Shown here: positions 1-64,000 of the stretch, piece by piece
How the letters are laid out: every line of letters starts with the position of its first letter
Numbering within the stretch: position 1 is the first letter of the stretch
NCBI RefSeq assembly: GCF_000614545.1
Contig: NZ_BAKW01000001.1
Location: 1-64,000, forward strand
DNA: 64,000 nucleotides
Source: Asaia platycodi JCM 25414
GTDB lineage: Bacteria > Pseudomonadota > Alphaproteobacteria > Acetobacterales > Acetobacteraceae
Reading direction: 5' to 3'
Program-made: the position numbers and the translations under genes
Notes under the pieces: generated by a model
What the model saw: only the letters and a program-made list of their open reading frames with translations
Told to the model about the DNA's origin: nothing
Databases searched by the model: none

Positions 1-1634
1 GGCAGACGGGCCGGTCGGGGCCGAAGCAGGCTCGATCTTGGCTTCGTCGGCATCGGCACCGGCAACGCAGGAGCGGAAACGCTCGGCGCTGTCGGGCGCG
101 ATTTCGAAGAGGGTGTGATCCGTATCGATATGGATCGCGCCGATCTCGCTCTTGGTCACGCCGCCCAGGCGGCAGATCAGCGGCACCAGCCATTTCGGGT
201 CGCGCGCTCAGTGCGTCCGATGGCCAGGCTGAACCACTCGCCACCCATGCGATCGACGCGGCCAGTGAATTCACGCGGGGCGCGATCGTCACGCATGCCG
301 CGCGCCGGGGCTTCGACGTTGACGGGGCGGATATTCTCGACGCTCGGCAGACGGCTCTTGTAGAGGCGCACGAGAGCGGTCGCGAGCTGATGCGAGTCGT
401 GGGCATTGGCGAGCTGTGCGGCCAGCACGTCTTCGACGGCTTCTGACGGTGCGAACAGCGTCTGGTCTTCCATCAGGCGCTTGGCGTCCTGCTCGAGAAT
501 CGCATCGGCCGAGGGGACGCTCTCCCATTCAGCGTTGCTGATCTTGGCCATGGTGAGCAGACGTTCGGCCTTGCGGCGCTGGCTCAGCGGCACCATGACC
601 ACGCAGGTACCCTTGCGGCCTGCTCGGCCGGTACGGCCCGAGCGATGCAGCAGGGTTGCGGCTTCGCTTGGCATGTTGGCGTGAATGACGAGAGACAGCG
701 CCGGAACGTCGATGCCGCGCGCAGCGACGTCAGTAGCCACGCAGACGCGGGCCACGCCCGAGCGCAGGGCCTCGATAGCGCGCGAACGTTCGTTCTGACC
801 CATTTCGCCTGAAATGGCGACCGAAGCAAAGCCACGCTCGACCAGAGCGGCCTGCACCTGTGCGACCATGGCACGGGTGTTGCAGAACAGCATGGCTGTC
901 GGGCTCTCGTAGAAACGCAGCACGTTGACGATGCCACGACCGATATCGTTCGGTGACGTCAGCACGCATTTATAGGTGATGTCGTCATGCTGCTTAGAGG
1001 TCGAGACGGTATTGATCCGCTCGGCATTCTTCTGGAAGCGGCGCGCCAGATTGGCGATTTCCTTGGCGATTGTCGCCGAGAAAAGCAGCGTGCGGCGCTC
1101 GACCGGAGCAGCGTCGAGAAGTTGTTCCAGCTCGTCACGAAAGCCCAGATCGAGCATTTCGTCAGCTTCGTCCATCACGATGACGCGCAGATCGGCCAGG
1201 TTCAGAGCGCCGCGCGACAGATGATCGCACAGACGGCCCGGCGTGCCGACAACGATATGGGCGCCATTCGACAGGTTGCGCGCTTCACGACGGGCATCGG
1301 TGCCGCCAATGCAGCTGACGATACGGGCGCCAGTCTCTGCATAGAGCCATTGAAGCTCGCTCTGCACCTGAAGGGCCAGTTCGCGCGTCGGTGCGATCAC
1401 CAGCGCCATCGGGCTGTTGACGGGCGGCAGGCGTTCGCTACCTTCAGGAATGAGCGTCGGAGCGAAGGCGAGGCCGAAGGCCACCGTCTTGCCGGATCCT
1501 GTCTGTGCGGAAACGAGCAGATCCCGTGTTTCGAGGCCCGGCTGCAGCACGGCTTCCTGCACGGCGGTCGGCGTTTCATATCCGCGTGCCGCCAGAGCGC
1601 GACTGAGAGACGGGACGGTATCGGGAAAAGGCAT
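1..1634 (-). CDS. DEAD-box ATP-dependent RNA helicase with DbpA-type RNA-binding domain (3' end outside window; frameshift)
   Basis: Cytoplasmic ATP-dependent RNA helicase, likely in ribosome assembly or RNA turnover. The motifs appear in order: AQTGSGKT (motif I), PTRELAL, GTPGR, DEAD (II), SAT (III), VATDVAARGID (V) and HRSGRTGR (VI). From about residue 455 a DbpA-type RNA-binding domain starts (GGEWFSLAIGRT). The frame that begins at 1634 stops at 177, but the neighbouring frame carries on the same domain (KWLVPLICRLGG, HTLFEIAP) to the window edge, so one base is probably missing near 205-210. The C-terminus lies upstream of position 1. It stands alone and is divergent from the FUSC exporter. 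Family call is firm; the exact paralogue is not assigned. Confidence 0.92.
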
Positions 1635-1889
1635 GCGGTTCGGACTCGATCAGGATCTTGCGAAGAGAGAACGCCGTTACGGGGCTGCGCTGTTACAAGC
1701 GTGGCTCGCGGCGTTAGGAAGGCGGTCAATAGAGAATATGCGGGCTTAAATCTAGGATTAAACGGCAGCGAGGCTGAAAACGCTTCTCTTCGAGATGTGA
1801 CCCGGTATTTACCTAATATATGGGAAAGCAGAGACGATTTGAAGCGATTGCCTTCATACCAAGTCTAAAATTCGGGTAAGACGCCCGGC

Positions 1890-4050
1890 ATGATCGCCGA
1901 TTTCCTCGCTCGTCAGAATGACGCGCTTGCACGCCTGCGGGGGCGCTCCTGGCCGTTGAAGTGGCTTTTCGCCCCCAGCGGAAATGCGTTCGAATTCGCC
2001 CTGCGCAACACGATTGCGTCCCTTTTCGCCCTCGGTATCGCCTTCTGGATGGAACTTGGCGAGCCGCAATGGGCCGCCATGACGGTCTGGATCACGGCGC
2101 AGGGCTCACGCGGCGAAAGCCTTTCCAAGGGGCGGTGGCGGCTGGTCGGCACGCTGCTCGGTATGATCGGAGCGGTGGCGCTGGTTTCGGCTTTTCCGCA
2201 GGCTCCCTGGCTGTTCATTCCGGCCCTCGCTCTCTGGGCGGGCATCTGCACAGGTCTTGCGACGCTTCTGCAGACTTCCGCGCCTACGCCTTCGTTCTCG
2301 CCGCCTATACCTGCGCCATTATCGCTACAAGTGCTTCGAGCGCACCGGACCATGTGTTCGAGATCGCCATGGCGCGCGGTACCTATATTGTGCTGGGCGT
2401 GGTGTGCGAGATGGTGGCGGGGCTGGTCTTTTCCGCATCCCTCGCCGTCAAGGCGCGTCGCGCCATGCGGGGCTGGCTGATCGAGGGCATCGGTGCGGCC
2501 TCTCTGGTGATCAGCGACGTGCTCGATGGTGCCGCGCCGTCCGAAAAGGCCATCCGTGCGGTATTCAGTCGCACGCTCAATCTCAATGAGCAGCTCGAAT
2601 TTACGGTGGTGGAGGTCGGTCGAAGCGATCACGCCGTGGCCTGTGCCTATGCGACCATCGGCATTCTGTCGAAAATCGTCTCGCGCGGACTGGGCATGCA
2701 GGCGCGGCTTTCAACGACGCTCGTCGTTTCAGACAAAGCCCGTACCGCCTTGCATGAGGTGGCGGGTTTCATCAAGGGACTGACAGAACGTCTCGACAAT
2801 GCGGGTGCGCTTGCCGCTCTCAGGCAGGATCTGGCGGCGCTCCAGTCGCGCTACGACATTCTCTACCGACAATCAGAAACGGATCCGGAAGGCGGCGGCA
2901 GTTTCACCCCGGATGACGGCATCATCCTGCACGGACTCCGCCTCATTCTGGAAGAATACGAGACTCTTCTGATCTATTTCGAAGCGCGTCCGACCGAGGC
3001 CGTCACACCGTCGCGCTTCAGGCTACGCCGTGTAATGCATTTCCACGCGGCCTTTCATAACGCCATGCGCTCGGCAGCTGCCATCTGTCTGGCCGGCCTT
3101 GTCTGGGAGGTGACGGCCTGGCCGCAGGGGGCGTCGTTCATCTCCTTCATTGCAGTGGTAGTCGGGCGCTTTGCGAGACCGACAATACGGTTCTGGTCAG
3201 CAACCGGTTCTTTTACGGCGCCTGTCTGGCTGCTGTGGCGTCGATCCTGCCCGTTTTCTTCCTGATTCCCACAGGTTCGGGGTTCGAGGCGCTGATTGTG
3301 GCCCTCGCGCCGCTGATGTTTATCGGTGGTCTTGCTGCGCGTAATCCGGCGACCGCCACGGCGGCGGGTGCCTATAATACATTTCTGCCCGCGCTTATCG
3401 GCCTCGATAATCACAGCCGTATGGATGAGCTGACCTGGTTCAATGCCACCATTGCCCTGCTACTCGGGCTCGGGGCCGGTGTGCTCGTGTTTCGCTGCAT
3501 TCTGCCATTCAATATTCATCAGGTCTGCGTGCTGCTCAGGAGGCGTGCCCTGCATGGCGTGCAGCGCATCTGCGCCCCCGGGCGCCGTCTGCCAGCGGAG
3601 AACCGCTGGATCGGCCTGATCACGCAGGGCATGGAAAGGGTCATCCGCTATGCGGGCACGCAGCTGACACCGTTCATGGAACTCAATCTCCACGGCCTGC
3701 TATCGGTCATGACGTTGGGGCGCAATCTCCTGTTTCTGCGCCGCTTCGCCCTGCGCCCTGGCCTGCCCGCCGGGTTGTCGGTCATTCTCGCAAATTTCTT
3801 CAGGGGGCTCGGACCGCATCTCTTGCGTACCCCGACGATGGAGGAGGCAGCATTTGCCGCGAGGCTGGAGATGGCCATTGCGACCTTGCGAGAACAAGCA
3901 GGCGCTGCCGATGTCACAGACCACCCGACCTATTCGGAAGCGCTGGGAAGTCTGATGGTCGTTCAGCATGAATGGGCGGGCAACCAGTTATGGCTGGATG
4001 ACAGGCATTTTCGTCATGCCCTGCAACAGGCGCGCGCCCGGCAAAACTGA
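1890..4050 (+). CDS. FUSC/AaeB-family inner-membrane efflux protein (two frameshifts)
   Basis: Member of the fusaric-acid-resistance / aromatic acid exporter family, an inner-membrane protein expected to expel aromatic carboxylates or similar compounds. Two hydrophobic bundles are visible: an N-terminal one (residues about 30-160) and a second one after the long cytoplasmic domain (AAAICLAGLVWEVTAW onward). The reading frame breaks twice: near 2270-2277, where LATLL should continue into DFRAYAFVLAAYTC, and near 3175, where VVVGRFA should continue into DNTVLVSNRFFYGACL. Both fit loss of one base. Rejoined length is about 720 residues, normal for the family. It starts with ATG and lacks an adjacent membrane-fusion partner. 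Substrate is not predictable. Confidence 0.88.
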
Positions 4051-4202
4051 AAGACACCGGTAATAACAGAGGGATCACAGCCATATGATAGGAAAATAAC
4101 GAATTAATGTTCCGATTCTTGTCTCGAATGAGAATATAAATTCCCGTGTTGCACGGTGCTGCCCGCAGGGCGGCCCGCTTTCACAGGAATGGTGACCGCG
4201 TC

Positions 4203-5161
4203 ATGAAGATCGGATTTGTTTCTGACAGTCTCGGGGCTCTCTCTTTTGACCAGATGCTCGATCAGGCCGCAGCGCTGGGCGTTTCGGGGGTAGAGATCAA
4301 TACGGGGGGCTGGTCACAGGCTCCCCATATCGATCTGCCTCAGCTCAGGCAGAGCCTGCCGCCCGCCGAAGCTTTCTGCAAGCTTTCGAGAGCCGCGGGC
4401 TCGAGATCATTGCGCTCAACGTCAACGGCAATCCGCTTCACCCCGTCGATCGCAGGCAGAGCGAAGAGCTTCATGAGACGGTGAGGCTGGCTGGCGATCT
4501 GGGCATTACAAAAATCTGCACCATGTCGGGCTTGCCCGAGGGGCAGGAGGGCGACCGTCTGCCCAACTGGGTGGTCAGTTCCTGGCCGCCTGAGGGACAA
4601 ATTGCCAAAGAGTGGCAGTTCAGGGAACGGCTTCTGCCTTATTGGGAAAAGCTGCTCGACATGGCCCCGCAATGCGGCGTGACACAATTTGCGCTCGAGC
4701 TGCATGGGGGGCAATGGGCCTATAACGTGCCGAATTTCCTTCGCTTGCGTGAAGCGCTCGGGCCGATGATCGGTGCTAATCTCGATCCTTCCCATATGTT
4801 CTGGATGGGCGGGGACCCGATTGCGGCGATCGACGCCCTCGGTGAGGCGATTTGTCATGTTCACGCCAAGGATGCCGGATTTAATGAGGCACGGCGCGGC
4901 GCGACTACAAATCTCGAAAACGGGCCCTTGGGCCATCCGTCCGACCGGGCCTGGTCATATCTGACGCTCGGTTATGGCCATGACACGCTCTGGTGGCGGC
5001 AATTCTGCTATCGTCTGCGCATGGTCGGTTATGATGGGTGGCTCTCCATCGAACATGAAGACCCGCTTCTCGACCCGATCGAGGGCCTGACCAAATCCGT
5101 CACCCTGCTTCGCGAGATCATGCCCGTTGCTCTGGGCGGTTTCATCCAGGCTGAATGCTGA
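4203..5161 (+). CDS. Sugar phosphate isomerase/epimerase, xylose-isomerase-like TIM barrel (frameshift)
   Basis: Cytoplasmic TIM-barrel protein of the AP-endonuclease-2/xylose isomerase-like family, typically a metal-dependent sugar or inositol epimerase/isomerase. The N-terminus MKIGFVSDSLGALSFDQ is classic for the family. Candidate metal ligands sit in FALELHGG, GANLDPSHMFWMGGD, CHVHAKDAG and LSIEHEDP. The first frame fails near 4375 and the protein resumes as FESRGLEIIALNVNGN, consistent with one lost base; rejoined it is about 320 residues. The ATG at 4203 was chosen because translation from there gives the conserved MKIGF start. A strong hairpin follows the stop. Exact substrate unknown. 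Confidence 0.88.
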
Positions 5162-5174
5162 CCGGGTTCTGATG

Positions 5175-5203
5175 CGAGCGGGGAGGGAGACGCTCCCCGC
5201 TCG
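5175..5203. terminator. Hairpin terminator between convergent genes
   Basis: An 11-bp perfect stem (arms GAGCGGGGAG and CTCCCCGCTC plus one outer C-G pair) with a 7-base loop lies between the stop of the plus-strand TIM-barrel gene and the 3' end of the minus-strand methyltransferase. No long T-run follows on either side, so it may act as a bidirectional, weak or Rho-assisted terminator. Confidence 0.65.
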
Positions 5204-5263
5204 ATTGAGTCTCTACCCAGCCGAGCGGGTGAAATCGAACGCAGTCAACCAGCCCTGATGTAT

Positions 5264-5911
5264 TCAGGCTGCGAGCTTTTTGCGGGCGATGACGGCGTGG
5301 ACCGTGTCGTTCCAGGCTGTCAGGTCTTCGGGCGGAACGACCTCGCCTGTGTCGAGCTCACCGAAGCCCGCACGGTCCAGCAGAAGTGTGATCAGCCTCG
5401 TGCGATCTGCGGCGTCGAGCGCCTGCCAGAGCGCGACAGCCTTTTGCGGGATGAAATTATCCGAGAAGGTGATGATGATCGGCGCGCCAGGGCGGAGAAG
5501 GCGGTTGAGCTCCTTCAGCACGACCAGAGGATCGGTAAGATAGGCAAAGCCGTCGCACAGGCAGATGGCATCGAGCGACTCATCGGGGAGGTCGATCTGC
5601 GGTGTCTCGTTGAGATCCTGCTCCAGGCGCTGGGTCAGCGCCGTGTTGCTGTCGAGCGCGGCCTTGTTCACGTCGAGACCGATCACCGTCTCATGGCTGG
5701 CCTCTGGCGGAATATGGCTGAGCGCGCCCGCCATGAGGTCGAGAATGATTCCCGAGGCCGGTAGCGTGGTTTGGTAGAGCGCAGTCACGGCGGTACGGGC
5801 GCCAGCATCCATCTGGGTCGAATCGCTCCTGCCTGCGTAGAACAGACGATCGGGATCGCTATTGGCGCGGGTAAAGGCCGCAGGATGCAGCCCCGAAGGC
5901 GTGTCAGCCAT
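5264..5911 (-). CDS. Class I SAM-dependent methyltransferase
   Basis: Rossmann-fold methyltransferase of about 215 residues, cytoplasmic, substrate unknown. The SAM-binding region reads ILDLMAGALSHIP with the acidic strand-2 residue in VIGLDVN, followed by LPDESLDAICLCDGFAYL and LRPGAPIIITFSDN, which match motifs post I, IV and V of the UbiE/COQ5-like fold. An in-frame ATG exists at 5965, but the one at 5911 is preceded by AGGA at suitable spacing, so I use it. It lies about 80 bases downstream of the short luciferase-like gene on the same strand and may be co-transcribed with it. Confidence 0.85.
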   Translation of the reverse strand: MADTPSGLHPAAFTRANSDPDRLFYAGRSDSTQMDAGARTAVTALYQTTLPASGIILDLMAGALSHIPPEASHETVIGLDVNKAALDSNTALTQRLEQDLNETPQIDLPDESLDAICLCDGFAYLTDPLVVLKELNRLLRPGAPIIITFSDNFIPQKAVALWQALDAADRTRLITLLLDRAGFGELDTGEVVPPEDLTAWNDTVHAVIARKKLAA

Positions 5912-5990
5912 GGATAATGTCCTGTCTGTCTCAACGAGGGATGATGCTGGGGATGCAACCCTCATCCCTTGTCGTCAAGTCAGGCGGGTG

Positions 5991-6617
5991 TCAGAGAGCA
6001 GCGCCGTGCCACTCGAACGGGCCGTTCGAAATGCCTGCGACGCGGGCATGGGTGTCCATCGGAATGGCCTGCTGACGCAGAAGCGGCAACAGGATTTCGC
6101 TCACTGCCCTGTAGGGCGCACGGATAGCGGGGGCCGTCAGGATGACATCATAGAGGCCAAGCTTGCGATAATCGTTCAGACGAAGGGCGATTTCCTGCGG
6201 CGTACCGATCAGCGCCGATGCGGCGATCTGAGATGGCAGCCCATCCGCGATCAGCGTTTCGGCATCTTCCCACGCTTCTTCCGTGTTCTCGTGGAGAACG
6301 ATATCGAGAGCCACGACGGATCGAGCTGGATGATCGGCAATCTGCGAAGGAAGGCAATGCTCGTAAAGCGCCATCGTCTCGGCCACGCTGCCATCCGGGC
6401 GCAGACGATCGATACCGGCTTCGGTCTTGCACAGAAGATTATGACGCGGAGCGTTTAGGCGCAGCCAGTCGATATCTGCCTGACCGACAAGCAGATTGGA
6501 CCCGGATGGAATTTGCGACAGGCAGGTTCCGAGTTCCTCGCGACTCATGCCCAGACACGACCAGATCAGACGCAGGTGACGTGCAATGGCGGGCGTATCA
6601 TAGGGCGCGATGAACAT
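5991..6617 (-). CDS. Short luciferase-like (LLM) flavin-dependent oxidoreductase domain protein
   Basis: The 208-residue product resembles the C-terminal half of luciferase-like monooxygenases: TEEAWEDAETL, then ALIGTPQEIALRLNDYRKLGLYDVILTAPA and RAVSEILLPLLR are typical of the region that closes the barrel. Full LLM enzymes are roughly 300-450 residues, so the N-terminal flavin-binding half is missing. The space upstream (about 110 bases to dapF) is too small to hold it, and the ATG has a CAGGAA ribosome site, so it seems to be expressed as a short protein or to be a decayed remnant. It precedes the methyltransferase gene. Activity is doubtful. Confidence 0.6.
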   Translation of the reverse strand: MFIAPYDTPAIARHLRLIWSCLGMSREELGTCLSQIPSGSNLLVGQADIDWLRLNAPRHNLLCKTEAGIDRLRPDGSVAETMALYEHCLPSQIADHPARSVVALDIVLHENTEEAWEDAETLIADGLPSQIAASALIGTPQEIALRLNDYRKLGLYDVILTAPAIRAPYRAVSEILLPLLRQQAIPMDTHARVAGISNGPFEWHGAAL

Positions 6618-6728
6618 GGATCTTGAATTCCTGCGCCGCCTCAGGCGACGCGTCGGTATGAAAATTTACGATATGAAACCGGAGGTTTCCCCGTGCCGGA
6701 ACGGCGCGGACCCTCTATAACAGCGGCC

Positions 6729-7513
6729 ATGATGATCCGGTTCCATAAGATGCAGGGCCTGGGTAATGACTTCGTCATTATCGACAGACGCCACGGTCCT
6801 TTCGATGCGACATTACATACTATGTCGCAGATCTGTGACAGACGCTTTGGCGTCGGCTGCGATCAGCTTGTGCTGCTCGATGCCCCTGACCGCGAGGGCG
6901 CTGACGTGATGGTGCGGTTTTTCAATCCCGACGGATCCGAGGCCGGGGCTTGCGGCAATGCCTCGCGCTGCGTCGCTGCTCTGGTGGGTGGCGCGCCCGT
7001 GCTTCAGACCCGCGCCGGTCTGTTGCCGAGTTTCGTGACGGCAGAAGGCGAAATCGGCGTCGATATGGGGCGCCCCGTTCTCGACTGGCAGAACGTGCCG
7101 CTGGCGAGCGAGATGGACACGCTTGAACTGCCTTTGCCCGGTGGACCAGCCGCCTGCTCGATGGGCAATCCCCATGCGACCTTTTTCGATGGTGTTGAGC
7201 GCGCAGGGCGCGACGGCGCCGCCCTCGAGCGCAATCCGCTTTTTCCCGAACGGGCCAATATCGGCTGCGCGGAAATCACCGCGCGTAATGCCATCACCCT
7301 GCGCGTCTGGGAGCGTGGCGCCGGGCTGACACTCGCCTGCGGGTCCGGTGCTTGCGCTGCCGTGGTCAATGGCGTGCGTCGCGGTCTGCTGGATCGACAT
7401 TGCAAGGTGACGATGGATGGCGGCAGCTGTATATCCATTGGCGAGAGGAAGACGATCATGTGCTGATGATCGGCCCCGCTACGCATGTCTTCGAGGGGCA
7501 GTTTCCCGCATGA
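6729..7513 (+). CDS. dapF: Diaminopimelate epimerase (frameshift near the 3' end)
   Basis: Converts LL- to meso-diaminopimelate for lysine and peptidoglycan synthesis in the cytoplasm. The start [18 protein letters not shown], the first catalytic cysteine in [10 protein letters not shown] and the second in [12 protein letters not shown] are all present. The frame fails near 7429, but the adjacent frame gives the expected tail [17 protein letters not shown] ending VFEGQFPA, stop 7513. That stop overlaps the next start as ATGA, which supports the repair and indicates translational coupling to mtaB. The start at 6729 (or the next ATG, 6732) is preferred over an upstream in-frame ATG at 6693 because the family begins right before IRFHKM. 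Confidence 0.96.
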
Positions 7514-8754
7514 GCGGTGCGAAGCTTCTGACTTTCGGTTGTCGTCTCAACCTGCATGAAAGTGAACGCATGCAGGCCCTGACCGGCCATCTGGACGATG
7601 TGGTGGTAGTCAATACCTGCGCCGTCACGACAAGCGCAGAGCGTCAGGCGCGTCAGGCCATCAGGCGGGCGCATCGTGAAGACCCGTCGCGGCGTATTGT
7701 CGTGACGGGTTGTGCAGCCCAGATTGCCCCGCATAACTGGCGGAGCCTGCCGGGTGTGGCTCAGGTCATGGGCAATGCTGAAAAGCTCGAGGCGGCAAGC
7801 TGGTCTGAGCACGCGTTGAAGCAGGAAAGCAGGGTTGCCGATATTCTTTCGGCGCCGCCCGCTCCGGCATCGCCCGTTGCCGAGACGGGCGGTCATGTGC
7901 GTGCCCTGCTTCAGGTGCAGCAGGGCTGCGATCATCGCTGCACGTTCTGCATTATTCCTTATGGGCGCGGCGCCTCGCGCTCGGTGCCTGTAGACGAGGT
8001 CATTGCCCGTGCACGTCAGCTCGTCGCGGCAGGGCATCATGAAATCGTCCTGACAGGCGTGGATATTGCTTCCTGGGGGCGTGACCTTGATGGCGCGCCT
8101 GCTCTGGGCACGCTCTGTCGCGCCGTACTCGAGGCGGTGCCGGACCTGCCGCGCCTGCGTCTTTCTTCCCTCGATCCGGCCTCGGTCGATCGCGATTTGT
8201 GGTTTCTGCTCGCCGAAGAGCCGCGCTTTATGCCTCATCTGCATCTCTCCCTTCAGGCGGCGAGCGATATGGTGCTCAAGCGTATGAAGCGCAGGCATTC
8301 GGTGCAGGATGCGGCGTCACTGATTGAGAAAGCGCGCGTGCTGCGCCCCGATATCGCGATCGGCGCCGATCTGATTGCCGGGTTCCCGACCGAAACCGAG
8401 GCACAGGCGCAGGAAACGCTCGATTTCGTCACCCGTCACAAGCTGCCTTACCTGCATGTTTTTCCGTATAGCGAGCGCCCCGGCACTCCGGCAGCGCGCA
8501 TGCCCAGCGTGCCGAATGCGCAGCGTCAGGCGCGGGCGGCGGCATTACGTGAGGCAGGCGAGACCAATCGTCGCGCCTATTGGCAGGGCATGATCGGGCG
8601 CGATCTCGATGTTCTGATGGAAGGGCCGGAGCGCGGACATTCGGCCCATTTCGTGCCGGTGCGTGTCGAGGGCGGGCAGGCTGAGCGGGGCACACGCCTC
8701 ACCCTGAGGGCCCATACCCTTGACGAAGCCGGGCTGGTAGCAGAGATCAACTGA
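7510..8754 (+). CDS. mtaB: tRNA t6A37 methylthiotransferase (radical SAM)
   Basis: Adds a methylthio group to t6A37 of ANN-decoding tRNAs, using two [4Fe-4S] clusters and SAM. The N-terminal MTTase domain begins [14 protein letters not shown] with cysteines in VVNTCAVT and VVTGCAAQ. The radical SAM signature CDHRCTFC follows at about residue 140, with IIPYGRG after it, and a TRAM-like segment closes the protein. Length is 414 residues, normal. The start overlaps the dapF stop and the stop is 1 base from ftsY, so dapF-mtaB-ftsY look like one transcript. The C-terminal features fit MtaB-type better than MiaB, which is longer. Confidence 0.93.
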
Positions 8755-8755
8755 C

Positions 8756-9703
8756 ATGGCTGGATTTTTCTCACGTCTCAAACAGGGGCTGACGCGCTCG
8801 ACGCAGAAGCTCAACGCGGCTCTTACCCATCGCTATCTCGATGAGACGGCGCTGGAGGAACTCGAAGACGAATTGATCGCCGCCGATCTCGGCCCTGCCG
8901 TGGCGGGACGCGTGATCGAGGAGTTTCGCAATTCGCGCTTCGGACGCAATGTGACGACTGAGGAGATCCAGGAGGCGCTGGCGACAGAGATCGCCAATGT
9001 GCTTGAGCCTGTCGCCCAGCCTTTCGAACTCAAGACAGAGCACAAGCCGCATGTCGTGCTTGTGGTTGGCGTCAATGGCGTCGGCAAGACCACCACCATC
9101 GGCAAGATGGCCAAATGGTTCCGCGATCAGGGGCGCTCGGTCATGATGGTGGCGGGCGACACGTTTCGCGCTGCCGCGGTCGAGCAGTTGCAGGTCTGGG
9201 GTGAGCGCACTGGTGCGCCGGTCATTGCGGGTAAACCTGGCGGAGATGCAGCCGGTCTTGCCTATGAGGGCATCAAGCAGGCGCGCGAGGCGGGTACGGA
9301 TCTGCTTTTTGTCGATACGGCAGGGCGTCTGCACAACAAGGGCGCGCTCATGGAAGAGCTCGCCAAGATCATCCGCGTGATGAAGAAATTCGACGAAACG
9401 GCGCCGCATTCGGTGCTTCTCGTGCTCGATGCCACGACCGGGCAGAACGCGATGGAGCAGGTGAGAGTCTTTCGTGAACTCGTCAATGTCACCGGGCTTA
9501 TCGTGACCAAGCTCGATGGCTCGGCGCGTGGTGGCATCGTGGTGGCGCTCGCTGATGCGTTCAAGCTACCCGTGCATCTGGTCGGTGTTGGCGAGCAGGT
9601 CGAGGATCTGCGACCGTTCTCGGCACAGGATTATGCGCGCGGGCTGGTCGGAGGTGCTGGTGCCGATCTGGCCAGTCATCTTGTCGAAGGCCCGCAGGAA
9701 TGA
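8756..9703 (+). CDS. ftsY: Signal recognition particle receptor FtsY
   Basis: SRP receptor GTPase that docks ribosome-SRP complexes at the inner membrane for co-translational insertion. The NG domain is complete: GVNGVGKTTTIGKMAKW (G1), DTFRAAAVEQL, DTAGRLHNK (G3) and TKLDGSARGG (G4/G5). At 315 residues it lacks the long acidic A domain of the E. coli protein, as usual in alphaproteobacteria; membrane contact probably relies on the amphipathic N-terminus (FFSRLKQGLTRSTQK). It follows mtaB with a single-base gap. Confidence 0.97.
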   Translation: MAGFFSRLKQGLTRSTQKLNAALTHRYLDETALEELEDELIAADLGPAVAGRVIEEFRNSRFGRNVTTEEIQEALATEIANVLEPVAQPFELKTEHKPHVVLVVGVNGVGKTTTIGKMAKWFRDQGRSVMMVAGDTFRAAAVEQLQVWGERTGAPVIAGKPGGDAAGLAYEGIKQAREAGTDLLFVDTAGRLHNKGALMEELAKIIRVMKKFDETAPHSVLLVLDATTGQNAMEQVRVFRELVNVTGLIVTKLDGSARGGIVVALADAFKLPVHLVGVGEQVEDLRPFSAQDYARGLVGGAGADLASHLVEGPQE

Positions 9704-10080
9704 GTTTCGCGCCCTTCGCCTCCTGTCCCGGCTCGCATGTCGGGGGCGGCCTGGTCGACGTTGTTTCCTGCAAGGCGGCAGAGTTTGTTTCTGGCGCTTT
9801 TTTTGCATCCGTTCGGGCGAAATCCTAGTCACCCTTGCAGCACGCTAGAGCGTAAAACGCCTAGCATGATTCTCGTTACAGAATCCGGAAATCGTGTCTT
9901 TTTCGCAACGAGTATAGGCCACATGCTGGGTTCTATAACGTATAATTAACGAAAAATGCTGATTTCAAATAAGTTTTAAGTTTCGATACAAACCAGACAT
10001 CTTTCGTCGCACTCATCTTTTCATCGTTATGTAAGCGTTACGTTTCGATTGATTGTCGTTACGTATGGAGCTTGTAGACG
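9704..10080. other. Intergenic region before the TonB receptor; AT-rich promoter zone
   Basis: No convincing gene. A 42-codon frame overlapping the ftsY stop (ATG at 9700) has no recognisable features. From about 9880 the sequence becomes AT-rich and contains a TATAAT-like hexamer near 9942-9947 and an imperfect inverted repeat near 9846-9864 (CTAG flanking GCGT-AAA-ACGC). Repeated GTTACGT/GTTATGT words occur at 10027-10073. It probably carries the promoter and control sites of the TonB-dependent receptor gene. Confidence 0.5.
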
Positions 10081-12899
10081 ATGGCGTTGAGCCTGCGCAG
10101 ATCTTTCCTTTTGACGTTTACAGCCGTGGCCGGTCTTTCCGCCTCTGGCGCTCTGGCCGCGGATGTTCCTGTGGACGCCACTGCCACGAAGAAGAAGACC
10201 CTGGTCAAGACAAAGCAGCTTCGCCCAAGTCTGAGACGATTATGGTAACGGGCTCGTATCTGCGTAGCTCGAACAACAGCTCGGCTAACCCGGTTCAGGT
10301 CATTACTGCCAAGCAGATACAGCAGACTTCAGCGACGTCGCTGGGTGATTACCTGCAGCGCCTGCCTTCTGTCGGCTCGTCGGGCACGCCCAATCAGCAG
10401 ACCAATGGCGGCGGTGGCGTGAGCTGCACGGATATCCGCAATTTCGGCTCCAAGCGCGTCCTCATCCTGATTGACGGCAAGCGAACGGCCATTAACGCGG
10501 CAACGTCCTGCGTCGATCTCAATACGATCCCCATCGAGGAAATCGCCAGCGTCGAAATGCTCAAGGATGGCGGTTCGGAGCTTTACGGTGCAGATGCCGT
10601 CTCCGGCGTGATCAACATCAAGCTGCGTCATGATGTGACCAAAGCCACGATCACCATGCGTGGTGGCATCTCGCAATACGGCGATGCCAAGACCGGCCTG
10701 CTTTCGGCCATGAAGGGCTTCAATTTCGACCATGGTCGCGGCAACGTCACCCTGTTCGGCCAGTACAACACGTCCGGCGGTATCATGAGCCAGGATCGTG
10801 CCTGGGCAGCCAACCCGCAGCAGAGCAACCCGGTTACCGGCACACCTCTCTATGGGTCGTCGATCGTTCCGGCTGGCCGCGTGACCAATCCGGTTACCGG
10901 CACCAATCTGGTATCTAACGGCGATGGTACGTTCCATCGCTACAGTAATGCCGATCGCTATAATTTTGCCAAAGACACGATGGTGCAGAATTATAACCAG
11001 AATTCGGCGCTGTCAGGCGATGCGCATTACGACGTCGACAGTCATTTCAAGCCTTACGCCAATGTGCGTTACAGCCACACGACCACAGCGCGCCAGATGG
11101 CGGCGTCCCCTGTGTCGGGCGGTATCAAGCCTTCGCCGCTTCTCTCGTCATGGACCATTCCGGCGGGCAGCCCTTACAACATCTGGGGCAAGGACGCGGT
11201 CATGTCGCGTCGCATGAATGATTTCGGCCCGCGTAAAATGGATTACGCGACGGATACCTGGACCGTTATCGGTGGCGCCAGGGGCAAGATCTGGCGTGGC
11301 TGGGAATATGACGCCTCCATGACCTACGGTCAGAGCCGCTGGACCGCCAATACGCAGAACATGGGCAATTATCGCCATCTGCTGCAGATGACAGGTGTGC
11401 GCCAGCTCGACCCCACTAATCCGGGCAGCAAGATCGTCTATGATCCGACGGTCTGCACCAGCCAGCCCGGCTGTGTGCTGTCCAACCCGCTGGCCCCACT
11501 TTCGCCCGAGGCTGCGGCCTACGGCAAGTTCACCCAGCACGACCACGCTGAATATCAGCTGCGCGACTTCAATCTGCGCATCAATAATAGCGAACTGGTC
11601 AAGATGCCCTACGAGCATGGTGGCAATGTCGGCGTGGCCTTCGGCATGGAGCATCGCAGCGAGCAGCTGAGCAGCAAGCCCGATCCGATCGTGGTGAGCG
11701 GTGACTCGACGGGCAACGCTTCGAGCTATAGCGGCGGCGGCTTCAACGTGAACGAAGTCTATGCCGAAGGGCAGATTCCGCTGCTTCAGAATGCGTTTCT
11801 CGCCAAGGATCTGACGATCGACGGACAGGGCCGCTGGTCCGATTACAACACGTTCGGTTCAACGAAGAACTGGAAGGTATCGATCAACTGGGCACCGGTG
11901 CGCGATATCCGCTTCCGCGCCACGCTGGGCACGTCCTATCGTCAGCCGAACGTGTACGAGCTTTATGGCGGCCAGAGCCTTGGCTATCCCTCGGCTTACG
12001 ATCCGTGCAGCGCGGTTTCGAGCTATGGTGCACAGGCCGCTGCGGTGCAGGCACGTTGTGCCGGTGAAGGCATCAATACGGCGACCTTCGTACCACAGAA
12101 CACCGGACAGGTGCCGACCATCTCTGGCGGCAATGCCAAGCTGCAGCCCGAAAGCGGGCGCACTTATACGATCGGAACGGTTGTAACGCCGCGCTGGGTG
12201 CCGGGTCTGTCGGCTTCCGTGACCTACTGGCATTATTCGCTGAACAACACGATCAGCACGCTCGGCACGCAGTATATTCTCGATCAGTGCTATACGGGTG
12301 CTGATACCAGCAATTGCGGCGCGATTGCCGCGCGTTCCACATCGCAGCAGCTCACTTCGGTCAATGCCTTTTATCAGAATCTGGGCGGGATCCGCACGAG
12401 CGGTATCGATTTCGATCTCGACTATCATGTGCGCCTGACGCCGCATGACTCCCTGAATGTGTCGAACAACATGCAGCAGCTTGTCAGCTATCTGCAGCAG
12501 AACGTGCCGAATGGTCAGTGGTATAACTACACCGGACGCCTGTTCTATGCTGGTGGCAGCGGTCAGCCGCGGGTAAGTGATTACGCCCAGGCGACGTGGC
12601 AGCATGACGATTTCAGCTTTACTTACATGATGCGCTATATCGGCGGCATGGTGTGGAATAACGGCGTGACCGATCTGACGGCGAAAACGGCTGGCCAGTA
12701 CAAGACGCCTGGTATCTTCACCCATGATATTACGCTGGGCTATCGCCTGAACCGCTGGAATTTCGAAGCCGGTGTCAGCAACCTCTTCGACAAGAAGCCG
12801 CCTTTCGTGATGGATGCTGCGACCAACACCAATATCTATCAGTACGGCAGCCTGATTGTCGGCCGCTATGCCTTCCTGCAGGCCGGTATAAGCTTCTGA
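10081..12899 (+). CDS. TonB-dependent outer-membrane receptor (frameshift after the signal peptide)
   Basis: Outer-membrane beta-barrel receptor that takes up a large substrate such as a siderophore or other ligand with energy from TonB. The ATG at 10081 opens a clear signal peptide (MALSLRRSFLLTFTAVAGLS, then ASGALA-A). Near 10205-10222 the frame shifts by one base, after which the plug domain follows: a TonB-box-like ETIMVTG, then NPVQVITAKQI and FGSKRVLILIDGKRT, and DAVSGVINI. The barrel ends in an aromatic residue (QAGISF), as outer-membrane porins do. Rejoined length is about 940 residues. No substrate genes sit beside it, so the ligand is unknown. Confidence 0.92.
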
Positions 12900-12917
12900 T
12901 CATTGTCATGGAGCAGG

Positions 12918-13814
12918 TCAGGGGCGCTTTTCACGAAGCGCCTCGACCAGCAACCGGAACGCCGGTATTTGCTGCCGGCGCGACGGATAATAAAGAAAAT
13001 ATCCGTCAAAAAATGGACACCATTCATCAAGTACCTGAACAAGCGTGCCGTTTAAGAGCGCAGGCAAGGCCACGTTTTCGGGCACATAAGCAATACCGAG
13101 CCCTTCGGCGGCAGCCTCGATCATTGGATAGGACGAGTTGAAAGTCAGCTGGCCATCGACGCGTGACGTGATTGATTTTTTGTTCCTCTCAAATTCCCAT
13201 CCATAAAGTCCGCCAGAATATTGCTGGCGCATATTGATGCAGTCATGACGCAAGAGGTCATGAGGGTGATTGGGGGCCCCATGATGGGCAAGATAGCTGG
13301 GTGAGGCGACTGCGATCATCCGCCAGTCAGGCCCAATGCGGACGGCAATCATATCCTTTTCAACGCTTTCCCCTAGGCGGATGCCGGCGTCGAAACGATC
13401 TGTGACAAGATTGCGAAAGCCATCATCGATTGAAAACTCGAGCCGGATGCCAGGCTGGGCCTTCAAAAACGCACAGAGCTTCGGCCAGACAACGGTTTCA
13501 TAGGCATGTTGGGAGAGAGTGAGACGAAAGGACCCGGATGGCTGGTCTCGTAATTGACGCGTTGTAGCGATTTCCGTCTCAAGTCCTTCGAGATGGGGCG
13601 TAATACGGGTCAGAAACCGGGCTCCGGTCTCGGTCAGAGCCACATGGCGCGTTGGGCGTGTCAGAAGGCGGGCGCCGAGCCGTTCTTCAAGCTGACTTAT
13701 GCCATGGCTCAAGGTTGATTGCGCGACCCCTGCCTGGGCGGCGGCTCGCGTGAAATTTCCTGTCGTTACGATCAGACGCAGCCAGATAAGACGAGCCAAA
13801 TCGATCTGTTGCAT
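12918..13814 (-). CDS. LysR-family transcriptional regulator
   Basis: DNA-binding regulator of 298 residues. The N-terminal winged helix-turn-helix is plain (FTRAAAQAGVAQSTLSHGIS followed by QLEERLGARLL), and residues about 90-290 form the ligand-binding domain (GSFRLTLSQHAYE, DAGIRLGES, GLGIAYVPE). It is of the subgroup whose C-terminus reads YFLYYPSRRQQIPAFRLLVEAL. It is divergent from the MFS gene at 13936 with about 120 bases between, an arrangement that normally means it controls that transporter. A palindrome in the shared spacer is a candidate operator. Confidence 0.94.
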   Translation of the reverse strand: MQQIDLARLIWLRLIVTTGNFTRAAAQAGVAQSTLSHGISQLEERLGARLLTRPTRHVALTETGARFLTRITPHLEGLETEIATTRQLRDQPSGSFRLTLSQHAYETVVWPKLCAFLKAQPGIRLEFSIDDGFRNLVTDRFDAGIRLGESVEKDMIAVRIGPDWRMIAVASPSYLAHHGAPNHPHDLLRHDCINMRQQYSGGLYGWEFERNKKSITSRVDGQLTFNSSYPMIEAAAEGLGIAYVPENVALPALLNGTLVQVLDEWCPFFDGYFLYYPSRRQQIPAFRLLVEALREKRP

Positions 13815-13872
13815 CTGGGAGACCCCAATCGCTGGACGTTGTAATTAATCGACGCTGACGATCACAGCATGC

Positions 13873-13891
13873 CGATTATTCATGATAATCG
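13873..13891. promoter_or_regulatory. Palindrome in the LysR/MFS divergent spacer, candidate operator
   Basis: Perfect 7-bp arms CGATTAT and ATAATCG around the spacer TCATG. It lies between the divergent LysR regulator and MFS transporter starts, where LysR-type binding sites are usually found. Assignment to this regulator is inference from position. Confidence 0.45.
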
Positions 13892-13935
13892 CATCAATGA
13901 GCTTCTTCTATCCTGCCTGTGCAAGGAGAAGCCCG

Positions 13936-15134
13936 ATGAGTGAAATATCCTCTTCACCCAAGACTGGCAGTGCTGTTTACGCTTTGGCTGCCTGCGTTGC
14001 TTTGCTGATCATGGCTGAATTCATGCTGGTCAGCCTGCTCACGCCTATCGCGCAGACGTTGCATGCAAAGAATGGCATGACAGGGCAGTCTGTATCGTTG
14101 AGCGGTTTCTTTGCCGTAGGCGCAAGTCTGGCTCTCACTATTCTGATCGGTCGTATCGATAGAAGAAAGATTCTGCTGGGGCTGACGGTCTGCTTGTTGC
14201 TGTCCCAGTTTCTCATGGCGGTCGCACAGGGATTTATTGTTCTTTTGTTGGCACGGGCCTTGCTCGGGGTTTGTGTAGGCGGATTCTGGTCTTTGGCGAC
14301 CACCGTTATCATGCGGCTGGTCCCGGCTCCCGATATTCCGAAAGCACTGGGAATTCTGTATGGCGGTCAGGCTATTGCGGCGGCGCTCGGTGCTCCTGCC
14401 GGTGCCTTGCTGGGTGGCCTGATGGGCTGGAGAGCGGTGTTCTGGCTTCTTGTTCCGCTGATCGTGGCAACACTCGTCTGGCAATGGCGTGTCCTGCCTT
14501 CTCTACCTGTCCGCGCCGAGCGTCATGGCGTCGCCCTTGGAGTTGTGCTCGGCAGGCCTTTTTTCAGAGAAGGTCTTGTAGCGGTCATGCTTTCATGGGG
14601 AGCGGCTTTCACCATGTTCACCTATCTCAGACCTTTTCTTGAGTGGCGCAATCATGCCGATTCCGTCCTTCTGACCCTATTGTTTCTGGCCCTCGGCCTG
14701 GCCGGATTTCCGGGAAGCTGGGCAGCAGGGCGTCTGGTGCGGTATGTGCGTGTGCACGGCCTGCTCTTTCTTCCCACGCTCGTCATGGGGACCAGCACGC
14801 TGGCCTTGCTGACGTCTGGGGCATCGCCCGTTTTCACGGCAATCTGTCTGCTTGTCTGGGGAGGCATGAATACGGCCATGTCCGTTTTGTGGATGAGCTG
14901 GCTTGCCGATGCCGTTCAGGATTACTCCGAAGAGGCAGGAAGCCTCATGGTCGCGGCCATTCAGGCTCCATTCTGTCAGGCTCCCTCATCGGCGGGATAC
15001 TGCTCGACCGGTTTTCAATTACTGCGCCCTTTTGGGCGAGTGTCGGGATATCCGCGTTTGTCGCGCTGCTGATCGGCAACGGAAAGCAACTGATCCCTCG
15101 ACAGGGATCAGCCTCTGTCGATGAAGGGAGGTAA
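13936..15134 (+). CDS. MFS transporter, drug:H+ antiporter-like (frameshift near C-terminus)
   Basis: Twelve-helix inner-membrane transporter of the major facilitator superfamily, similar to arabinose/drug exporters. The chain shows AALMIMAEFMLVSLLTPIA-like first helix, GRIDRRKILLGL (motif A loop between helices 2 and 3) and LARALLGVCVGGFW. The ATG at 13936 has AGGAG upstream and is chosen over an in-frame ATG at 13882. The frame fails near 14965; the adjacent frame continues GSLIGGILLDRFSITAPFW and ends at 15134, giving about 400 residues. Divergent from its presumed LysR regulator. Confidence 0.88.
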
Positions 15135-15674
15135 TCATGACGCGCCCTGTTTCTGACGTGAGGTATGAGCAGACGATATGGCTGTTCCGTGGGTTCGTGC
15201 CTGACGGTGTTGCAGCAGCTTGCCTGCGCGCCTGATTCGCTCAGATTTGTCCCCATCTCACTCTGTCTTGGCAAAAAGACCTGCCTGATAAGACAAAAGG
15301 CGTTCTTGTCGGAGATCCCGAAGAAGGATCTGCCTTTCATAGGCGACAATTTCTACGCATTCTCAAATTCTGTTCGTAAGCGCGCAAGTTTCCAGTTTTG
15401 TATAAAACGGATTTGGTTGCGACTTCGTATCGTTGGGTCAGACTGCTCTTGGACCCGCAACACTGCATTGGATCAGGGACACCGGACAGTTTGATATAAA
15501 TGATCAAGCGTGAACGATGGTGTTCGATGCGCTCTGTCTGAAAGAACGTAGCCCATAAGCCTGTGCCAGAATCGCAGGGAGATCATCATATGGTCCGCGA
15601 AGCCGGTGAAAGAAACGACAGAATCACTATTTGGTGATACGTGGTTGTGATCTGTCCCTGTTTTCTCCGGTGTT
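15135..15674. other. 540-base stretch without a recognisable gene
   Basis: Open frames occur on both strands (15165-15494 plus, 15473-15865 minus) but none has family features or convincing codon use. GC falls around 15340-15420. The string GGGACACCGGACAGTTT at 15477-15493 resembles the terminal bases of some IS3-type elements, but no partner end or transposase is seen. It could hold the promoter of the exported-protein/TpsB operon that starts at 15675, plus a decayed fragment of unknown origin. Confidence 0.35.
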
Positions 15675-16444
15675 ATGCAGCTGCCTCTCTGTTCTCGTCT
15701 TCTTGTATCGACATGCCTGCTCGTCTCGATGGTGCTTTCTGCCCCATCGATAATGTCGTCTTGTCTGGCCCAACGGGCAGAAAATGCGCAGGCGGCTGGT
15801 GGCTTTGCGCCAGGTGCGCGCGCGTCGGCTTCGGCGAACGCGACTCTCGATAGTGTAGTGGGCAACCGTCCCTCTCCCGTGAAGAAGGAGCTGGGGCTGG
15901 GCGGTGTTGTCTATCGCGTGACGCCGCAGGCTGTGGTTATCGGCCTGATGGACAGGCTGTTTCTGGTGGCTGCCCTGCGCCTGCTTCTGTCACGGCGGGG
16001 CAGTTCGTGGCGGGCGGCGCCCCAGCTGAGCCAGCGCTGAATGGCAGCGCAGGCGCTGGATCAGGTGCCTCCAAGAGTGAAACGGTCATGATCGGGGTCA
16101 GTGCCCAGCGTCCGGCTGACGTAAACGAGGCCGGTGAGTCCCCTGTTCTGCGTCCTGCTGCCACGATGAATGCTTCTTTCGGTCCTTCAGGCGTTTATGT
16201 GCTGCCTGTTCCCTGCCGGGTGAGTGGCACCGACAAGCGCGCCATGATCCGTGACGCGGCGGCGACCCTGGCTTCTGCCGGTGGTAATGCGTTCGCGCTG
16301 GCAGGTAATCGCGACGGGCTGCGGGAGGCGAATCAGGTCACTCCTCTGGCGGATGGCGATATCGTGCTCACCGTCGCGCAGCCCGACCACGCCGAGCCAA
16401 GCCTGACTTCGCAAGCGGTTGATGGCGAGAGCAAAGCGCGATGA
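15675..16444 (+). CDS. Unknown exported protein, translationally coupled to TpsB (frameshift)
   Basis: Not recognised. The product begins with a signal-peptide-like segment (MQLPLCSRLLVSTCLLVSMV, then alanine/serine-rich residues to about 35). After LGGVVYRVTPQAVVIG the frame shifts by one base near 15943 and continues PDGQAVSGGCPAPASVTAGQ. The rejoined protein is about 256 residues, rich in Ala, Gly, Ser and Pro with two spaced cysteines, and ends near GDIVLTVAQPDH. Its TGA overlaps the ATG of the TpsB gene (ATGA at 16441), so the two are co-translated and probably work together in the cell envelope. It does not resemble the TPS secretion domain of a TpsA exoprotein. Confidence 0.6.
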
Positions 16445-18170
16445 GGCGTTTTGTCTGCTGCGCTATCCTCGCCGTTTTCCCGCTCAGTGCAAAAGCGCAA
16501 TCGCTTCTTGAGCCCGGAGCCGGAAGCGGTGTCGCCGGTCTTCCTGATCGTGCTGCCCCTGGGGTGAAAACACCCGGCTCGCGCCTAAAGCCCTGCAATC
16601 GACAACGCAGGTCGTACCTTTGCTTCGCGCCGTTGTGCTTCAGCCCGCCGGCACAATCGCCAGCCAGACGGAGGCGCGCGTACTGAGCACAAAGGGCTTG
16701 CCCTTGCTCGATGACCCGGCTTTCACCCGTCGAGTTCTGCCGTTCATCGGTCATGAATTGAGTTTCGGTCAGATGCAGGCGCTGGTCGATCGGGTTGTCG
16801 GTTATTATCGCATGAAGGGTCATGCTTTCGTGACGGTCAGTGTGCCGCCCCAGCGCGTGCATCAGGGCGTGTTGCATCTGGACGTAATGGAATACCGTGT
16901 CGGGGCGATTCATGTTGTGGGCAATCGTTGGTTCTCTGCGCGAACTATACGGAACCAGAGCGGCCTGGCGCCGGGCCAGACACTCTCGCTCGACTCCCTG
17001 CAAACCGATCTGAGCTGGCTGAACACCAATCCGTTTCGGACCGTCGATATGGTCTATCGCCCCGGTCAGGTATCCGGCCTTACCGATGTCGATCTGAAAG
17101 TGGCCGATCGTCTGCCGCTTTACGTTTACGGCGCCTATAACAACCAGCTCGATCCGACACTCGGGCGCCTCAACTGGGATCTTGGGGTGTCATGGGGCAA
17201 CGGTTTCAATCTCGGGCATATCCTCACCTATCAGCTTCAGCGCAGCGTTTCAGGGCGCTTCACCGGGCATAATGCGAGCTGGGAAATTCCCCTGACGTCG
17301 CGCGATGCGCTGCTGATCTATGGCAGTTATTCAGTGTCCTATCCGGTCGCCGATCAGCCCCTGACCAATAAAGGCGTATCGGGGCAGGCTTCGCTCCGCT
17401 GGCTGCACATGTTGCCTCATTGGGCAATTGGGTCGCGCTTTGGGGTCGATGGCACAGTGCAAGCGGGATTCGACTGGAAATCGACGATCTCGGACCAGTT
17501 CAGCGCGGCGGTTCCGCTCATTCTGGCCAATGCCGAGACCAATCAGTTCGTACTGGGCTTTATCGGCTCGTTGCAGGACCCGTGGGGCAAGACCGAGATC
17601 AATAATCAGATCGTCTACGGCCCTCCCGGAATATCGGCTTACAACAAGCGTGGCTGGTACGAGACGATTTTCCCCAATGCCAAGCCGAATTACGTTTATG
17701 ACCGACTTATGGTGAACCGCGCGTTTTCTCTGCCCGGCAAGTTCAAGGCAAATACCAAGCTGTCATGGCAGGGCGCGACCCATAATCTGCTCTACAGCGA
17801 GCAGCTCATGATTGGCGGTATGGGCACTGTACGCGGCTACTACGTCAACACGTCTTTCGGTAGCCGCGCTTTTACCTTCAGCGAAGAAGTGACGACGCCG
17901 GGCTTCTCTCTCGGCAAAACGCTCGGTTTCGGCACGCTTGAGGACACCAATACGGCCGGGGCGTTCTGGGACTGGGGCGATAATTCGCAGGTTCATCCTG
18001 CGGGAGTAGGCCCGCGTGTCGTGACGCTGGCGAGCGTGGGGGCGGATCTGAATAGCAAGATCAACCGGGCGCTCAATGTGACGGTCGATGCGGGCTGGCG
18101 CCTCAGAAGGGCTGCCAGTCGGGGGAGCAAGGGTGTGTTCTGCGATTTCAATGTGATCGCAGGTTTCTGA
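16441..18170 (+). CDS. ShlB/FhaC/HecB-family outer-membrane transporter, TpsB (frameshift)
   Basis: Two-partner-secretion type outer-membrane pore that exports a partner protein. The signal peptide is clear (MRRFVCCAILAVFPLSAKAQ). Near 16580 the frame shifts by one base and continues LAPKALQSTTQVVPLL. Two POTRA-like units follow (about residues 85-160 and 160-235; MEYRVGAIHVVGNRWFS marks the second). The 16-strand barrel begins at PLYVYGAYNNQ and contains the family's activation-loop region (IGGMGTVRGYY). About 576 residues in total, normal for the family. No large TpsA gene lies next to it; its only coupled partner is the unknown exported protein upstream. Confidence 0.86.
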
Positions 18171-18187
18171 AAAAGCGCTTCGAGCGA

Positions 18188-18621
18188 TCAGTTCATCGGG
18201 ATGGCAACTGCGACACCCGCTGCCATCGACCCATGTCCACGTCTCTGATCATTCGCGCCGGCGCCTCCCGTCAGCGCATCGCCAACCTGATGGTGGTTAC
18301 GTTGAAAGAAATCGGCCCGCAGGCTCGCGTCGTCATCGCTGTTGCGTGACTTCGGTGCTTCAAGGTCGTCATCGGGAAGGGGGGCTTGAGTGAAACCATC
18401 CTTGCTGATGGAAACAGGCGCTCTCACGGTCAGGGATGCCTGACGGATAAGCGGTTCCTCGCCGGTGGTCGGTTCGAGAGAGTAGGAAGAGGTGGCATCC
18501 AGCCGGATGAGGCGGAGGGCGTATGTCGAGCCGTGCCACGCGTCGCAGTAGTGTTGTCAGAAGCGTGAGCAGTATTCAGGCCAATACTGGCAAGCAGGGC
18601 AAGAGAAAGACAGGCGCGCAA
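18188..18621 (-). CDS. Small exported protein of unknown function (TTG start, frameshift)
   Basis: Not recognised. The minus strand from 18621 (TTG, with GGGAG eight bases upstream) encodes a signal peptide (LRACLSLALLASIGLNTAHA) ending at Ala-Ser. Around 18545-18560 the frame shifts by one base and continues AWHGSTYALRLIRLDATSSY, then EEPLIRQASLTVRAPVSIS, and finishes VAVAIPMN. The rejoined product is about 144 residues with an acidic middle (PDDDLEAPKSRNSDDD). It converges on the TpsB gene and may be another envelope component of the same locus. The continuous hydrophobic/charged pattern across the repair is the reason to believe it; no family is assigned. Confidence 0.5.
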
Positions 18622-18781
18622 GGGAACGCTCCCTTTTCCGGTTCAAGTGGGGATGCAGCAAGAACCGGACTCGTTACCGGCTGCGAAGACTGTATCCATC
18701 CGGAAAAAGGGAATGCAACCCTGACGGACCGATTGTATCACGCCGATACGAAACGTGATGCAACCGGCCCGTACGGCCCTA

Positions 18782-19999
18782 TCAGATCGGGAAGGCGTTA
18801 TGCGCAGCATCTGTCAGCACTGCGATCCCGGGCAGAAGCTTGCCTTCAAGCCATTCGAGGAAAGCCCCGCCAGCCGTTGACACATAGCTCATCTCATCGG
18901 CCGCCTGCGCATGACGCAGCGCAGAGACCGTGTCGCCGCCACCGGCAATGGTCTTCAGCTTGCCTGCTTTTGTCAGCGCGCCAGCCTTCTGTGCCACCGC
19001 AACCGTTGCCGTGTCGAAAGGCTTGATCTCGAACGCACCCAATGGCCCGTTCCAGACCAGCGTCTTCAAGCCCTCGAGCTTGGCCTCGATAAGCGCGATC
19101 GTCTTCGGACCTGCATCGAGAATCATTGCATCATCAGGCACCTGATGAATGTCGCAGACTTCCGAAGGGGCCCCTTCGCGGAATTCGCGGGCAATCACCG
19201 CATCGACCGGCAGAATGATCTCGCATTTGCCGTCATTGGCCTGGGCGAGAATCTTGCGCGCCGTCTCGTGCATCTCGGCTTCCTGCAGCGACTTGCCGAC
19301 AGAGACGCCCTGAGCCGCGAGGAAGGTATTGGCCATGGCGCCGCCGATGAACAGCACATCGACCTTGCCCAGCACATTCCCGATAAGATCGAGCTTGGTC
19401 GAGATCTTTGCGCCGCCGATCAGAGCGCCGACGGGGCGTTCCGGCAGTTCGAGAGCTGCCGTTAGCGCGTTCAGCTCGGCTTCCATCAGACGACCGGCAT
19501 AGGCCGGAAGATGATGGGCCAGACCTTCGGTCGACGCATGGGCACGATGGGCCGCCGAGAACGCGTCATTCACATACACATCGCCCAGACGGGCGAGCAT
19601 GTCGGTGAAAGCCGGGTCGTTCTTCTCTTCACCAGCGTGGAAGCGCGTGTTTTCAAGCACGCAGATCTCGCCGTTCTTGAGCTTGGCGACGGCCTCTTCT
19701 GCCTTCGGCCCGATGCAGTCGGAAGCGAAATGCACCTTGTGCTGAATTTTCGATTCCAGCATTTCGGCGACAGGGGCGAGCGACATGCTGGGTACGACCT
19801 GACCCTTGGGGCGGTCGAAATGGCTCAGAATGATCACGCGTGCGCCCTTGTCGGCGAGTTCGCAGATCGTGGGGATGACGCGATCGATGCGCGTCGTGTC
19901 TGTAATGGCGCCGTCGCGCACCGGCACGTTGAGGTCGGCGCGCAGAAGAACGCGCTTACCCTCAGGAGACAGGTCTTCGAGCGTTTGGAAACTGGCCAT
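18782..19999 (-). CDS. pgk: Phosphoglycerate kinase
   Basis: Glycolytic enzyme transferring phosphate between 1,3-bisphosphoglycerate and ADP in the cytoplasm. The 405-residue chain is intact: [12 protein letters not shown] near the N-terminus, the substrate-binding [10 protein letters not shown] and [29 protein letters not shown] between the domains, and the nucleotide-binding [10 protein letters not shown] and [13 protein letters not shown] at the C-terminus. It lies immediately downstream of gap on the same strand, the common gap-pgk arrangement. Confidence 0.97.
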
Positions 20000-20026
20000 G
20001 CCCTTTTCTCCCGTTTTTCTTGTTTC

Positions 20027-21044
20027 TTACAGGCTGCCGAAAAGGGCTGCCGTGTCGGACATACGGTTCGAGAAGCCCCATTCATTGTCGTACCAGGCGC
20101 AAACGCGCACCATCTTGCCGCCATTGATCACCGCCGTCTGGGTGGCGTCGAAGGTGGACGAGGCATAGGAGTGGTTGAAATCGGTGCTGACCAGCGGTGC
20201 TTCGTTATAGTCGAGCACGCCCTTCAGCGGGCCTGCTGCTGCAGCGCGCAGGGCGTCGTTGACGGCCTGGACCGAGGCGGGTGCGCGGGCCGGGATGAAA
20301 TCGAGCGAGACGACCGAGACGTTCGGCGTCGGCACGCGGATCGAGGTGCCGTCCAGACGGCCCTTGAGATGCGGCAGAACCAGGCCGATGGCCTTGGCAG
20401 CACCCGTCGAGGTCGGGATCATGTTCAGGGCAGCGGCGCGGGCGCGGCGCGGGTCGCGGTGATGGGTGTCGACCGTGCGCTGGTCACCCGTATAGGAGTG
20501 GATCGTGACCATGTAGCCGCAATCGATGCCAAAGCTTCGTCCAGTACCTGGGCGACGGGCGCCAGACAGTTGGTGGTGCAGGACGCGTTGGAAATGACCG
20601 TCATGTCCTTCGTCAGCATGGCATTGTTCACGCCATAGACGATGGTGGCATCGACATCGGTGCCCGGAGCGGAAATCAGAACCTTGCGCGCACCAGCCGT
20701 GATCAGAGCCGAAGCCTTCTCCTTGCTGGTGAACAGGCCCGTGCATTCCATGGCAACATCGACGCCTTCGAACGGCACCTTGGTCGGGTCACGCTCTGCA
20801 GACACGCGGATCGGCCCATAGGTGCGGCCATTGGCTCGATGATCAGATTGCTGCCATCGACGCGTACCGTGCCGGGGAAACGACCGTGGACGCTGTCATA
20901 GGCGAACAGATGGGCGCTTTCTTCGACCGAGCCGAGGTCATTGATGGCGACAGGCACGACATCCGTACGTCCGCTCTCGATGATTCCACGCAGCACCAGA
21001 CGTCCGATACGTCCAAAACCGTTGATCGCGATTTTCACAGCCAT
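20027..21044 (-). CDS. gap: Glyceraldehyde-3-phosphate dehydrogenase, type I (two frameshifts)
   Basis: NAD-dependent glycolytic enzyme. The N-terminal Rossmann motif is INGFGRIGR after MAVKIA; the catalytic cysteine is in [12 protein letters not shown]; the C-terminus has [12 protein letters not shown]. The frame shifts near 20832 ([15 protein letters not shown] is restored by one added base) and near 20535 ([19 protein letters not shown] is restored likewise). Since this is a central enzyme with an intact pgk next to it, the breaks are best read as sequence errors. Start 21044 has GGGAG just upstream and is preferred over an in-frame ATG at 21092. Rejoined length about 339 residues. Confidence 0.95.
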
Positions 21045-21215
21045 TGTAGTCTCCCGGCCAGTAGGCGGTTTCGTTATAAGAGGCGAAACCATAGCACCCT
21101 TGGAAGACGAGACGAGAGGGGGCGCTCAAAAAACTTACCGATATTTTCGTGAAAACTGGTCTTTCTGTTCCCGCTCTCTTGCTTGTGTCCGCTCTACCTG
21201 CAAGTTCTCAAGGTC

Positions 21216-21701
21216 ATGACGATGACGAATGCTACAAATTGTGGTTACCTGAAGTTTCGCTCTTTGGCAGGTATCGGCTTATGCCTGATTTCCGGGGCGC
21301 TCGCGGCTTGCACGCCGCCCGACCAGCGTCTGTTCAACCCCGATGCAGGCAAGCCCCCTAAGCCTTACATTCCCCCGGCAGCGCCATCCAAGCCGCCGCC
21401 GGCGCCCTTTCTGCAGATTGTGGCAGGGACCCCCAGGGATCAGTGGGCGTCTGCCGTCGAACGAAGCACCAAACTTGCCTTGTCGCGCAGGCCGACGATC
21501 ATCTTTATCGTTTCCGTGCTCTCGCCTGAGACTAGCAGCCCTGCTGCACAGGTGAAGGCTCTCGAAACCCTCACCGAGCAGGATGGCAAGGCCGTGGCAG
21601 ACCAGATCGTCGCGTCTGGCGCGCCGGTCAATCAGGTGCAGATTGAAGCCAAAACCGATCCGTCTTCGCCAAAGGGGCGGATCCGTATCGATCTGCGCTG
21701 A
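21216..21701 (+). CDS. Lipoprotein of unknown function
   Basis: A 161-residue exported protein. The signal segment FRSLAGIGLCLISGALAAC ends in a good lipobox (LAAC), so cysteine near residue 31 should be lipidated. A proline-rich linker follows (PYIPPAAPSKPPPAP), then a small C-terminal domain with a hydrophobic strand (PTIIFIVSVLSPE) and an ending reminiscent of periplasmic OmpA-like folds (ASGAPVNQVQIEAKTDPSSP). No firm family. Start chosen at 21216; an ATG at 21222 would also work. It is divergent from gap. Confidence 0.75.
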   Translation: MTMTNATNCGYLKFRSLAGIGLCLISGALAACTPPDQRLFNPDAGKPPKPYIPPAAPSKPPPAPFLQIVAGTPRDQWASAVERSTKLALSRRPTIIFIVSVLSPETSSPAAQVKALETLTEQDGKAVADQIVASGAPVNQVQIEAKTDPSSPKGRIRIDLR

Positions 21702-21821
21702 TCAATGCTGCGCGCAGCGTCCGGGTGCCACTGGCTCCCGGCGCAGTTTCGTCGCGTGCGCTGTTTGGGAAAGCGGGTGGAGGTGCTAAGCCCTGCGCCG
21801 TCTTGAAGGGGGGAGGGCATC

Positions 21822-22737
21822 ATGAGCTTGCGCAAGGATATATGGCGAACGGGCATTCTTGATGCGCCTCTGGCCAGCCTGCTGCAAAAACCTGACTGGT
21901 CGCAGGTCCCGTGCCGTTTCCTGCCCGATATGCCGCGTGATTTCCAGTTTCGTGCCGACGTTCGGGGTCTGGCACGAGGGCAGGCTGCACGTCTTTCTCG
22001 AGATCTACGATTATCGCAATCGTATCGGCGAGATCGAGCTGTTCGTTTACGACCGCGAGTGGCGACTGATCAGAAACGAGATCGTGCTGCGTGAGCCCTG
22101 GCACCTGTCCTATCCGCAGATCGTCGAGGCCGAGGGCTCTTTCTGGATGCTGCCCGAGGCGCATCGCTCTGGCACACAGACACTCTATCGCGCGGAACGC
22201 TTTCCCGATCGCTGGGTGCCTGTCTGTCAGATCGATCTGGGTGGCGAGATTGCCGTCGATGCCACGCTCTGTTTTCGCGACGGGTTATGGTGGCTGATCT
22301 ATACGCCGGTCGAGGCGGCCAAAAAGGCGCCAAGCCGTCTTCATCTGGCCTTTGCCCAGACCCTGCACGGCCCCTGGACGCGTCACAGGCAGAACCCGAT
22401 CCGTCTCGACCCGTCAAGCGCTCGAGCCGGGGGCACACCGCTCGAGATCGATGGTAAACTCATGCTTCCGGTGCAGGATTGCGCCCATACTTATGGCGGT
22501 GCGGTGCGCCCGCTCTGGTTCGACAGGCTGACGCCTGAAGGCGTGACAACCCATGTCGGCCCGGCTTTGCCAATTGCGCCCCGTTTTGCGCCGTTCACCG
22601 AAGGTATGCACACGCTCTCGGCAGCGGGCGATATCACGCTTTTCGATATAAAGAAGACAGTGCTCTCTCCGCATGGTCTGATGATCGAGGCGGGACGCGA
22701 AGTCCGCAAGCTGCGCAAGCGTCTGGGGCTGGGCTGA
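21822..22737 (+). CDS. GH43-like five-bladed propeller protein, GIPC-transferase-like (frameshift)
   Basis: The chain resembles the bacterial proteins annotated as glucosamine inositolphosphorylceramide transferase family or GH43/68-like, which occur in polysaccharide and glycan gene sets. Propeller repeats are seen in WHLSYPQIVEAEGSFWMLPE, then LYRAERFPDRWVPV, VDATLCFRDGLWWLIYT and SARAGGTPLEIDGKLMLPVQ. The protein starts MSLRKDIWRTGILD at 21822; near 21958 the frame shifts and continues TFGVWHEGRLHVFLEIYDY. The shift is in the direction of a two-base loss or one-base gain. Rejoined length is about 304 residues. A flippase gene for polysaccharides lies about 3.5 kb downstream, not adjacent. 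Confidence 0.7.
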
Positions 22738-22778
22738 TATAGCTGCCTGACCCGGTTCCGGCTGATCGGGTTCCTGTC

Positions 22779-23687
22779 TCAGGAGTGGGGTCGGAGGGCG
22801 GCCTCGACGGCCCCATCGAATTTCTCCGGCTGGTCGATCATGACGAAATGATAGCTGTCATCGATCCGCTGGAACTGCACATGAGGCGTCGCGGCATAGC
22901 TGGTTCGATAGAGCGCGTCGATCATGGCTGCGGGAACACCATAGACCGGATCATAGGCGTAGATCACGGTCACTGGAGCTGTGATTTTCGGTAATGCAGA
23001 GCGCAGATCGGTCGTCATGTCGTCGTAAATCGCGTTGGCAACTGTCTTCTTGTCCGATTTCAACCCGGCTTCCACGAGGCCGGGGCGGGCTGATTCGGTT
23101 TTGACCATTCTTGCGATGGTCTGTTCCTGGCTCGTCCGGATCTGGCGCTGTGGCTGTTCCTGCAAAAGCGACCGCCTAAAGGCCTCAGCCTGTGGTTGCA
23201 CCGTTTCGCGCGTGGCGAACGGATTGAAAACAAGCGGATAAAAGGGTAGGGCGTCGACGACGATGACGGCTCCCACACGATCGGGGGTGTCGCTGGCCAC
23301 CATGAGAGCGAGTTCACCTCCAATCGAATGCCCTATCAGTGTCGGTCTGTTGAGATGCGCCGTTTCGATGTAGCGAGACAAAGCAGAAGCGACCGGCTGC
23401 ATGACCTGATCGGGGGCGGTTTTCTGTGCCGGCTCACCCGCAAATCCGGCAATCTGCACCAGATGCAGCCGATAATGTGCTTTGAGCCGCGCTGCCAGTC
23501 CGTTCCAGACAGAGCGTGGCGAGGCAAGGCCCGGTATCAGAACAACATCCGGTCCGCTGCCCTCGATCACGACCGAGAAAGGCTGTGCGTTCTGCTGCGT
23601 GGCTGTGTCGCTCGCGGCCCGCAAGGCTGAGGGGGTGACGAAGAGTAAGGCGATCAGCAGAGCTGAAAAGAGGCGTCTTCGGGTCAT
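22779..23687 (-). CDS. Exported alpha/beta hydrolase
   Basis: 302-residue serine hydrolase with an N-terminal signal peptide (RRRLFSALLIALLFVTPSAL then RA), so probably periplasmic. The nucleophile elbow is GHSIGGELAL; the oxyanion region is VLIPGLASPRSVWNGL; the histidine is in DDSYHFVMIDQPEKF. The arrangement fits the esterase/lipase or haloperoxidase-like branch. Convergent with the propeller-protein gene. Substrate unknown. Confidence 0.88.
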   Translation of the reverse strand: MTRRRLFSALLIALLFVTPSALRAASDTATQQNAQPFSVVIEGSGPDVVLIPGLASPRSVWNGLAARLKAHYRLHLVQIAGFAGEPAQKTAPDQVMQPVASALSRYIETAHLNRPTLIGHSIGGELALMVASDTPDRVGAVIVVDALPFYPLVFNPFATRETVQPQAEAFRRSLLQEQPQRQIRTSQEQTIARMVKTESARPGLVEAGLKSDKKTVANAIYDDMTTDLRSALPKITAPVTVIYAYDPVYGVPAAMIDALYRTSYAATPHVQFQRIDDSYHFVMIDQPEKFDGAVEAALRPHS

Positions 23688-23726
23688 GCATTCCTCTTGT
23701 TTTCGGAATCGTGAAAAGAGGGCATC

Positions 23727-24209
23727 CTAACGACCGGTCAGAAAGTCCAGTACGCGGCGCCAGAAGTGGGCTTCGTCCAGCATCAGCCGCGTCACGACCG
23801 GCGGAATTCCCCGGGCCTCCAGAAAACGTGGATCGCATCCACGATCGAAGATCACGCGCAGAAGCGCAATCAATGCGGCGCCTTCGCAGAACAATAAAAG
23901 GCTGATGCCCAATGCACGCAGCCAACCCGCACGACCCGGAAATTCGGATGACATACCGGGCAAGGTGGTTTGCGCCAGCCATAGCGTCGAGCCGCCCAGC
24001 GACACGCCGCGCATCAGTCCCTGTCTGAGCGACCGTAGACGGTAGCAGCAGTTAAAACTCGTCAGGAGCGTGCCAATCCATAAGCAGACAAGCCAGAAGC
24101 GCGCCATTGGCGGAGACGATGTTGGAATTATTTCCGAAAACCAGAGAAACAGGAAAGCGTAAGACAATAATCCGTAAAGATAGCGCCAGTGTTCACGAAG
24201 AAGCGGCAT
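23727..24209 (-). CDS. Small multi-pass membrane protein of unknown function
   Basis: About 160 residues with four hydrophobic stretches: YLYGLLSYAFLFLWF, MARFWLVCLWIGTLLTSF, a glycine-rich segment SLGGSTLWLAQTTL and LGISLLLFCEGAALIALL. The C-terminal soluble tail (ARGIPPVVTRLMLDEAHFWR) is amphipathic. The frame stays open to 24563, but the ATG at 24209 has GGAG ten bases upstream and begins right at the hydrophobic core; the upstream part is arginine/proline-rich and looks non-coding. No family recognised. Confidence 0.55.
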   Translation of the reverse strand: MPLLREHWRYLYGLLSYAFLFLWFSEIIPTSSPPMARFWLVCLWIGTLLTSFNCCYRLRSLRQGLMRGVSLGGSTLWLAQTTLPGMSSEFPGRAGWLRALGISLLLFCEGAALIALLRVIFDRGCDPRFLEARGIPPVVTRLMLDEAHFWRRVLDFLTGR

Positions 24210-24622
24210 CAAATGAAGACTCCATTTCGATACCGCATCATACGGAGCCGGGGTATTTTGACGATGGCTTCGCCGTTCAAAGTAGCGTGAAGGCAGTTTA
24301 GGCGTGCGAGGTCTTCTCGGGCGCAAGCCGCATGGCATTTTGTCGTTGGCGGGCATGTGACTGCGAGGAAGGCAGCTATAACGCAGTAATCGACGAAAAA
24401 CCGTGTACGGTTTCAGGTCATGACGGGGATCAGGCGGTCTGCCCGTTCGATTGCCGTTTTTCGTTTCCGGGGAGAATTGCGACGCAGGACAAAAGGCCTC
24501 GTCGCCGGATAAGGACAGAGCGCGTCCTTGTCTGAGTTCTGAGCGTTGATCGCGCGCCAGCACGCTCGCAATGACGCGTCGAGCGTAGCTTTCAGGTCAG
24601 TGCCCTTCTTGTCGTTGCGTCA
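24210..24622. other. Intergenic region between membrane protein and selO
   Basis: About 410 bases between two minus-strand genes. It contains only frames without family features, including an extension of the downstream membrane-protein frame to 24563 whose composition (many Arg and Pro) is unlike protein. It presumably carries the promoter of the membrane-protein gene. I see no hairpin or operator worth naming. Confidence 0.4.
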
Positions 24623-26052
24623 TCAAGTACCGCAGAAGGTCGCGTAAACGATCTGCTCAGGCGATGGAGGCATTTCGTAGGCGGCATCGTCTTCAAAGGG
24701 TTGCTGCAGGCGCTGCAGAAGAGCCTCGAAAACCGTGAAATTCCCTGTTTCGGCGGCGGCGATGGCTTCGGCAACGCGGTGATTGCGGGCAATCACGGCC
24801 GGGTTGCTGCTGCGCATAAGGGCTTCCTGCGTTTCCGCGGCAACGGGTTCCAGAGCGCGACGTGCCTTCCACTCAGTCATCCAGCGCTCAAGCGCTTCGG
24901 AAGGCGGCGCTGCAATCAGCGGTTCGCTTCTGGCGAGACGACGGAAGCTGAGTGTCCAGTCCAGCGCGTCGTTTTCCATCACCTGCAGCAGGGCCTCAAC
25001 CAGCGCCCTGTCCTGCTTCTCAGGCGTGGTCAAACCCAGCTTGGGGCGCATTCGAGCCAGCCAGGCCTCCTCATGGAGGCTTTGAAAGCGGCTGATCGCC
25101 TCTCGCGCCCAGGCAAGCGCGCGGTCTTCGTCCGGGTCGAAAAAGGCAGAAGCGTCTCTGCCAGGCGGGCGAGGTTCCATCCGGCCAGACGCGGCTGGTT
25201 GCCATAGGCATAGCGTCCGTTGCGATCGATCGAGCTGAACACCTTGTCATGGCGATAGGTGTCGAGAAAGGCACAGGGGCCGTAATCGATGGTCTCGCCC
25301 GACAACGTCATGTTGTCCGTATTCATTACCCCATGCACGAAGCCGAGGCTCATCCAGTGCGCGACGAGCCGGGCCTGCCTCGCCACGACTGTCTCATAAA
25401 GTGCTCGCACCGGGTTTTCGGCCTCACGCGCCTCAGGTACGTGACGGTCGATGGCAAGATCACAAAGAAAAGCCAGCGCCTCGCGATCTTCGCGCGCTGC
25501 AAAATACTGGAACGTGCCGACCCGCAGATGGCTCGCAGCGACACGTGTCAGAATAGCGCCGGGTTGTGGGCGGTCGCGCCAGATCGTCTCGCCGGTCGTG
25601 ACAGCGGCGAGCGCACGCGTGGTGGGCACGCCGAGTGCTGACATGGCTTCGCTCACCAGATATTCGCGCAGCACCGGGCCGAGTGCCGCCAATCCGTCGC
25701 CGCGTCGCGAAAAGGGGGTCGGCCCCGATCCCTTGAGTTGCACGTCGCGCAGCTGACCGCGGTCGTCGGTCACAATTCCGAGAAGATGGGCGCGTCCATC
25801 ACCGAGCTGCGGCACGAACTGACCGAATTGGTGCCCGGCATAAGCCTGTGCCAATGCAGGCACCCCATCGATACGGGCCTGTCCGCTCAGCAGGGCGATG
25901 CCCTCGGGAGATTTCAGCCATTCGGGTGAGAAACCGAGCGTTTCTGCCAGGGGGGCATTCAGGGCTACGAGGCGCGGGGCCGCGAAAGAGGCAGGGTTCA
26001 CCTCGACAGCCATGGAAGCCGGAAAAGGCGCGCGGCGGAGGGGAAGATGCAT
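24623..26052 (-). CDS. selO: Protein adenylyltransferase SelO (YdiU family; frameshift)
   Basis: Pseudokinase that transfers AMP to Ser/Thr/Tyr of target proteins, linked to redox stress. Family motifs are present: [58 protein letters not shown] and [20 protein letters not shown], the last being the metal-binding/catalytic stretch. Near 25140 a T is apparently missing from a run, after which [17 protein letters not shown] restores the frame. The C-terminus ends VYATFCGT; the conserved SelO terminal Cys appears as FCGT. Start 26052 ([14 protein letters not shown]) has AGAGG upstream; earlier in-frame starts add a non-conserved leader. About 477 residues. Confidence 0.92.
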
Positions 26053-26224
26053 GATACCTCTTGGGTGCAGGCCGAACAGGGCGGTCAGAAAAGCAAAATG
26101 GACGCTCTCGTTACTCAGAGATAACGTCCGCCCGCCGAGCCGCAAGATCAGGCCTGTCAGAAAGCAGGCAAGTTTTTTTGCCCTTTCCCTTTCCATTTCG
26201 GGGCCGGACGTCCAAAACCCCTTC

Positions 26225-27600
26225 ATGTCGAAACACCCCTCAGCCGCCAGACGGATTGCCCATAATGTCAGCTTCCTGACATTGGGGCGTATCGCGACGG
26301 CGCTTTGCAGTTTCGCCTATATCGCTTTTGCGGTGCGGGCGCTGGGGCTGGGCCAGTTCGGTCTGCTGATCCTGATCCATTCTCTCGGTATCATGGCATC
26401 GACCTTTTCGCGCATGCAGTCATGGCAGACGCTCATCCGGTTCGGTAACGAGCCCTATGCCCGCCGTGATCTGGACCTGCTGCGTCAGATCCTGGGGTTC
26501 TGCATAAGGCTCGACCTGCTTTCGGCAGTCGTTGCTGTGTCGATAGGGGTAATCAGCGTTGCGCTTTACAGCCACATTGCGCAGTGGACCCCTTGGGTCA
26601 CGTCGCTGGCCTATGGCTATGCGCTGATCAGTCCGTTCATGTACACGGGTTGGAGCAACGGGGTTCTGCGTCTGACAGATCGTTTCCACCTCGTGCCGAT
26701 CAGCGATACGGCGACGGCCATTTTCCGCACGGCGGGCACGGCGCTGGGTTTTGCTCTGCACCTCAATCTCGGGTTTTTTGTGCTGATCTGGGCTGGGGCG
26801 GTATTGCTCGATTACGGGCTGTTCCTGTTTTTTGCTCTCACGACCTTGCGTCGGAAAATCGGGCTGCGTTTGCGCTGGCGAGACGTCCTGACCCAGTGGC
26901 GCTGGCAATCGCCGGGAATGTGGGCTTTCACGCGCTCGACCAGCATCAACCAGACGCTCGGGGCGGTTTCGGGCCATATCAGCACGCTGGTCGTCGGCTC
27001 GCTTCTTGGGTCCGCCGAGCTGCGGTGTTTCGCATCTGCCGGCAGATTGCCGATGGTATCGTCACGCCAGCCCAGATGTTGTCGCCCGTGCTTTATCCCG
27101 AGCTGGTCAAGATGCGTGACCGTCAGGACTGGCGGGGCCTCAAGCGCCTGACCTGGAAGATCTTCGCCATGCTCTGTGGCGTTTCAGTGGCGCTTCTGCT
27201 CGTCTCGGCCTTTTTCGGCGGGCGCATCTTTGCGCTCATGCTGCATATCCATTTGCATGGCACCACCTATTACATCTCGATCATGCTGGTCTCGGCGGTG
27301 CTGACCCTGCTCATCGTCCCGCTTGAGCCGCTGCTGACAGTCATGGGGCAGATCGGCTTTCTGATGGCCAACCGTACCTGGATCACACTCGCCTATTTTC
27401 CGGTGCTTTACGGTCTGACGGCGACGTGGTCGCTCAAGGGAGCCTGCTACGCGACCGTGTTCAGCAGTTTCATCATGTTCGTCACACGGCTCTGGCGCGC
27501 GATAATCTGCTCGCTGCGCCCGGCAAAAGACGCCCCCAGAGCCCCAGCCGTCGAACAGACTGGCGCGCCGTCCGAAAGCGAGCTTCCCGCCGAGGCCTGA
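26225..27600 (+). CDS. Polysaccharide flippase, Wzx/MATE-like membrane protein (frameshift)
   Basis: Inner-membrane protein with about 12 helices, of the oligosaccharide flippase (PST/Wzx) family that moves lipid-linked glycans across the membrane. The N-terminus is typical: [34 protein letters not shown]. Near 27021 one base is lost; the protein continues [15 protein letters not shown] with [16 protein letters not shown] and later [20 protein letters not shown]. Rejoined length is about 459 residues. It is divergent from selO and convergent on the hydrogenase-like cluster, and no glycosyltransferases adjoin it. Confidence 0.85.
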
Positions 27601-27610
27601 TTTTTCGGCC

Positions 27611-28999
27611 CTATTGCTCTGCCCCGCCCGGATCGAACCCCAGAGACGTCAGAACGAGCCTGTCTTCCCAGCGATCATGCATGAGCGACGGCAGAACAGA
27701 GAGGGTGCTCAGCGCCGGATCGCGCAGCATGATGCCGTCGAGGCGGGATTCCTTGAGCCTCACCCAGCACCACAGATCGCCATGCGGCCCTTCGGCGGCG
27801 CCAATGCCCTCACCCGAGCCGGTCGGGACGGGCGGCGGCATGGGCAGGGGGGCGCCAAATTGCGTTGCGATACGGTCGATGCGGCGCAGGGCGTCGCGTA
27901 TTTCATCAAGGCGCAGGCACTGGCGCGCCCAGCCATCTCCGGCAAGGCGCGAACCGGCGCGACCAGGCACATGGCGCATGTCGTCCTCAAGCTGGCGCAG
28001 ATCGAATGAGCGTCCCGAGGCGCGACCGATCAGTCCACCAAGACAAAAGCGCTCGGCCGTCGAGGCCGTGATGACACCAAGCCCTTCGAGCACCTCTGCC
28101 ATCTGGTCATGCAATCCCTCCAGAACCGGCAGACGTGGCATCAATGCGTCATGAACCGCATGGGCCAGCGTGCAGATATCGATTCCGGCAGCGATCCCGT
28201 CTGGTGCGATCGCATCGATCAGTCGTCGCGAGGCGCCGTGCTGGGCACAGAGTGCGGCACAGAGATCTTCGGCAAGGGCGGCATGGGTGGCGAGAAGCGC
28301 AAACCCGGTCAGACGGGCCATCTGCGCGATATCGCGACAATGCACGGCAACACGTTCGACTTCAGCCAGAAGCGTACGGGCATCGCGCACGGCGTCTGAG
28401 GGCACGAGCCCCAGCGCCTGTTCGACAGCGCGCGAATAGGCCAGAGGCGCGGCCACAAAGCCTGCCGAGACGCTGCGCCCGATCAGACGCAATGCCTCTT
28501 CTGGCTTGCTGCCCTGGAGCTGTTGCATGAGTCCGATATGCGCCACCCCCGGTGTGATCTGTCTGCTGCCCCAGGTGAAAGGCGTCATGTCGGCATGGAG
28601 TGCCTCACGAAAACCGGCATCGGGCGGGGCATGATCTGAAGAAACGGAGCGTTGCGACAGTGGCGAGACACTTGCCCAGCCGCCGTGATCGAGTGCCGGT
28701 TCGGTATCGGCGGCCCCCAGAGGCAGGCAGCCCCAGAGATCCTGTGCGATGCGCTCTGGCCATGAGGCGGCTGGTACCGAGGCAGAGAGGGCGAAATACC
28801 GCCCATCTATGAGCGGCGTACTGGCCATGAGCGGCGTTTCCTGATCCAGAAACAGCGCATAGGCGCGGCAGTCATCGCACCAATGCGCGATGAACCAGCC
28901 CGGTATGGCCTCGATCATGGAGCGCCATTGTGGCTCGTCCAGCGCGTAGTGATAGGGCGCAAGACGGTCGCCTCGCCTTATATGCTGCGCCATGCTCAT
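27611..28999 (-). CDS. HyfG/NuoCD-like large subunit lacking nickel ligands
   Basis: Homologue of the [NiFe] hydrogenase-4 / complex I large subunit. The N-terminal third is a NuoC-like domain; the large-subunit part begins near TPFTWGSRQITPGVAHIGLM. RTLLAEVERVAVHCRDIAQM matches the LAELERIxNHxxDL stretch, and HGDLWCWVRLKESRLDGIML then RDPAL match the end of the family. The two nickel-binding cysteine pairs are gone: the first reads RSVSAGFVAAP and the C-terminal DPCxxC reads DPGGAEQ. It cannot be an active hydrogenase; it resembles Ehr (energy-converting hydrogenase-related) subunits. Start 28999 overlaps the upstream stop as ATGA. The frame is intact over 462 residues. Confidence 0.78.
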   Translation of the reverse strand: MSMAQHIRRGDRLAPYHYALDEPQWRSMIEAIPGWFIAHWCDDCRAYALFLDQETPLMASTPLIDGRYFALSASVPAASWPERIAQDLWGCLPLGAADTEPALDHGGWASVSPLSQRSVSSDHAPPDAGFREALHADMTPFTWGSRQITPGVAHIGLMQQLQGSKPEEALRLIGRSVSAGFVAAPLAYSRAVEQALGLVPSDAVRDARTLLAEVERVAVHCRDIAQMARLTGFALLATHAALAEDLCAALCAQHGASRRLIDAIAPDGIAAGIDICTLAHAVHDALMPRLPVLEGLHDQMAEVLEGLGVITASTAERFCLGGLIGRASGRSFDLRQLEDDMRHVPGRAGSRLAGDGWARQCLRLDEIRDALRRIDRIATQFGAPLPMPPPVPTGSGEGIGAAEGPHGDLWCWVRLKESRLDGIMLRDPALSTLSVLPSLMHDRWEDRLVLTSLGFDPGGAEQ

Positions 29000-30112
29000 G
29001 GGGCTCTCCAATACAGAGCCCAGACAGAGTCAGGCAGGGTCATGAGAAAAGGCGAGGCCAGCCCCAGAGCGAGCAGCTCCCAGAACGGCCCTGTCCTGCC
29101 AAGTTGCAGGCAGGATCAGGCCCAGACGCGCGCGGCTCGCCATCAGGCCAAGGCCAGAAGGCATAGCGCGGCTGGAATTGCGCCGATTGTCGCCAGCCCG
29201 GCCACGATGCCGAAACCGGCTGCGAAGCCCGGCCAGGGCGGCAGGCTGCCAAAAATCCAGAAACGAGCAGATCTGTCGATCGCCGGAGCGGTAGCCAGAG
29301 CCAGTCCACTACTCAGAAGAAGCAGCGCCGGTACAACGCCATGGGGCAGGGCGGCAGCAAGAATTGCCAGCGCCACCATCGGGCGGGGATTGTCCTGTCG
29401 GGTCAGTACGCAAAACCAGAGCCCGGCCAGACCGGCGAGAATCAGCACCATATGGGTAATGTCGCGTTCGGGCAGCCGAAGCATCAGTGTGACGACACTC
29501 AGACAGAGGAGCATGTCCAGAAGAGCCGTGCCCTGCCCTTCCGTTGTGTCATGGGCGTATGTCGTCAGGGGGGGGCCGAGACCGGCCATGAGGCACAATC
29601 CGACAGAAAGAAACAGGTCGCCGAGGCGGAGCGTGGCGGGGTCAGGGGTCAATGTCGTCAGGCTCGTGCCGAGCAGGGCCAGAACCACCCCCGCAAGCCG
29701 CAGGCGCATCGACTCCCAGGCCTGTTTTGCGCGCGGCGTGACCAGGGTTCGCGCAGCGCGAGAATCAGCGTGCCGCTGGCGGTCAGGCATGTGACGGGCA
29801 GCAGCGTATGCACGCTGAGGGCCAGCATGATCGCGGAACTCGCCAGAAAACTGAGACAGAGGCAAGGCGTTTTTCGCGCGCCTGCCAGGAGAGAAAAGGC
29901 ACACAGCCAGCCAGAAGACAGGCCCAGCGCGCCAGAATATCCTGCCCGGAGAGAAAAGGGTCCAGTATGGCAGTCAGCACGAGCCCTGCCATCGCGAAGA
30001 GCCGAGCGGAACGCCCGGCCTGCGCCTCGGGCATGAGGGCGATAAGGCAGGCTGCCAGAAGCGGCCATGTCGGAACCAGAAATCTGGCAATCTGGTGCAG
30101 GGTCTCAGCCAT
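28996..30112 (-). CDS. HyfF-like (NuoN/antiporter-type) membrane subunit, shortened (several frameshifts)
   Basis: Highly hydrophobic protein related to the hydrogenase-4 F / complex I antiporter subunits. It starts MAETLHQIARFLVPTWPLLA and ends MTLPDSVWALYWRAP. The segment GLGPPLTTYAHDTTEGQG matches the family's KxGLAPxHxWLPDAHxEAP loop, but with the lysine, histidine and tryptophan changed. At about 370 residues it is much shorter than E. coli HyfF. At least four indels break it (near 29850, 29740, 29145, 29110); the overlaps at both ends (8 bases with the E-like gene, ATGA with the G-like gene) show the boundaries. Inferred from position and the one aligned loop; details are tentative because of the indels. 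Confidence 0.62.
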
Positions 30113-30658
30113 TGCGCGGCCCTTCCAGACGGAGCCAGGCGAGTCTCGGCATCAGCCAGCCTCCCAGAGCAAGCAAGCCGACCCAGACAAGCGCCGCCCC
30201 CAGAAGGAGGGGCCAGCTTCCGCTATAGCCGCCGAGCAGCAGCAGGCCGTTCAGCGCACAGAGTAACCCGACCAGCTGGAGCAGCGGCACTGGCAAGGCG
30301 GCGGCGCAGAGTCCCGAAAGAACGATACCGATACAGATCAGCACTGGCAGACCCGGTGTGGCGGCGAGCGCTGTGAGTAGCAGGAGCCCGATAGCGGCGC
30401 ACAGCGCAAGCCTGTAGCCTGTTGGGTGGCGCGCCGCTCGCGGAGATCGCCCGATCGCCAGGCAACATGGGCGCGCAGCACGATCCATCCTGCGCCATTG
30501 AGCACGGGGAGCAGGATGAGCGTGGCCATGGCAGGCGCGCCATGGCCAATGACCGACACGCAGGCGGCGGCACAGGTGCCGTGAAAAGGCAGGATACGTC
30601 CGTCACGCCCGATCGCACCGAGAGCGATCAGCAGGGCAAGGCCAAGCAATACGGTCAT
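30105..30658 (-). CDS. HyfE-like (NuoK-type) membrane subunit (frameshift)
   Basis: Hydrophobic 184-residue protein related to hydrogenase-4 component E, which contains the NuoK-like helices of proton channels. It starts MTVLLGLALLIALGAIGRDG; the frame is broken near 30415, after RERRATQQATG, and resumes YRLALCAAIGLLLL. The C-terminal helix pair PLLQLVGLLCALNGLLLL corresponds to the family's QxxGxLxxENG, with leucine in place of the conserved glutamate. Start overlaps the upstream HyfC-like stop (ATGA at 30658) and its stop overlaps the next start, so it is translationally coupled on both sides. Confidence 0.68.
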
Positions 30659-31563
30659 GCCGCCAATCTCCCCGCAAGAACGAGCAGGATTGCCGCCCCG
30701 CTCAGGACCAGAGCGAGGCGAGCCGCAGGCATAGGCCGGCAGGCGCGCCATCCTGCTGCCAGTGTCACCATCAGGGCCAGCTTGGCAGGCGCTGCGATAC
30801 ACCAGAGCACGATCAATGTGCCCAAAGGGCGTGTCCCCGCTGCAATGGAATCCGGCCATACCAGATCGGCAATCAGCAGATACCAGCAACAGGCAGAAAG
30901 ATCGTGGCTGTAGCGCAGCAGGGCGCGGTGGCGACCCTCAGCCGAGGCGATCAGTTCCTCATGCCAGCTATCGGACAGAAAGCGCCGGTTCAGCACCAGC
31001 AACAGGGCGGCTGCAATGAAAACCAGCCCGCCAATCAATGTCGGGGCCGGTTGCAGGAGCCGCTGTTGCAACAGGCCGACAAGCGTTCCGGCACCGGGAA
31101 GGCCAATGGTGATAAGTGTGCCTGTCAGGGCGAGTAGTGGCACCAGAAACAGCAAATCGCGCCCAAGCCTGCCCAGAGAAGCGCGCAGGCGCAGGGCGAT
31201 CAACCGGGTAGGCGGTTTTTGCAGGGCCTGTACCCAGGCGGGCATGCAGGAGAGGATCAATAGCACTCCGCAGGCGAGCGGCTCGGAGAGAAAACCGAAC
31301 AGCGATCGTGCATTGGCATAGGGAATGCCGGTCATGGCAAGAAAGACAGCGCACAGGCCAAGCCAGCACAGGGCAGGGACGGGGCGGCGCTGCGCCCAGC
31401 CACGGCGGATCTGGCTCCAGCGCCATCCGGGAGCGATGCCGCTGCACCCTGCGCCAAGACCCTGCAATCCCCGTTCGAGATCGGTCAGAAAAGGGGCGAT
31501 CACGGCGAGGCAGAGCATCTGGCCGAAGGTTACGGCCAGGGCAATGGCGAATAACCCGATCAT
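30655..31563 (-). CDS. HyfC-like (NuoH-type) membrane subunit
   Basis: Relative of the NuoH/HyfC subunit that forms the quinone-side membrane module. It begins MIGLFAIALAVTFGQMLCLA and has about eight hydrophobic helices in 302 residues. LTDLERGLQGLGAG is the counterpart of the basic/glutamine-rich RRLQxRxGP loop, and SWHEELIASAEGRHRALLRY matches the family's HExxxLEYSGRxLALL loop, including its glutamates. The frame is intact. Start 31563 overlaps the HyfB-like stop by ATGA; a longer in-frame extension to 31701 lies inside that gene and is not used. Confidence 0.78.
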   Translation of the reverse strand: MIGLFAIALAVTFGQMLCLAVIAPFLTDLERGLQGLGAGCSGIAPGWRWSQIRRGWAQRRPVPALCWLGLCAVFLAMTGIPYANARSLFGFLSEPLACGVLLILSCMPAWVQALQKPPTRLIALRLRASLGRLGRDLLFLVPLLALTGTLITIGLPGAGTLVGLLQQRLLQPAPTLIGGLVFIAAALLLVLNRRFLSDSWHEELIASAEGRHRALLRYSHDLSACCWYLLIADLVWPDSIAAGTRPLGTLIVLWCIAAPAKLALMVTLAAGWRACRPMPAARLALVLSGAAILLVLAGRLAA

Positions 31564-33008
31564 GCGGACCAGCCAAGCCAGACCAGAGCGGCGGCAAGCA
31601 GAAACAGCCAGAGAGACAATGTCTGGCGTGCCAAGGCAGAGCCAGCTCTGCGGGAGAGGGGTGTCCGGTTCCAGGAAGTCTCTGTCGTGAGATGATGCCA
31701 TCCGCCGCGCAGTGCATGCCAGCGTGCGCGCAGCAGGGCGAGAGTCCGCCTCGCCCCCCAGGGCAGGCGCAGCCTGAGTTCGGGCGATGGCCAGTTCGGC
31801 AAGGCGTTTGCCATCGACGGCAGATGGGTCATGACTGCGGGAATGATGAGCGCCGGGATCAGGAAAATCAGCGCCGGATACCAGAAGGCGCCATCCCCGC
31901 CTGCAACGGACCAGATCGGCCAGGTGCGCCAGATCTCCTGACCCGCCCCCGCCAGATCAAGCGCAGAAACATGCAGGAGACCAAGCAGCAGGCCCGGGCA
32001 TATCGACAGACAGAGGCCAAGGGTGAGCGCAGTCGCCAACCCGCGATGATGGAATGCGAAAGCCCCGGCCAGGGAACGCCAGGAGGCCAGCCAGCCTCGC
32101 ACCATCAGCACGCCGATCAGTAGGCTCAGCATCACGGCGCCCGCAGTCCAGGCGGGTGAAAGCCGCTGAGGCCGTTGACCACATGCAGTCCGAGCCAGAA
32201 AGGCAGGAACCCGGCCAGAGGCGGCAAAGGTGTCTGAAACAGAAAGGCCCTGCTGCCGAGCCCTTGCAGGGCCAGGGCAAGGATTGTCGCCTCACTGCCC
32301 GCCAGAGCCGTATCGGCCAGTCCGCCTTGCCTGGCGCAGAGGGTCAGCCCAAGCAACAGGAGCGGCCAGTAGTTCAGGGCCTTTTCGATGCGCAGGCAAA
32401 GACAGAGCGCCGCCCCCAGCAGAACGAGGCCGACCGGCCAGAAAGAGCCTTGCGCCTGCAGGAGTGATGGCACGAAAAGCGCATAGGCGAGGAGCGGCAT
32501 CTCCGCAAAGGCGGGCAGGGTTGCCAGACCTGCCGCAGGCGCGAGAAAGGAGAGCGCGGGGAAACCGGGCAGAATGGCGAGCGCGCACCCCGCTGGGGCG
32601 AGAAGACCCAGTCGCCAGGCTTGACGCGTTTGCCCGTCGCGGCTTGCCTTTGCGTGCTGGGCGGCCTCGGCCAGGCAGGGGAGAAAACAGAACAGGGCAA
32701 GCGCCGCGTCATGACAGAGAAGGCCAAGGCCGCCCAGTGCCTCACCTACCGGCCCCGGATGGCGACGAGGCGTGACGAGCGACAGGGTCCAGAGCACGAT
32801 CCAGCACGCGCTGAGCGGGTCAAGCACTATCGGACCAAGCCGGGATTCATGTGCCCCCAATGCACCCCAGCAGCCAGCGCGCCCTGAATTCCCAGCAAGG
32901 CCACGCGCAGCAAGGGCATGATCGGCCCGCAGCGCCAGGATGTCGCAAGGCGCAGCACGAGGCAGCTCAGCAGCAGGGCAAGGGGAAGAGCTGAAAACAG
33001 GGAGTCAT
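31560..33008 (-). CDS. HyfB-like (NuoL/antiporter-type) membrane subunit (several frameshifts)
   Basis: First gene of the cluster; a very hydrophobic protein related to hydrogenase-4 B / NuoL. It appears as separate frames that join cleanly: ATG at 33008 with one C missing from the following run (MTPLFSALPLALLLSC), a break near 32855 (GAHESRLGPIVLDPLSACW), and one near 32150 where HPxWTAGAVMLSLLIG restores a single chain. TPLPPLAGFLPFWLGL is the antiporter PPLxGFxxKW loop without its lysine. About 480 residues against some 670 in E. coli HyfB. I could not find the KSAQxPxHxWL motif of proton-pumping members. An ATG at 33016 is an alternative start. Confidence 0.62.
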
Positions 33009-33110
33009 CCTGACATGGCGTAAGCGGCTAAGGCTTTTTCCTTACCGCAGTTTCAGGCCCGGCCCAATTCCCCTTGCCGGGCTTTTGGGCCCGAATGAGT
33101 GCAGGAATCT

Positions 33111-33404
33111 TTATATTGTCGGTGACTGGCGATGGCGGTCCAGGTTTCCGGCGCGTTCAAGGGCCAGTTCGACCAGCTCGTTTTCGCTGTTACCCTGGGC
33201 TTGCGGGTCGTAGAAAACGAGTTCGAGTTCCGGCTCCATCTGGGTGCAGACCAGAAAACATCCGACAGCCTCGCTCAGATGAGCGGTGAAGCTTCTTATC
33301 TGGACGCTCGGAAGATGCGAGACCCAGATCTGGCGCTCCTGGGCGAAAGAGGTCAACAGATGCGGGTGATCGGCGAGATAGCGCTCGAACTCGGCACGGG
33401 TCAT
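33111..33404 (-). CDS. Conserved-looking small protein of unknown function
   Basis: A 97-residue soluble protein (MTRAEFERYLADHPHLLTSF). It has balanced charge, no signal peptide and no metal motif; residues VWVSHLP-like and SEAVGCFLVCTQMEPELELV suggest a mixed alpha/beta fold. The frame extends to 33464, but the ATG at 33404 fits a helix start and the extension runs into AT-rich, promoter-like DNA (a TATAAT on the minus strand near 33425-33430). It sits just upstream of the hydrogenase-like cluster on the same strand. No family recognised. Confidence 0.55.
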   Translation of the reverse strand: MTRAEFERYLADHPHLLTSFAQERQIWVSHLPSVQIRSFTAHLSEAVGCFLVCTQMEPELELVFYDPQAQGNSENELVELALERAGNLDRHRQSPTI

Positions 33405-33593
33405 GATAGATCCAGTTATCGGTAAAATTATAACTTGTATGACTGTTGATTTATATTGACACAAAAATGGTATTTCTTACCAATTCAACATTATTTTCTG
33501 GAAAGTTCTGTGGTTATTTCAGCGTGTAGGCTCCGCGTATAGGAGAGATGATACTAGGGGGCTGTGGCTGTTCCCCTCAATGCGCGCCAGTTC

Positions 33594-34437
33594 TCAAATC
33601 ATTTCGAGTGGGGTTTTGCGGTGTGGTGGTGCAAAACGCGCATCGAGACGCGCCTGATCTTCGTCACGCAGGACCAGATCGAGGGCGGCGATATTTTCGC
33701 ACATGTGAGCCCGGGAGCCAGCCTTGGGAATGGCGAGCAGGTTGGGCTGGCGAAGTGTCCAGGCAAGGGCGATCTGGCCGGGCTAGCGGGACCGCTGGAC
33801 GTTTCATGGTTTTTGGCGATATCGGCCAGAATATCGTCACCCAGCAGCGCGCCGCCCTGGCCAAGGGGTGAATAGGCAATGGAGACGATGCCTTCGGCTC
33901 TGTCATGCGCCAGCAGGTCGAATTCCACGCCGCGTGCTTCGAGATTGTACAGAATCTGATTAGCGGCACAGTCAGCGCCCAGTACGTCCAGTTCCTGCAT
34001 GTCTTCGGTATCGAAATTGGAAACACCCCAGCGACGGATCATACCCTGAGTTTGCAGATGGGTGAGCGCCTCGACCGTTTCCTCCAACGGAACGCCGCCG
34101 CGCCAGTGGAGCAAATAAAGATCGAGCCGATCCGTGCCGAGCCTGTCTAGAGAGGCTTCGCAACTGCGCAGGGTCTTTTCATAGCTGGCATTCGACGGGA
34201 GCACCTTGCTGATCAGGAAGACCTCGTCGCGTCGACCGCGTATAGCCTCACCGACGAGACGTTCGGAGCGACCGCTGCCGTACATTTCCGCCGTGTCGAT
34301 CACGCTGAGGCCGGCATCGAGTCCAGCCCGAAGACTGGCGATCTCCTCGCACGTGTCGCCGTTGAATCTCCGATATTCCAGCTTCCCATGCCCAATGCCG
34401 GAACGGACGTGCCGTCACGAAAACTGACCTTTTTCAT
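33594..34437 (-). CDS. Aldo/keto reductase (several frameshifts)
   Basis: NADPH-dependent (beta/alpha)8 barrel reductase of about 280 residues, of the prokaryotic AKR group close to 2,5-diketo-D-gluconate reductase-like enzymes. Start MKKVSFRDGTSVPALGMGSW has AAGGAAG upstream. The catalytic tetrad is visible: Asp and Tyr in VIDTAEMYGSG, Lys in FLISKV, His in YLLHWRGG. The cofactor segment near the C-terminus reads LLAIPKAGS. Frames break near 34370 and twice around 33795-33815; QIALAWTLRQPNL and ENIAALDLVLRDEDQ restore the family tail, ending at 33594. It faces the bicupin gene divergently. Confidence 0.88.
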
Positions 34438-34610
34438 GAAACTTCCTTTTCAATCTTCAGGCCGAAGCGTCAGATCTGGGTTTGCGTTCGATAAGGATGG
34501 CAAGTCGTTAATCACGAATACGTGAGAAGTGACTCCCTATGGACTGTGCGGCGTTAGGCTGGTCGCACGAGCTTTCGGGGCAGCTTCTGCTTTCAAAGAG
34601 GAGGCCGAAA

Positions 34611-35557
34611 ATGGTGTCTTTTGATCATCGCGTTTTCCAGCGCCTTTTCGGCGGAACGGGAACGTCCGGGTCTTCTATGAGGCGGCGCGAAGGGGCTTCC
34701 GGCTGGGCCTCAAGATTGCGGGCCCGACGGGCGCCCGGCGCGTACGAAGCCGATGACGCATGGCCGGCGCGGCGCGGGGCTCGGCATTGCAGAGAGGTGG
34801 AGGTCAGGCGCCATGATCTCGGCGAAGGGTCACGCGGCGGCGTTGTACGCTGCGATGCCACAGGCTGGGGCATGGTCGTTTCGGGGTGCGCCAGACTTGA
34901 AATGTGCTCTGAAACAGGCGCGACGCTCTATCATGATGTCCTGCGCGAAGGGGATGTGTGGAGTGTGCCTTCCTCCGCCTCAGCCTGGCTGCATTGCTGT
35001 GATAATGAGCGTGCCAGCGTCGTAATGTTTTTGGGTGGCAGAGAGAACGGATCTGGCGAGACGGGCGACGACTGGTGCTGGTCGATACGCAACCCGCGCA
35101 CGGCCCGTTTCACCACGCACTATTCGATCAGACCGCCGAGACGACGCAGTGGGGCAGTATACGCGTGCTCGAAGCCGACGCCTTTGGTGACCCCGAGGCG
35201 CTCTCTGCCGCACTCGTCGAGATCAGCCCCGGCTGCTGCACCGATCTTCACTGGCATCTCAATACTTCTGTCTGGCAGATATGCCTCGACGGTGCAGGCG
35301 CTGTCACCTGTGTTCCGGCGGGCGCAGCCCAGCAGGAGAAGAGGCTCTGCACCGGCATGATCGGCCATGTGCCTAGGGCAGAAGGCTATTTCATCCGCAA
35401 TGACGGCAATGCGCCGCTGAGGATGCTCGAGATCTTCAGGTCGGACCATTATCACGACCTATCCCTCTCTCAGTGGCTCGCCGCATCGTCTCCAGAGCTC
35501 ATTGCCGCTCATCTGTGTGTGGATGTGGCCATGATTTCGAGCCTCTCCCGCCTCTGA
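34611..35557 (+). CDS. Oxalate-decarboxylase-like bicupin with degenerate metal sites (frameshifts)
   Basis: Two cupin domains as in oxalate decarboxylase-type bicupins. The second is clear: LHWHLNTSVWQICLDGAG, GHVPRAEGYFIRNDG, LEIFRSDHYHDLSLSQWLAA, all matching the family outline. The ligands are not: of the HxHxxxxExxxxxxH set only the HWH histidines remain (Val for Glu, Tyr for the last His). The first domain (VVRCDATGWGMVVSGCARLE) lacks HxH altogether. The frame breaks near 35030-35060 and perhaps in the first 80 codons, where the true sequence cannot be resolved. Start 34611 has GAGGAGG upstream. Probably not an active oxalate decarboxylase. Confidence 0.68.
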
Positions 35558-35941
35558 AAACTGGTCATTCCTGAGGTTTGAGTCAGGTCGATGCGTCATT
35601 ATTCTGACCTTCCGGACAAGTAGGTGTCTGCTCTGATGCAGGGCTCCGGGCCTGGTATTTGATCGGGAAGCAGGAGCGCCCATCGAGGGGGGCTTTTTCC
35701 TCTCTGAATGAACCCGAAGAAGGTGCGATCAGGAACGAACCCGGCTTGTGAACCGCGATCGTCACGGATGGCCGCGTGCAGTTGGGCGTTCCCCTCGACG
35801 AGCGGGGGAAAAGACCGCCGTAGGAGTGCTGAAATTTTCCTCTACCCGCATTGAAAGACGCTCAACATCAAAAGGGCGCTCGATGGGTTATCTCCGTCAT
35901 ATTATTTTCAGTGACGGTATTGCGGCAGCAAAAGGTAACTC
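35558..35941. other. Intergenic region upstream of the PQQ dehydrogenase
   Basis: About 385 bases with no convincing gene. It holds an inverted repeat at 35894-35917 (arms CCGTCA and TGACGG, 12-base AT-rich spacer) some 25 bases before the dehydrogenase start, in a position for an operator. The rest has no feature I can name. Confidence 0.4.
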
Positions 35942-38334
35942 ATGGCTATCTCAAAGAGGATCATGCGCCGGAATGGCTGGCTCGCCTGTCTCTATGCCAC
36001 GTTGCTGGCACTTCTTGGCGCGACCCTGATAGCAGGGGGGGCGATCCTCATTCAGGCAGGCGGTTCGTATTACTACCTCATTGCCGGGGTGATGATGCTT
36101 TCAAGTGCGGCCATGATCTGGCGGGCAGATCGGCGTGGCGCGGGGGTATACGCTGCGATGCTCGCGCTCACGCTTGCCTGGTCGATCTGGGAGGTCGGCG
36201 GACATGTCTGGCAACTCGTCCCGCGTCTGGTGGCGCCATGCGTGCTTGGTCTGGGGCTGTTCCTGCCAGGCGTCATGCCTGGACCGGCACGACACTCTTT
36301 GTGGGGCCTGTCTCGTTTTGGCCTGGTTCTGGTGGCCTTCGCACTATTCGGGGTTTTGTTGCATGTAACAGGTTCGAGCGCTCCACCAGATCCTGCCTGG
36401 CAGACGGGCAGCCCCATCGAGGCTCCCGGTCGTCTGGCGCAAGTAAAGTCAGAGGCGACTGACCAATGGCCAGTCTATGGTAACGATCAGGGCGGTTCAC
36501 GCTTCAGTCCGCTCGATCAGATCAATACCGGCAATGTAGGCAAGCTCGAAAAAATCTGGGAAGCCGACACCGGCCCCAGGCCGGATAATGCCTATACGGC
36601 GGGACTTGAAGTAACGCCGATCATGATCGGTGATAGTCTTTATATCTGCAATAATTATGATGCGGTCGTCGCGTATGACGCCGAGACGGGCAAGCGACGC
36701 TGGACGTTTCAGATGAGCGATTCCCGCTCCGGCAAGCCCTGCCGGGGCGTTACCTATTATCGCGTTCCCGGTGCAACAGGGCCCTGCGCGGAGCGTCTCT
36801 ATGCAGTCAGCCAGCTTCCCGATCTCGTGGCACTGGATGCGCATACGGGGCAGCTCTGTCACGATTTTGCGGTTGCGGGTCGCTATGATCTCAGACGGGG
36901 CATGAGTGCTGCGCCTTTTGGCATCTATTACGTCAGTTCTGCGCCCCAGCTCATACGTGGAAAGCTCGTCGTGGGGGGCAGCATTCTGGACAACCAGTTC
37001 TGGGGGGCACCGTCGGGCGTCGTGCGCGCCTTCGATGCCATTTCGGGCAAGCTTTCCTGGGCGTTCGATGTGGGTCATCCCGACCGCAAGGGGGAGCCGC
37101 CTCCGGGCCAGAGCTATACACGCTCGACGCCCAATAGCTGGGCGCCTCTCAGTGCCGATGAGAAGCTCGGTCTCGTCTATCTGCCTATGGGCAATTCGAC
37201 GCCCGATCTTTATGGCGCGCAGCGTCGCTCCTTCGACGACGAGAATAGCAGCGCTGTGATCGCGATCGATGCTGAGACAGGCACCCCGCGCTGGAAATTT
37301 CAGACGACCCATCATGATTTGTGGGATTACGATATTCCTTCGCAGCCGAGCCTTGCCAATATACCTACCGCGAAAGGGCTGAGGGCCGGGCTGATCATGC
37401 CGACCAAACGCGGTGAGATCTTCGTGCTCGACCGCGCCACGGGCGAGCCGATCAGGGAGGTACGCGAGTTGGCTGTGCCTCAGGGTGGCGGCGGCCCCGG
37501 TGACCGGCTGTCGGCGACCCAGCCGTTTTCGGTCGCGATGCCATCGTTTCGTGGCGCCACGCTGCGAGAGCGCGACATGTGGGGGCTGACGCCTATCGAC
37601 CAGATGTTCTGTCGCATCAGGTTCAGACAGGCGCGCTATGAAGGCCCCCTGACACCTATCGGTCTCGATCGACCGACCATCGTGCATCCGGGTTATGGCG
37701 GCGGGGTCAATTGGGGGAGCGTTTCTCTCGATCCCGAGCGCGGCATCATGGTTGTGCCATGGATGAACCTGCCGACACGGTCGCAGCTCATTCCGCGCGA
37801 GCAGGCCAATCGGATTGGCAATGTGCTCGGGCCGACACATGGTCCGGTCAACACCCAAAATCCCATGGCAAACACGCCCTATGGTGCGATCAACGGGCCT
37901 TTTCAGTCTTTTCTCGGCGTGCCCTGCACATCGCCGCCTTACGGCTCTCTGGCTGCCGTCGATCTTCACACTGGGCGGCTGATCTGGACAAAGCCGTTCG
38001 GCACGAGCGCCGATACGGGACCACTTGGGTTTCACACGCATGTTCCTCTACCATGGGTGTGCCTTTTTCAGGCGGGGGCATCACGACGCGCGGCGGTCTG
38101 ATTTTCATCGCGGCGTCGATGGAGCAGGCTATCCGTGCCTATGACCTGTTCAATGGCAAGGAGTTGTGGAAAGTCCGCCTCCCTGCCGGAGGGCAGGCGA
38201 CGCCCATGACCTATCGGGCGCCGCATAGCGGTCGACAGATCGTGGTCATTGCCACAGGGGGCAAGCCAACGCTCAAGACAACACAAGGTGCGCGGCTCGT
38301 TGCCTATGCGTTGCCGAAAGAATTCTCCCGCTAA
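35942..38334 (+). CDS. Membrane-bound PQQ-dependent dehydrogenase, glucose/quinate/shikimate family (frameshift)
   Basis: Periplasm-facing quinoprotein that oxidises a sugar, polyol or cyclitol and passes electrons to ubiquinone. Five N-terminal membrane helices (residues about 12-135) precede the eight-bladed propeller, which begins WPVYGNDQGGSRFSPLDQI. The catalytic-site region reads HHDLWDYDIPSQPSL, and PTKRGEIFVLDRATGEPI and GDRLSATQPFS follow. One base is missing near 38052; TMGVPFSGGGITTRGGLIFI continues the last blades to GQATPMTYRAPHS and LVAYALP. About 797 residues. It differs from E. coli-type Gcd around GYGGGVNWGS, where that enzyme has GMFEWGG, so it is likely a paralogue with another substrate. 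Followed 15 bases on by an exported cupin. Confidence 0.9.
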
Positions 38335-38349
38335 CGAAAGAAAACGACG

Positions 38350-38856
38350 ATGCTCTTTTCCAGATATGCCGGTGTCATTATGCTTCTGTGGTGCGGGACC
38401 GGCCTCGCTTTTGCGCAGACAGCGCTCGTTCATCAGCTGCCCAATCAGCAATCGGACGTCATCAAACCGGGAGCGATTGCCGCCAAACCCGGCCCAGCGA
38501 CATTCTTCACCGGCAAGGTGACGGTTTTGGAGCTTGTCAGACCGGTATCATCGGGGCGTGCCGGCGTGGGGCTGGTAACCTTTCAGGCCGGGGCACGCAG
38601 CCACTGGCATACGCATCCTGCCGGACAGACTTTGTATGTGACGCAAGGATGTGGCTGGACGCAGCGCGAAGGCGGCCCCGTGCAGCGTATCTGCAAAGGC
38701 GACACAGTCTATGTGCCGCCCGGCATTCGTCACTGGCACGGCGCAACGGATACGACATCAATGACCCATCTGTCGGTCACCGAAACGCTCGGCGGCCATG
38801 CTGTCGACTGGGCGGAAAAAGTCTCTGATGTCCAGTTCAAGGGGCCTTCCGAATAA
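38350..38856 (+). CDS. Exported cupin-domain protein
   Basis: 168 residues with a signal peptide (LFSRYAGVIMLLWCGTGLAF ending AQ), so periplasmic. The single cupin has the metal ligands SHWHTHPAGQ, then a second motif VPPGIRHWHGATD. This type is regularly found with carboxymuconolactone-decarboxylase-like proteins and SDRs, and here such genes follow at 40105 and 40880. It starts 15 bases after the PQQ dehydrogenase, so both are probably one transcript. The reaction is unknown. Confidence 0.88.
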   Translation: MLFSRYAGVIMLLWCGTGLAFAQTALVHQLPNQQSDVIKPGAIAAKPGPATFFTGKVTVLELVRPVSSGRAGVGLVTFQAGARSHWHTHPAGQTLYVTQGCGWTQREGGPVQRICKGDTVYVPPGIRHWHGATDTTSMTHLSVTETLGGHAVDWAEKVSDVQFKGPSE

Positions 38857-38900
38857 GAGCGGCCGATTGCCCTTCGAAAAAGAGTGAGTCATGCTCGGCC

Positions 38901-39810
38901 ATGCCCGTTAACCGGATCGATCTCGCCGATTACAGCTATTTTCTGGCTATCGCCCGCCACCGCAACTTCAGGCGCGCGGGTGTCGAGCTGGGCGTGAGCA
39001 CTTCTGCCCTGAGCCATTCGCTCAAGGGGCTGGAGACCCGTATTGGCATCAGGCTGATCAATCGTACCAACCGCAGTGTCACGCTCACCGCTGCCGGTGA
39101 GGAATTGCAGGCGGCGATCAGCGATCCGTTCGACCGTATCGAGCAGGCTGTCGACAGCCTCAACCGTTTCCGCGACGTGCCCAAAGGGCGTATCAGGCTG
39201 AACGTGCCCAGCGACGCCGCGAGTTTGCTGCTTGGTCCGGCACTTCCCCATTTCGTCGAACGCTACCCGGATATCGCACTCGATCTGGCGGTCAGTAATC
39301 AGCTCGTGGATGTGATCGATGGCGGGTTCGACGCTGGTATCCGTTATGGCGGCACTGTTCCCGAGGATATGATCGCCCAACGTCTGTCGGCCGATATACG
39401 CTGGGGTGGTCGTGGGGTCTGTCGCCTATCTCGAACGTCATGGTGTCCCACTGCACCCGCACGATCTCGCAGCGCATCGCTGCCTGCGCTTCCGCCTTGG
39501 CGACGACACGCTCTATCGCTGGGAGTTCGAACGCCAATCGGAGAACATGGCGGTTGCAGTGCCGGGATCGCTCACTTTCGATGACAGCCGGGCCATCCTC
39601 TCCGCTCTTCTGGGGGGCGCAGGCCTGATGTATGCGCCCGAACCTCTGGTCGCACCGCTGATTGCCGAAGGCAGGGTTCGCTCCGTCCTGGAAGACTGGG
39701 CGCCGATGGGAGACGGGTTTTACATCTATTACGCCAGTCGACGTCAGGTGCCGACAGGGCTGCGCCTTCTGATCGCGCTGCTGCGTGAACTTAAGCCGCT
39801 GGGACTCTGA
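38901..39810 (+). CDS. LysR-family transcriptional regulator (frameshift)
   Basis: DNA-binding regulator. The helix-turn-helix is in NFRRAGVELGVSTSALSHSL followed by KGLETRIGIRLI. The effector domain (GRIRLNVPSDAASLLLGPAL, DAGIRYGG) is interrupted near 39405, where a run of G appears to have one base too many; WVVVGSVAYLERHGVPLHPH restores it. The C-terminus (GFYIYYASRRQVPTGLRLLI) is the same subgroup as the LysR at 12918. Rejoined length about 303 residues. On the same strand between the cupin and SDR genes, so it may regulate this locus. Confidence 0.9.
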
Positions 39811-40104
39811 GTACAGTCAGCTCGATGTTGAGCGTCACTCAACAGGGTATCAACACGAAGCCGGATATTACGATCGCTCTGGCAGGCCTAAAGTAATTTT
39901 TGAAGGCGGCACGGGCCGTCGTGTAATCGAGGCAAATTTCTGGAAATCACAGGTCGTGAAAAAGCCTGCCATTTCATCTGGCCGGCACCATGACGCTGTG
40001 AGCGGCGCGCGGGGTCAATGAGACATTTCTGTCGGTAAATAATCCGCGCATTTCCTGCCTCATCAAACGCCATGCGCCTCGTGGCACGATCTGGAGAGAG
40101 GGAC

Positions 40105-40872
40105 ATGAACCCAAGCTATGATTTCGCAGACAAGGTCGCTGTCGTAACAGGTGCCAAGGGCGGCATGGGCTTCGCTACGGCAGAGGCCTTTGCCAGAAGC
40201 GGCGCAGCAATTGTTTTGGGCGATCTCGATGAAGTCGCGATTCAGGAAGCGGCAGCCCGGCTAAACGCGGCAGGATATCGGGCGGTGGGTATGGCGTGTG
40301 ACGTGTCGGACGAAGCACAGGCGGCAGGCCTTGTGGCGCTTGCCGTTTCACGCTTCGGTCGGCTCGATTTCGCCTATAACAACGCCGGTATCCAGGCCCC
40401 GCCTACAGATGCCGCCGATGAAACAGCTGAGGCCTTCGACAGGGTTCAGGCCGTTAATCTGCGGGGAATCTGGACCTGCATGAAGCATGAGCTCAGGCAG
40501 ATGCGACAGCAGGGTTTCGGCGCGATCGTCAATTGCTCTTCTTTGGGTGGACTAGTCGGCCTTCCCGAGCGTGCCGCGTATCACGCCTCGAAACATGGCG
40601 TTATCGGACTCACAAAAAGCGCCGCCCTCGACTACGCGCCGCGTGGTGTGCGTATCAATGCGATCTGCCCTGGCGTGATCGAGACGCCGATGGTGGCCGA
40701 TATGCTCAAGACGCAAAAACAGGCCATGGACGATTTCCTGAAGCAGCAGCCGATAGGCCGTCTTGGGACAGCAGAGGAAATTGCGCAATCTGTGCTGTGG
40801 CTATGCAGCCCCGGCGCCAGCTTCGTGACCGGCGTTGCCCTGCCGGTCGATGGGGGCTTTACGGCTCATTGA
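40105..40872 (+). CDS. SDR-family oxidoreductase
   Basis: Classical short-chain dehydrogenase of 255 residues. The cofactor motif is VVTGAKGGMGFATAEAFA with acidic residue in LGDLDE, suggesting NAD(H). NNAG is in YNNAGIQAP; the catalytic serine is in NCSSLGG and the YxxxK is YHASK. It ends VTGVALPVDGGFTAH. Start 40105 has GAGAGAGGGAC upstream. Seven bases separate it from the next gene, so the two are co-transcribed. Substrate unknown. Confidence 0.93.
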   Translation: MNPSYDFADKVAVVTGAKGGMGFATAEAFARSGAAIVLGDLDEVAIQEAAARLNAAGYRAVGMACDVSDEAQAAGLVALAVSRFGRLDFAYNNAGIQAPPTDAADETAEAFDRVQAVNLRGIWTCMKHELRQMRQQGFGAIVNCSSLGGLVGLPERAAYHASKHGVIGLTKSAALDYAPRGVRINAICPGVIETPMVADMLKTQKQAMDDFLKQQPIGRLGTAEEIAQSVLWLCSPGASFVTGVALPVDGGFTAH

Positions 40873-40879
40873 GGCGGGA

Positions 40880-41293
40880 ATGCTGCCGATAAACAGACGG
40901 GCCATGGTGATTGGGGCGCTGGCTGCCTCAGCACCCTGGTCTCCTTCCGTTGCTGGAGAAAAGACCATGTCGAGTGACCCTACCGACGCCCGAAAGGCCT
41001 TTGGCGATATTGCCTCTCATCTTGCCGAAATTACCGACAAGGTGCTGTTCGGTGATGTGTGGCAGAATACGGCCCTTTCGCCGCGTGATCGCAGCCTCAC
41101 CACCATCACCTGCCTGATCGCCGGATATCGGCATAACGAACTCGCCTTTCACATTCGAAAAGGGCTCGCGAACGGCCTCAGGAAAGAGGAGATCGTCGAA
41201 GCGATTACCCAGATCGCTTTTTATGCAGGCTGGCCGCCTGCCATGACGGCGCTGCCGATCGTGAAGAAAATATTCGAGGAAGAAAGCCTCTGA
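40880..41293 (+). CDS. Exported carboxymuconolactone decarboxylase family protein
   Basis: Small AhpD/CMD-fold protein of 137 residues. Residues 1-30 look like a Tat-type signal (NRRAMVIGALAASAP, ending VAGE), which would place it in the periplasm beside the exported cupin. The CMD core reads TALSPRDRSLTTITCLIAGY, RHNELAFHIRKGLANGL, KEEIVEAITQIAFYAGWPPA. Only one cysteine lies in the core, so it lacks the CxxC peroxidase pair of AhpD. ATG at 40967 is an alternative start without signal. It ends the gene series that started with the PQQ dehydrogenase. Confidence 0.87.
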   Translation: MLPINRRAMVIGALAASAPWSPSVAGEKTMSSDPTDARKAFGDIASHLAEITDKVLFGDVWQNTALSPRDRSLTTITCLIAGYRHNELAFHIRKGLANGLRKEEIVEAITQIAFYAGWPPAMTALPIVKKIFEEESL

Positions 41294-41626
41294 GTTGCGC
41301 CGACGGGCGCTGACGACGTAGCTGGCCATGCGCCGGAAGACGGTCGATCAAAATCTGTTATCGAGAAGCGGTGATCGCATTCCGGCATAAATTCCGCCAA
41401 TTCGGAAAGGATCTATGCGAAATTGCAAGGGTTGGCGCCATCATCAGACTGGTGCCCGGCCTGTAAGGCGCTCTCGCTCGTGATCTCTCGACACTACCTG
41501 ATGGAGGCGCGTGAGAGTTGCTTTCGGGTTGTAAACGTTTCAGATCTCTGAGACCAGTTTTTAATCTTCCTGCCATGGCAGGGGCGGGCTGTTCAGGTTC
41601 TGCCCGAGTGTGACGACGAGACGCGT
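41294..41626. other. Intergenic region upstream of sdaA
   Basis: About 330 bases, no gene seen. It includes a perfect 14-bp palindrome (CCTGCCATGGCAGG, 41569-41582) about 45 bases before the sdaA start and a T-run just before it, so it might be a regulatory site for serine catabolism. Confidence 0.35.
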
Positions 41627-42997
41627 ATGATCAGCCTGTTCGATCTTTTCAAAATCGGTATCGGTCCGTCATCATCGCATACGGTGGGGCCGATGCGCGC
41701 GGCGCAGCGTTTCATGACGTCGCTCACCGATTTCGACAGCATCATGCGTCTTCGCGTCACGCTTTACGGGTCTCTGGCATGGACGGCGCAGGGTCATGCC
41801 ACGGACAAGGCGGTCATTCTCGGCCTGTGCGGAGAATTGCCGCAGAGTATCGACCCGGATGCGGCTGACGGGATCGTGGCGCAGGTCGAAGCGAACAGAC
41901 ATATCGTTTTCGACGGGAAAGTACTGCCCTTCGACCCGGTTCACGATCTGGTTCTCGACAAGCAGAGTGTGCCTCCCGTTCATCCCAACACACTGCAATT
42001 CGAGGCGTTGAACGCAGAAGGCGAGCCATTGGAGGTGGCGCGTTTCTGCTCGGTGGGCGGTGGCTTCATCGTGCCTGAGAAAGCGACCGAGACGGCAGGC
42101 TATGCCCAGCCCAGCGTGCCTTATCCATTCACCAGTGGCGCCGAATTGCTGCATCAGGCCAGATTGCACGATCTGAGTATTGCGGCGCTTGTCATGGAAA
42201 ATGAATGCGCCCTTCGCCCCAGAGACGAGATCGTCGCCTATCTGGATGAGATCATCGCCGTGATGATGGCCTGCATCGCGCGCGGGATGGAACAAAGCGG
42301 CATCCTGCCGGGGCGTTTGAAAGTACGCCGCAGGGCGCAGGCCCTGCATGAGAAACTCAGGGAGAGAGAGCGCGCGAATACACGCTCTGCTCATGGCATC
42401 ATGGACTGGATCAGCCTTTTCGCCATCGCGGTGAATGAGGAAAATGCCGCCGGTGGCCGCGTGGTGACGGCTCCTACCAATGGTGCCGCCGGAATCATTC
42501 CCTCGGTCTTGCGCTATTATCGCGATTATTGTCCGCCTTTGCCGCCAGCCACAGCGCAGCAAGGCATGCGCGATTTTCTGCTTACCGCTGGCGCCATTGG
42601 GGGGCTCTTCAAGCTTAATGCCTCGATTTCCGGGGCCGAAGTGGGCTGTCAGGGCGAGGTGGGCGTCGCCTCTTCGATGGCCGCAGCAGGGTTGGCAGCG
42701 GCTCTGGGCGGCACGCCGGAGCAGATCGAGGACGCTGCCGAGATCGGCATGGAGCATCATCTGGGCATGACCTGCGATCCGGTGGCGGGGCTGGTGCAGA
42801 TTCCCTGCATCGAGCGCAATGCTTTCGGGGCTGTGAAAGCGATCAATGCCGCATCGCTCGCCCTGAATGGCGATGGTGCCCATATGGTCTCGCTCGATCA
42901 GGTCATTCGGACCATGGCCGAGACGGGGCGCGACATGAACCATCGCTACAAGGAGACGTCTCTGGGTGGCCTTGCTGTCAATCTGCCAGAGTGCTGA
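41627..42997 (+). CDS. sdaA: L-serine ammonia-lyase (iron-sulfur type)
   Basis: Deaminates L-serine to pyruvate and ammonia using a [4Fe-4S] cluster. Both domains are in one 456-residue chain: the beta domain starts [21 protein letters not shown], and the alpha domain contains [38 protein letters not shown] and [20 protein letters not shown], which hold cluster cysteines. The frame is intact. The upstream spacer has a palindrome. It stands alone, convergent on budC. Confidence 0.96.
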
Positions 42998-43051
42998 GCA
43001 ACGCGCTGACCGGAATGTTGAAAAGTCCATTGCGCGGCATTTGGTAAAAGA

Positions 43052-43830
43052 TCAGCGATAGACGACGCCGCCATCGGTCAGGATGGCCTGACCGGTGATG
43101 TAGTCCGAATCGGGTCCTGACAGGAAAGCGACGAGCGCTGCCACGTCATCGGGCGTCTGGGCACGGCCGAGCGCGATACCCTCAACGAATTTCTTGTAGG
43201 TCTCGCCCTTTTTCGAGCCGGTCACCTCGGCAAAGCGCTCATCGATTTCGACCCACATATCCGTGCCCACAATGCCGGGGCAGTAGGCATTCACGGTAAT
43301 GCCCGCGCTTGCATATTCCTTGGCAGCAGCTGGGTGAGCGCGCGCACAGCGAATTTCGTGGCTGAATAGACGCCGAGCATCGCAAACCCGTCATGACCTG
43401 CAATGGAAGAGGCGTTGATGATCTTGCCCTTCTGCTTGCGCGCCTTGAATTTGGCAGCAGCGGCCTGAATCCCCCAGAGCACACTCTGGATATTGATACG
43501 CAGAATGCGTTCGACCTCCTCGGGCATGACATCGGCAATCGGGTTGACCTGCGCGATACCCGCATTGTTGATCATGACATCGAAGCCGCCCAGTTCGGCC
43601 TCGGCATGATCGATCGCGGCATAGACGGCATCGCGGTCGCTCACATCGGCGGCAAAGACGCTGGCCTTGCGACCGAGCGCTTCGATTTCGTTCTTCACGC
43701 TGTGCAGCTTGTCCGTCTTGAGATCGACAAGGGCGATATCAGCGCCGTCTTTCGCCAGACGGTGTGCGATGCCGCGACCGATTCCCTGTGCCGCGCCAGT
43801 AACGAGAATGACTTTTCCGCTGAGTGACAT
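43052..43830 (-). CDS. budC: Acetoin/diacetyl reductase, SDR family (frameshift)
   Basis: NAD(H)-dependent reductase interconverting diacetyl, acetoin and 2,3-butanediol. The cofactor motif is [17 protein letters not shown], with LVDLKTDKL after strand 2; NNAG, NASSIAG (catalytic Ser) and YSATK (YxxxK) follow. The frame breaks near 43328 where one G is lost; [20 protein letters not shown] restores it. The substrate-loop region [14 protein letters not shown] and ending [18 protein letters not shown] are typical of the acetoin reductase subfamily. Rejoined length about 260 residues. Confidence 0.93.
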
Positions 43831-43979
43831 GATCGCTCTTTCCTGAAGAGAGCCGGCACCTTTTCTTTTAGAGGTGCTGCGGTTCTGATGCGTGATCAGT
43901 AAACGTCGCAGTAAAGAGCCGGATCTATCGGATGATCGTTTTGTGATAAGAGCGATATACTATGTCGAAAGGCAGGATT

Positions 43980-44426
43980 TTACCCGGCTTTCTTCCAGCC
44001 GCGTTCCTGCTGTTGCCAATAGGCGAGGCTGTGCCCTGCCTGTTTCACAGTTGTCCAGAATGTGCGGGCGCGTGAGACGGCCTGCGGATCATTGCCATCG
44101 AACAGGGTAAAGACGCGGTCGAACTCTTCCAGCCCCTGCTCGACACCACCATCGAGCAGGAATAAAAAACGGGCTCCATTGGGTACGTCGTCGCCCTTCG
44201 TCAGCCAGATGGGCTGACGAGGGCCATGCCCCATGGTCTGGCTGCCATGAGGAAGCCAGAGCGGGGTTTTTGCCTTCCAGAGCGCCTCGTCGAGCTGCTT
44301 GACCTGCGCGGCGTCGCGGCAGCGAATGACGGCGCGCTGCCCCGCATCGAGCGTACGGCCCAGAAGTGCGGGCAGGGCGTCTTCCAGCGTGGTGCGCGTC
44401 AGGTGATAGAAGCCGATTTCGCTCAT
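43980..44426 (-). CDS. holC: DNA polymerase III subunit chi
   Basis: Clamp-loader accessory subunit linking SSB to the replicase. The 148-residue protein starts MSEIGFYHLTRTTLEDALP, with AVIRCRDAAQVKQLDEALW and a NGARFLFLLDGGVEQGLEEF region, characteristic of alphaproteobacterial HolC. Its start overlaps the pepA stop by one base (TGATG), the usual pepA-holC order. The frame is open farther upstream, but that lies inside pepA. Confidence 0.9.
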   Translation of the reverse strand: MSEIGFYHLTRTTLEDALPALLGRTLDAGQRAVIRCRDAAQVKQLDEALWKAKTPLWLPHGSQTMGHGPRQPIWLTKGDDVPNGARFLFLLDGGVEQGLEEFDRVFTLFDGNDPQAVSRARTFWTTVKQAGHSLAYWQQQERGWKKAG

Positions 44427-45922
44427 CAGGCGCGGGTGTTTTCCGGCTCGTGATGACGCACTAGGGCGTCGAGCAGTCGTACGCCGAACCCGGTCGCGCC
44501 CTTCGGGCATTGCGGTGAGGCATCCGAGCGCCAGGCAACGCCTGCGATATCGAGATGGGCCCAGGGTGTGTCGCCCACGAAACGCGCCAGAAACTGCGCC
44601 GCCGTGATTGAGCTGCCGGGACGGCCCGTGATATTCTTCATATCGGCAATGTCCGAACGGAGTTGACGGTCATAAGCCTTGCCCATGGGCATGCGCCAGA
44701 CCGCTTCGCCCGTCTGCTCGCCGGCTTCGAAAAGCGCAGCGGCAAGAACATCGTCATTGCTGAAAAGGCCCGCGCGTACATGACCGAGGCTTACCACGAT
44801 CGCGCCTGTCAGCGTCGCCAGATCGACCATCAAACGGGGCTGGAAACGCTCCTTGGCATAAGCCAGCACATCCGCCAGAACGAGACGTCCCTCCGCATCG
44901 GTGTTCAGCACCTCGATGGTCTTGCCTGCATAGCTGCGCACCACGTCGCCGGGGCGCTGGGCATTGCCAGAGAGCATGTTCTCGACGAGGCCGACCACGC
45001 CGATGACATGGGTTTTCGCCTTGCGACGAGCCACGGCTTCCATCGCACCGACAACGGCAGCGGCACCGCCCATATCGGTTTTCATTTCATCCATGCCAGC
45101 AGCAGGCTTGATGGAGATGCCGCCGGAGTCGAATGTCACGCCCTTGCCGATAAAGGCGAGAGGCGCCTCTTCCGAACCGCGATAGCGCATGATCGCCACG
45201 CGGGCTTCCTGATCGCTGCCCTGCGCCACGCCGAGCAATGCGCCAAAGCCCAGCTCTGTCAACTTGACGGCATCGAGAATTTCGACCTCGACACCCAGAT
45301 CGCGCAGTCCCTCGATGCGACGCGCAAATTCGGGCGGAGTCAGTACGTTGGGCGGCTCGCTGACCAGATCGCGTGCCCGGAACACGCCCTGCGCCACGGC
45401 GCGCAGATCTTCCCACGCCGATCGCACAGCGTCCGGGTTCTCGACCCCGAGATGCAGGCGTTGAAGCTGGGGCGCGTTTTCCGGTTCGTCTGTGTGATAC
45501 AGGTCGAAGCTATAGCGACCGAGGGCCGCCCCATAAGCCGCATGCGCGGCGAACTCGGCACAACGTCCGGCAAAGGCGAGATCGGCATGGGTCGTGTCAC
45601 GCACGGCCTTGGCCGCTTGTCCGCCAGCGGCTTCCATGGTCGGGATGTCCAGCTCGTCAGCCGGGCCACAGCCGATCAGGACAATCCGCGCGAAGGCAGC
45701 ACAGGGGGCCAGCAGCACACAGCTCTGGTCGCGCTGGCCCTTGAAGCGCGAAATGGCGGCGGCGCGGCGCAGCGCCCCGCCTGTCGCCGCGTCAAGATGA
45801 GCAAACGGGCCGTTGGCGACATCGAAATCCGGTCCGGTCAGCAGGACGAGGGTCTGCTCCGATTCCGGCGCTCCCTTGCCTTGCAGGAGGGGAAACGGTG
45901 CCTGGATCTGGATGTCGAGCAT
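44426..45922 (-). CDS. pepA: Leucyl aminopeptidase
   Basis: Hexameric M17 aminopeptidase with two catalytic metals that removes N-terminal residues from peptides. The 498-residue chain contains LAFIGKGVTFDSGGISIKPA, MKTDMGGAAAVVGAMEAVAR and the signature NTDAEGRLVLADVL. The C-terminus reads WRSDASPQCPKGATGFGVRL. The ATG at 45922 has GGAAAG upstream. The frame is intact. Coupled to holC downstream. Confidence 0.96.
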   Translation of the reverse strand: MLDIQIQAPFPLLQGKGAPESEQTLVLLTGPDFDVANGPFAHLDAATGGALRRAAAISRFKGQRDQSCVLLAPCAAFARIVLIGCGPADELDIPTMEAAGGQAAKAVRDTTHADLAFAGRCAEFAAHAAYGAALGRYSFDLYHTDEPENAPQLQRLHLGVENPDAVRSAWEDLRAVAQGVFRARDLVSEPPNVLTPPEFARRIEGLRDLGVEVEILDAVKLTELGFGALLGVAQGSDQEARVAIMRYRGSEEAPLAFIGKGVTFDSGGISIKPAAGMDEMKTDMGGAAAVVGAMEAVARRKAKTHVIGVVGLVENMLSGNAQRPGDVVRSYAGKTIEVLNTDAEGRLVLADVLAYAKERFQPRLMVDLATLTGAIVVSLGHVRAGLFSNDDVLAAALFEAGEQTGEAVWRMPMGKAYDRQLRSDIADMKNITGRPGSSITAAQFLARFVGDTPWAHLDIAGVAWRSDASPQCPKGATGFGVRLLDALVRHHEPENTRA

Positions 45923-46108
45923 GATCTTTCCGGTCAATTCTATGAATGTGCGACACTATCGTCATCGTGTCGGAAGATGGCAAGGCGGGGCAGAATTAAT
46001 AACGACGAATGATCGTTCATTTAATTCAAACCACTATGAACGTTGATTAGTGCTAGGAAGTATGGCCTAGTCGCGCCTCGTTCCCCAAGAAGCGCATCAA
46101 GCTCCGAC

Positions 46109-46894
46109 ATGTCACTGCTTGCCGATCTGAATTGGCTGTTCGTTCTCTCTGGTCTCGGAGTCGGATTTCTGGTCGGCATGACCGGCGTTGGTGGCGGGTC
46201 GCTGATGACCCCTCTGCTGATCCTTTTGTTCAAGGTGCACCCTCAGGCTGCTGTCGGTACGGACCTGCTCTATGCCGCCATCACCAAATCGGTCGGTACG
46301 CTGGTGCATGGTCATCGCGGTGCTGTTGAATGGCGTGTGGTGCTGCGTATGCTGACAGGCAGTCTGCCCGCCACTCTGATCGCACTTTTGTTCCTGCACT
46401 GGTACGGCAGCCCGTCGCATGACACGACCAGACTGGTCTCTACCGCACTCGGTGTTGCCCTTCTGATCACCGCGCCCAGCGTTTTTTTCCGTAAAGAACT
46501 GCAAGCTTGGTCTCACCGCCATGCCGGAGAGCTTTCTCCCCGTGTCGCCGCCATTCTGACCGTCGTTCTGGGCGCCGTTCTGGGCGTAATGGTGACGCTC
46601 TCTTCCGTAGGTGCAGGCGCGATCGGTATGACCGTCCTGATCCTGCTCTATCCCTCGCTTAGCACAGCGCGTCTGGTCGGCTCGGATATTGCCCATGCCG
46701 TTCCGCTGACGCTGATTGCAGGTATGGGGCACTGGTATCTTGGTGCGGTGAAGATTCCGATGCTGGTTTCGCTGCTTTGCGGCTCCATCCCCGGCATCAT
46801 TCTCGGTAGTCTGTGCGTCGGTCAGGTCAATGAGCGCGTACAGCGTACGGTTCTGGCCGCTGTGTTGTTCATCGTTGGCTGGCGTCTGGTCTGA
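46109..46894 (+). CDS. TauE/SafE-family membrane transporter
   Basis: Inner-membrane protein of 261 residues and about eight helices, of the sulfite exporter TauE/SafE family. The two family repeats are visible (FLVGMTGVGGGSLMTPLLIL, VVLGAVLGVMVTLSSVGAGA). It may export sulfite or a sulfonate/organosulfur compound; the substrate cannot be told from sequence. The ATG at 46109 starts the hydrophobic core; the upstream frame begins at a TTG and adds a non-conserved leader. Convergent with moaE, with a hairpin-rich repeat between them. Confidence 0.88.
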   Translation: MSLLADLNWLFVLSGLGVGFLVGMTGVGGGSLMTPLLILLFKVHPQAAVGTDLLYAAITKSVGTLVHGHRGAVEWRVVLRMLTGSLPATLIALLFLHWYGSPSHDTTRLVSTALGVALLITAPSVFFRKELQAWSHRHAGELSPRVAAILTVVLGAVLGVMVTLSSVGAGAIGMTVLILLYPSLSTARLVGSDIAHAVPLTLIAGMGHWYLGAVKIPMLVSLLCGSIPGIILGSLCVGQVNERVQRTVLAAVLFIVGWRLV

Positions 46895-46897
46895 AAG

Positions 46898-47005
46898 TGC
46901 TGCGGGGCGCTGCCCCGCTCCCCGGAAAGGGGCTTACCCCTTTCATCCCGGCAAAGGGTTTCCAAAGGGCGACGGCCTTTTGCGGGGTTTGGGGCGGAGC
47001 CCCTG
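46898..47005. repeat. Hairpin-rich intergenic element with four stem-loops
   Basis: Between convergent TauE and moaE genes. Stems: GCGGGGC-gct-GCCCCGC (46902-46918), GAAAGGGG-ctta-CCCCTTTC (46925-46944), AAAGG...CCTTT (about 46964-46980) and GGGGC-gga-GCCCC (46991-47003). The composition resembles the repeat found after many genes in Acetobacteraceae. It is well placed as a bidirectional terminator or mRNA-end stabiliser. Only this copy was seen in the window. Confidence 0.6.
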
Positions 47006-47012
47006 CACGCCC

Positions 47013-47447
47013 TCAGGAGTCTTCGGCTACTTCATGGCAGGCGATCCATTCCGAATGCCCATCGGCATAGCGTTCGCGTTTCCAGATCGGTACGCGCCGC
47101 TTGATTTCGTCGATGACAAAGCGGCAGGCGGTAAAGGCGGCGTCGCGATGCGGAGCTGACACGCCGATCCATACCGCCATCTCGCCGATGGCGAGCGTGC
47201 CTATGCGATGAATGCAGGAGGCGGCGAGAATATCGAAGCGATCTTCTGCCTCTGCGAGCACGGCAAGGGCTTCGGCTTCGGCGAGGGGGGGATAGGCCTG
47301 GTAATCGAGGCCGAGCACCGCCTGCCCGTCGCTGTGGTTGCGCACCCAGCCTTCGAAACTGCAATAGCCGCCCGCTTCATCACGACGCAGGGTCGTAGCG
47401 AAACCGGTCGGGTCGATCGACGCTTCTGTCAGAAGGAAAGCGCTCAT
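47013..47447 (-). CDS. moaE: Molybdopterin synthase catalytic subunit MoaE
   Basis: Large subunit of molybdopterin synthase, which inserts two sulfurs into cyclic pyranopterin monophosphate. 144 residues starting MSAFLLTEASIDPTGFAT; conserved parts are GGYCSFEGWVRNHSDG, HRIGTLAIGEMAVWIGVSAPHR and KRRVPIWKRE, the last carrying the catalytic lysines. Start overlaps moaD by ATGA, making a translationally coupled pair. The frame extends upstream into moaD sequence and is not used. Confidence 0.95.
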   Translation of the reverse strand: MSAFLLTEASIDPTGFATTLRRDEAGGYCSFEGWVRNHSDGQAVLGLDYQAYPPLAEAEALAVLAEAEDRFDILAASCIHRIGTLAIGEMAVWIGVSAPHRDAAFTACRFVIDEIKRRVPIWKRERYADGHSEWIACHEVAEDS

Positions 47448-47686
47448 CCGCCAGATACCGGAGGGATGAATACGACATGATCGCCCTCTGCGGGGCGACG
47501 GTCCCAATGGGTAAAGGCAGCGTTGACGGCGACGCGCAGGCGGGATGCGGGCAGGGTGAAGCCGTGGCGCGTTGTCAGTTCCTGATAAAGCGCGGCAAGG
47601 CTGGCTGCTGTCGTATCGATTTCCTCCTGCACGCAACCAGCTTCGTCACGCAGAAGGGCGAAATATTCGAGGGTCAGGCGCGGCAT
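47444..47686 (-). CDS. moaD: Molybdopterin synthase sulfur carrier subunit MoaD
   Basis: Ubiquitin-like sulfur carrier of 80 residues; the thiocarboxylated C-terminal Gly-Gly donates sulfur. It starts MPRLTLEYFALLRDEAG and ends DHVVFIPPVSGG, with the expected diglycine. It overlaps moaE by four bases and follows moaC by one base. Confidence 0.95.
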   Translation of the reverse strand: MPRLTLEYFALLRDEAGCVQEEIDTTAASLAALYQELTTRHGFTLPASRLRVAVNAAFTHWDRRPAEGDHVVFIPPVSGG

Positions 47687-47687
47687 G

Positions 47688-48164
47688 TCAGGGCGCGCCG
47701 AAATCGCGTTTGCCGCCCGTCTTGCCCATCAGGCGTACGTCCTGAATGACCATGTCATGGCTGAGCGCCTTGCACATGTCATAAAGCGTGAGGGCCGCCA
47801 CGGTAGCGCCGGTCAGGGCTTCCATCTCGACACCGGTTTTGCCTTCGCATTTGACGCGGCAATCGATGAGCGCGTCGCATCCTTCAATGGCAATCTCGAC
47901 CTTGCAGCCGGTGAGAGACAATGGATGGCAGAGCGGAATGAGCTGTGCGGTGGCCTTGGTGCCCATGATGCCCGCGAGTTGCGCCACGGTCAGCACGGCG
48001 CCCTTGCTGGTCATGTAGCCCGAATCGGCCAGTGTTTTGGCAACTTCGGGTGGGAAACGGAGCGTGGCTCGGGCATGGGCTTCGCGACGGGTGACATTTT
48101 TATCGCCGATCTCGACCATATGGGGGCGTTGTCCGGTTTCATCCACATGGGTCAGCGACACCAT
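47688..48164 (-). CDS. moaC: Cyclic pyranopterin monophosphate synthase MoaC
   Basis: Works with MoaA to convert GTP into cyclic pyranopterin monophosphate. 158 residues; family landmarks are LTHVDETGQRPHMVEIGDK, AGIMGTKATAQLIPLCHPL, GVEMEALTGATVAALTLYDM and IQDVRLMGKTGGKRD. The ATG at 48164 begins right at the conserved SLTHVDE start, though the frame is open far upstream inside moaA. Part of the moeA-moaA-moaC-moaD-moaE series. Confidence 0.96.
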   Translation of the reverse strand: MVSLTHVDETGQRPHMVEIGDKNVTRREAHARATLRFPPEVAKTLADSGYMTSKGAVLTVAQLAGIMGTKATAQLIPLCHPLSLTGCKVEIAIEGCDALIDCRVKCEGKTGVEMEALTGATVAALTLYDMCKALSHDMVIQDVRLMGKTGGKRDFGAP

Positions 48165-48165
48165 T

Positions 48166-49203
48166 TCAGCCTCCGATATAATACATTTCGATCCGCTCGC
48201 CCGAGGCGGGCTGGGGATCGGGATTGCGTATTTCACTATAACGATCTGCGCGGCCTCGCCAGATGCGACGGAGCTGCGTTTCGAGCGCGGCGTCATCGGA
48301 ATCAGCGAGCGCTGGGCGCAGATCGGTGCCGGTTTTGGCGAAAAGGCAGGTATAAATCTGCCCCTCTGAAGACAGGCGCGCACGCGAGCAGTCGCCGCAG
48401 AACGGGGCCGTGACCGAGGAAATGAAACCGATCTCGCCACCACCATCGGCAAAGCGGTAACGCTGTGCGACCTCGCCACGATAGAGGGGGGCAAGCGGTT
48501 CGAGCGGATAGATGGCGTTGATGCGTTCCAAAAGCACGGCAGAAGGCACGACAGCACTTTCGGACCAGTGATTGCGTGTGCCGACATCCATATATTCGAT
48601 GAAGCGAAGGGTAATGCCTGTGTGGCGAAAACGGCTCACGAGAGGCAGGATATCCTGCTCGTTGAAGCCACGCTGCACAACAGTGTTGATCTTGATCCCG
48701 CCGGGAAAGCCGCGTGAGGCAGCGTTGTCGATGGCGGTCAGCACCGTGCCGAGTTCGTCGCGACCACCGCTCATGCGGCTGAAAACAGTGGGGTCGAGAC
48801 TGTCGAGACTGATCGTCAGGCGAGAAAGACCTGCGTGGTAGAGCGACTCCAGATGGCGGTCGAGCAGCACACCATTAGTGGTCAGCGCCACATCGTCGAT
48901 GCCCGGCAGCGAGGCGAGCCGCGTCACGAGCGTATCGAGGCGGGGCCGCAACAAGGGCTCGCCGCCTGTCAGGCGCAGCTTGCTGACGCCAAGTCGCGCC
49001 GAAATGCGGGCGATACGCTCGATTGTCGTGAAGTCGAGGCGCTGCGCCGGTTCGAGAAAGGCGAAATCGTCGTGAAACACCGATAGCGGCATGCAATAGG
49101 GGCAGCGAAAATTGCATCGATCCATGACCGAAATGCGCAGATCATGCCAGGGCCGCGCCAGCAGATCTTTCGGCCGTTGAGGCGCAGTATCGTCACCATT
49201 CAT
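48166..49203 (-). CDS. moaA: GTP 3',8-cyclase MoaA (radical SAM)
   Basis: First enzyme of molybdenum cofactor synthesis. The N-terminal cluster motif is SVMDRCNFRCPYCMP, and LRLTGGEPLLR follows. The second, C-terminal cluster cysteines are in SSVTAPFCGDCSRARLSSEG and CLFAKTG. It ends MYYIGG, with an Ile rather than two bare glycines at the usual GG tail. The start at 49203 (MNGDDTAPQRP) overlaps the moeA stop by 11 bases; the frame is open farther up but inside moeA. Confidence 0.95.
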   Translation of the reverse strand: MNGDDTAPQRPKDLLARPWHDLRISVMDRCNFRCPYCMPLSVFHDDFAFLEPAQRLDFTTIERIARISARLGVSKLRLTGGEPLLRPRLDTLVTRLASLPGIDDVALTTNGVLLDRHLESLYHAGLSRLTISLDSLDPTVFSRMSGGRDELGTVLTAIDNAASRGFPGGIKINTVVQRGFNEQDILPLVSRFRHTGITLRFIEYMDVGTRNHWSESAVVPSAVLLERINAIYPLEPLAPLYRGEVAQRYRFADGGGEIGFISSVTAPFCGDCSRARLSSEGQIYTCLFAKTGTDLRPALADSDDAALETQLRRIWRGRADRYSEIRNPDPQPASGERIEMYYIGG

Positions 49204-50392
49204 GGAAGGGAACGCTCGTACCGGGGGGAAGGGGCGTCGTGCCAGGAGGGAGGGTAACGAGCCCCTGTGTGACGCCGAGGCGGTTGAAATCGCCCGAAGT
49301 AGGCATCGGATGAGGCATTGCCCGGGCGACGCCATCGGCGTCATGCACGAGTTGCACCGGTACGAGGCGGGTCATCGAAGGCAGGGGAGAAAAGGTCTCG
49401 CCAAGCTGCACCGAGACGACGCCTTGCTTGAGACCCTGAGCGCGCAAAAGTGCGGGCACGACATGCCGACTGCAACAGGCGAGCGCCGAGACGGGATTGC
49501 CGGGCAGGGCGAAAACCGGCTGGCCTTTGGGGGAGAGGCCGAACCAGAAGGGTTTGCCGGGACGCTGGGCGATTTTATGAAAAATTTTCTGTATCCCGAG
49601 TGCCGCGAGCGCCTGAGGTACGAAATCGAATTGTCCCATCGACACCCCGCCACTGAGAACCAGCACATCGTGCCGTTCCAGCAGCGTCGCAAGATGTTCG
49701 GTTGTCAGCGCCAGATCGTCTGGCAGCACGGCAAAGGCCTGACGGGTAAACCCCTTGCGTGAGAGAGAGGCGGCAATCGCGAATTCGTTCGAGCGGCGAA
49801 TTTGCCATTCCTGAACGGGCGCGTCAGGCGCCACCAGCTCGTCGCCAGTCGAAACGACGGCAATCGAGGGAATGACCGAGACCTGGGGATGAGAGATTCC
49901 GTTGGCCGCCAGAATAGCCATTTCCGGCGGTGTGAGCCTCAAACCAGGGGTAAGCAGCGTTGCACCGCGTGCGCAATCTGCTCCCTTGGGATGGATATGC
50001 TGACCCTTTCGCGGCGTGACGCCAGCGTGCAGCGTAACAAGATCGTCCTGCGTGTCGAAATCTTCTCGCGGAATGATCGTATCGGTGCCGGTCGGTAACA
50101 CCGAGCCAGTCATGACGGCAATCGCCTGATCGGATCCGCCTTGCATGTTAAGTGGGGGCCGACCGGCTGGCTGAGTGGCGACAACACGGAAGTCACGCTG
50201 GCCCTCACGCCAGGCCACTGCGATACCGTCGAGAATGACGCGATCGTAAGGCGGTAGAGCCCGCTCTGCGGTGACATTCTGGCGCAGGATGCGATTGGCC
50301 GCCTGATCGAGCGGGATCGCCTCGCCTGGAAAAGGAATCAATGCCTCCCCGATCAGGGTCTCGGCGGCGTCGATGGTCAGAAGCTCGTTCAT
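49193..50392 (-). CDS. moeA: Molybdopterin molybdotransferase MoeA
   Basis: Inserts molybdate into adenylylated molybdopterin. 399 residues starting MNELLTIDAAETLIGEALIP; RALPPYDRVILDGIAVAW matches the PxxSxMDGYA start of the active site, and VMTGSVLPTGTDTIIPRED and VLSGGVSMGQFDFV are the conserved turns. The C-terminal domain ends VPFHEW. It overlaps moaA by 11 bases, and the short gene upstream ends on its start. First recognised member of the cofactor operon; moaB/mog was not seen in the window. Confidence 0.94.
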   Translation of the reverse strand: MNELLTIDAAETLIGEALIPFPGEAIPLDQAANRILRQNVTAERALPPYDRVILDGIAVAWREGQRDFRVVATQPAGRPPLNMQGGSDQAIAVMTGSVLPTGTDTIIPREDFDTQDDLVTLHAGVTPRKGQHIHPKGADCARGATLLTPGLRLTPPEMAILAANGISHPQVSVIPSIAVVSTGDELVAPDAPVQEWQIRRSNEFAIAASLSRKGFTRQAFAVLPDDLALTTEHLATLLERHDVLVLSGGVSMGQFDFVPQALAALGIQKIFHKIAQRPGKPFWFGLSPKGQPVFALPGNPVSALACCSRHVVPALLRAQGLKQGVVSVQLGETFSPLPSMTRLVPVQLVHDADGVARAMPHPMPTSGDFNRLGVTQGLVTLPPGTTPLPPGTSVPFHEW

Positions 50393-50748
50393 GAGACCCT
50401 TTGTTGGCGAGGCAAGGATGCCAAGGCAACTGAATATGTGCCCGCAAAGGCAAGTTTGCCCGGTTCAGCCGCTGGAACGCGCAGGGCGAGGCGCAGGTCG
50501 GTTGAGTATGTATGACCCGCTTCGATGCCTTTGGAGTCTTTCAGAGGCATGCGACTGTCATCAAGCGGGTATTTGTTCTGAAGCGCGTCGGGTTGTGGCT
50601 TTTTCGTAACAGCCGTCAGACGGGTTTCGGGCAGGCGTATTTTCACGCAACCGAGAAGGGCAGCTTCCGGTTGAAGGCCTGGCAGCATTTGCACGTCCGG
50701 GCAGGTTTCAAGAGGGCAGACATTCTCTGAAACAGATGATTGAAGCAC
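50389..50748 (-). CDS. Hypothetical protein upstream of moeA
   Basis: Open frame of 119 codons whose TGA overlaps the moeA ATG (ATGA). The sequence contains CPDVQMLPGLQPEAALLGCV, VPAAEPGKLAFAGTYSVALA and no transmembrane segment. No family recognised. The overlap suggests it heads the molybdenum cofactor operon, but such an overlap can arise by chance, and the N-terminus is not supported by a good ribosome site. The remaining bases to 50877 show no other gene and must hold the divergent promoters. Confidence 0.4.
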   Translation of the reverse strand: MLQSSVSENVCPLETCPDVQMLPGLQPEAALLGCVKIRLPETRLTAVTKKPQPDALQNKYPLDDSRMPLKDSKGIEAGHTYSTDLRLALRVPAAEPGKLAFAGTYSVALASLPRQQRVS

Positions 50749-50877
50749 TCAGAGAGCTATGCTAGTCCGTGACCGAACCGAACGGTCATTTTCAGATCAG
50801 GCGAGTGAGACGTCGGGTTCAGAGACCCAGAAACCGAGTTGCTCCCGCAGAGAGGGAGTGACGGCGAGAGGATGCAC

Positions 50878-51999
50878 ATGGCGCAGGGCGACGATCAGGA
50901 TAATCGCGCATCGCAGGGTGATGACGAACAGCAGAACGATCAGGGCAGCAAGAAGGGCGGCAAGAAGGCCAGTCCCCTCAAGCGCCTCATTCTCATTGCG
51001 GTCGTCGTCGTCATTGCGCTTGCCTGGCTGGGATACTGGTTGCTGACACGCAATCAGATCGAGACGGATGACGCCTATACGACAGGGCGCAAAATTGCCG
51101 TGGCGCCGCATGTAAACGGCTATGTCACGCAGCTTCTGGTTAATGACAACCAGTTCGTTCATGCAGGCCAGTTACTGGTCAAGATCGATGATCGCGACTA
51201 TCTCGCTTCACTGCACAAGGCAGAGGCCAGCATCGCTCAGGCGCAGGCAAATTTTGCTGCAGCCACGCAAATGGTCATGGTTGCCAAGCAGAACTTCCCG
51301 GGTCGTCTGAATGCAGCAAAGGGCGCCCTGGCTTCGGCACAGGCGCAGCTCTTCAAGGCCGAAACCGATTACCGCCGCCAGCATAGCGTTTCCCGTGCTG
51401 CGACAACGCAGCAGGATATCGATTATTCCAAGGCTGCCCTCGATCAGGCTCATGCCGAAGTCATGCGCGCCGAAGGCGAATTGCAGCAGGCGACACCTGT
51501 CCAGCCGAATATCGAAAATCAGGAAGCCACGATGAAGCAGCAGAATGCTGCGCTCAAGGCTGCCGAGGCAGATCTGGTTCAGGCACAACTCAATCTTGGC
51601 TGGACAGAAGTGCGCGCACCGCATGACGGCTGGATTTCGCAGCGTAATGTCGAGCAGGGCGATTTCGTTCAGACCGGACAGAAACTGTTTTCCGTCGTCG
51701 AGCCCGAAGTCTGGGTAGTCGCGAACTACAAGGAAACGCAGATCAACAAGATGCGTCCGGGCCAGAAGGTCGAGATCGAGGTCGATGCCTACCCAAATCT
51801 CACGCTCCATGGCCATGTCGATTCGATCCAGCTAGGGGCCGGTGCCGCATTCAGTGCCTTCCCGCCCGAAAATGCGACGGGTAATTTCGTCAAGATCGTC
51901 CAGCGCGTGCCGGTCAAGATCCTGATCGATAGCGGGCTGGATCCAAATGTCCCTCTGCCGCTCGGCGTGTCCGTCGTGCCGACGGTGACCATTCCATGA
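50878..51999 (+). CDS. HlyD-family membrane fusion protein, EmrA-like
   Basis: Periplasmic adaptor of a tripartite efflux pump. A charged N-terminus (residues 1-35) precedes one membrane helix (LILIAVVVVIALAWLGYWLL). The barrel-sandwich half-motifs are ETDDAYTTGRKIAVAPHVNG and LGWTEVRAPHDGWISQRNVE, with a long coiled coil between (about residues 85-215). GQKVEIEVDAYPNLTLHGHV is the beta-barrel. The ATG at 50878 has GAGAGG six bases upstream; an ATG at 50872 is possible. It overlaps the MFS gene by ATGA. Operon: fusion protein, MFS pump, outer-membrane factor. Confidence 0.93.
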   Translation: MAQGDDQDNRASQGDDEQQNDQGSKKGGKKASPLKRLILIAVVVVIALAWLGYWLLTRNQIETDDAYTTGRKIAVAPHVNGYVTQLLVNDNQFVHAGQLLVKIDDRDYLASLHKAEASIAQAQANFAAATQMVMVAKQNFPGRLNAAKGALASAQAQLFKAETDYRRQHSVSRAATTQQDIDYSKAALDQAHAEVMRAEGELQQATPVQPNIENQEATMKQQNAALKAAEADLVQAQLNLGWTEVRAPHDGWISQRNVEQGDFVQTGQKLFSVVEPEVWVVANYKETQINKMRPGQKVEIEVDAYPNLTLHGHVDSIQLGAGAAFSAFPPENATGNFVKIVQRVPVKILIDSGLDPNVPLPLGVSVVPTVTIP

Positions 52000-53576
52000 G
52001 CGACGCGTCCGGCGAAAATCAAAACCACTCCAGTTGGAAGCCCAAAGCGAACCCCTGGCTGATTGCTGTGGTGGTGACGCTGGGCGCTTTCATGGAGGTG
52101 CTCGACACCACCATCATCAACGTGGCGCTCCCGCATATTTCGGGTGCGCTCGGCAGCTCCTACGATGACTCCACCTGGCGCTCACCTCCTATCTGGTGGC
52201 GAACGGCATCGTGCTGACCATTTCCGCATGGTTCGGCAAATTGCTGGGGCGCAAGCGCTACTTCCTGATCTGCATCGCCATGTTCACGGTCTCGTCCTTC
52301 CTTTGCGGATTGTCGACGAGCCTGCCCATGCTGATTGTTTTCCGCTTGATGCAGGGCTTCTTCGGTGGTGGTCTGCAACCGAATCAGCAATCGATCATTC
52401 TTGACACCTTCCCGCCGGAAAAACGTGGTGCAGCTTTCGGCCTGACGGCTATTGCGACCATCGTGGCGCCGATTCTCGGTCCGCTTCTCGGTGGGTATCT
52501 GGTCGATAACTATTCCTGGCGGTGGATTTTTTACGTCAATGTGCCGTTCGGCATTCTGACTCTCATCGGTGTGTCCGCTCTGGTGGAAGATCCGCCATGG
52601 GAGAAGCAGAAGCGCGAGAAGGTCGATGTGATCGGCATCTGCCTGATTTCGCTCGGTCTCGGCTGTCTCGAAATCATGGCCGATCGCGGCGAGGATGATG
52701 ACTGGTTCGGGTCGCCCTTTATCGTGACGATGGCCGTGCTCGGCGTGGCTGGCGTGGTCGGTGCGGTTATCTGGCTGCTCAAGGCCAAAAATCCGCTTCT
52801 GAACCTCGCCATCTTCAAGGATCGCAATTTTGCGGTCGGCACGTTCCTCATGGCAATGGTCGGCGGACTGCTCTACGCTTCCGCGATCATCGTGCCGCAG
52901 TTCGCACAGCAGGTTCTGGGTTATACGGCGACGATTTCCGGCGAGGTTCTCGCGCCGGGCGGTGCGTCATCATCTGTCTGATCCCGCTTGTCGGCAAACT
53001 CATGGGGTTCGTGCAGGTACGCAATCTGATTGCTTTCGGATTCTTCCTGATGGGCCTCGCCATGTTCTATTCGGCGCAGCTTGTGCCGACCACCAGTTAC
53101 GCCCATCTGGTCGAGTATCGTATTTTCCAGACCTCTGCGCTGGCCTTCCTCTTCGTGCCGATTTCGACGATTGCCTATTCGACGCTGCCGAAAGAGCTGA
53201 ATTCTGACGCGTCGGCGATGTTCAGCATGTCGCGCAATTATATCGGGTCGCTCGCGATTTCACTCGCCACAGCGGCCATCACCGAAACCAAGCAGGTTCG
53301 ACAAAGTCTGATGGCTCATTGGACTTCGGATTATCAGCCAACGGGCAGGATTATCTGCACACCGTGCACAAGGTGGCGGTCGATAACGGCATGACCTCGG
53401 CGGCGGCTCAGCAATTTGCCGTGCATAGCTACTATCAGAGCTTTCTTCAGCAGGTCTCCATGGTGGCCTATAATCAGACCTTCATGGTGATCGGAATCAT
53501 GGCGTTCTGCGTCGTGCCATTCTGTTTCCTGCTCTCCCCGGTGGCCAAGAAGGGCCCGGCCGGAGGTGCCCATTAA
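51996..53576 (+). CDS. DHA2-family MFS multidrug transporter, EmrB-like (three frameshifts)
   Basis: Fourteen-helix drug:H+ antiporter of the inner membrane, partner of the upstream fusion protein. Family marks: TLGAFMEVLDTTIINVALPH (motif D1), GRKRYFLI, RLMQGFFGGGLQPNQQSI and ILGPLLGGYLVDNYSWRWIF (motif C). The frame breaks near 52180 (before SYLVANGIVL), 52965 and 53325, each as one lost base, and rejoins to about 527 residues, ending VAKKGPAGGAH. The stop overlaps the outer-membrane factor start by one base (TAATG). Confidence 0.92.
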
Positions 53577-55192
53577 TGACTAATTTCACGACTTTCTGGA
53601 GCCACGCCTTGAAGACAGGCCGTTCCCCGCGCGCTCTGATGCTGAGCGGCGCCTCGCTCGCTATGGCTCTTTCCCTGCCAGGCTGTGTCGGGCCGAAATA
53701 TCAGAAGCCCGATCTCTGGTCGCCCAGCCAGTATGATATGCATGCCCGTTCGGGTCAGGCTGGCAGCCAGACCACGACGGATGCTCCCGATCCGAACTGG
53801 TGGAAGATCTTCAACGATCCGACGCTGACCTCGCTCGAAACCCGTCTGGCAACGCAGAATCTCGATATCCAGCGTGCTGCGGCGCAGCTGGCGCAAAGTC
53901 GTGCGCAGCTGCTGATGGCCGGTGCCGAGCGCTTCCCCGGGCTTTCGGCCAGTGGGTCCTATACGCGCTCGCAATACAGCACCAAGTCGCTGCAGCGTAT
54001 CCTTTCCGGCGTGGCCAAGGATAACGTCACGGCACTGGGGCAGCAGAACGCCACGCTGCTCGACCAGAGCGTGGGCGATGCGACCATTCCTCTGCTGAAC
54101 CAGTGGAAATATTCGATCGACGCTCAATATGAAGTCGATATCTGGGGACGCGTGGCGCGCCAGTATGAGGCAGCCAAGGCCGACCTGCAGGCGAGCGATG
54201 AGGAGCGCCGCGGCGTGCTGATCGCGCAGCAGGCCGATATGGCAAATGACTATCTGACCCTGCGCGGGCTTCAGGAGCAGTTGCGCATCACTCGGGCCAA
54301 TCGTGACACGCAGGCCCAGACACTCTCTCTGGCCAGAGAGCGCCAGAAAACCGGGCTCGTGACCGAACTCGACGTGACAAGCGCCGAGACGCAGCTCGAT
54401 TCGACGACCGCCCAGATCGCTCAGGTCGAGCAGCGAATCGAACAACAGATCAACGCCATCAGCCTGTTGCTCGGAGCGCCTCCGGGCACGCTCAACGAGG
54501 AGCTGACACGCACGGCGGGCATCCCGGTTGTGCCGCCGCGCGTGCCGGTGGGTGTGCCTTCCGAACTGGCGCAGCGTCGCCCGGATATCCGTCAGGCCGA
54601 GGCGCAGCTCCATGCGGCCGTGGCCAATGTGGGTGAGGCCGAGGCCGAGTTCTATCCAAAGATCACGCTCAACGCCGATTTCGGGCTGCAATCGCTCTCG
54701 TTCCGCGATCTTGGCTTCTGGAATGCGCGTGCATGGAATATCGGCCCGTCCATCTCTCTGCCGATCTTTCAGGGCGGGCGTCTGCGCGGTCAGTTGATGC
54801 TCAACCGTTATGCTCAGAAAGCTGCCGCCATCACCTATCGCCAGACGGTGCTGGGTGCCTGGCGTGATGTCGATAACGCGCTTATCGCCTATCGCGACGA
54901 GCAGCGTCGTCGTGACGGGTTGCAGGCTGCGGTGGTTTCGGGGCAACGTGCGCTTCATCTGGCGCAGGATCAGTATCGCAGCGGTCTGACCACTTATCTG
55001 AACGTACTTTCAGCGCAGCGTGATCTGCTTTCTGCCGAGCTGCAGCTCGCCGATAGCACCACAACACTCGCGAGCAATCTGGCGCATCTGTATAACGCGC
55101 TGGGTGGTGGATGGGAGACGCAGTTCCCGCAAGACAAACCCGAAGATGCAACAATCCGGCAGCTTGGCGGGGACAGTCCCCGTCACGCCTGA
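53576..55192 (+). CDS. NodT-family outer-membrane efflux lipoprotein
   Basis: TolC-like outer-membrane channel of 538 residues. The signal ends in a lipobox (MALSLPGC), so it should be lipidated at the cysteine near residue 37. The mature part begins VGPKYQKPDLW; PNWWKIFNDPTLTSLETRLA and NLDIQRAAAQLAQSRAQL open the first repeat and ELAQRRPDIRQAEAQLHAAV with GEAEAEFYPKITLNADFG open the second. The intact frame completes the tripartite pump operon. Confidence 0.94.
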   Translation: MTNFTTFWSHALKTGRSPRALMLSGASLAMALSLPGCVGPKYQKPDLWSPSQYDMHARSGQAGSQTTTDAPDPNWWKIFNDPTLTSLETRLATQNLDIQRAAAQLAQSRAQLLMAGAERFPGLSASGSYTRSQYSTKSLQRILSGVAKDNVTALGQQNATLLDQSVGDATIPLLNQWKYSIDAQYEVDIWGRVARQYEAAKADLQASDEERRGVLIAQQADMANDYLTLRGLQEQLRITRANRDTQAQTLSLARERQKTGLVTELDVTSAETQLDSTTAQIAQVEQRIEQQINAISLLLGAPPGTLNEELTRTAGIPVVPPRVPVGVPSELAQRRPDIRQAEAQLHAAVANVGEAEAEFYPKITLNADFGLQSLSFRDLGFWNARAWNIGPSISLPIFQGGRLRGQLMLNRYAQKAAAITYRQTVLGAWRDVDNALIAYRDEQRRRDGLQAAVVSGQRALHLAQDQYRSGLTTYLNVLSAQRDLLSAELQLADSTTTLASNLAHLYNALGGGWETQFPQDKPEDATIRQLGGDSPRHA

Positions 55193-55256
55193 TCACGTTA
55201 TTGTTTAAGCTTTATAAAATAATCGGATGATCTATTTGACGTGTTAGGCTTTTTCT

Positions 55257-55277
55257 CTCTTGCTCATTGAGCAAGAG
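55257..55277. promoter_or_regulatory. Perfect hairpin abutting the zwf ribosome-binding site
   Basis: Arms CTCTTGCTC and GAGCAAGAG (9 bp) with loop ATT. The right arm runs into the GAGGGAGGA ribosome site of zwf, 12 bases before its ATG. As RNA it could occlude the site; as DNA it could be an operator. No terminator T-run follows. The start codon of zwf is at 55289. Confidence 0.5.
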
Positions 55278-55288
55278 GGAGGACCATC

Positions 55289-56791
55289 ATGTCGATCGCC
55301 ACTGAACAGCTACGCGATGCTCTGGGAAGCGTCGCCGAACAACAGCCTTGCAAGCTGGTTGTTTTCGGCGCGGGCGGCGATCTGACCCGACGCCTGCTTC
55401 TCCCCTCGCTCTACGATCTCGCCGTGGCGGGAGCGTTGCCCGACGACTTCCAGATCATCGCGGTTGATCGCGCCGAGCAGACCGGACAGGATTGGGCGGC
55501 GCGCCTGTTCTCCCTGGCTGAGCAGGATGCGAAAGACCCTTCCGCCGAATTCTCCTGTCCTCAGCTTGATCGAACGGTCTGGGATCGGGTGACGGCCAAG
55601 GCGCAGTATCTTTCAGGCGATTTCACACAGCCCGATATCTACACGACGCTCAGAGAGGCACTCGGCGCGGGTAATGTCATTTTCTATCTTGCTGTCGCAT
55701 CGCGGTTTTTCGCCCGCATTGCCACGGGGCTGGGGCAGGGGGGATTGCTTAAAGAAGGGCGCGGTTTTCGACGTCTCGTGATCGAGAAGCCCTTCGGTCA
55801 TGATTTTGCCTCGGCGCGCGAGCTGGATGCTGTGCTGCGTGCTCAGGCCGATGAAAGCCAGATTTACCGGATCGATCATTTTCTGGGCAAGGAAGCCAAT
55901 CAGGGCATCATGATCGCCCGTTTCTCGAACGTGCTGTTCGAGCCGATCTGGCGCCGCGAATATATCGATCATGTGCAGATCACCGCTGCGGAAACAATCG
56001 GCGTCGAACAACGCGGGGCGTTTTACGAGCATACGGGTGCGCTTCGAGATATGGTGCCCAATCATCTGTTTGTGCTGCTGAGCCTGATCGCGATGGAGCC
56101 ACCGTCGTCGCTCTCGGCTGACGCCGTGCGACAGGAAAAGACGCGCCTTCTGCAAGCCATACGCCCTATAAGGAAAGAGGATTACGTGCCGGGGCAATAT
56201 GCTGCGGGGCAGATCGAAGGCGTATCGGTGCCTGGCTATCGCAGTGAGCCCGGTGTCGCGCCAGAGAGTCAGACCGAGACCTTCGCTGCTCTGAAGCTCT
56301 ACATCGATAACTGGCGTTGGGGTGGCGTACCTTTCTATCTGCGCACCGGTAAACGCATGTCCGGGCGACGTACTGAAATCAATGTCGTCTTTAAAAAGCC
56401 ACCTTATGCCCTGTTCAATCAGGATATGGACGACCCGCGTACCGGCAATGTTATCCGTTTTCTGCTCGACCCGGTGCGGGGTGTTTCGATCGATTTCGAC
56501 GCCAAGCGGCCCGGTCTGTCAGAGGAGATTGCGCCGGTGAGTAGTCGGTTTCTTTATGACGATTTCTTCAGTAAGGCTCCCAATGTCGGTTACGAGGCGC
56601 TGCTGCATGATTGTATGGGCGGCAATCAGATGCTCTTCCAGAGTGCCGAGACCATCGAGGCGGCCTGGGCGGCAATCGACGCCATCGTGACTCCTGAAGC
56701 ACCATATTTCTACAAGGCCGGTTCCGAGGGGCCGGACGAGGCAGCAGCCTTGCTTGCGCGTGACGGGCGTAGCTGGCTTCCTGTCAGATGA
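55289..56791 (+). CDS. zwf: Glucose-6-phosphate 1-dehydrogenase
   Basis: First enzyme of the oxidative pentose phosphate pathway, oxidising glucose 6-phosphate with NAD(P). The 500-residue frame is intact. VVFGAGGDLTRRLLLPSLYD is the cofactor motif; IYRIDHFLGKE holds the catalytic histidine site; RTGKRMSGRRTEINVVFK and the C-terminal FYKAGSEGPDEAAALL are typical. The ribosome site GAGGGAGGA overlaps a hairpin. Confidence 0.97.
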   Translation: MSIATEQLRDALGSVAEQQPCKLVVFGAGGDLTRRLLLPSLYDLAVAGALPDDFQIIAVDRAEQTGQDWAARLFSLAEQDAKDPSAEFSCPQLDRTVWDRVTAKAQYLSGDFTQPDIYTTLREALGAGNVIFYLAVASRFFARIATGLGQGGLLKEGRGFRRLVIEKPFGHDFASARELDAVLRAQADESQIYRIDHFLGKEANQGIMIARFSNVLFEPIWRREYIDHVQITAAETIGVEQRGAFYEHTGALRDMVPNHLFVLLSLIAMEPPSSLSADAVRQEKTRLLQAIRPIRKEDYVPGQYAAGQIEGVSVPGYRSEPGVAPESQTETFAALKLYIDNWRWGGVPFYLRTGKRMSGRRTEINVVFKKPPYALFNQDMDDPRTGNVIRFLLDPVRGVSIDFDAKRPGLSEEIAPVSSRFLYDDFFSKAPNVGYEALLHDCMGGNQMLFQSAETIEAAWAAIDAIVTPEAPYFYKAGSEGPDEAAALLARDGRSWLPVR

Positions 56792-56888
56792 ACCTGCCGG
56801 TTGTCTTGTCCGATATGCGCACGTTTCGGGTCGGTAAGCCGGCTTTCCAAAACAAGGTTCCTGTAAAAGGGCTGGGTCGAAAGAACTG

Positions 56889-58649
56889 ATGATGAGTATG
56901 GCAATCGAAAACCACGCTGTGATCGGCGATCTGCGCACGACCGCCCTGGTCGCGCTCAACGGTTCGATCGATTTCATGTGCTGGCCCCGTTTTGACTCTC
57001 CGAGTGTTTTCGCGTCGCTGCTCGAGCCGAGCGCCGGGTTTTTTGAGCTGGCGCCGGTGCTCGAGGGGGGCAGATTTCGTCAGTTCTATGTGCCCGACAC
57101 CAATGTCCTTTTGACGCGTGTGCTCTCACCTGAGGGGGTGAGCGAAATTTCAGACTTCATGACCCTTGCTCCGGATTACCCGGAGCAGCGCGTCATCAGA
57201 CGTGTGAAGGCCGTTCGGGGCACGTTGAAGTTCCGGCTGCATTGTGCGCCACGTTTCGACTACGCCCGTGTTGGCCATAAGGCCCGTCTTCTGAATGAGA
57301 GGGTGATCCTGTTCGAACCGCTGCGCGATGATCTGCCGCCGCTGCGTATCAGTTCGACCATTCCCATGACGCTGATAAAGGATGACGCCTGCGCTGAGTT
57401 CGTACTGCAACTCAACGAGACGGCGACGTTCATGCTCGACAGCCTTACGACCGAAGAGAATCTCTGTCTCGAAGATCACTGGACGTCGACCGCGTTCAAG
57501 GCGACGGCCAATTACTGGATCGATTGGGTGGCGCGCGCGAGCTATCACGGACGCTGGCACGACCAGATCACCCGATCGACGCTCGCGCTCAAATTACTGA
57601 CCTCGGCAGAGCATGGTTCGATGGTGGCGGCCGCGACTTTCGGGTTGCCTGAAGATCCCGGCGGTGTGCGCAATTGGGATTATCGTTATTGCTGGATCCG
57701 CGACTCGTCATTCATGGTCTATGCCTTCATGAAGACGGGGCATAAGGACGAGGCGACTGCTTTCATTCGCTGGCTGCATAAGCGTCGCCTCGAGGCGCAG
57801 CCGGGCGATGCGCGTCTGAAAGTCATGTATGCTATTGATGGCAAGGCTTTTGTGCCCGAGACCGACCTGACCCATTTCAGAGGTTTTCGTGATTCGCGCC
57901 CCGTGCGCATCGGGAATGGGGCGGAAGATCAGTTACAGCTCGATATCATTGGCGAGATGATGGATGCCGTCTATCACGCCGATCGTCATTGCGAACGACT
58001 GAGCTGGAAAGCATGGGAGTCCGTTGCCGAAGGCATAGACTGGCTCTGCCTGAACTGGAATCAGCCAGACGAAAGTATATGGGAAGTACGTGGGGGGAAA
58101 AAGCACTTCCTATTTTCTCGTATTATGTGCTGGGTTGCGCTTGATCGCGCAATTCGTCTGTCAGAAGAACGCGGGTTTCCTGCGCGGATCGCTGTTTGGG
58201 TGCGTGAGCGCAATGCCATTTATATGGATGTGCAGAACAATTTCTGGAATGAGGAACTCCAGTATTTTGTGCAGTACAAGGGGGGTACGGCTATCGATGC
58301 GTCCTGCCTGCTGATGCCTCTCATGGGATTTATCGGCGATCATGACCCGCGATGGGCCTCGACCCTGCGGGCTGTAGGCGAGCAGCTGCTCGATGACAGC
58401 CATGTCTTTCGCTATCATGTGGCTGAAGGCGATAATGAGGACGGGCTGGAAGGGCGTGAGGGCACCTTCACTATGTGTTCCTTTTGGTACATCGAGTGCC
58501 TGGCCCGATCCGGCGATCTGCTGATGGCGCGTTTCCTGTTCGACAAGACGCTCTCTTACGCCAACCATGTTGGGCTGTTTTCAGAGGAAATCGGTCCGGC
58601 AGGTGAGCATCTGGGCAATTTCCCGCAGGCTTTCACTCATCTCGCCTGA
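56889..58649 (+). CDS. Glycoside hydrolase family 15 protein (glucoamylase/trehalase-like)
   Basis: 586-residue (alpha/alpha)6-barrel enzyme of family GH15, acting on alpha-glucosides or trehalose in the cytoplasm (no signal peptide). The family start reads IGDLRTTALVALNGSIDFMC. The active-site segment is VRNWDYRYCWIRDSSFMVYA, then NGAEDQLQLDIIGEMMDAVY, and the catalytic-base segment SEEIGPAGEHLGNFPQAFTH. About 100 bases separate it from zwf on the same strand, so the pair may be co-transcribed for internal sugar metabolism. The start may be 56889, 56892 or 56898. Confidence 0.9.
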   Translation: MMSMAIENHAVIGDLRTTALVALNGSIDFMCWPRFDSPSVFASLLEPSAGFFELAPVLEGGRFRQFYVPDTNVLLTRVLSPEGVSEISDFMTLAPDYPEQRVIRRVKAVRGTLKFRLHCAPRFDYARVGHKARLLNERVILFEPLRDDLPPLRISSTIPMTLIKDDACAEFVLQLNETATFMLDSLTTEENLCLEDHWTSTAFKATANYWIDWVARASYHGRWHDQITRSTLALKLLTSAEHGSMVAAATFGLPEDPGGVRNWDYRYCWIRDSSFMVYAFMKTGHKDEATAFIRWLHKRRLEAQPGDARLKVMYAIDGKAFVPETDLTHFRGFRDSRPVRIGNGAEDQLQLDIIGEMMDAVYHADRHCERLSWKAWESVAEGIDWLCLNWNQPDESIWEVRGGKKHFLFSRIMCWVALDRAIRLSEERGFPARIAVWVRERNAIYMDVQNNFWNEELQYFVQYKGGTAIDASCLLMPLMGFIGDHDPRWASTLRAVGEQLLDDSHVFRYHVAEGDNEDGLEGREGTFTMCSFWYIECLARSGDLLMARFLFDKTLSYANHVGLFSEEIGPAGEHLGNFPQAFTHLA

Positions 58650-58700
58650 TCAGGGCCGGGCAGTATCTCGATCAGGTAATATATCGCGATAAAGGCACTA

Positions 58701-58719
58701 GTTGAGAATTGGTATCAAC
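58701..58719. promoter_or_regulatory. Fur-box-like site 1 upstream of nuoA (imperfect)
   Basis: GTTGAGAATTGGTATCAAC, a 19-base dyad with six of seven arm bases pairing. It is a poorer match than site 2 to the TGATAATNATTATCA core of Fur-type boxes (three mismatches). Its start lies 53 bases (about five helical turns) before that of site 2. Confidence 0.4.
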
Positions 58720-58753
58720 TAAGTGTCGACGATTTTCTGAAATCGGCACGGAA

Positions 58754-58772
58754 GTTGATAATCAGTATCAAC
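58754..58772. promoter_or_regulatory. Fur-box-like site 2 upstream of nuoA
   Basis: GTTGATAATCAGTATCAAC, a dyad with perfect 7-bp arms (GTTGATA/TATCAAC) around ATCAG. The core TGATAATCAGTATCA differs from the Fur 7-1-7 consensus at one position. Position and form support iron-responsive control of the nuo operon; the regulator is inferred. Confidence 0.5.
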
Positions 58773-58959
58773 AAAAAGAGGACTATACCAATACCTAATT
58801 GATCACGGCTTCGTGTGTTCTCGGTCAGGTGATAGGCAGGCACTTGATGTGATGCTAGGCAATGGCGCAGAAAAAAACCTCACGACCACTAGCTTTTTAG
58901 TTCCAGACCGGTGTTACACGCCTTGATGGAACTCAGGCTACTGGTCCCGTCGGGAATAG

Positions 58960-59391
58960 GTGGTTGCGCCAGTGTCTCAGTTTCTTGCAGATCATGCTTT
59001 AGCGATCTACGTGGCCTTTACGGTCATCTTCCTTTGTATCGTGGTGGCGCTTTCTGCTGCTTTAGGGCCTCGTCGCGTCGGTGCCGCACGCGGTCGGTCG
59101 ATGAGCCTGCCCTACGAGTCAGGTATCCTTTCCACAGGGTCGGCGCGTATCCGTCTGCCGGTTCAGTATTATCTGCTGGCCGTGTTCTTCGTGATTTTCG
59201 ATGTTGAAAGCGTCTTCATCTATTCATGGGCTTCCGTGGTGGTCGAGGCTGGCTGGGCCGCCTTCATCTCGGTAGCGACCTTTGTCGTCTTTCTCACGCT
59301 CGCCCTGGTTTACCTCTGGCGCAGTGGTGCCCTCGAATGGCCCCAAGCACCGCCGCATGCCGGTCAAGGTGCCACCGAATTCCCCCGTTGA
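58960..59391 (+). CDS. nuoA: NADH-quinone oxidoreductase subunit A
   Basis: Small membrane subunit of respiratory complex I. 143 residues, three helices: ALAIYVAFTVIFLCIVVALS, PVQYYLLAVFFVIFDVESVF and VATFVVFLTLALVYLW. PYESGILSTGSARIRLPVQY is the conserved loop. It starts at a GTG at 58960 (GGGA five bases upstream); no ATG is available. First gene of the nuo operon. Confidence 0.93.
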   Translation: MVAPVSQFLADHALAIYVAFTVIFLCIVVALSAALGPRRVGAARGRSMSLPYESGILSTGSARIRLPVQYYLLAVFFVIFDVESVFIYSWASVVVEAGWAAFISVATFVVFLTLALVYLWRSGALEWPQAPPHAGQGATEFPR

Positions 59392-59427
59392 ACTTGTCAA
59401 AATTCCCGCGCGCGAGGTCGTATAACG

Positions 59428-60069
59428 ATGACTTGGACTCTTACCTCCGCCGTTGGCGAACCCCGCCTGCAATCTCCCGAAGAACTGCTGATGCATGATG
59501 ATGTGCGTAGCAATCTCGTTGTGGGCAAGCTGCAGGATTTCATTTCGTGGGGGCAGAAGAATTCGGTCTGGCCGTTCAATTTCGGCCTGTCCTGCTGTTA
59601 CGTTGAAATGGCGACGGCCTTTACCAGCCGTTACGACATCGCCCGCTTCGGTTCCGAAGTGCTGCGCGCCACGCCGCGTGAGGCCGACCTGATCGTGATT
59701 GCGGGTACGGTGTTCCGCAAGATGGCGCCCATCGTGAAGTATCTCTACGACCAGATGCTCGAGCCGCGTTGGGTCATTTCCATGGGCTCCTGTGCCAATT
59801 CGGGCGGCATGTATGACATTTACAGCGTCGTGCAGGGTGTCGACAGCTTCCTTCCGGTCGATGTGTATGTGCCAGGCTGCCCGCCGCGCCCCGACGCGCT
59901 GCTCGAAGGGCTGATGCTTCTTCAGGATTCCATCGGCAAGCAGCGTCGCCCGCTCAGCTGGATGGTGGGCGATCAGGGTGTGACCAAGGTGACCCCGGCC
60001 AGCATGCGCGACCTCAAGCGCGAGGAGCGCATGGCGGTTACCAAGCTGCGCACCCCGGATACGATCTGA
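59428..60069 (+). CDS. nuoB: NADH-quinone oxidoreductase subunit B
   Basis: Peripheral subunit carrying the N2 [4Fe-4S] cluster next to the quinone site. 213 residues; the cluster cysteines are in [22 protein letters not shown] and [33 protein letters not shown] is the usual linker. The frame is intact. 13 bases separate it from nuoCD. Confidence 0.97.
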
Positions 60070-60082
60070 GGAGCGGACAGCA

Positions 60083-61842
60083 ATGAGCGAAGTTTTCGAA
60101 AAAACCCGTTCGGGCGTCATGGGTGCGGCAGTTGCCGCTTTCCCCCCGCACATGATCATGCTCGAAGAATCGACGCGCGATGGCGTGCCGACCTTCTGGG
60201 TGTCGCGCGGCCAGATCCGCGCCGTATTACAGGCGGTCAAGTCTGGCGGCACATTGCGCATGCTGCTCGATCTGACCTGCGTGGACGAACGCCAGCGTAT
60301 CCATCGCGATGGTCTGCCGGCTTCCGATTTCACGGTTGTCTATCACATTCAGTCTTTCAACGGCCCGATCGACGAGGTGCGCTTCAAGGTGCCGCTTTCG
60401 GTCGATGATGCGAATATCGGCACCATTTCTGATATCTGGCCGAACGCGAACTGGCTGGAGCGTGAGGTCTGGGATCTGTTCGGCGTCGTGTTCGAGGGGC
60501 ATCCCCATCTCTCGCGCATCCTGACCCCGCCCACATGGGTCGGTCATCCGCTGCGCAAGGACCATTATGCCCGCGCCACCGAGCGCCCGCCTTATACGCT
60601 CTCAGAAGACCAGGTTTTCGATGAGCAGGAAGCGCTGAAATTCGACCCCGAATCCTGGGGGATGAAGCGTCATTCCGACAACAGCGACTTCATGTTCCTG
60701 AACCTCGGCCCGAACCATCCTTCGGTCCATGGTGTGTTTCGTGTCGTGCTGCAGCTCGAAGGCGAGTTCATCGTCGATGCGGTGCCCGATATCGGTTCCA
60801 TCATCGCGGTGCCGAGAAAATGGCCGAGCGCCAGACCTGGCACAGCTACATCCCCTATACCGACCGTATCGACTATGTCGGCGGGGTGATGAACAATTTC
60901 CCCTATGTGATGGGTGTCGAGAAGCTCGCAGGCATCACCGTGCCGCCCCGTGCGCAGCTTATTCGCGTGATGCTGGCCGAGTTCTTCCGTATCTCCAGCC
61001 ATCTCGTGTTCTACGGAACCATGGTGCAGGATCTGGGTCAGCTTTCGCCGGTTTTCTATATCTTCACCGATCGCGAGCGCGTTTTCGAGATCATCGAGAA
61101 GATCTGCGGCTTCCGTATGCATCCGGCCTTCTTCCGCATTGGCGGCGTGGCCATGGATCTGCCGCAGGGCTGGGATGGCGAGGTTCGCGCGTTCCTTGAC
61201 TACCTGCCAAGCGCCTGGACGAGTACAACGAACTCGTCATGAAGAACCCCATCTTCAAGGCCCGTACGAAGGGCGTTGGCGTCTATAATACCGAAGAGGC
61301 GATCGACTGGGGTGTGACGGGTCCGGGGCTGCGCGCGACGGGTCTGGAGTGGGATTACCGCCGCAAGGCGCTATTCGGGGTATGACCAGATCGATTTCGA
61401 TATTCCGACCGCTGTCAATGGCGACTGCTATGACCGCGCTGCGGTGCATATCGAAGAGATCCGCCAGAGCCTGCGTATCATCCGCTACTGCCTCGATAAC
61501 ATGCCGGGTGGCGACTACAAGGCCGAGCATCCGCTGGCCATGCCGCCGCCGAAGCCGCGCACGATGCATGACATCGAGACGCTCATCCATCACTTCGTGG
61601 GCGTCAGCTGGGGGCCGGTCATTCCGCAGGGCGAAGTCCGCTCCTGCATCGAGGCCACCAAGGGGCTCAATCAGTATTACCTCGTGAGCGACGGCGGCAC
61701 GATGTCCTACCGGACACGTATCCGCACACCGTCGTTCATTCATCTGCAACAGCTTCCGATGCTGTCACGCGGCACCATGATTGCCGATCTGATTGCGATT
61801 ATCGGAAGCATCGATTTTGTGATGGCCGATGTCGACCGCTGA
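60083..61842 (+). CDS. nuoCD: NADH-quinone oxidoreductase fused subunits C/D (frameshifts)
   Basis: Fused peripheral subunits of complex I. The C part (residues 1-195) contains [13 protein letters not shown] and [20 protein letters not shown] with LRKDHYA. It continues without a stop into the D part ([20 protein letters not shown]), so the two are one protein, as in enterobacteria. Breaks lie near 60805 ([19 protein letters not shown] is restored), 61210 ([18 protein letters not shown]) and 61375 ([13 protein letters not shown]). The end reads [12 protein letters not shown]. Rejoined length about 587 residues. The stop overlaps the nuoE start. Confidence 0.95.
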
Positions 61843-62337
61843 ACTTACGGCGCAGGACGCCGAACTCCCACAGGATCTCGTCGATACGTTCATCGACATG
61901 GCCGCCCACGAGCATCATCCTCGTGGCGCCGCCATCGAAGCGCTGCGTCTGGTGCAGGAACGCTTCGGATGGATCAACGACGCCCATCTTGCCCATACGG
62001 CACGTATTCTGGGCATGTCCCAGGCCGATCTGGACGGGATTGCCACCTATTTCAATCTCCTGTTCCGCAAGCCGGTCGGCAAGAACGTGGTCATGCTCTG
62101 TGACTCCGTCTCCTGCTACATCATGGGTGCCGAACAGACGCGCGAACGCCTGTGCAAGAAGCTGGGCGTGAAAATGGGCGAGACGACGCCTGACGGTGAA
62201 TTCACCGTTCTGCCGATCGTCTGCTCGGTCATTGCGACCACGCCCCGGCCATGCTGGTCGGAAAGGATCTTTTCGGTCCTGTCCGCCCGGAAGACATTGA
62301 CGGCATCATCGACGACATTCGGGCGAGGAAGAAGTGA
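61829..62337 (+). CDS. nuoE: NADH-quinone oxidoreductase subunit E (frameshift)
   Basis: Carries the N1a [2Fe-2S] cluster near the FMN. The first two cysteines are in [12 protein letters not shown]; the second pair lies after a break near 62230, where one C is lost ([20 protein letters not shown]). The tail [12 protein letters not shown] ends at 62337, overlapping the nuoF start by one base (TGATG). Start 61829 overlaps the nuoCD stop. About 170 residues, normal. Confidence 0.95.
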
Positions 62338-63651
62338 TGACAGGTCTCAACCCCGAAAAGCAGCCGCTTCTGGCGCTCGTCAATCGCGAGACGCCGCTCG
62401 ACCCGGCCGGTTATGACAAGAAGGGCGGCTGGCGCGGCCTGCGTCGCGCCCTGGGCATGAGCCCCGCCGAGATCATCACCGAAGTGACGGATTCCAAGCT
62501 GCGCGGTCGTGGCGGCGCTGGTTTCAGCACCGGCATGAAGTGGAGCTTTGTCCCCAAGGAATCCTCAAAGGACCGTCTCAAATATATCGTCGCCAATGGT
62601 GACGAGATGGAGCCGGGCACTTTCAAGGATCGCATCCTTGTCGAGGGTAACCCGCTTCAGCTCATCGAAGGCATGATCATCTCGGCCTATGCCATTCAGG
62701 CACGGCACGGCATCATCTTCCTGCGTGGCGAGTATCATCTTGGTCTTGAGCGTCTTCAGCAGGCGGTCATTCAGGCGCGTGAAGCCGGTTTCCTCGGTGA
62801 GAACATCCTCGCTCGGGCTTCGACTTCGATCTGCACGTCCATCCCTCCGCCGGGCGCTATATCTGCGGTGAGGAAACGGCTCTGATCACGGCGCTTGAAG
62901 GCCGTCGCGCCAACCCGCGCGCCAAGCCGCCTTTCCCTCAGATCGGTGGTCTGTGGGGCGCGCCGACGGTCGTCAACAATATTGAGACCTTCAGCAATAT
63001 CCCGCACATCCTGGCCAATGGCACGGAGTGGTATCTGGGGCTGAGCGCCTGCATCGATGGCGGCACCAAGCTTTACGGTGTCAGCGGTCGTGCCAAGCGT
63101 CCGGGCGTGTTCGAGCTGCCTCTGGGCACATCGCTTGGCGTGATCCTGAACGAATGCGCCGGTGGCATGCAGGACGGCTACAAGCTGCGCGCCTTCCTGC
63201 CCGGCGGCGCCTCGACAGCATTTCTCGGGGCAGAGCACGCCGATATTATCATGGACTACCCGACGCCGGAGAAGGCGGGCAGCCGCCTCGGTACGGGTCT
63301 GGCCATTCTGCTCGATGACAAGACCAGCCGATCGGGATGATCCGCAATCTCGAGCATTTCTTTGCGCAGGAATCCTGTGGCTGGTGCACGCCCTGTCGTG
63401 ATGGCCTGCCCTGGGTCGAGCGCCTTCTGATCGCCATTGAAGAAGGGCGCGGCACGCCGGACGATATCGAGCGGCTGCATGATGCTGCCCGCCTGATCGG
63501 CCCGATGGGACGCACCTTCTGTGCTCACGCCCCCGGCGCCATCGCGCCTCTGGCCAGCGGTCTGAAGCTGTTCGCCGAAGATTTCCAGCGACTTGTCAGC
63601 AAGGCCACCCCCGGCACCGCAGAGAGCGGCGCCGCAGGGCAGGCGGCGTAG
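62337..63651 (+). CDS. nuoF: NADH-quinone oxidoreductase subunit F (two frameshifts)
   Basis: NADH- and FMN-binding subunit with the N3 [4Fe-4S] cluster. [19 protein letters not shown] is the nucleotide/FMN site; [19 protein letters not shown] and [18 protein letters not shown] follow. The frame breaks near 62816 ([17 protein letters not shown] restored) and near 63330 ([20 protein letters not shown] restored). Cluster ligands are in [12 protein letters not shown] and the distal TFCAHA. Rejoined length about 439 residues, normal. Confidence 0.95.
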
Positions 63652-63664
63652 GAGGAACGGCCCG

Positions 63665-64000
63665 ATGGCAAAAATCGTAATCGACGGCCGCGAGGTTGAA
63701 GCACGCACTGACGTGAACCTTCTGCAGGCCTGTCTCGAGGCAGGGGAAGACCTGCCCTATTTCTGCTGGCATCCCGAACTCGGGTCTGTTGGCGCCTGCC
63801 GCCAATGTGCCGTCAAGCAATATGCCAATGCCGATGATACGCGCGGTCGTATCGTTATGGCCTGCATGACGCCGGTGACCGAAGGCGCGATCATCTCGGT
63901 GGAAGATCCCGAAGCCAAGGAATTCCGTGGCGAGGTGGTCGAGTGGCTGATGACCAACCACCCTCATGACTGCCCTGTCTGCGAAGAAGGCGGCGAGTGC
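63665..64000 (+). CDS. nuoG: NADH-quinone oxidoreductase subunit G (runs off window end)
   Basis: Only the first 112 residues are in the window. They form the N-terminal [2Fe-2S] domain ([41 protein letters not shown]) and the beginning of the NuoG-specific [4Fe-4S] ligands ([16 protein letters not shown]). ATG at 63665 with GAGGA upstream. The large molybdopterin-like domain lies beyond the window. Confidence 0.96.

Follow-up and report, generated by a model that had tools for sequence, protein, structure and literature searches.

The five hyf-like genes in the window (the whole 64,000-nucleotide stretch of Asaia platycodi analysed here), together with a hyfI gene that lies far from this block in Asaia genomes, probably encode a six-subunit derivative of the energy-converting hydrogenase-related (Ehr) complexes, one that would carry out membrane-bound electron transfer without hydrogen chemistry or canonical proton pumping. 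We are highly confident of its anatomy (the genes, hyfI in trans, and the lost motifs), which is much firmer than its function: the non-pumping electron relay is a tentative reading of the sequences, somewhat short of an even chance. The initial annotation had described an Ehr-like complex reduced to its membrane arm plus a non-catalytic large subunit; judged from the sequences the reduction is the reverse, lying in the proton-channel motifs of the membrane subunits, with the redox subunit HyfI unbroken.

The block occupies the minus strand in the order hyfB, hyfC, hyfE, hyfF, and hyfG (Table 1), as first annotated, with overlaps of 4, 4, 8, and 4 bases at successive junctions. Gene limits were read from the window with the unbroken locus of Asaia siamensis (L021), in which all five genes are open, as a guide; the hyfB start is the GTG at 32,958, taken from P0138 (an unbroken 466-aa HyfB with 9 member sequences), and an earlier start is possible. 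Comparison across genomes showed conservation of the block well above chance, and the aldo/keto-reductase gene recurs upstream of hyfB in acetic-acid-bacterial loci; the small ORF between them had no match in the NCBIfam search. The downstream neighbour is, as annotated, a convergent flippase-like gene (the NCBIfam WZX_like match is weak, E 6.8e-05, under the cut-off), and the window shows no hyfI next to the block.

Table 1. Coordinates of the hyf block and its upstream neighbours in the window.
Feature	Position	Strand	Remarks
aldo/keto-reductase gene	33594..34438 (ends approximate)	-	frameshifted here
small ORF	33111..33464	-	99 aa in A. siamensis; between aldo/keto reductase and hyfB
hyfB-like (antiporter-like subunit, diverged)	about 32958-31560	-	hhalign vs canonical HyfB 81.8%, E 1.3e-6
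hyfC-like (NuoH/HycD family membrane anchor), unbroken	30655..31563	-	hhalign vs canonical HyfC 98.9%
hyfE-like	30105..30658	-	named from position and homology within the acetic-acid-bacterial set only
hyfF-like (second antiporter-like subunit, diverged)	28996..30112	-	hhalign vs canonical HyfF 28-78%, varying with alignment
hyfG-like (fused NuoC/NuoD-like large subunit), unbroken	27611..28999	-	PF00346 E 1.6e-06

The Pfam search gave no relevant match for HyfB, HyfC, HyfE, or HyfF, so the naming of HyfB, HyfC, and HyfF needed profile-profile comparison and gene order; the identities of HyfB, HyfE, and HyfF are putative, drawn from the order of the genes and from profile-profile scores that are weak. 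The subunits resemble those of the E. coli formate hydrogenlyase (FHL; Hyd-3, 7z0s and 7z0t): in profile searches, the best solved match of HyfG was HycE (7z0s_E, E 3.5e-34, with a profile that included two more distant rows), the sole solved-structure match of HyfC was HycD (7z0s_D, E 8.6e-5), and the best solved match of HyfI was HycG. An unsystematic look beside the block showed neither HycB/HycF-type ferredoxin subunits nor a formate dehydrogenase, and no electron donor, acceptor, or second Fe-S subunit came to notice. The AlphaFold models were poor (mean pLDDT 49 and 53); for the low-confidence HyfB model, HycC ranked first among solved structures.

Relative to A. siamensis, deletions of 1–2 bases interrupt three of the window genes: hyfB (1-base deletions), hyfE (one 1-base deletion), and hyfF (four 1–2 base deletions). 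These broken frames, and the lost channel and ligand motifs described below, could mark a decaying pseudogene cluster, a reading that we consider extremely improbable: it is contradicted by the ratios of nonsynonymous to synonymous substitution (dN/dS), which are 0.067–0.178 for the hyf genes between the window and A. siamensis and have medians of 0.10–0.25 among Asaia species, by the lack of in-frame stops in any gene compared with A. siamensis, and by the unbroken copies in relatives. Moreover, the unrelated neighbouring aldo/keto-reductase and SelO genes carry deletions of the same kind, and P0138 matches the two main pieces of the window hyfB at 96.8 and 100% (71.8% for a short frameshifted piece). 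Because the deletions hit neighbours too, a near-identical hyfB is unbroken, and dN/dS is low, we read the frameshifts as errors of the assembly, not decay, in genes that function. The tight gene coupling from which continued production as a complex had been argued is accompanied by purifying selection.

The view that the block has no electron-input subunit did not survive comparison with other genomes. A PF01058 search found a second NuoB/HyfI-type gene of about 160 aa, distinct from complex-I nuoB, in 9 of 9 Asaia genomes and in Swaminathania, and hyfI lies elsewhere in all Asaia-group genomes examined; its co-occurrence with the block (9/9 Asaia, Swaminathania, and Kozakia) is the outcome that the initial annotation had named as contrary to its own reading. 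In the one single-contig Asaia genome (G006) the gene is 1.3–1.9 Mb from the block, with hyfI at 873,754 and hyfG at 2,755,863. In Asaia, as in Swaminathania, Kozakia, and g71, hyfI leads the order hyfI-nrtR-nadABC; Neoasaia and G111 have the order hyfG-X-hyfI-nrtR (hyfI being 0.9 kb past hyfG in Neoasaia), and hyfG and hyfI directly adjoin in Entomobacter, where hyfI overlaps the end of hyfG, and in others. A rearrangement probably split hyfBCEFG from hyfI-nrtR in an ancestor in which both stood together. A 4-base overlap joins hyfI to nrtR, so hyfI is probably expressed along with the nrtR-nadABC operon; the product of the nrtR-like gene matches PF21906 (E 6.3e-25) and the NCBIfam NrtR repressor (E 1.7e-15, under its cut-off). 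In 25 of 60 genomes, spanning 7 of 20 genera, hyfI and nadA are no more than 10 kb apart. A link to NAD synthesis is not obligate: 3 of the 60 have no NadA and still keep hyfI.

The orphan HyfI is likely the sixth subunit of the complex, and we infer that it joins HyfBCEFG from its occurrence, cysteines, phylogeny, and co-divergence with HyfG. Of 299 genomes of the family, 255 have HyfG at E<=1e-40, and 251 of these also have HyfI at E<=1e-22 (tallied by eye); HyfI did not reach that threshold in four strong-HyfG genomes (G063, G101, G239, and G297), and it was matched in 1 of 35 genomes without a HyfG match. The four cluster cysteines (CxxC, C, and CP) are kept in all 28 acetic-acid-bacterial HyfI, orphan HyfI included, and lead us to predict a [4Fe-4S] cluster. 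In the HyfI tree, the orphan HyfI joins those of Neoasaia, G111, and Kozakia (support 98/99). HyfG and HyfI distances have a correlation of 0.893 (32 genomes), and of 0.811 with NadA distances removed (17 genomes; 0 of 2,000 permutations).

Comparison with canonical Ehr loci of other Acetobacteraceae (e.g., L034) revealed the same order, B-C-(space for E)-F-G-I, a large subunit that likewise lacks the NiFe cysteines, and a small subunit with the same CxxC, C, and CP ligands, although the Asaia group has its hyfI in trans. By homology, HyfB and HyfF belong to the antiporter-like subunits, but they are shorter than their canonical counterparts (medians of 479 and 384 aa vs 636 and 485) and no longer carry the Lys and His/Lys antiporter motifs that are assumed for coupling: the TM7 motif K.G..PxH is present in 9/9 HyfB and 8/9 HyfF of the canonical set vs 0/19 and 1/19 of the acetic-acid-bacterial form (the one match is C-terminal and has no His), and HxxxHxxx[KR] in 9/9 and 6/9 vs 1/19 and 0/19. 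Similarly, the E-channel motif RxPxD of HyfC is found in 9/9 canonical sequences vs 0/16. The proposed non-catalytic nature of HyfG, a homologue of NuoD and of the group 4 hydrogenase large subunit, was supported: the NiFe-type CxxC pair (L1 and L2) of hydrogenase-4 and FHL (NiFe group 4a) is absent in 32 of 32 HyfG, the single CxxC being that of the window HyfG at index 39, in the N-terminal domain. Most of the beta1-beta2 substrate loop of HyfG is also missing in the Asaia group; compared with L034, this stretch is 10–15 residues shorter in 11 of the 28 HyfG from acetic acid bacteria, and G078 has lost 7 residues there.

The window also encodes respiratory complex I (NuoB/NuoD/NuoH). The two systems belong to one superfamily, but NuoB has adjacent cysteines (CC) where all HyfI have CxxC, the tree separates HyfI from complex-I NuoB (100/100), and the quinone site of complex I includes the beta1-beta2 loop. 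A further parallel is MBS, the Pyrococcus sulfane-sulfur reductase and a complex I relative, whose large subunit, according to PMC7684303, no longer has the residues of the quinone site or the proton donors and depends on the cluster in the small subunit. By the same account, MBS differs in keeping its pumps and in having an open-site cluster held by three cysteines, which arises from a CxxC motif shortened by three residues. HyfI lacks that shortening: its alignment with HycG is ungapped at the motif, which leads us to predict a closed four-cysteine relay cluster, and it matches MbsJ (6u8y_J, E 1.1e-14) more weakly than HycG. In the complex, HyfI would dock on HyfG as HycG does on HycE; HyfC, HyfB, HyfE, and HyfF would anchor this pair at the membrane; and the HyfI cluster would relay electrons between a partner in solution and an acceptor that lies at the membrane or within it.

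The motif losses leave room for proton movement, which may use other residues. An Ehr ion pump with its proton path so rebuilt, and HyfI electron flow still coupled to ions, would fit the canonical gene complement and order, the acidic residues still held in the predicted TM cores of HyfB and HyfF (median 2 in each), the suspicion of pumping by Ehr complexes voiced in PMC6349859, and the description in PMC9474812 of HycC of FHL, which likewise has no TM7 Lys and is without some of the other canonical residues. We nevertheless think it unlikely, given how few sequences keep any of the three channel motifs and the faster evolution of HyfB, HyfC, and HyfF than of HyfE, HyfG, and HyfI.

The position of hyfI at the head of hyfI-nrtR-nadABC in four genera, and its proximity to nadA in 25 of 60 genomes, could instead mean that HyfI now serves the NAD-synthesis operon (e.g., as a source of electrons for, or protection of, the NadA cluster), leaving HyfBCEFG as the scaffold without electron input first proposed. 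This is very unlikely: the three genomes in which NadA was not found keep HyfI and HyfG together, the distances of the two proteins correlate beyond NadA, and Neoasaia, G111, and the one-operon genera have hyfI together with the block. Gene order also ties hyfI to an NrtR-like regulator gene, and the complex combines invariant cluster ligands with the absence of a recognisable catalytic or substrate site, as might be expected of a membrane-bound redox or oxygen sensor whose cluster state is passed on by the membrane subunits, or by a partner, with no continuous turnover. Such a sensor also seems unlikely; no signalling partner was found in the neighbourhoods, a weak point against it since they were searched with reference genes only.

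It is possible, though doubtful, that in acetic acid bacteria this branch of the complex I superfamily, stripped of its hydrogen, quinone, and proton-pumping sites, became a membrane relay with one Fe-S cluster, its redox subunit placed under a regulator of NAD synthesis and its activity set by the NAD state. "Missing" subunits of such clusters should be looked for elsewhere in the genome. A single family here holds a natural series that bears on which parts of complex I can go while selection maintains the rest as a whole. It runs from the canonical Ehr, which has the channel motifs, to the Asaia form, which does not, the Fe-S subunit being unbroken throughout; the series offers a testable system to part electron transfer from ion pumping.

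The gene for HyfI, the NuoB-type small Fe-S subunit that the initial annotation reported as missing beside the five-gene hyf block, lies on another contig of the same genome (see table; the window is on contig C35). Searching 60 relatives with PF01058, we identified a second NuoB/HyfI-type gene, besides the complex I nuoB, in all nine Asaia genomes and in Swaminathania (G016). Genome G006, a single contig of 3198265 bases, has hyfI at position 873754 and hyfG 1.9 Mb away at 2755863 (1.3 Mb if circular); similarly, hyfI and hyfG are at 2051403 and 186117 on one 2.9-Mb contig in Kozakia (G030), and at 230380 and 2012050 on a 2.2-Mb contig in G078. Downstream of hyfI are nrtR, nadA, nadB, and nadC in all nine Asaia, Swaminathania, Kozakia, and genus g71 (G078, G157). 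The NrtR winged-helix domain (PF21906, E 6.3e-25) is recognized in the gene 3′ of hyfI, which overlaps hyfI by 4 bases at loci L075, L077, L078, L081, L092, and L105 and by 11 at L106 (the nrtR start is ambiguous at the others).

Other relatives keep hyfI close to hyfG: it shares 4 bases with the end of hyfG in Entomobacter (G021), directly follows hyfG in the loci read of genera g79, g86, g125, and several others, and is ∼1-4 kb away in g57; in Neoasaia (G033) and G111 the order is hyfG, one opposite-strand gene, hyfI, and nrtR. From these arrangements, the operon-borne state is likely older, and the Asaia arrangement likely a relocation. The lone hyfI of G069, whose neighbor was recognized by eye as an obgE-like GTPase gene, is a relocation separate from the others. 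The gene that separates hyfG from hyfI in Neoasaia and G111 is conserved (∼260 aa) and also adjoins hyfI in Kozakia and several Asaia.

Locations of the hyf genes and neighboring features
Feature	Location	Strand	Remarks
hyfB, C, E, F, G analogs	window ∼33.0 to ∼27.6 kb	-	junction overlaps 4, 4, 8, 4 bases
SelO	window 24623-26226		
Small protein, ∼100 aa	window 33111-33464	-	between aldo/keto reductase and hyfB in Asaia
Aldo/keto reductase	window 33594-34438		
Quinoprotein-dehydrogenase-like frames	window 35942-38334		
Complex I NuoB	window 59593-59919	+	adjacent cysteines, GCPP; ∼27 kb from block
hyfI of the window's genome	G000:C32:52198-52677		160 aa, contig C32
hyfI of G069	L091:7559-8053	+	
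∼260-aa gene, Neoasaia and G111	L030:10311-11093; L092:9770-10648	-; -	
hyfI-nrtR-nadABC order	L078:4361-9234; L080:8755-13714; L105:4321-9244		Asaia, Kozakia, Swaminathania, g71

HyfI and HyfG go together across the family sample (299 genomes, without G007 and G008; counts by eye). HyfG was found at E<=1e-40 in 255 of the 299 genomes. HyfI accompanies it at E<=1e-22 in 251; the exceptions are G063, G101, G239, and G297, and in G297 the hyfG match stops 64 bases short of the end of its contig, in the direction where hyfI would be expected. HyfG matches are weak (1e-40 to 1e-20) in another nine genomes, three of which have HyfI. Among genomes lacking a HyfG match, HyfI passed the threshold in 1 of 35 (G017), with G061 narrowly outside (1.2e-22); the other best matches there are weaker and presumably nuoB. 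All 60 genomes hand-picked from HyfG/HyfI matches have HyfI. In a midpoint-rooted tree of 39 rows (the long rows G078, G021, G072, G069, and G102 are uncertain), the orphan HyfI form one group with the HyfI from Neoasaia, G111, and Kozakia (98/99), and a branch of its own holds NuoB (100/100). In this tree the window NuoB is placed away from six other NuoB, of which three belong to its own family. Over 32 genomes, the p-distances of HyfG and HyfI have a correlation of 0.893 (0/2000 permutations). With NadA as control (17 genomes), HyfG-HyfI correlates at 0.960, HyfG-NadA at 0.887, and HyfI-NadA at 0.886; the HyfG-HyfI partial correlation given NadA is 0.811 (0/2000 permutations).

The window genome (Asaia; 85.9% complete, 35 contigs) has Asaia siamensis as its nearest relative (HyfG identity 92-93%), in which each of the five hyf genes is one open frame (L021). 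In the window hyfB, hyfE, and hyfF are broken by 1-2 base deletions, and single-base deletions also cut the adjoining aldo/keto reductase and SelO; judged from these two genes too, the window assembly is error-rich. No in-frame stops were found in the window genes compared with A. siamensis, and an intact HyfB (P0138) matches the two main pieces of the window hyfB at 96.8% and 100%. The quinoprotein-dehydrogenase-like frames appear broken like SelO and the reductase, and the small protein upstream of hyfB has no NCBIfam match. Between the window and A. siamensis, dN/dS is 0.146 (hyfB), 0.091 (hyfC), 0.096 (hyfE), 0.178 (hyfF), and 0.067 (hyfG); three control genes gave 0.081, 0.122, and 0.142. 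Across Asaia species the pairwise medians, rough because the median dS exceeds 1, are 0.247, 0.206, 0.101, 0.230, and 0.117 for hyfB, C, E, F, and G, 0.087 for hyfI, 0.023 for nadA, and 0.060 for nrtR.

We compared the membrane subunits with canonical Ehr-type proteins of other Acetobacteraceae. In the canonical locus L034, PF00361 matches HyfB (E 3.8e-44) and HyfF (1.6e-42), and PF00146 matches HyfC (E 3.8e-33); such matches were absent from the acetic-acid-bacterial proteins tested (HyfB 0/9, HyfC 0/7, HyfF 0/6). Profile-profile alignment to the canonical set gave 81.8% for B-B (E 1.3e-6), 98.9% for C-C (E 1e-16), and 27.9% for F-F without the Entomobacter row (78.3% with it), and no cross pair tested exceeded 1%. 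In the aligned columns the TM5 Glu, the TM7 stretch KAGLxPLHxWLPxAH, and the HxxxHxxxK helix (TMH11, HycC numbering) are replaced or gapped. K.G..PxH occurs in 9/9 canonical HyfB and 8/9 canonical HyfF, compared with 0/19 and 1/19 in the acetic-acid-bacterial set (the single match is C-terminal, without the His); HxxxHxxx[KR] occurs in 9/9 and 6/9, compared with 1/19 (within a hydrophilic stretch) and 0/19. A loose TM5 Glu pattern is still present in 3/19 HyfB and 5/19 HyfF. The HyfC motif RxPxD is found in 9/9 canonical and 0/16 acetic-acid-bacterial proteins; judged from alignments, HycD Glu130 and Glu189 are replaced in the latter, and most Asaia rows carry Asp at the position of Glu138. 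The altered regions are those that in E. coli formate hydrogenlyase (FHL) bear the E-channel (HycD Glu189, Glu130, Glu138) and the TMH11 residues His328/His332/Lys336, according to passages of PMC9474812; the TM7 Lys is missing from FHL's own HycC too (Leu208; PMC9474812).

A pattern search found no NiFe CxxC pair in the acetic-acid-bacterial HyfG, and the β1-β2 stretch, whose loop bears the proton donor in FHL and complex I (PMC9474812), falls short of that of L034 by 10-15 residues in 11 of 28 rows, all from the Asaia-Neoasaia group. In contrast to the motifs lost from HyfB, HyfC, HyfF, and HyfG, the HyfI cluster cysteines (CxxC, C, CP) are kept in 28/28 proteins, and HyfI aligns to HycG (E 8.5e-26) with no gap at the cysteine motif.

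The position of hyfI raises a possible link with NAD synthesis. It is no farther than 10 kb from nadA in 25/60 genomes (7/20 genera), which shared ancestry reduces to few independent events, and is kept in three genomes without a NadA match; any functional link is therefore likely to be a regulatory one. No NadA match was obtained in G306, G072, and G303, whose listed completeness is 100%; these genomes have apparently lost quinolinate synthesis and retained the hyf complex. In the g57, g86, and g125 loci that were read, nadABC is convergent and adjoins the hyf operon.

Ehr complexes are described as relatives of group 4 hydrogenases without Ni-Fe ligands, in which redox coupled to ion translocation is suspected (PMC6349859). 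In Geobacter all Ehr subunits were at higher levels with formate than under the conditions that contained hydrogen, and their role was unstudied there (PMC7894505); the Asaia bogorensis genome report gives one nuo operon and ndh (PMC4596401). A literature search of limited extent found no account of this complex in acetic acid bacteria. The complex may be a sensor, or it may be a rebuilt pump; no recognizable proton channel was found in the motif comparison of HyfB, HyfC, and HyfF. Most likely, a HyfG-HyfI pair would be anchored at the membrane by HyfC plus degenerate HyfB, HyfE, and HyfF. The one four-cysteine cluster of HyfI would act as a relay rather than an open catalytic site, because a single cluster with four cysteines is predicted, unlike the sulfane-sulfur reductase MBS of Pyrococcus, which has an open catalytic site at its cluster (PMC7684303). 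Since the comparison yields no recognizable channel and one such cluster, single-cluster electron transfer without canonical pumping is the reading that the sequences favor for these bacteria.
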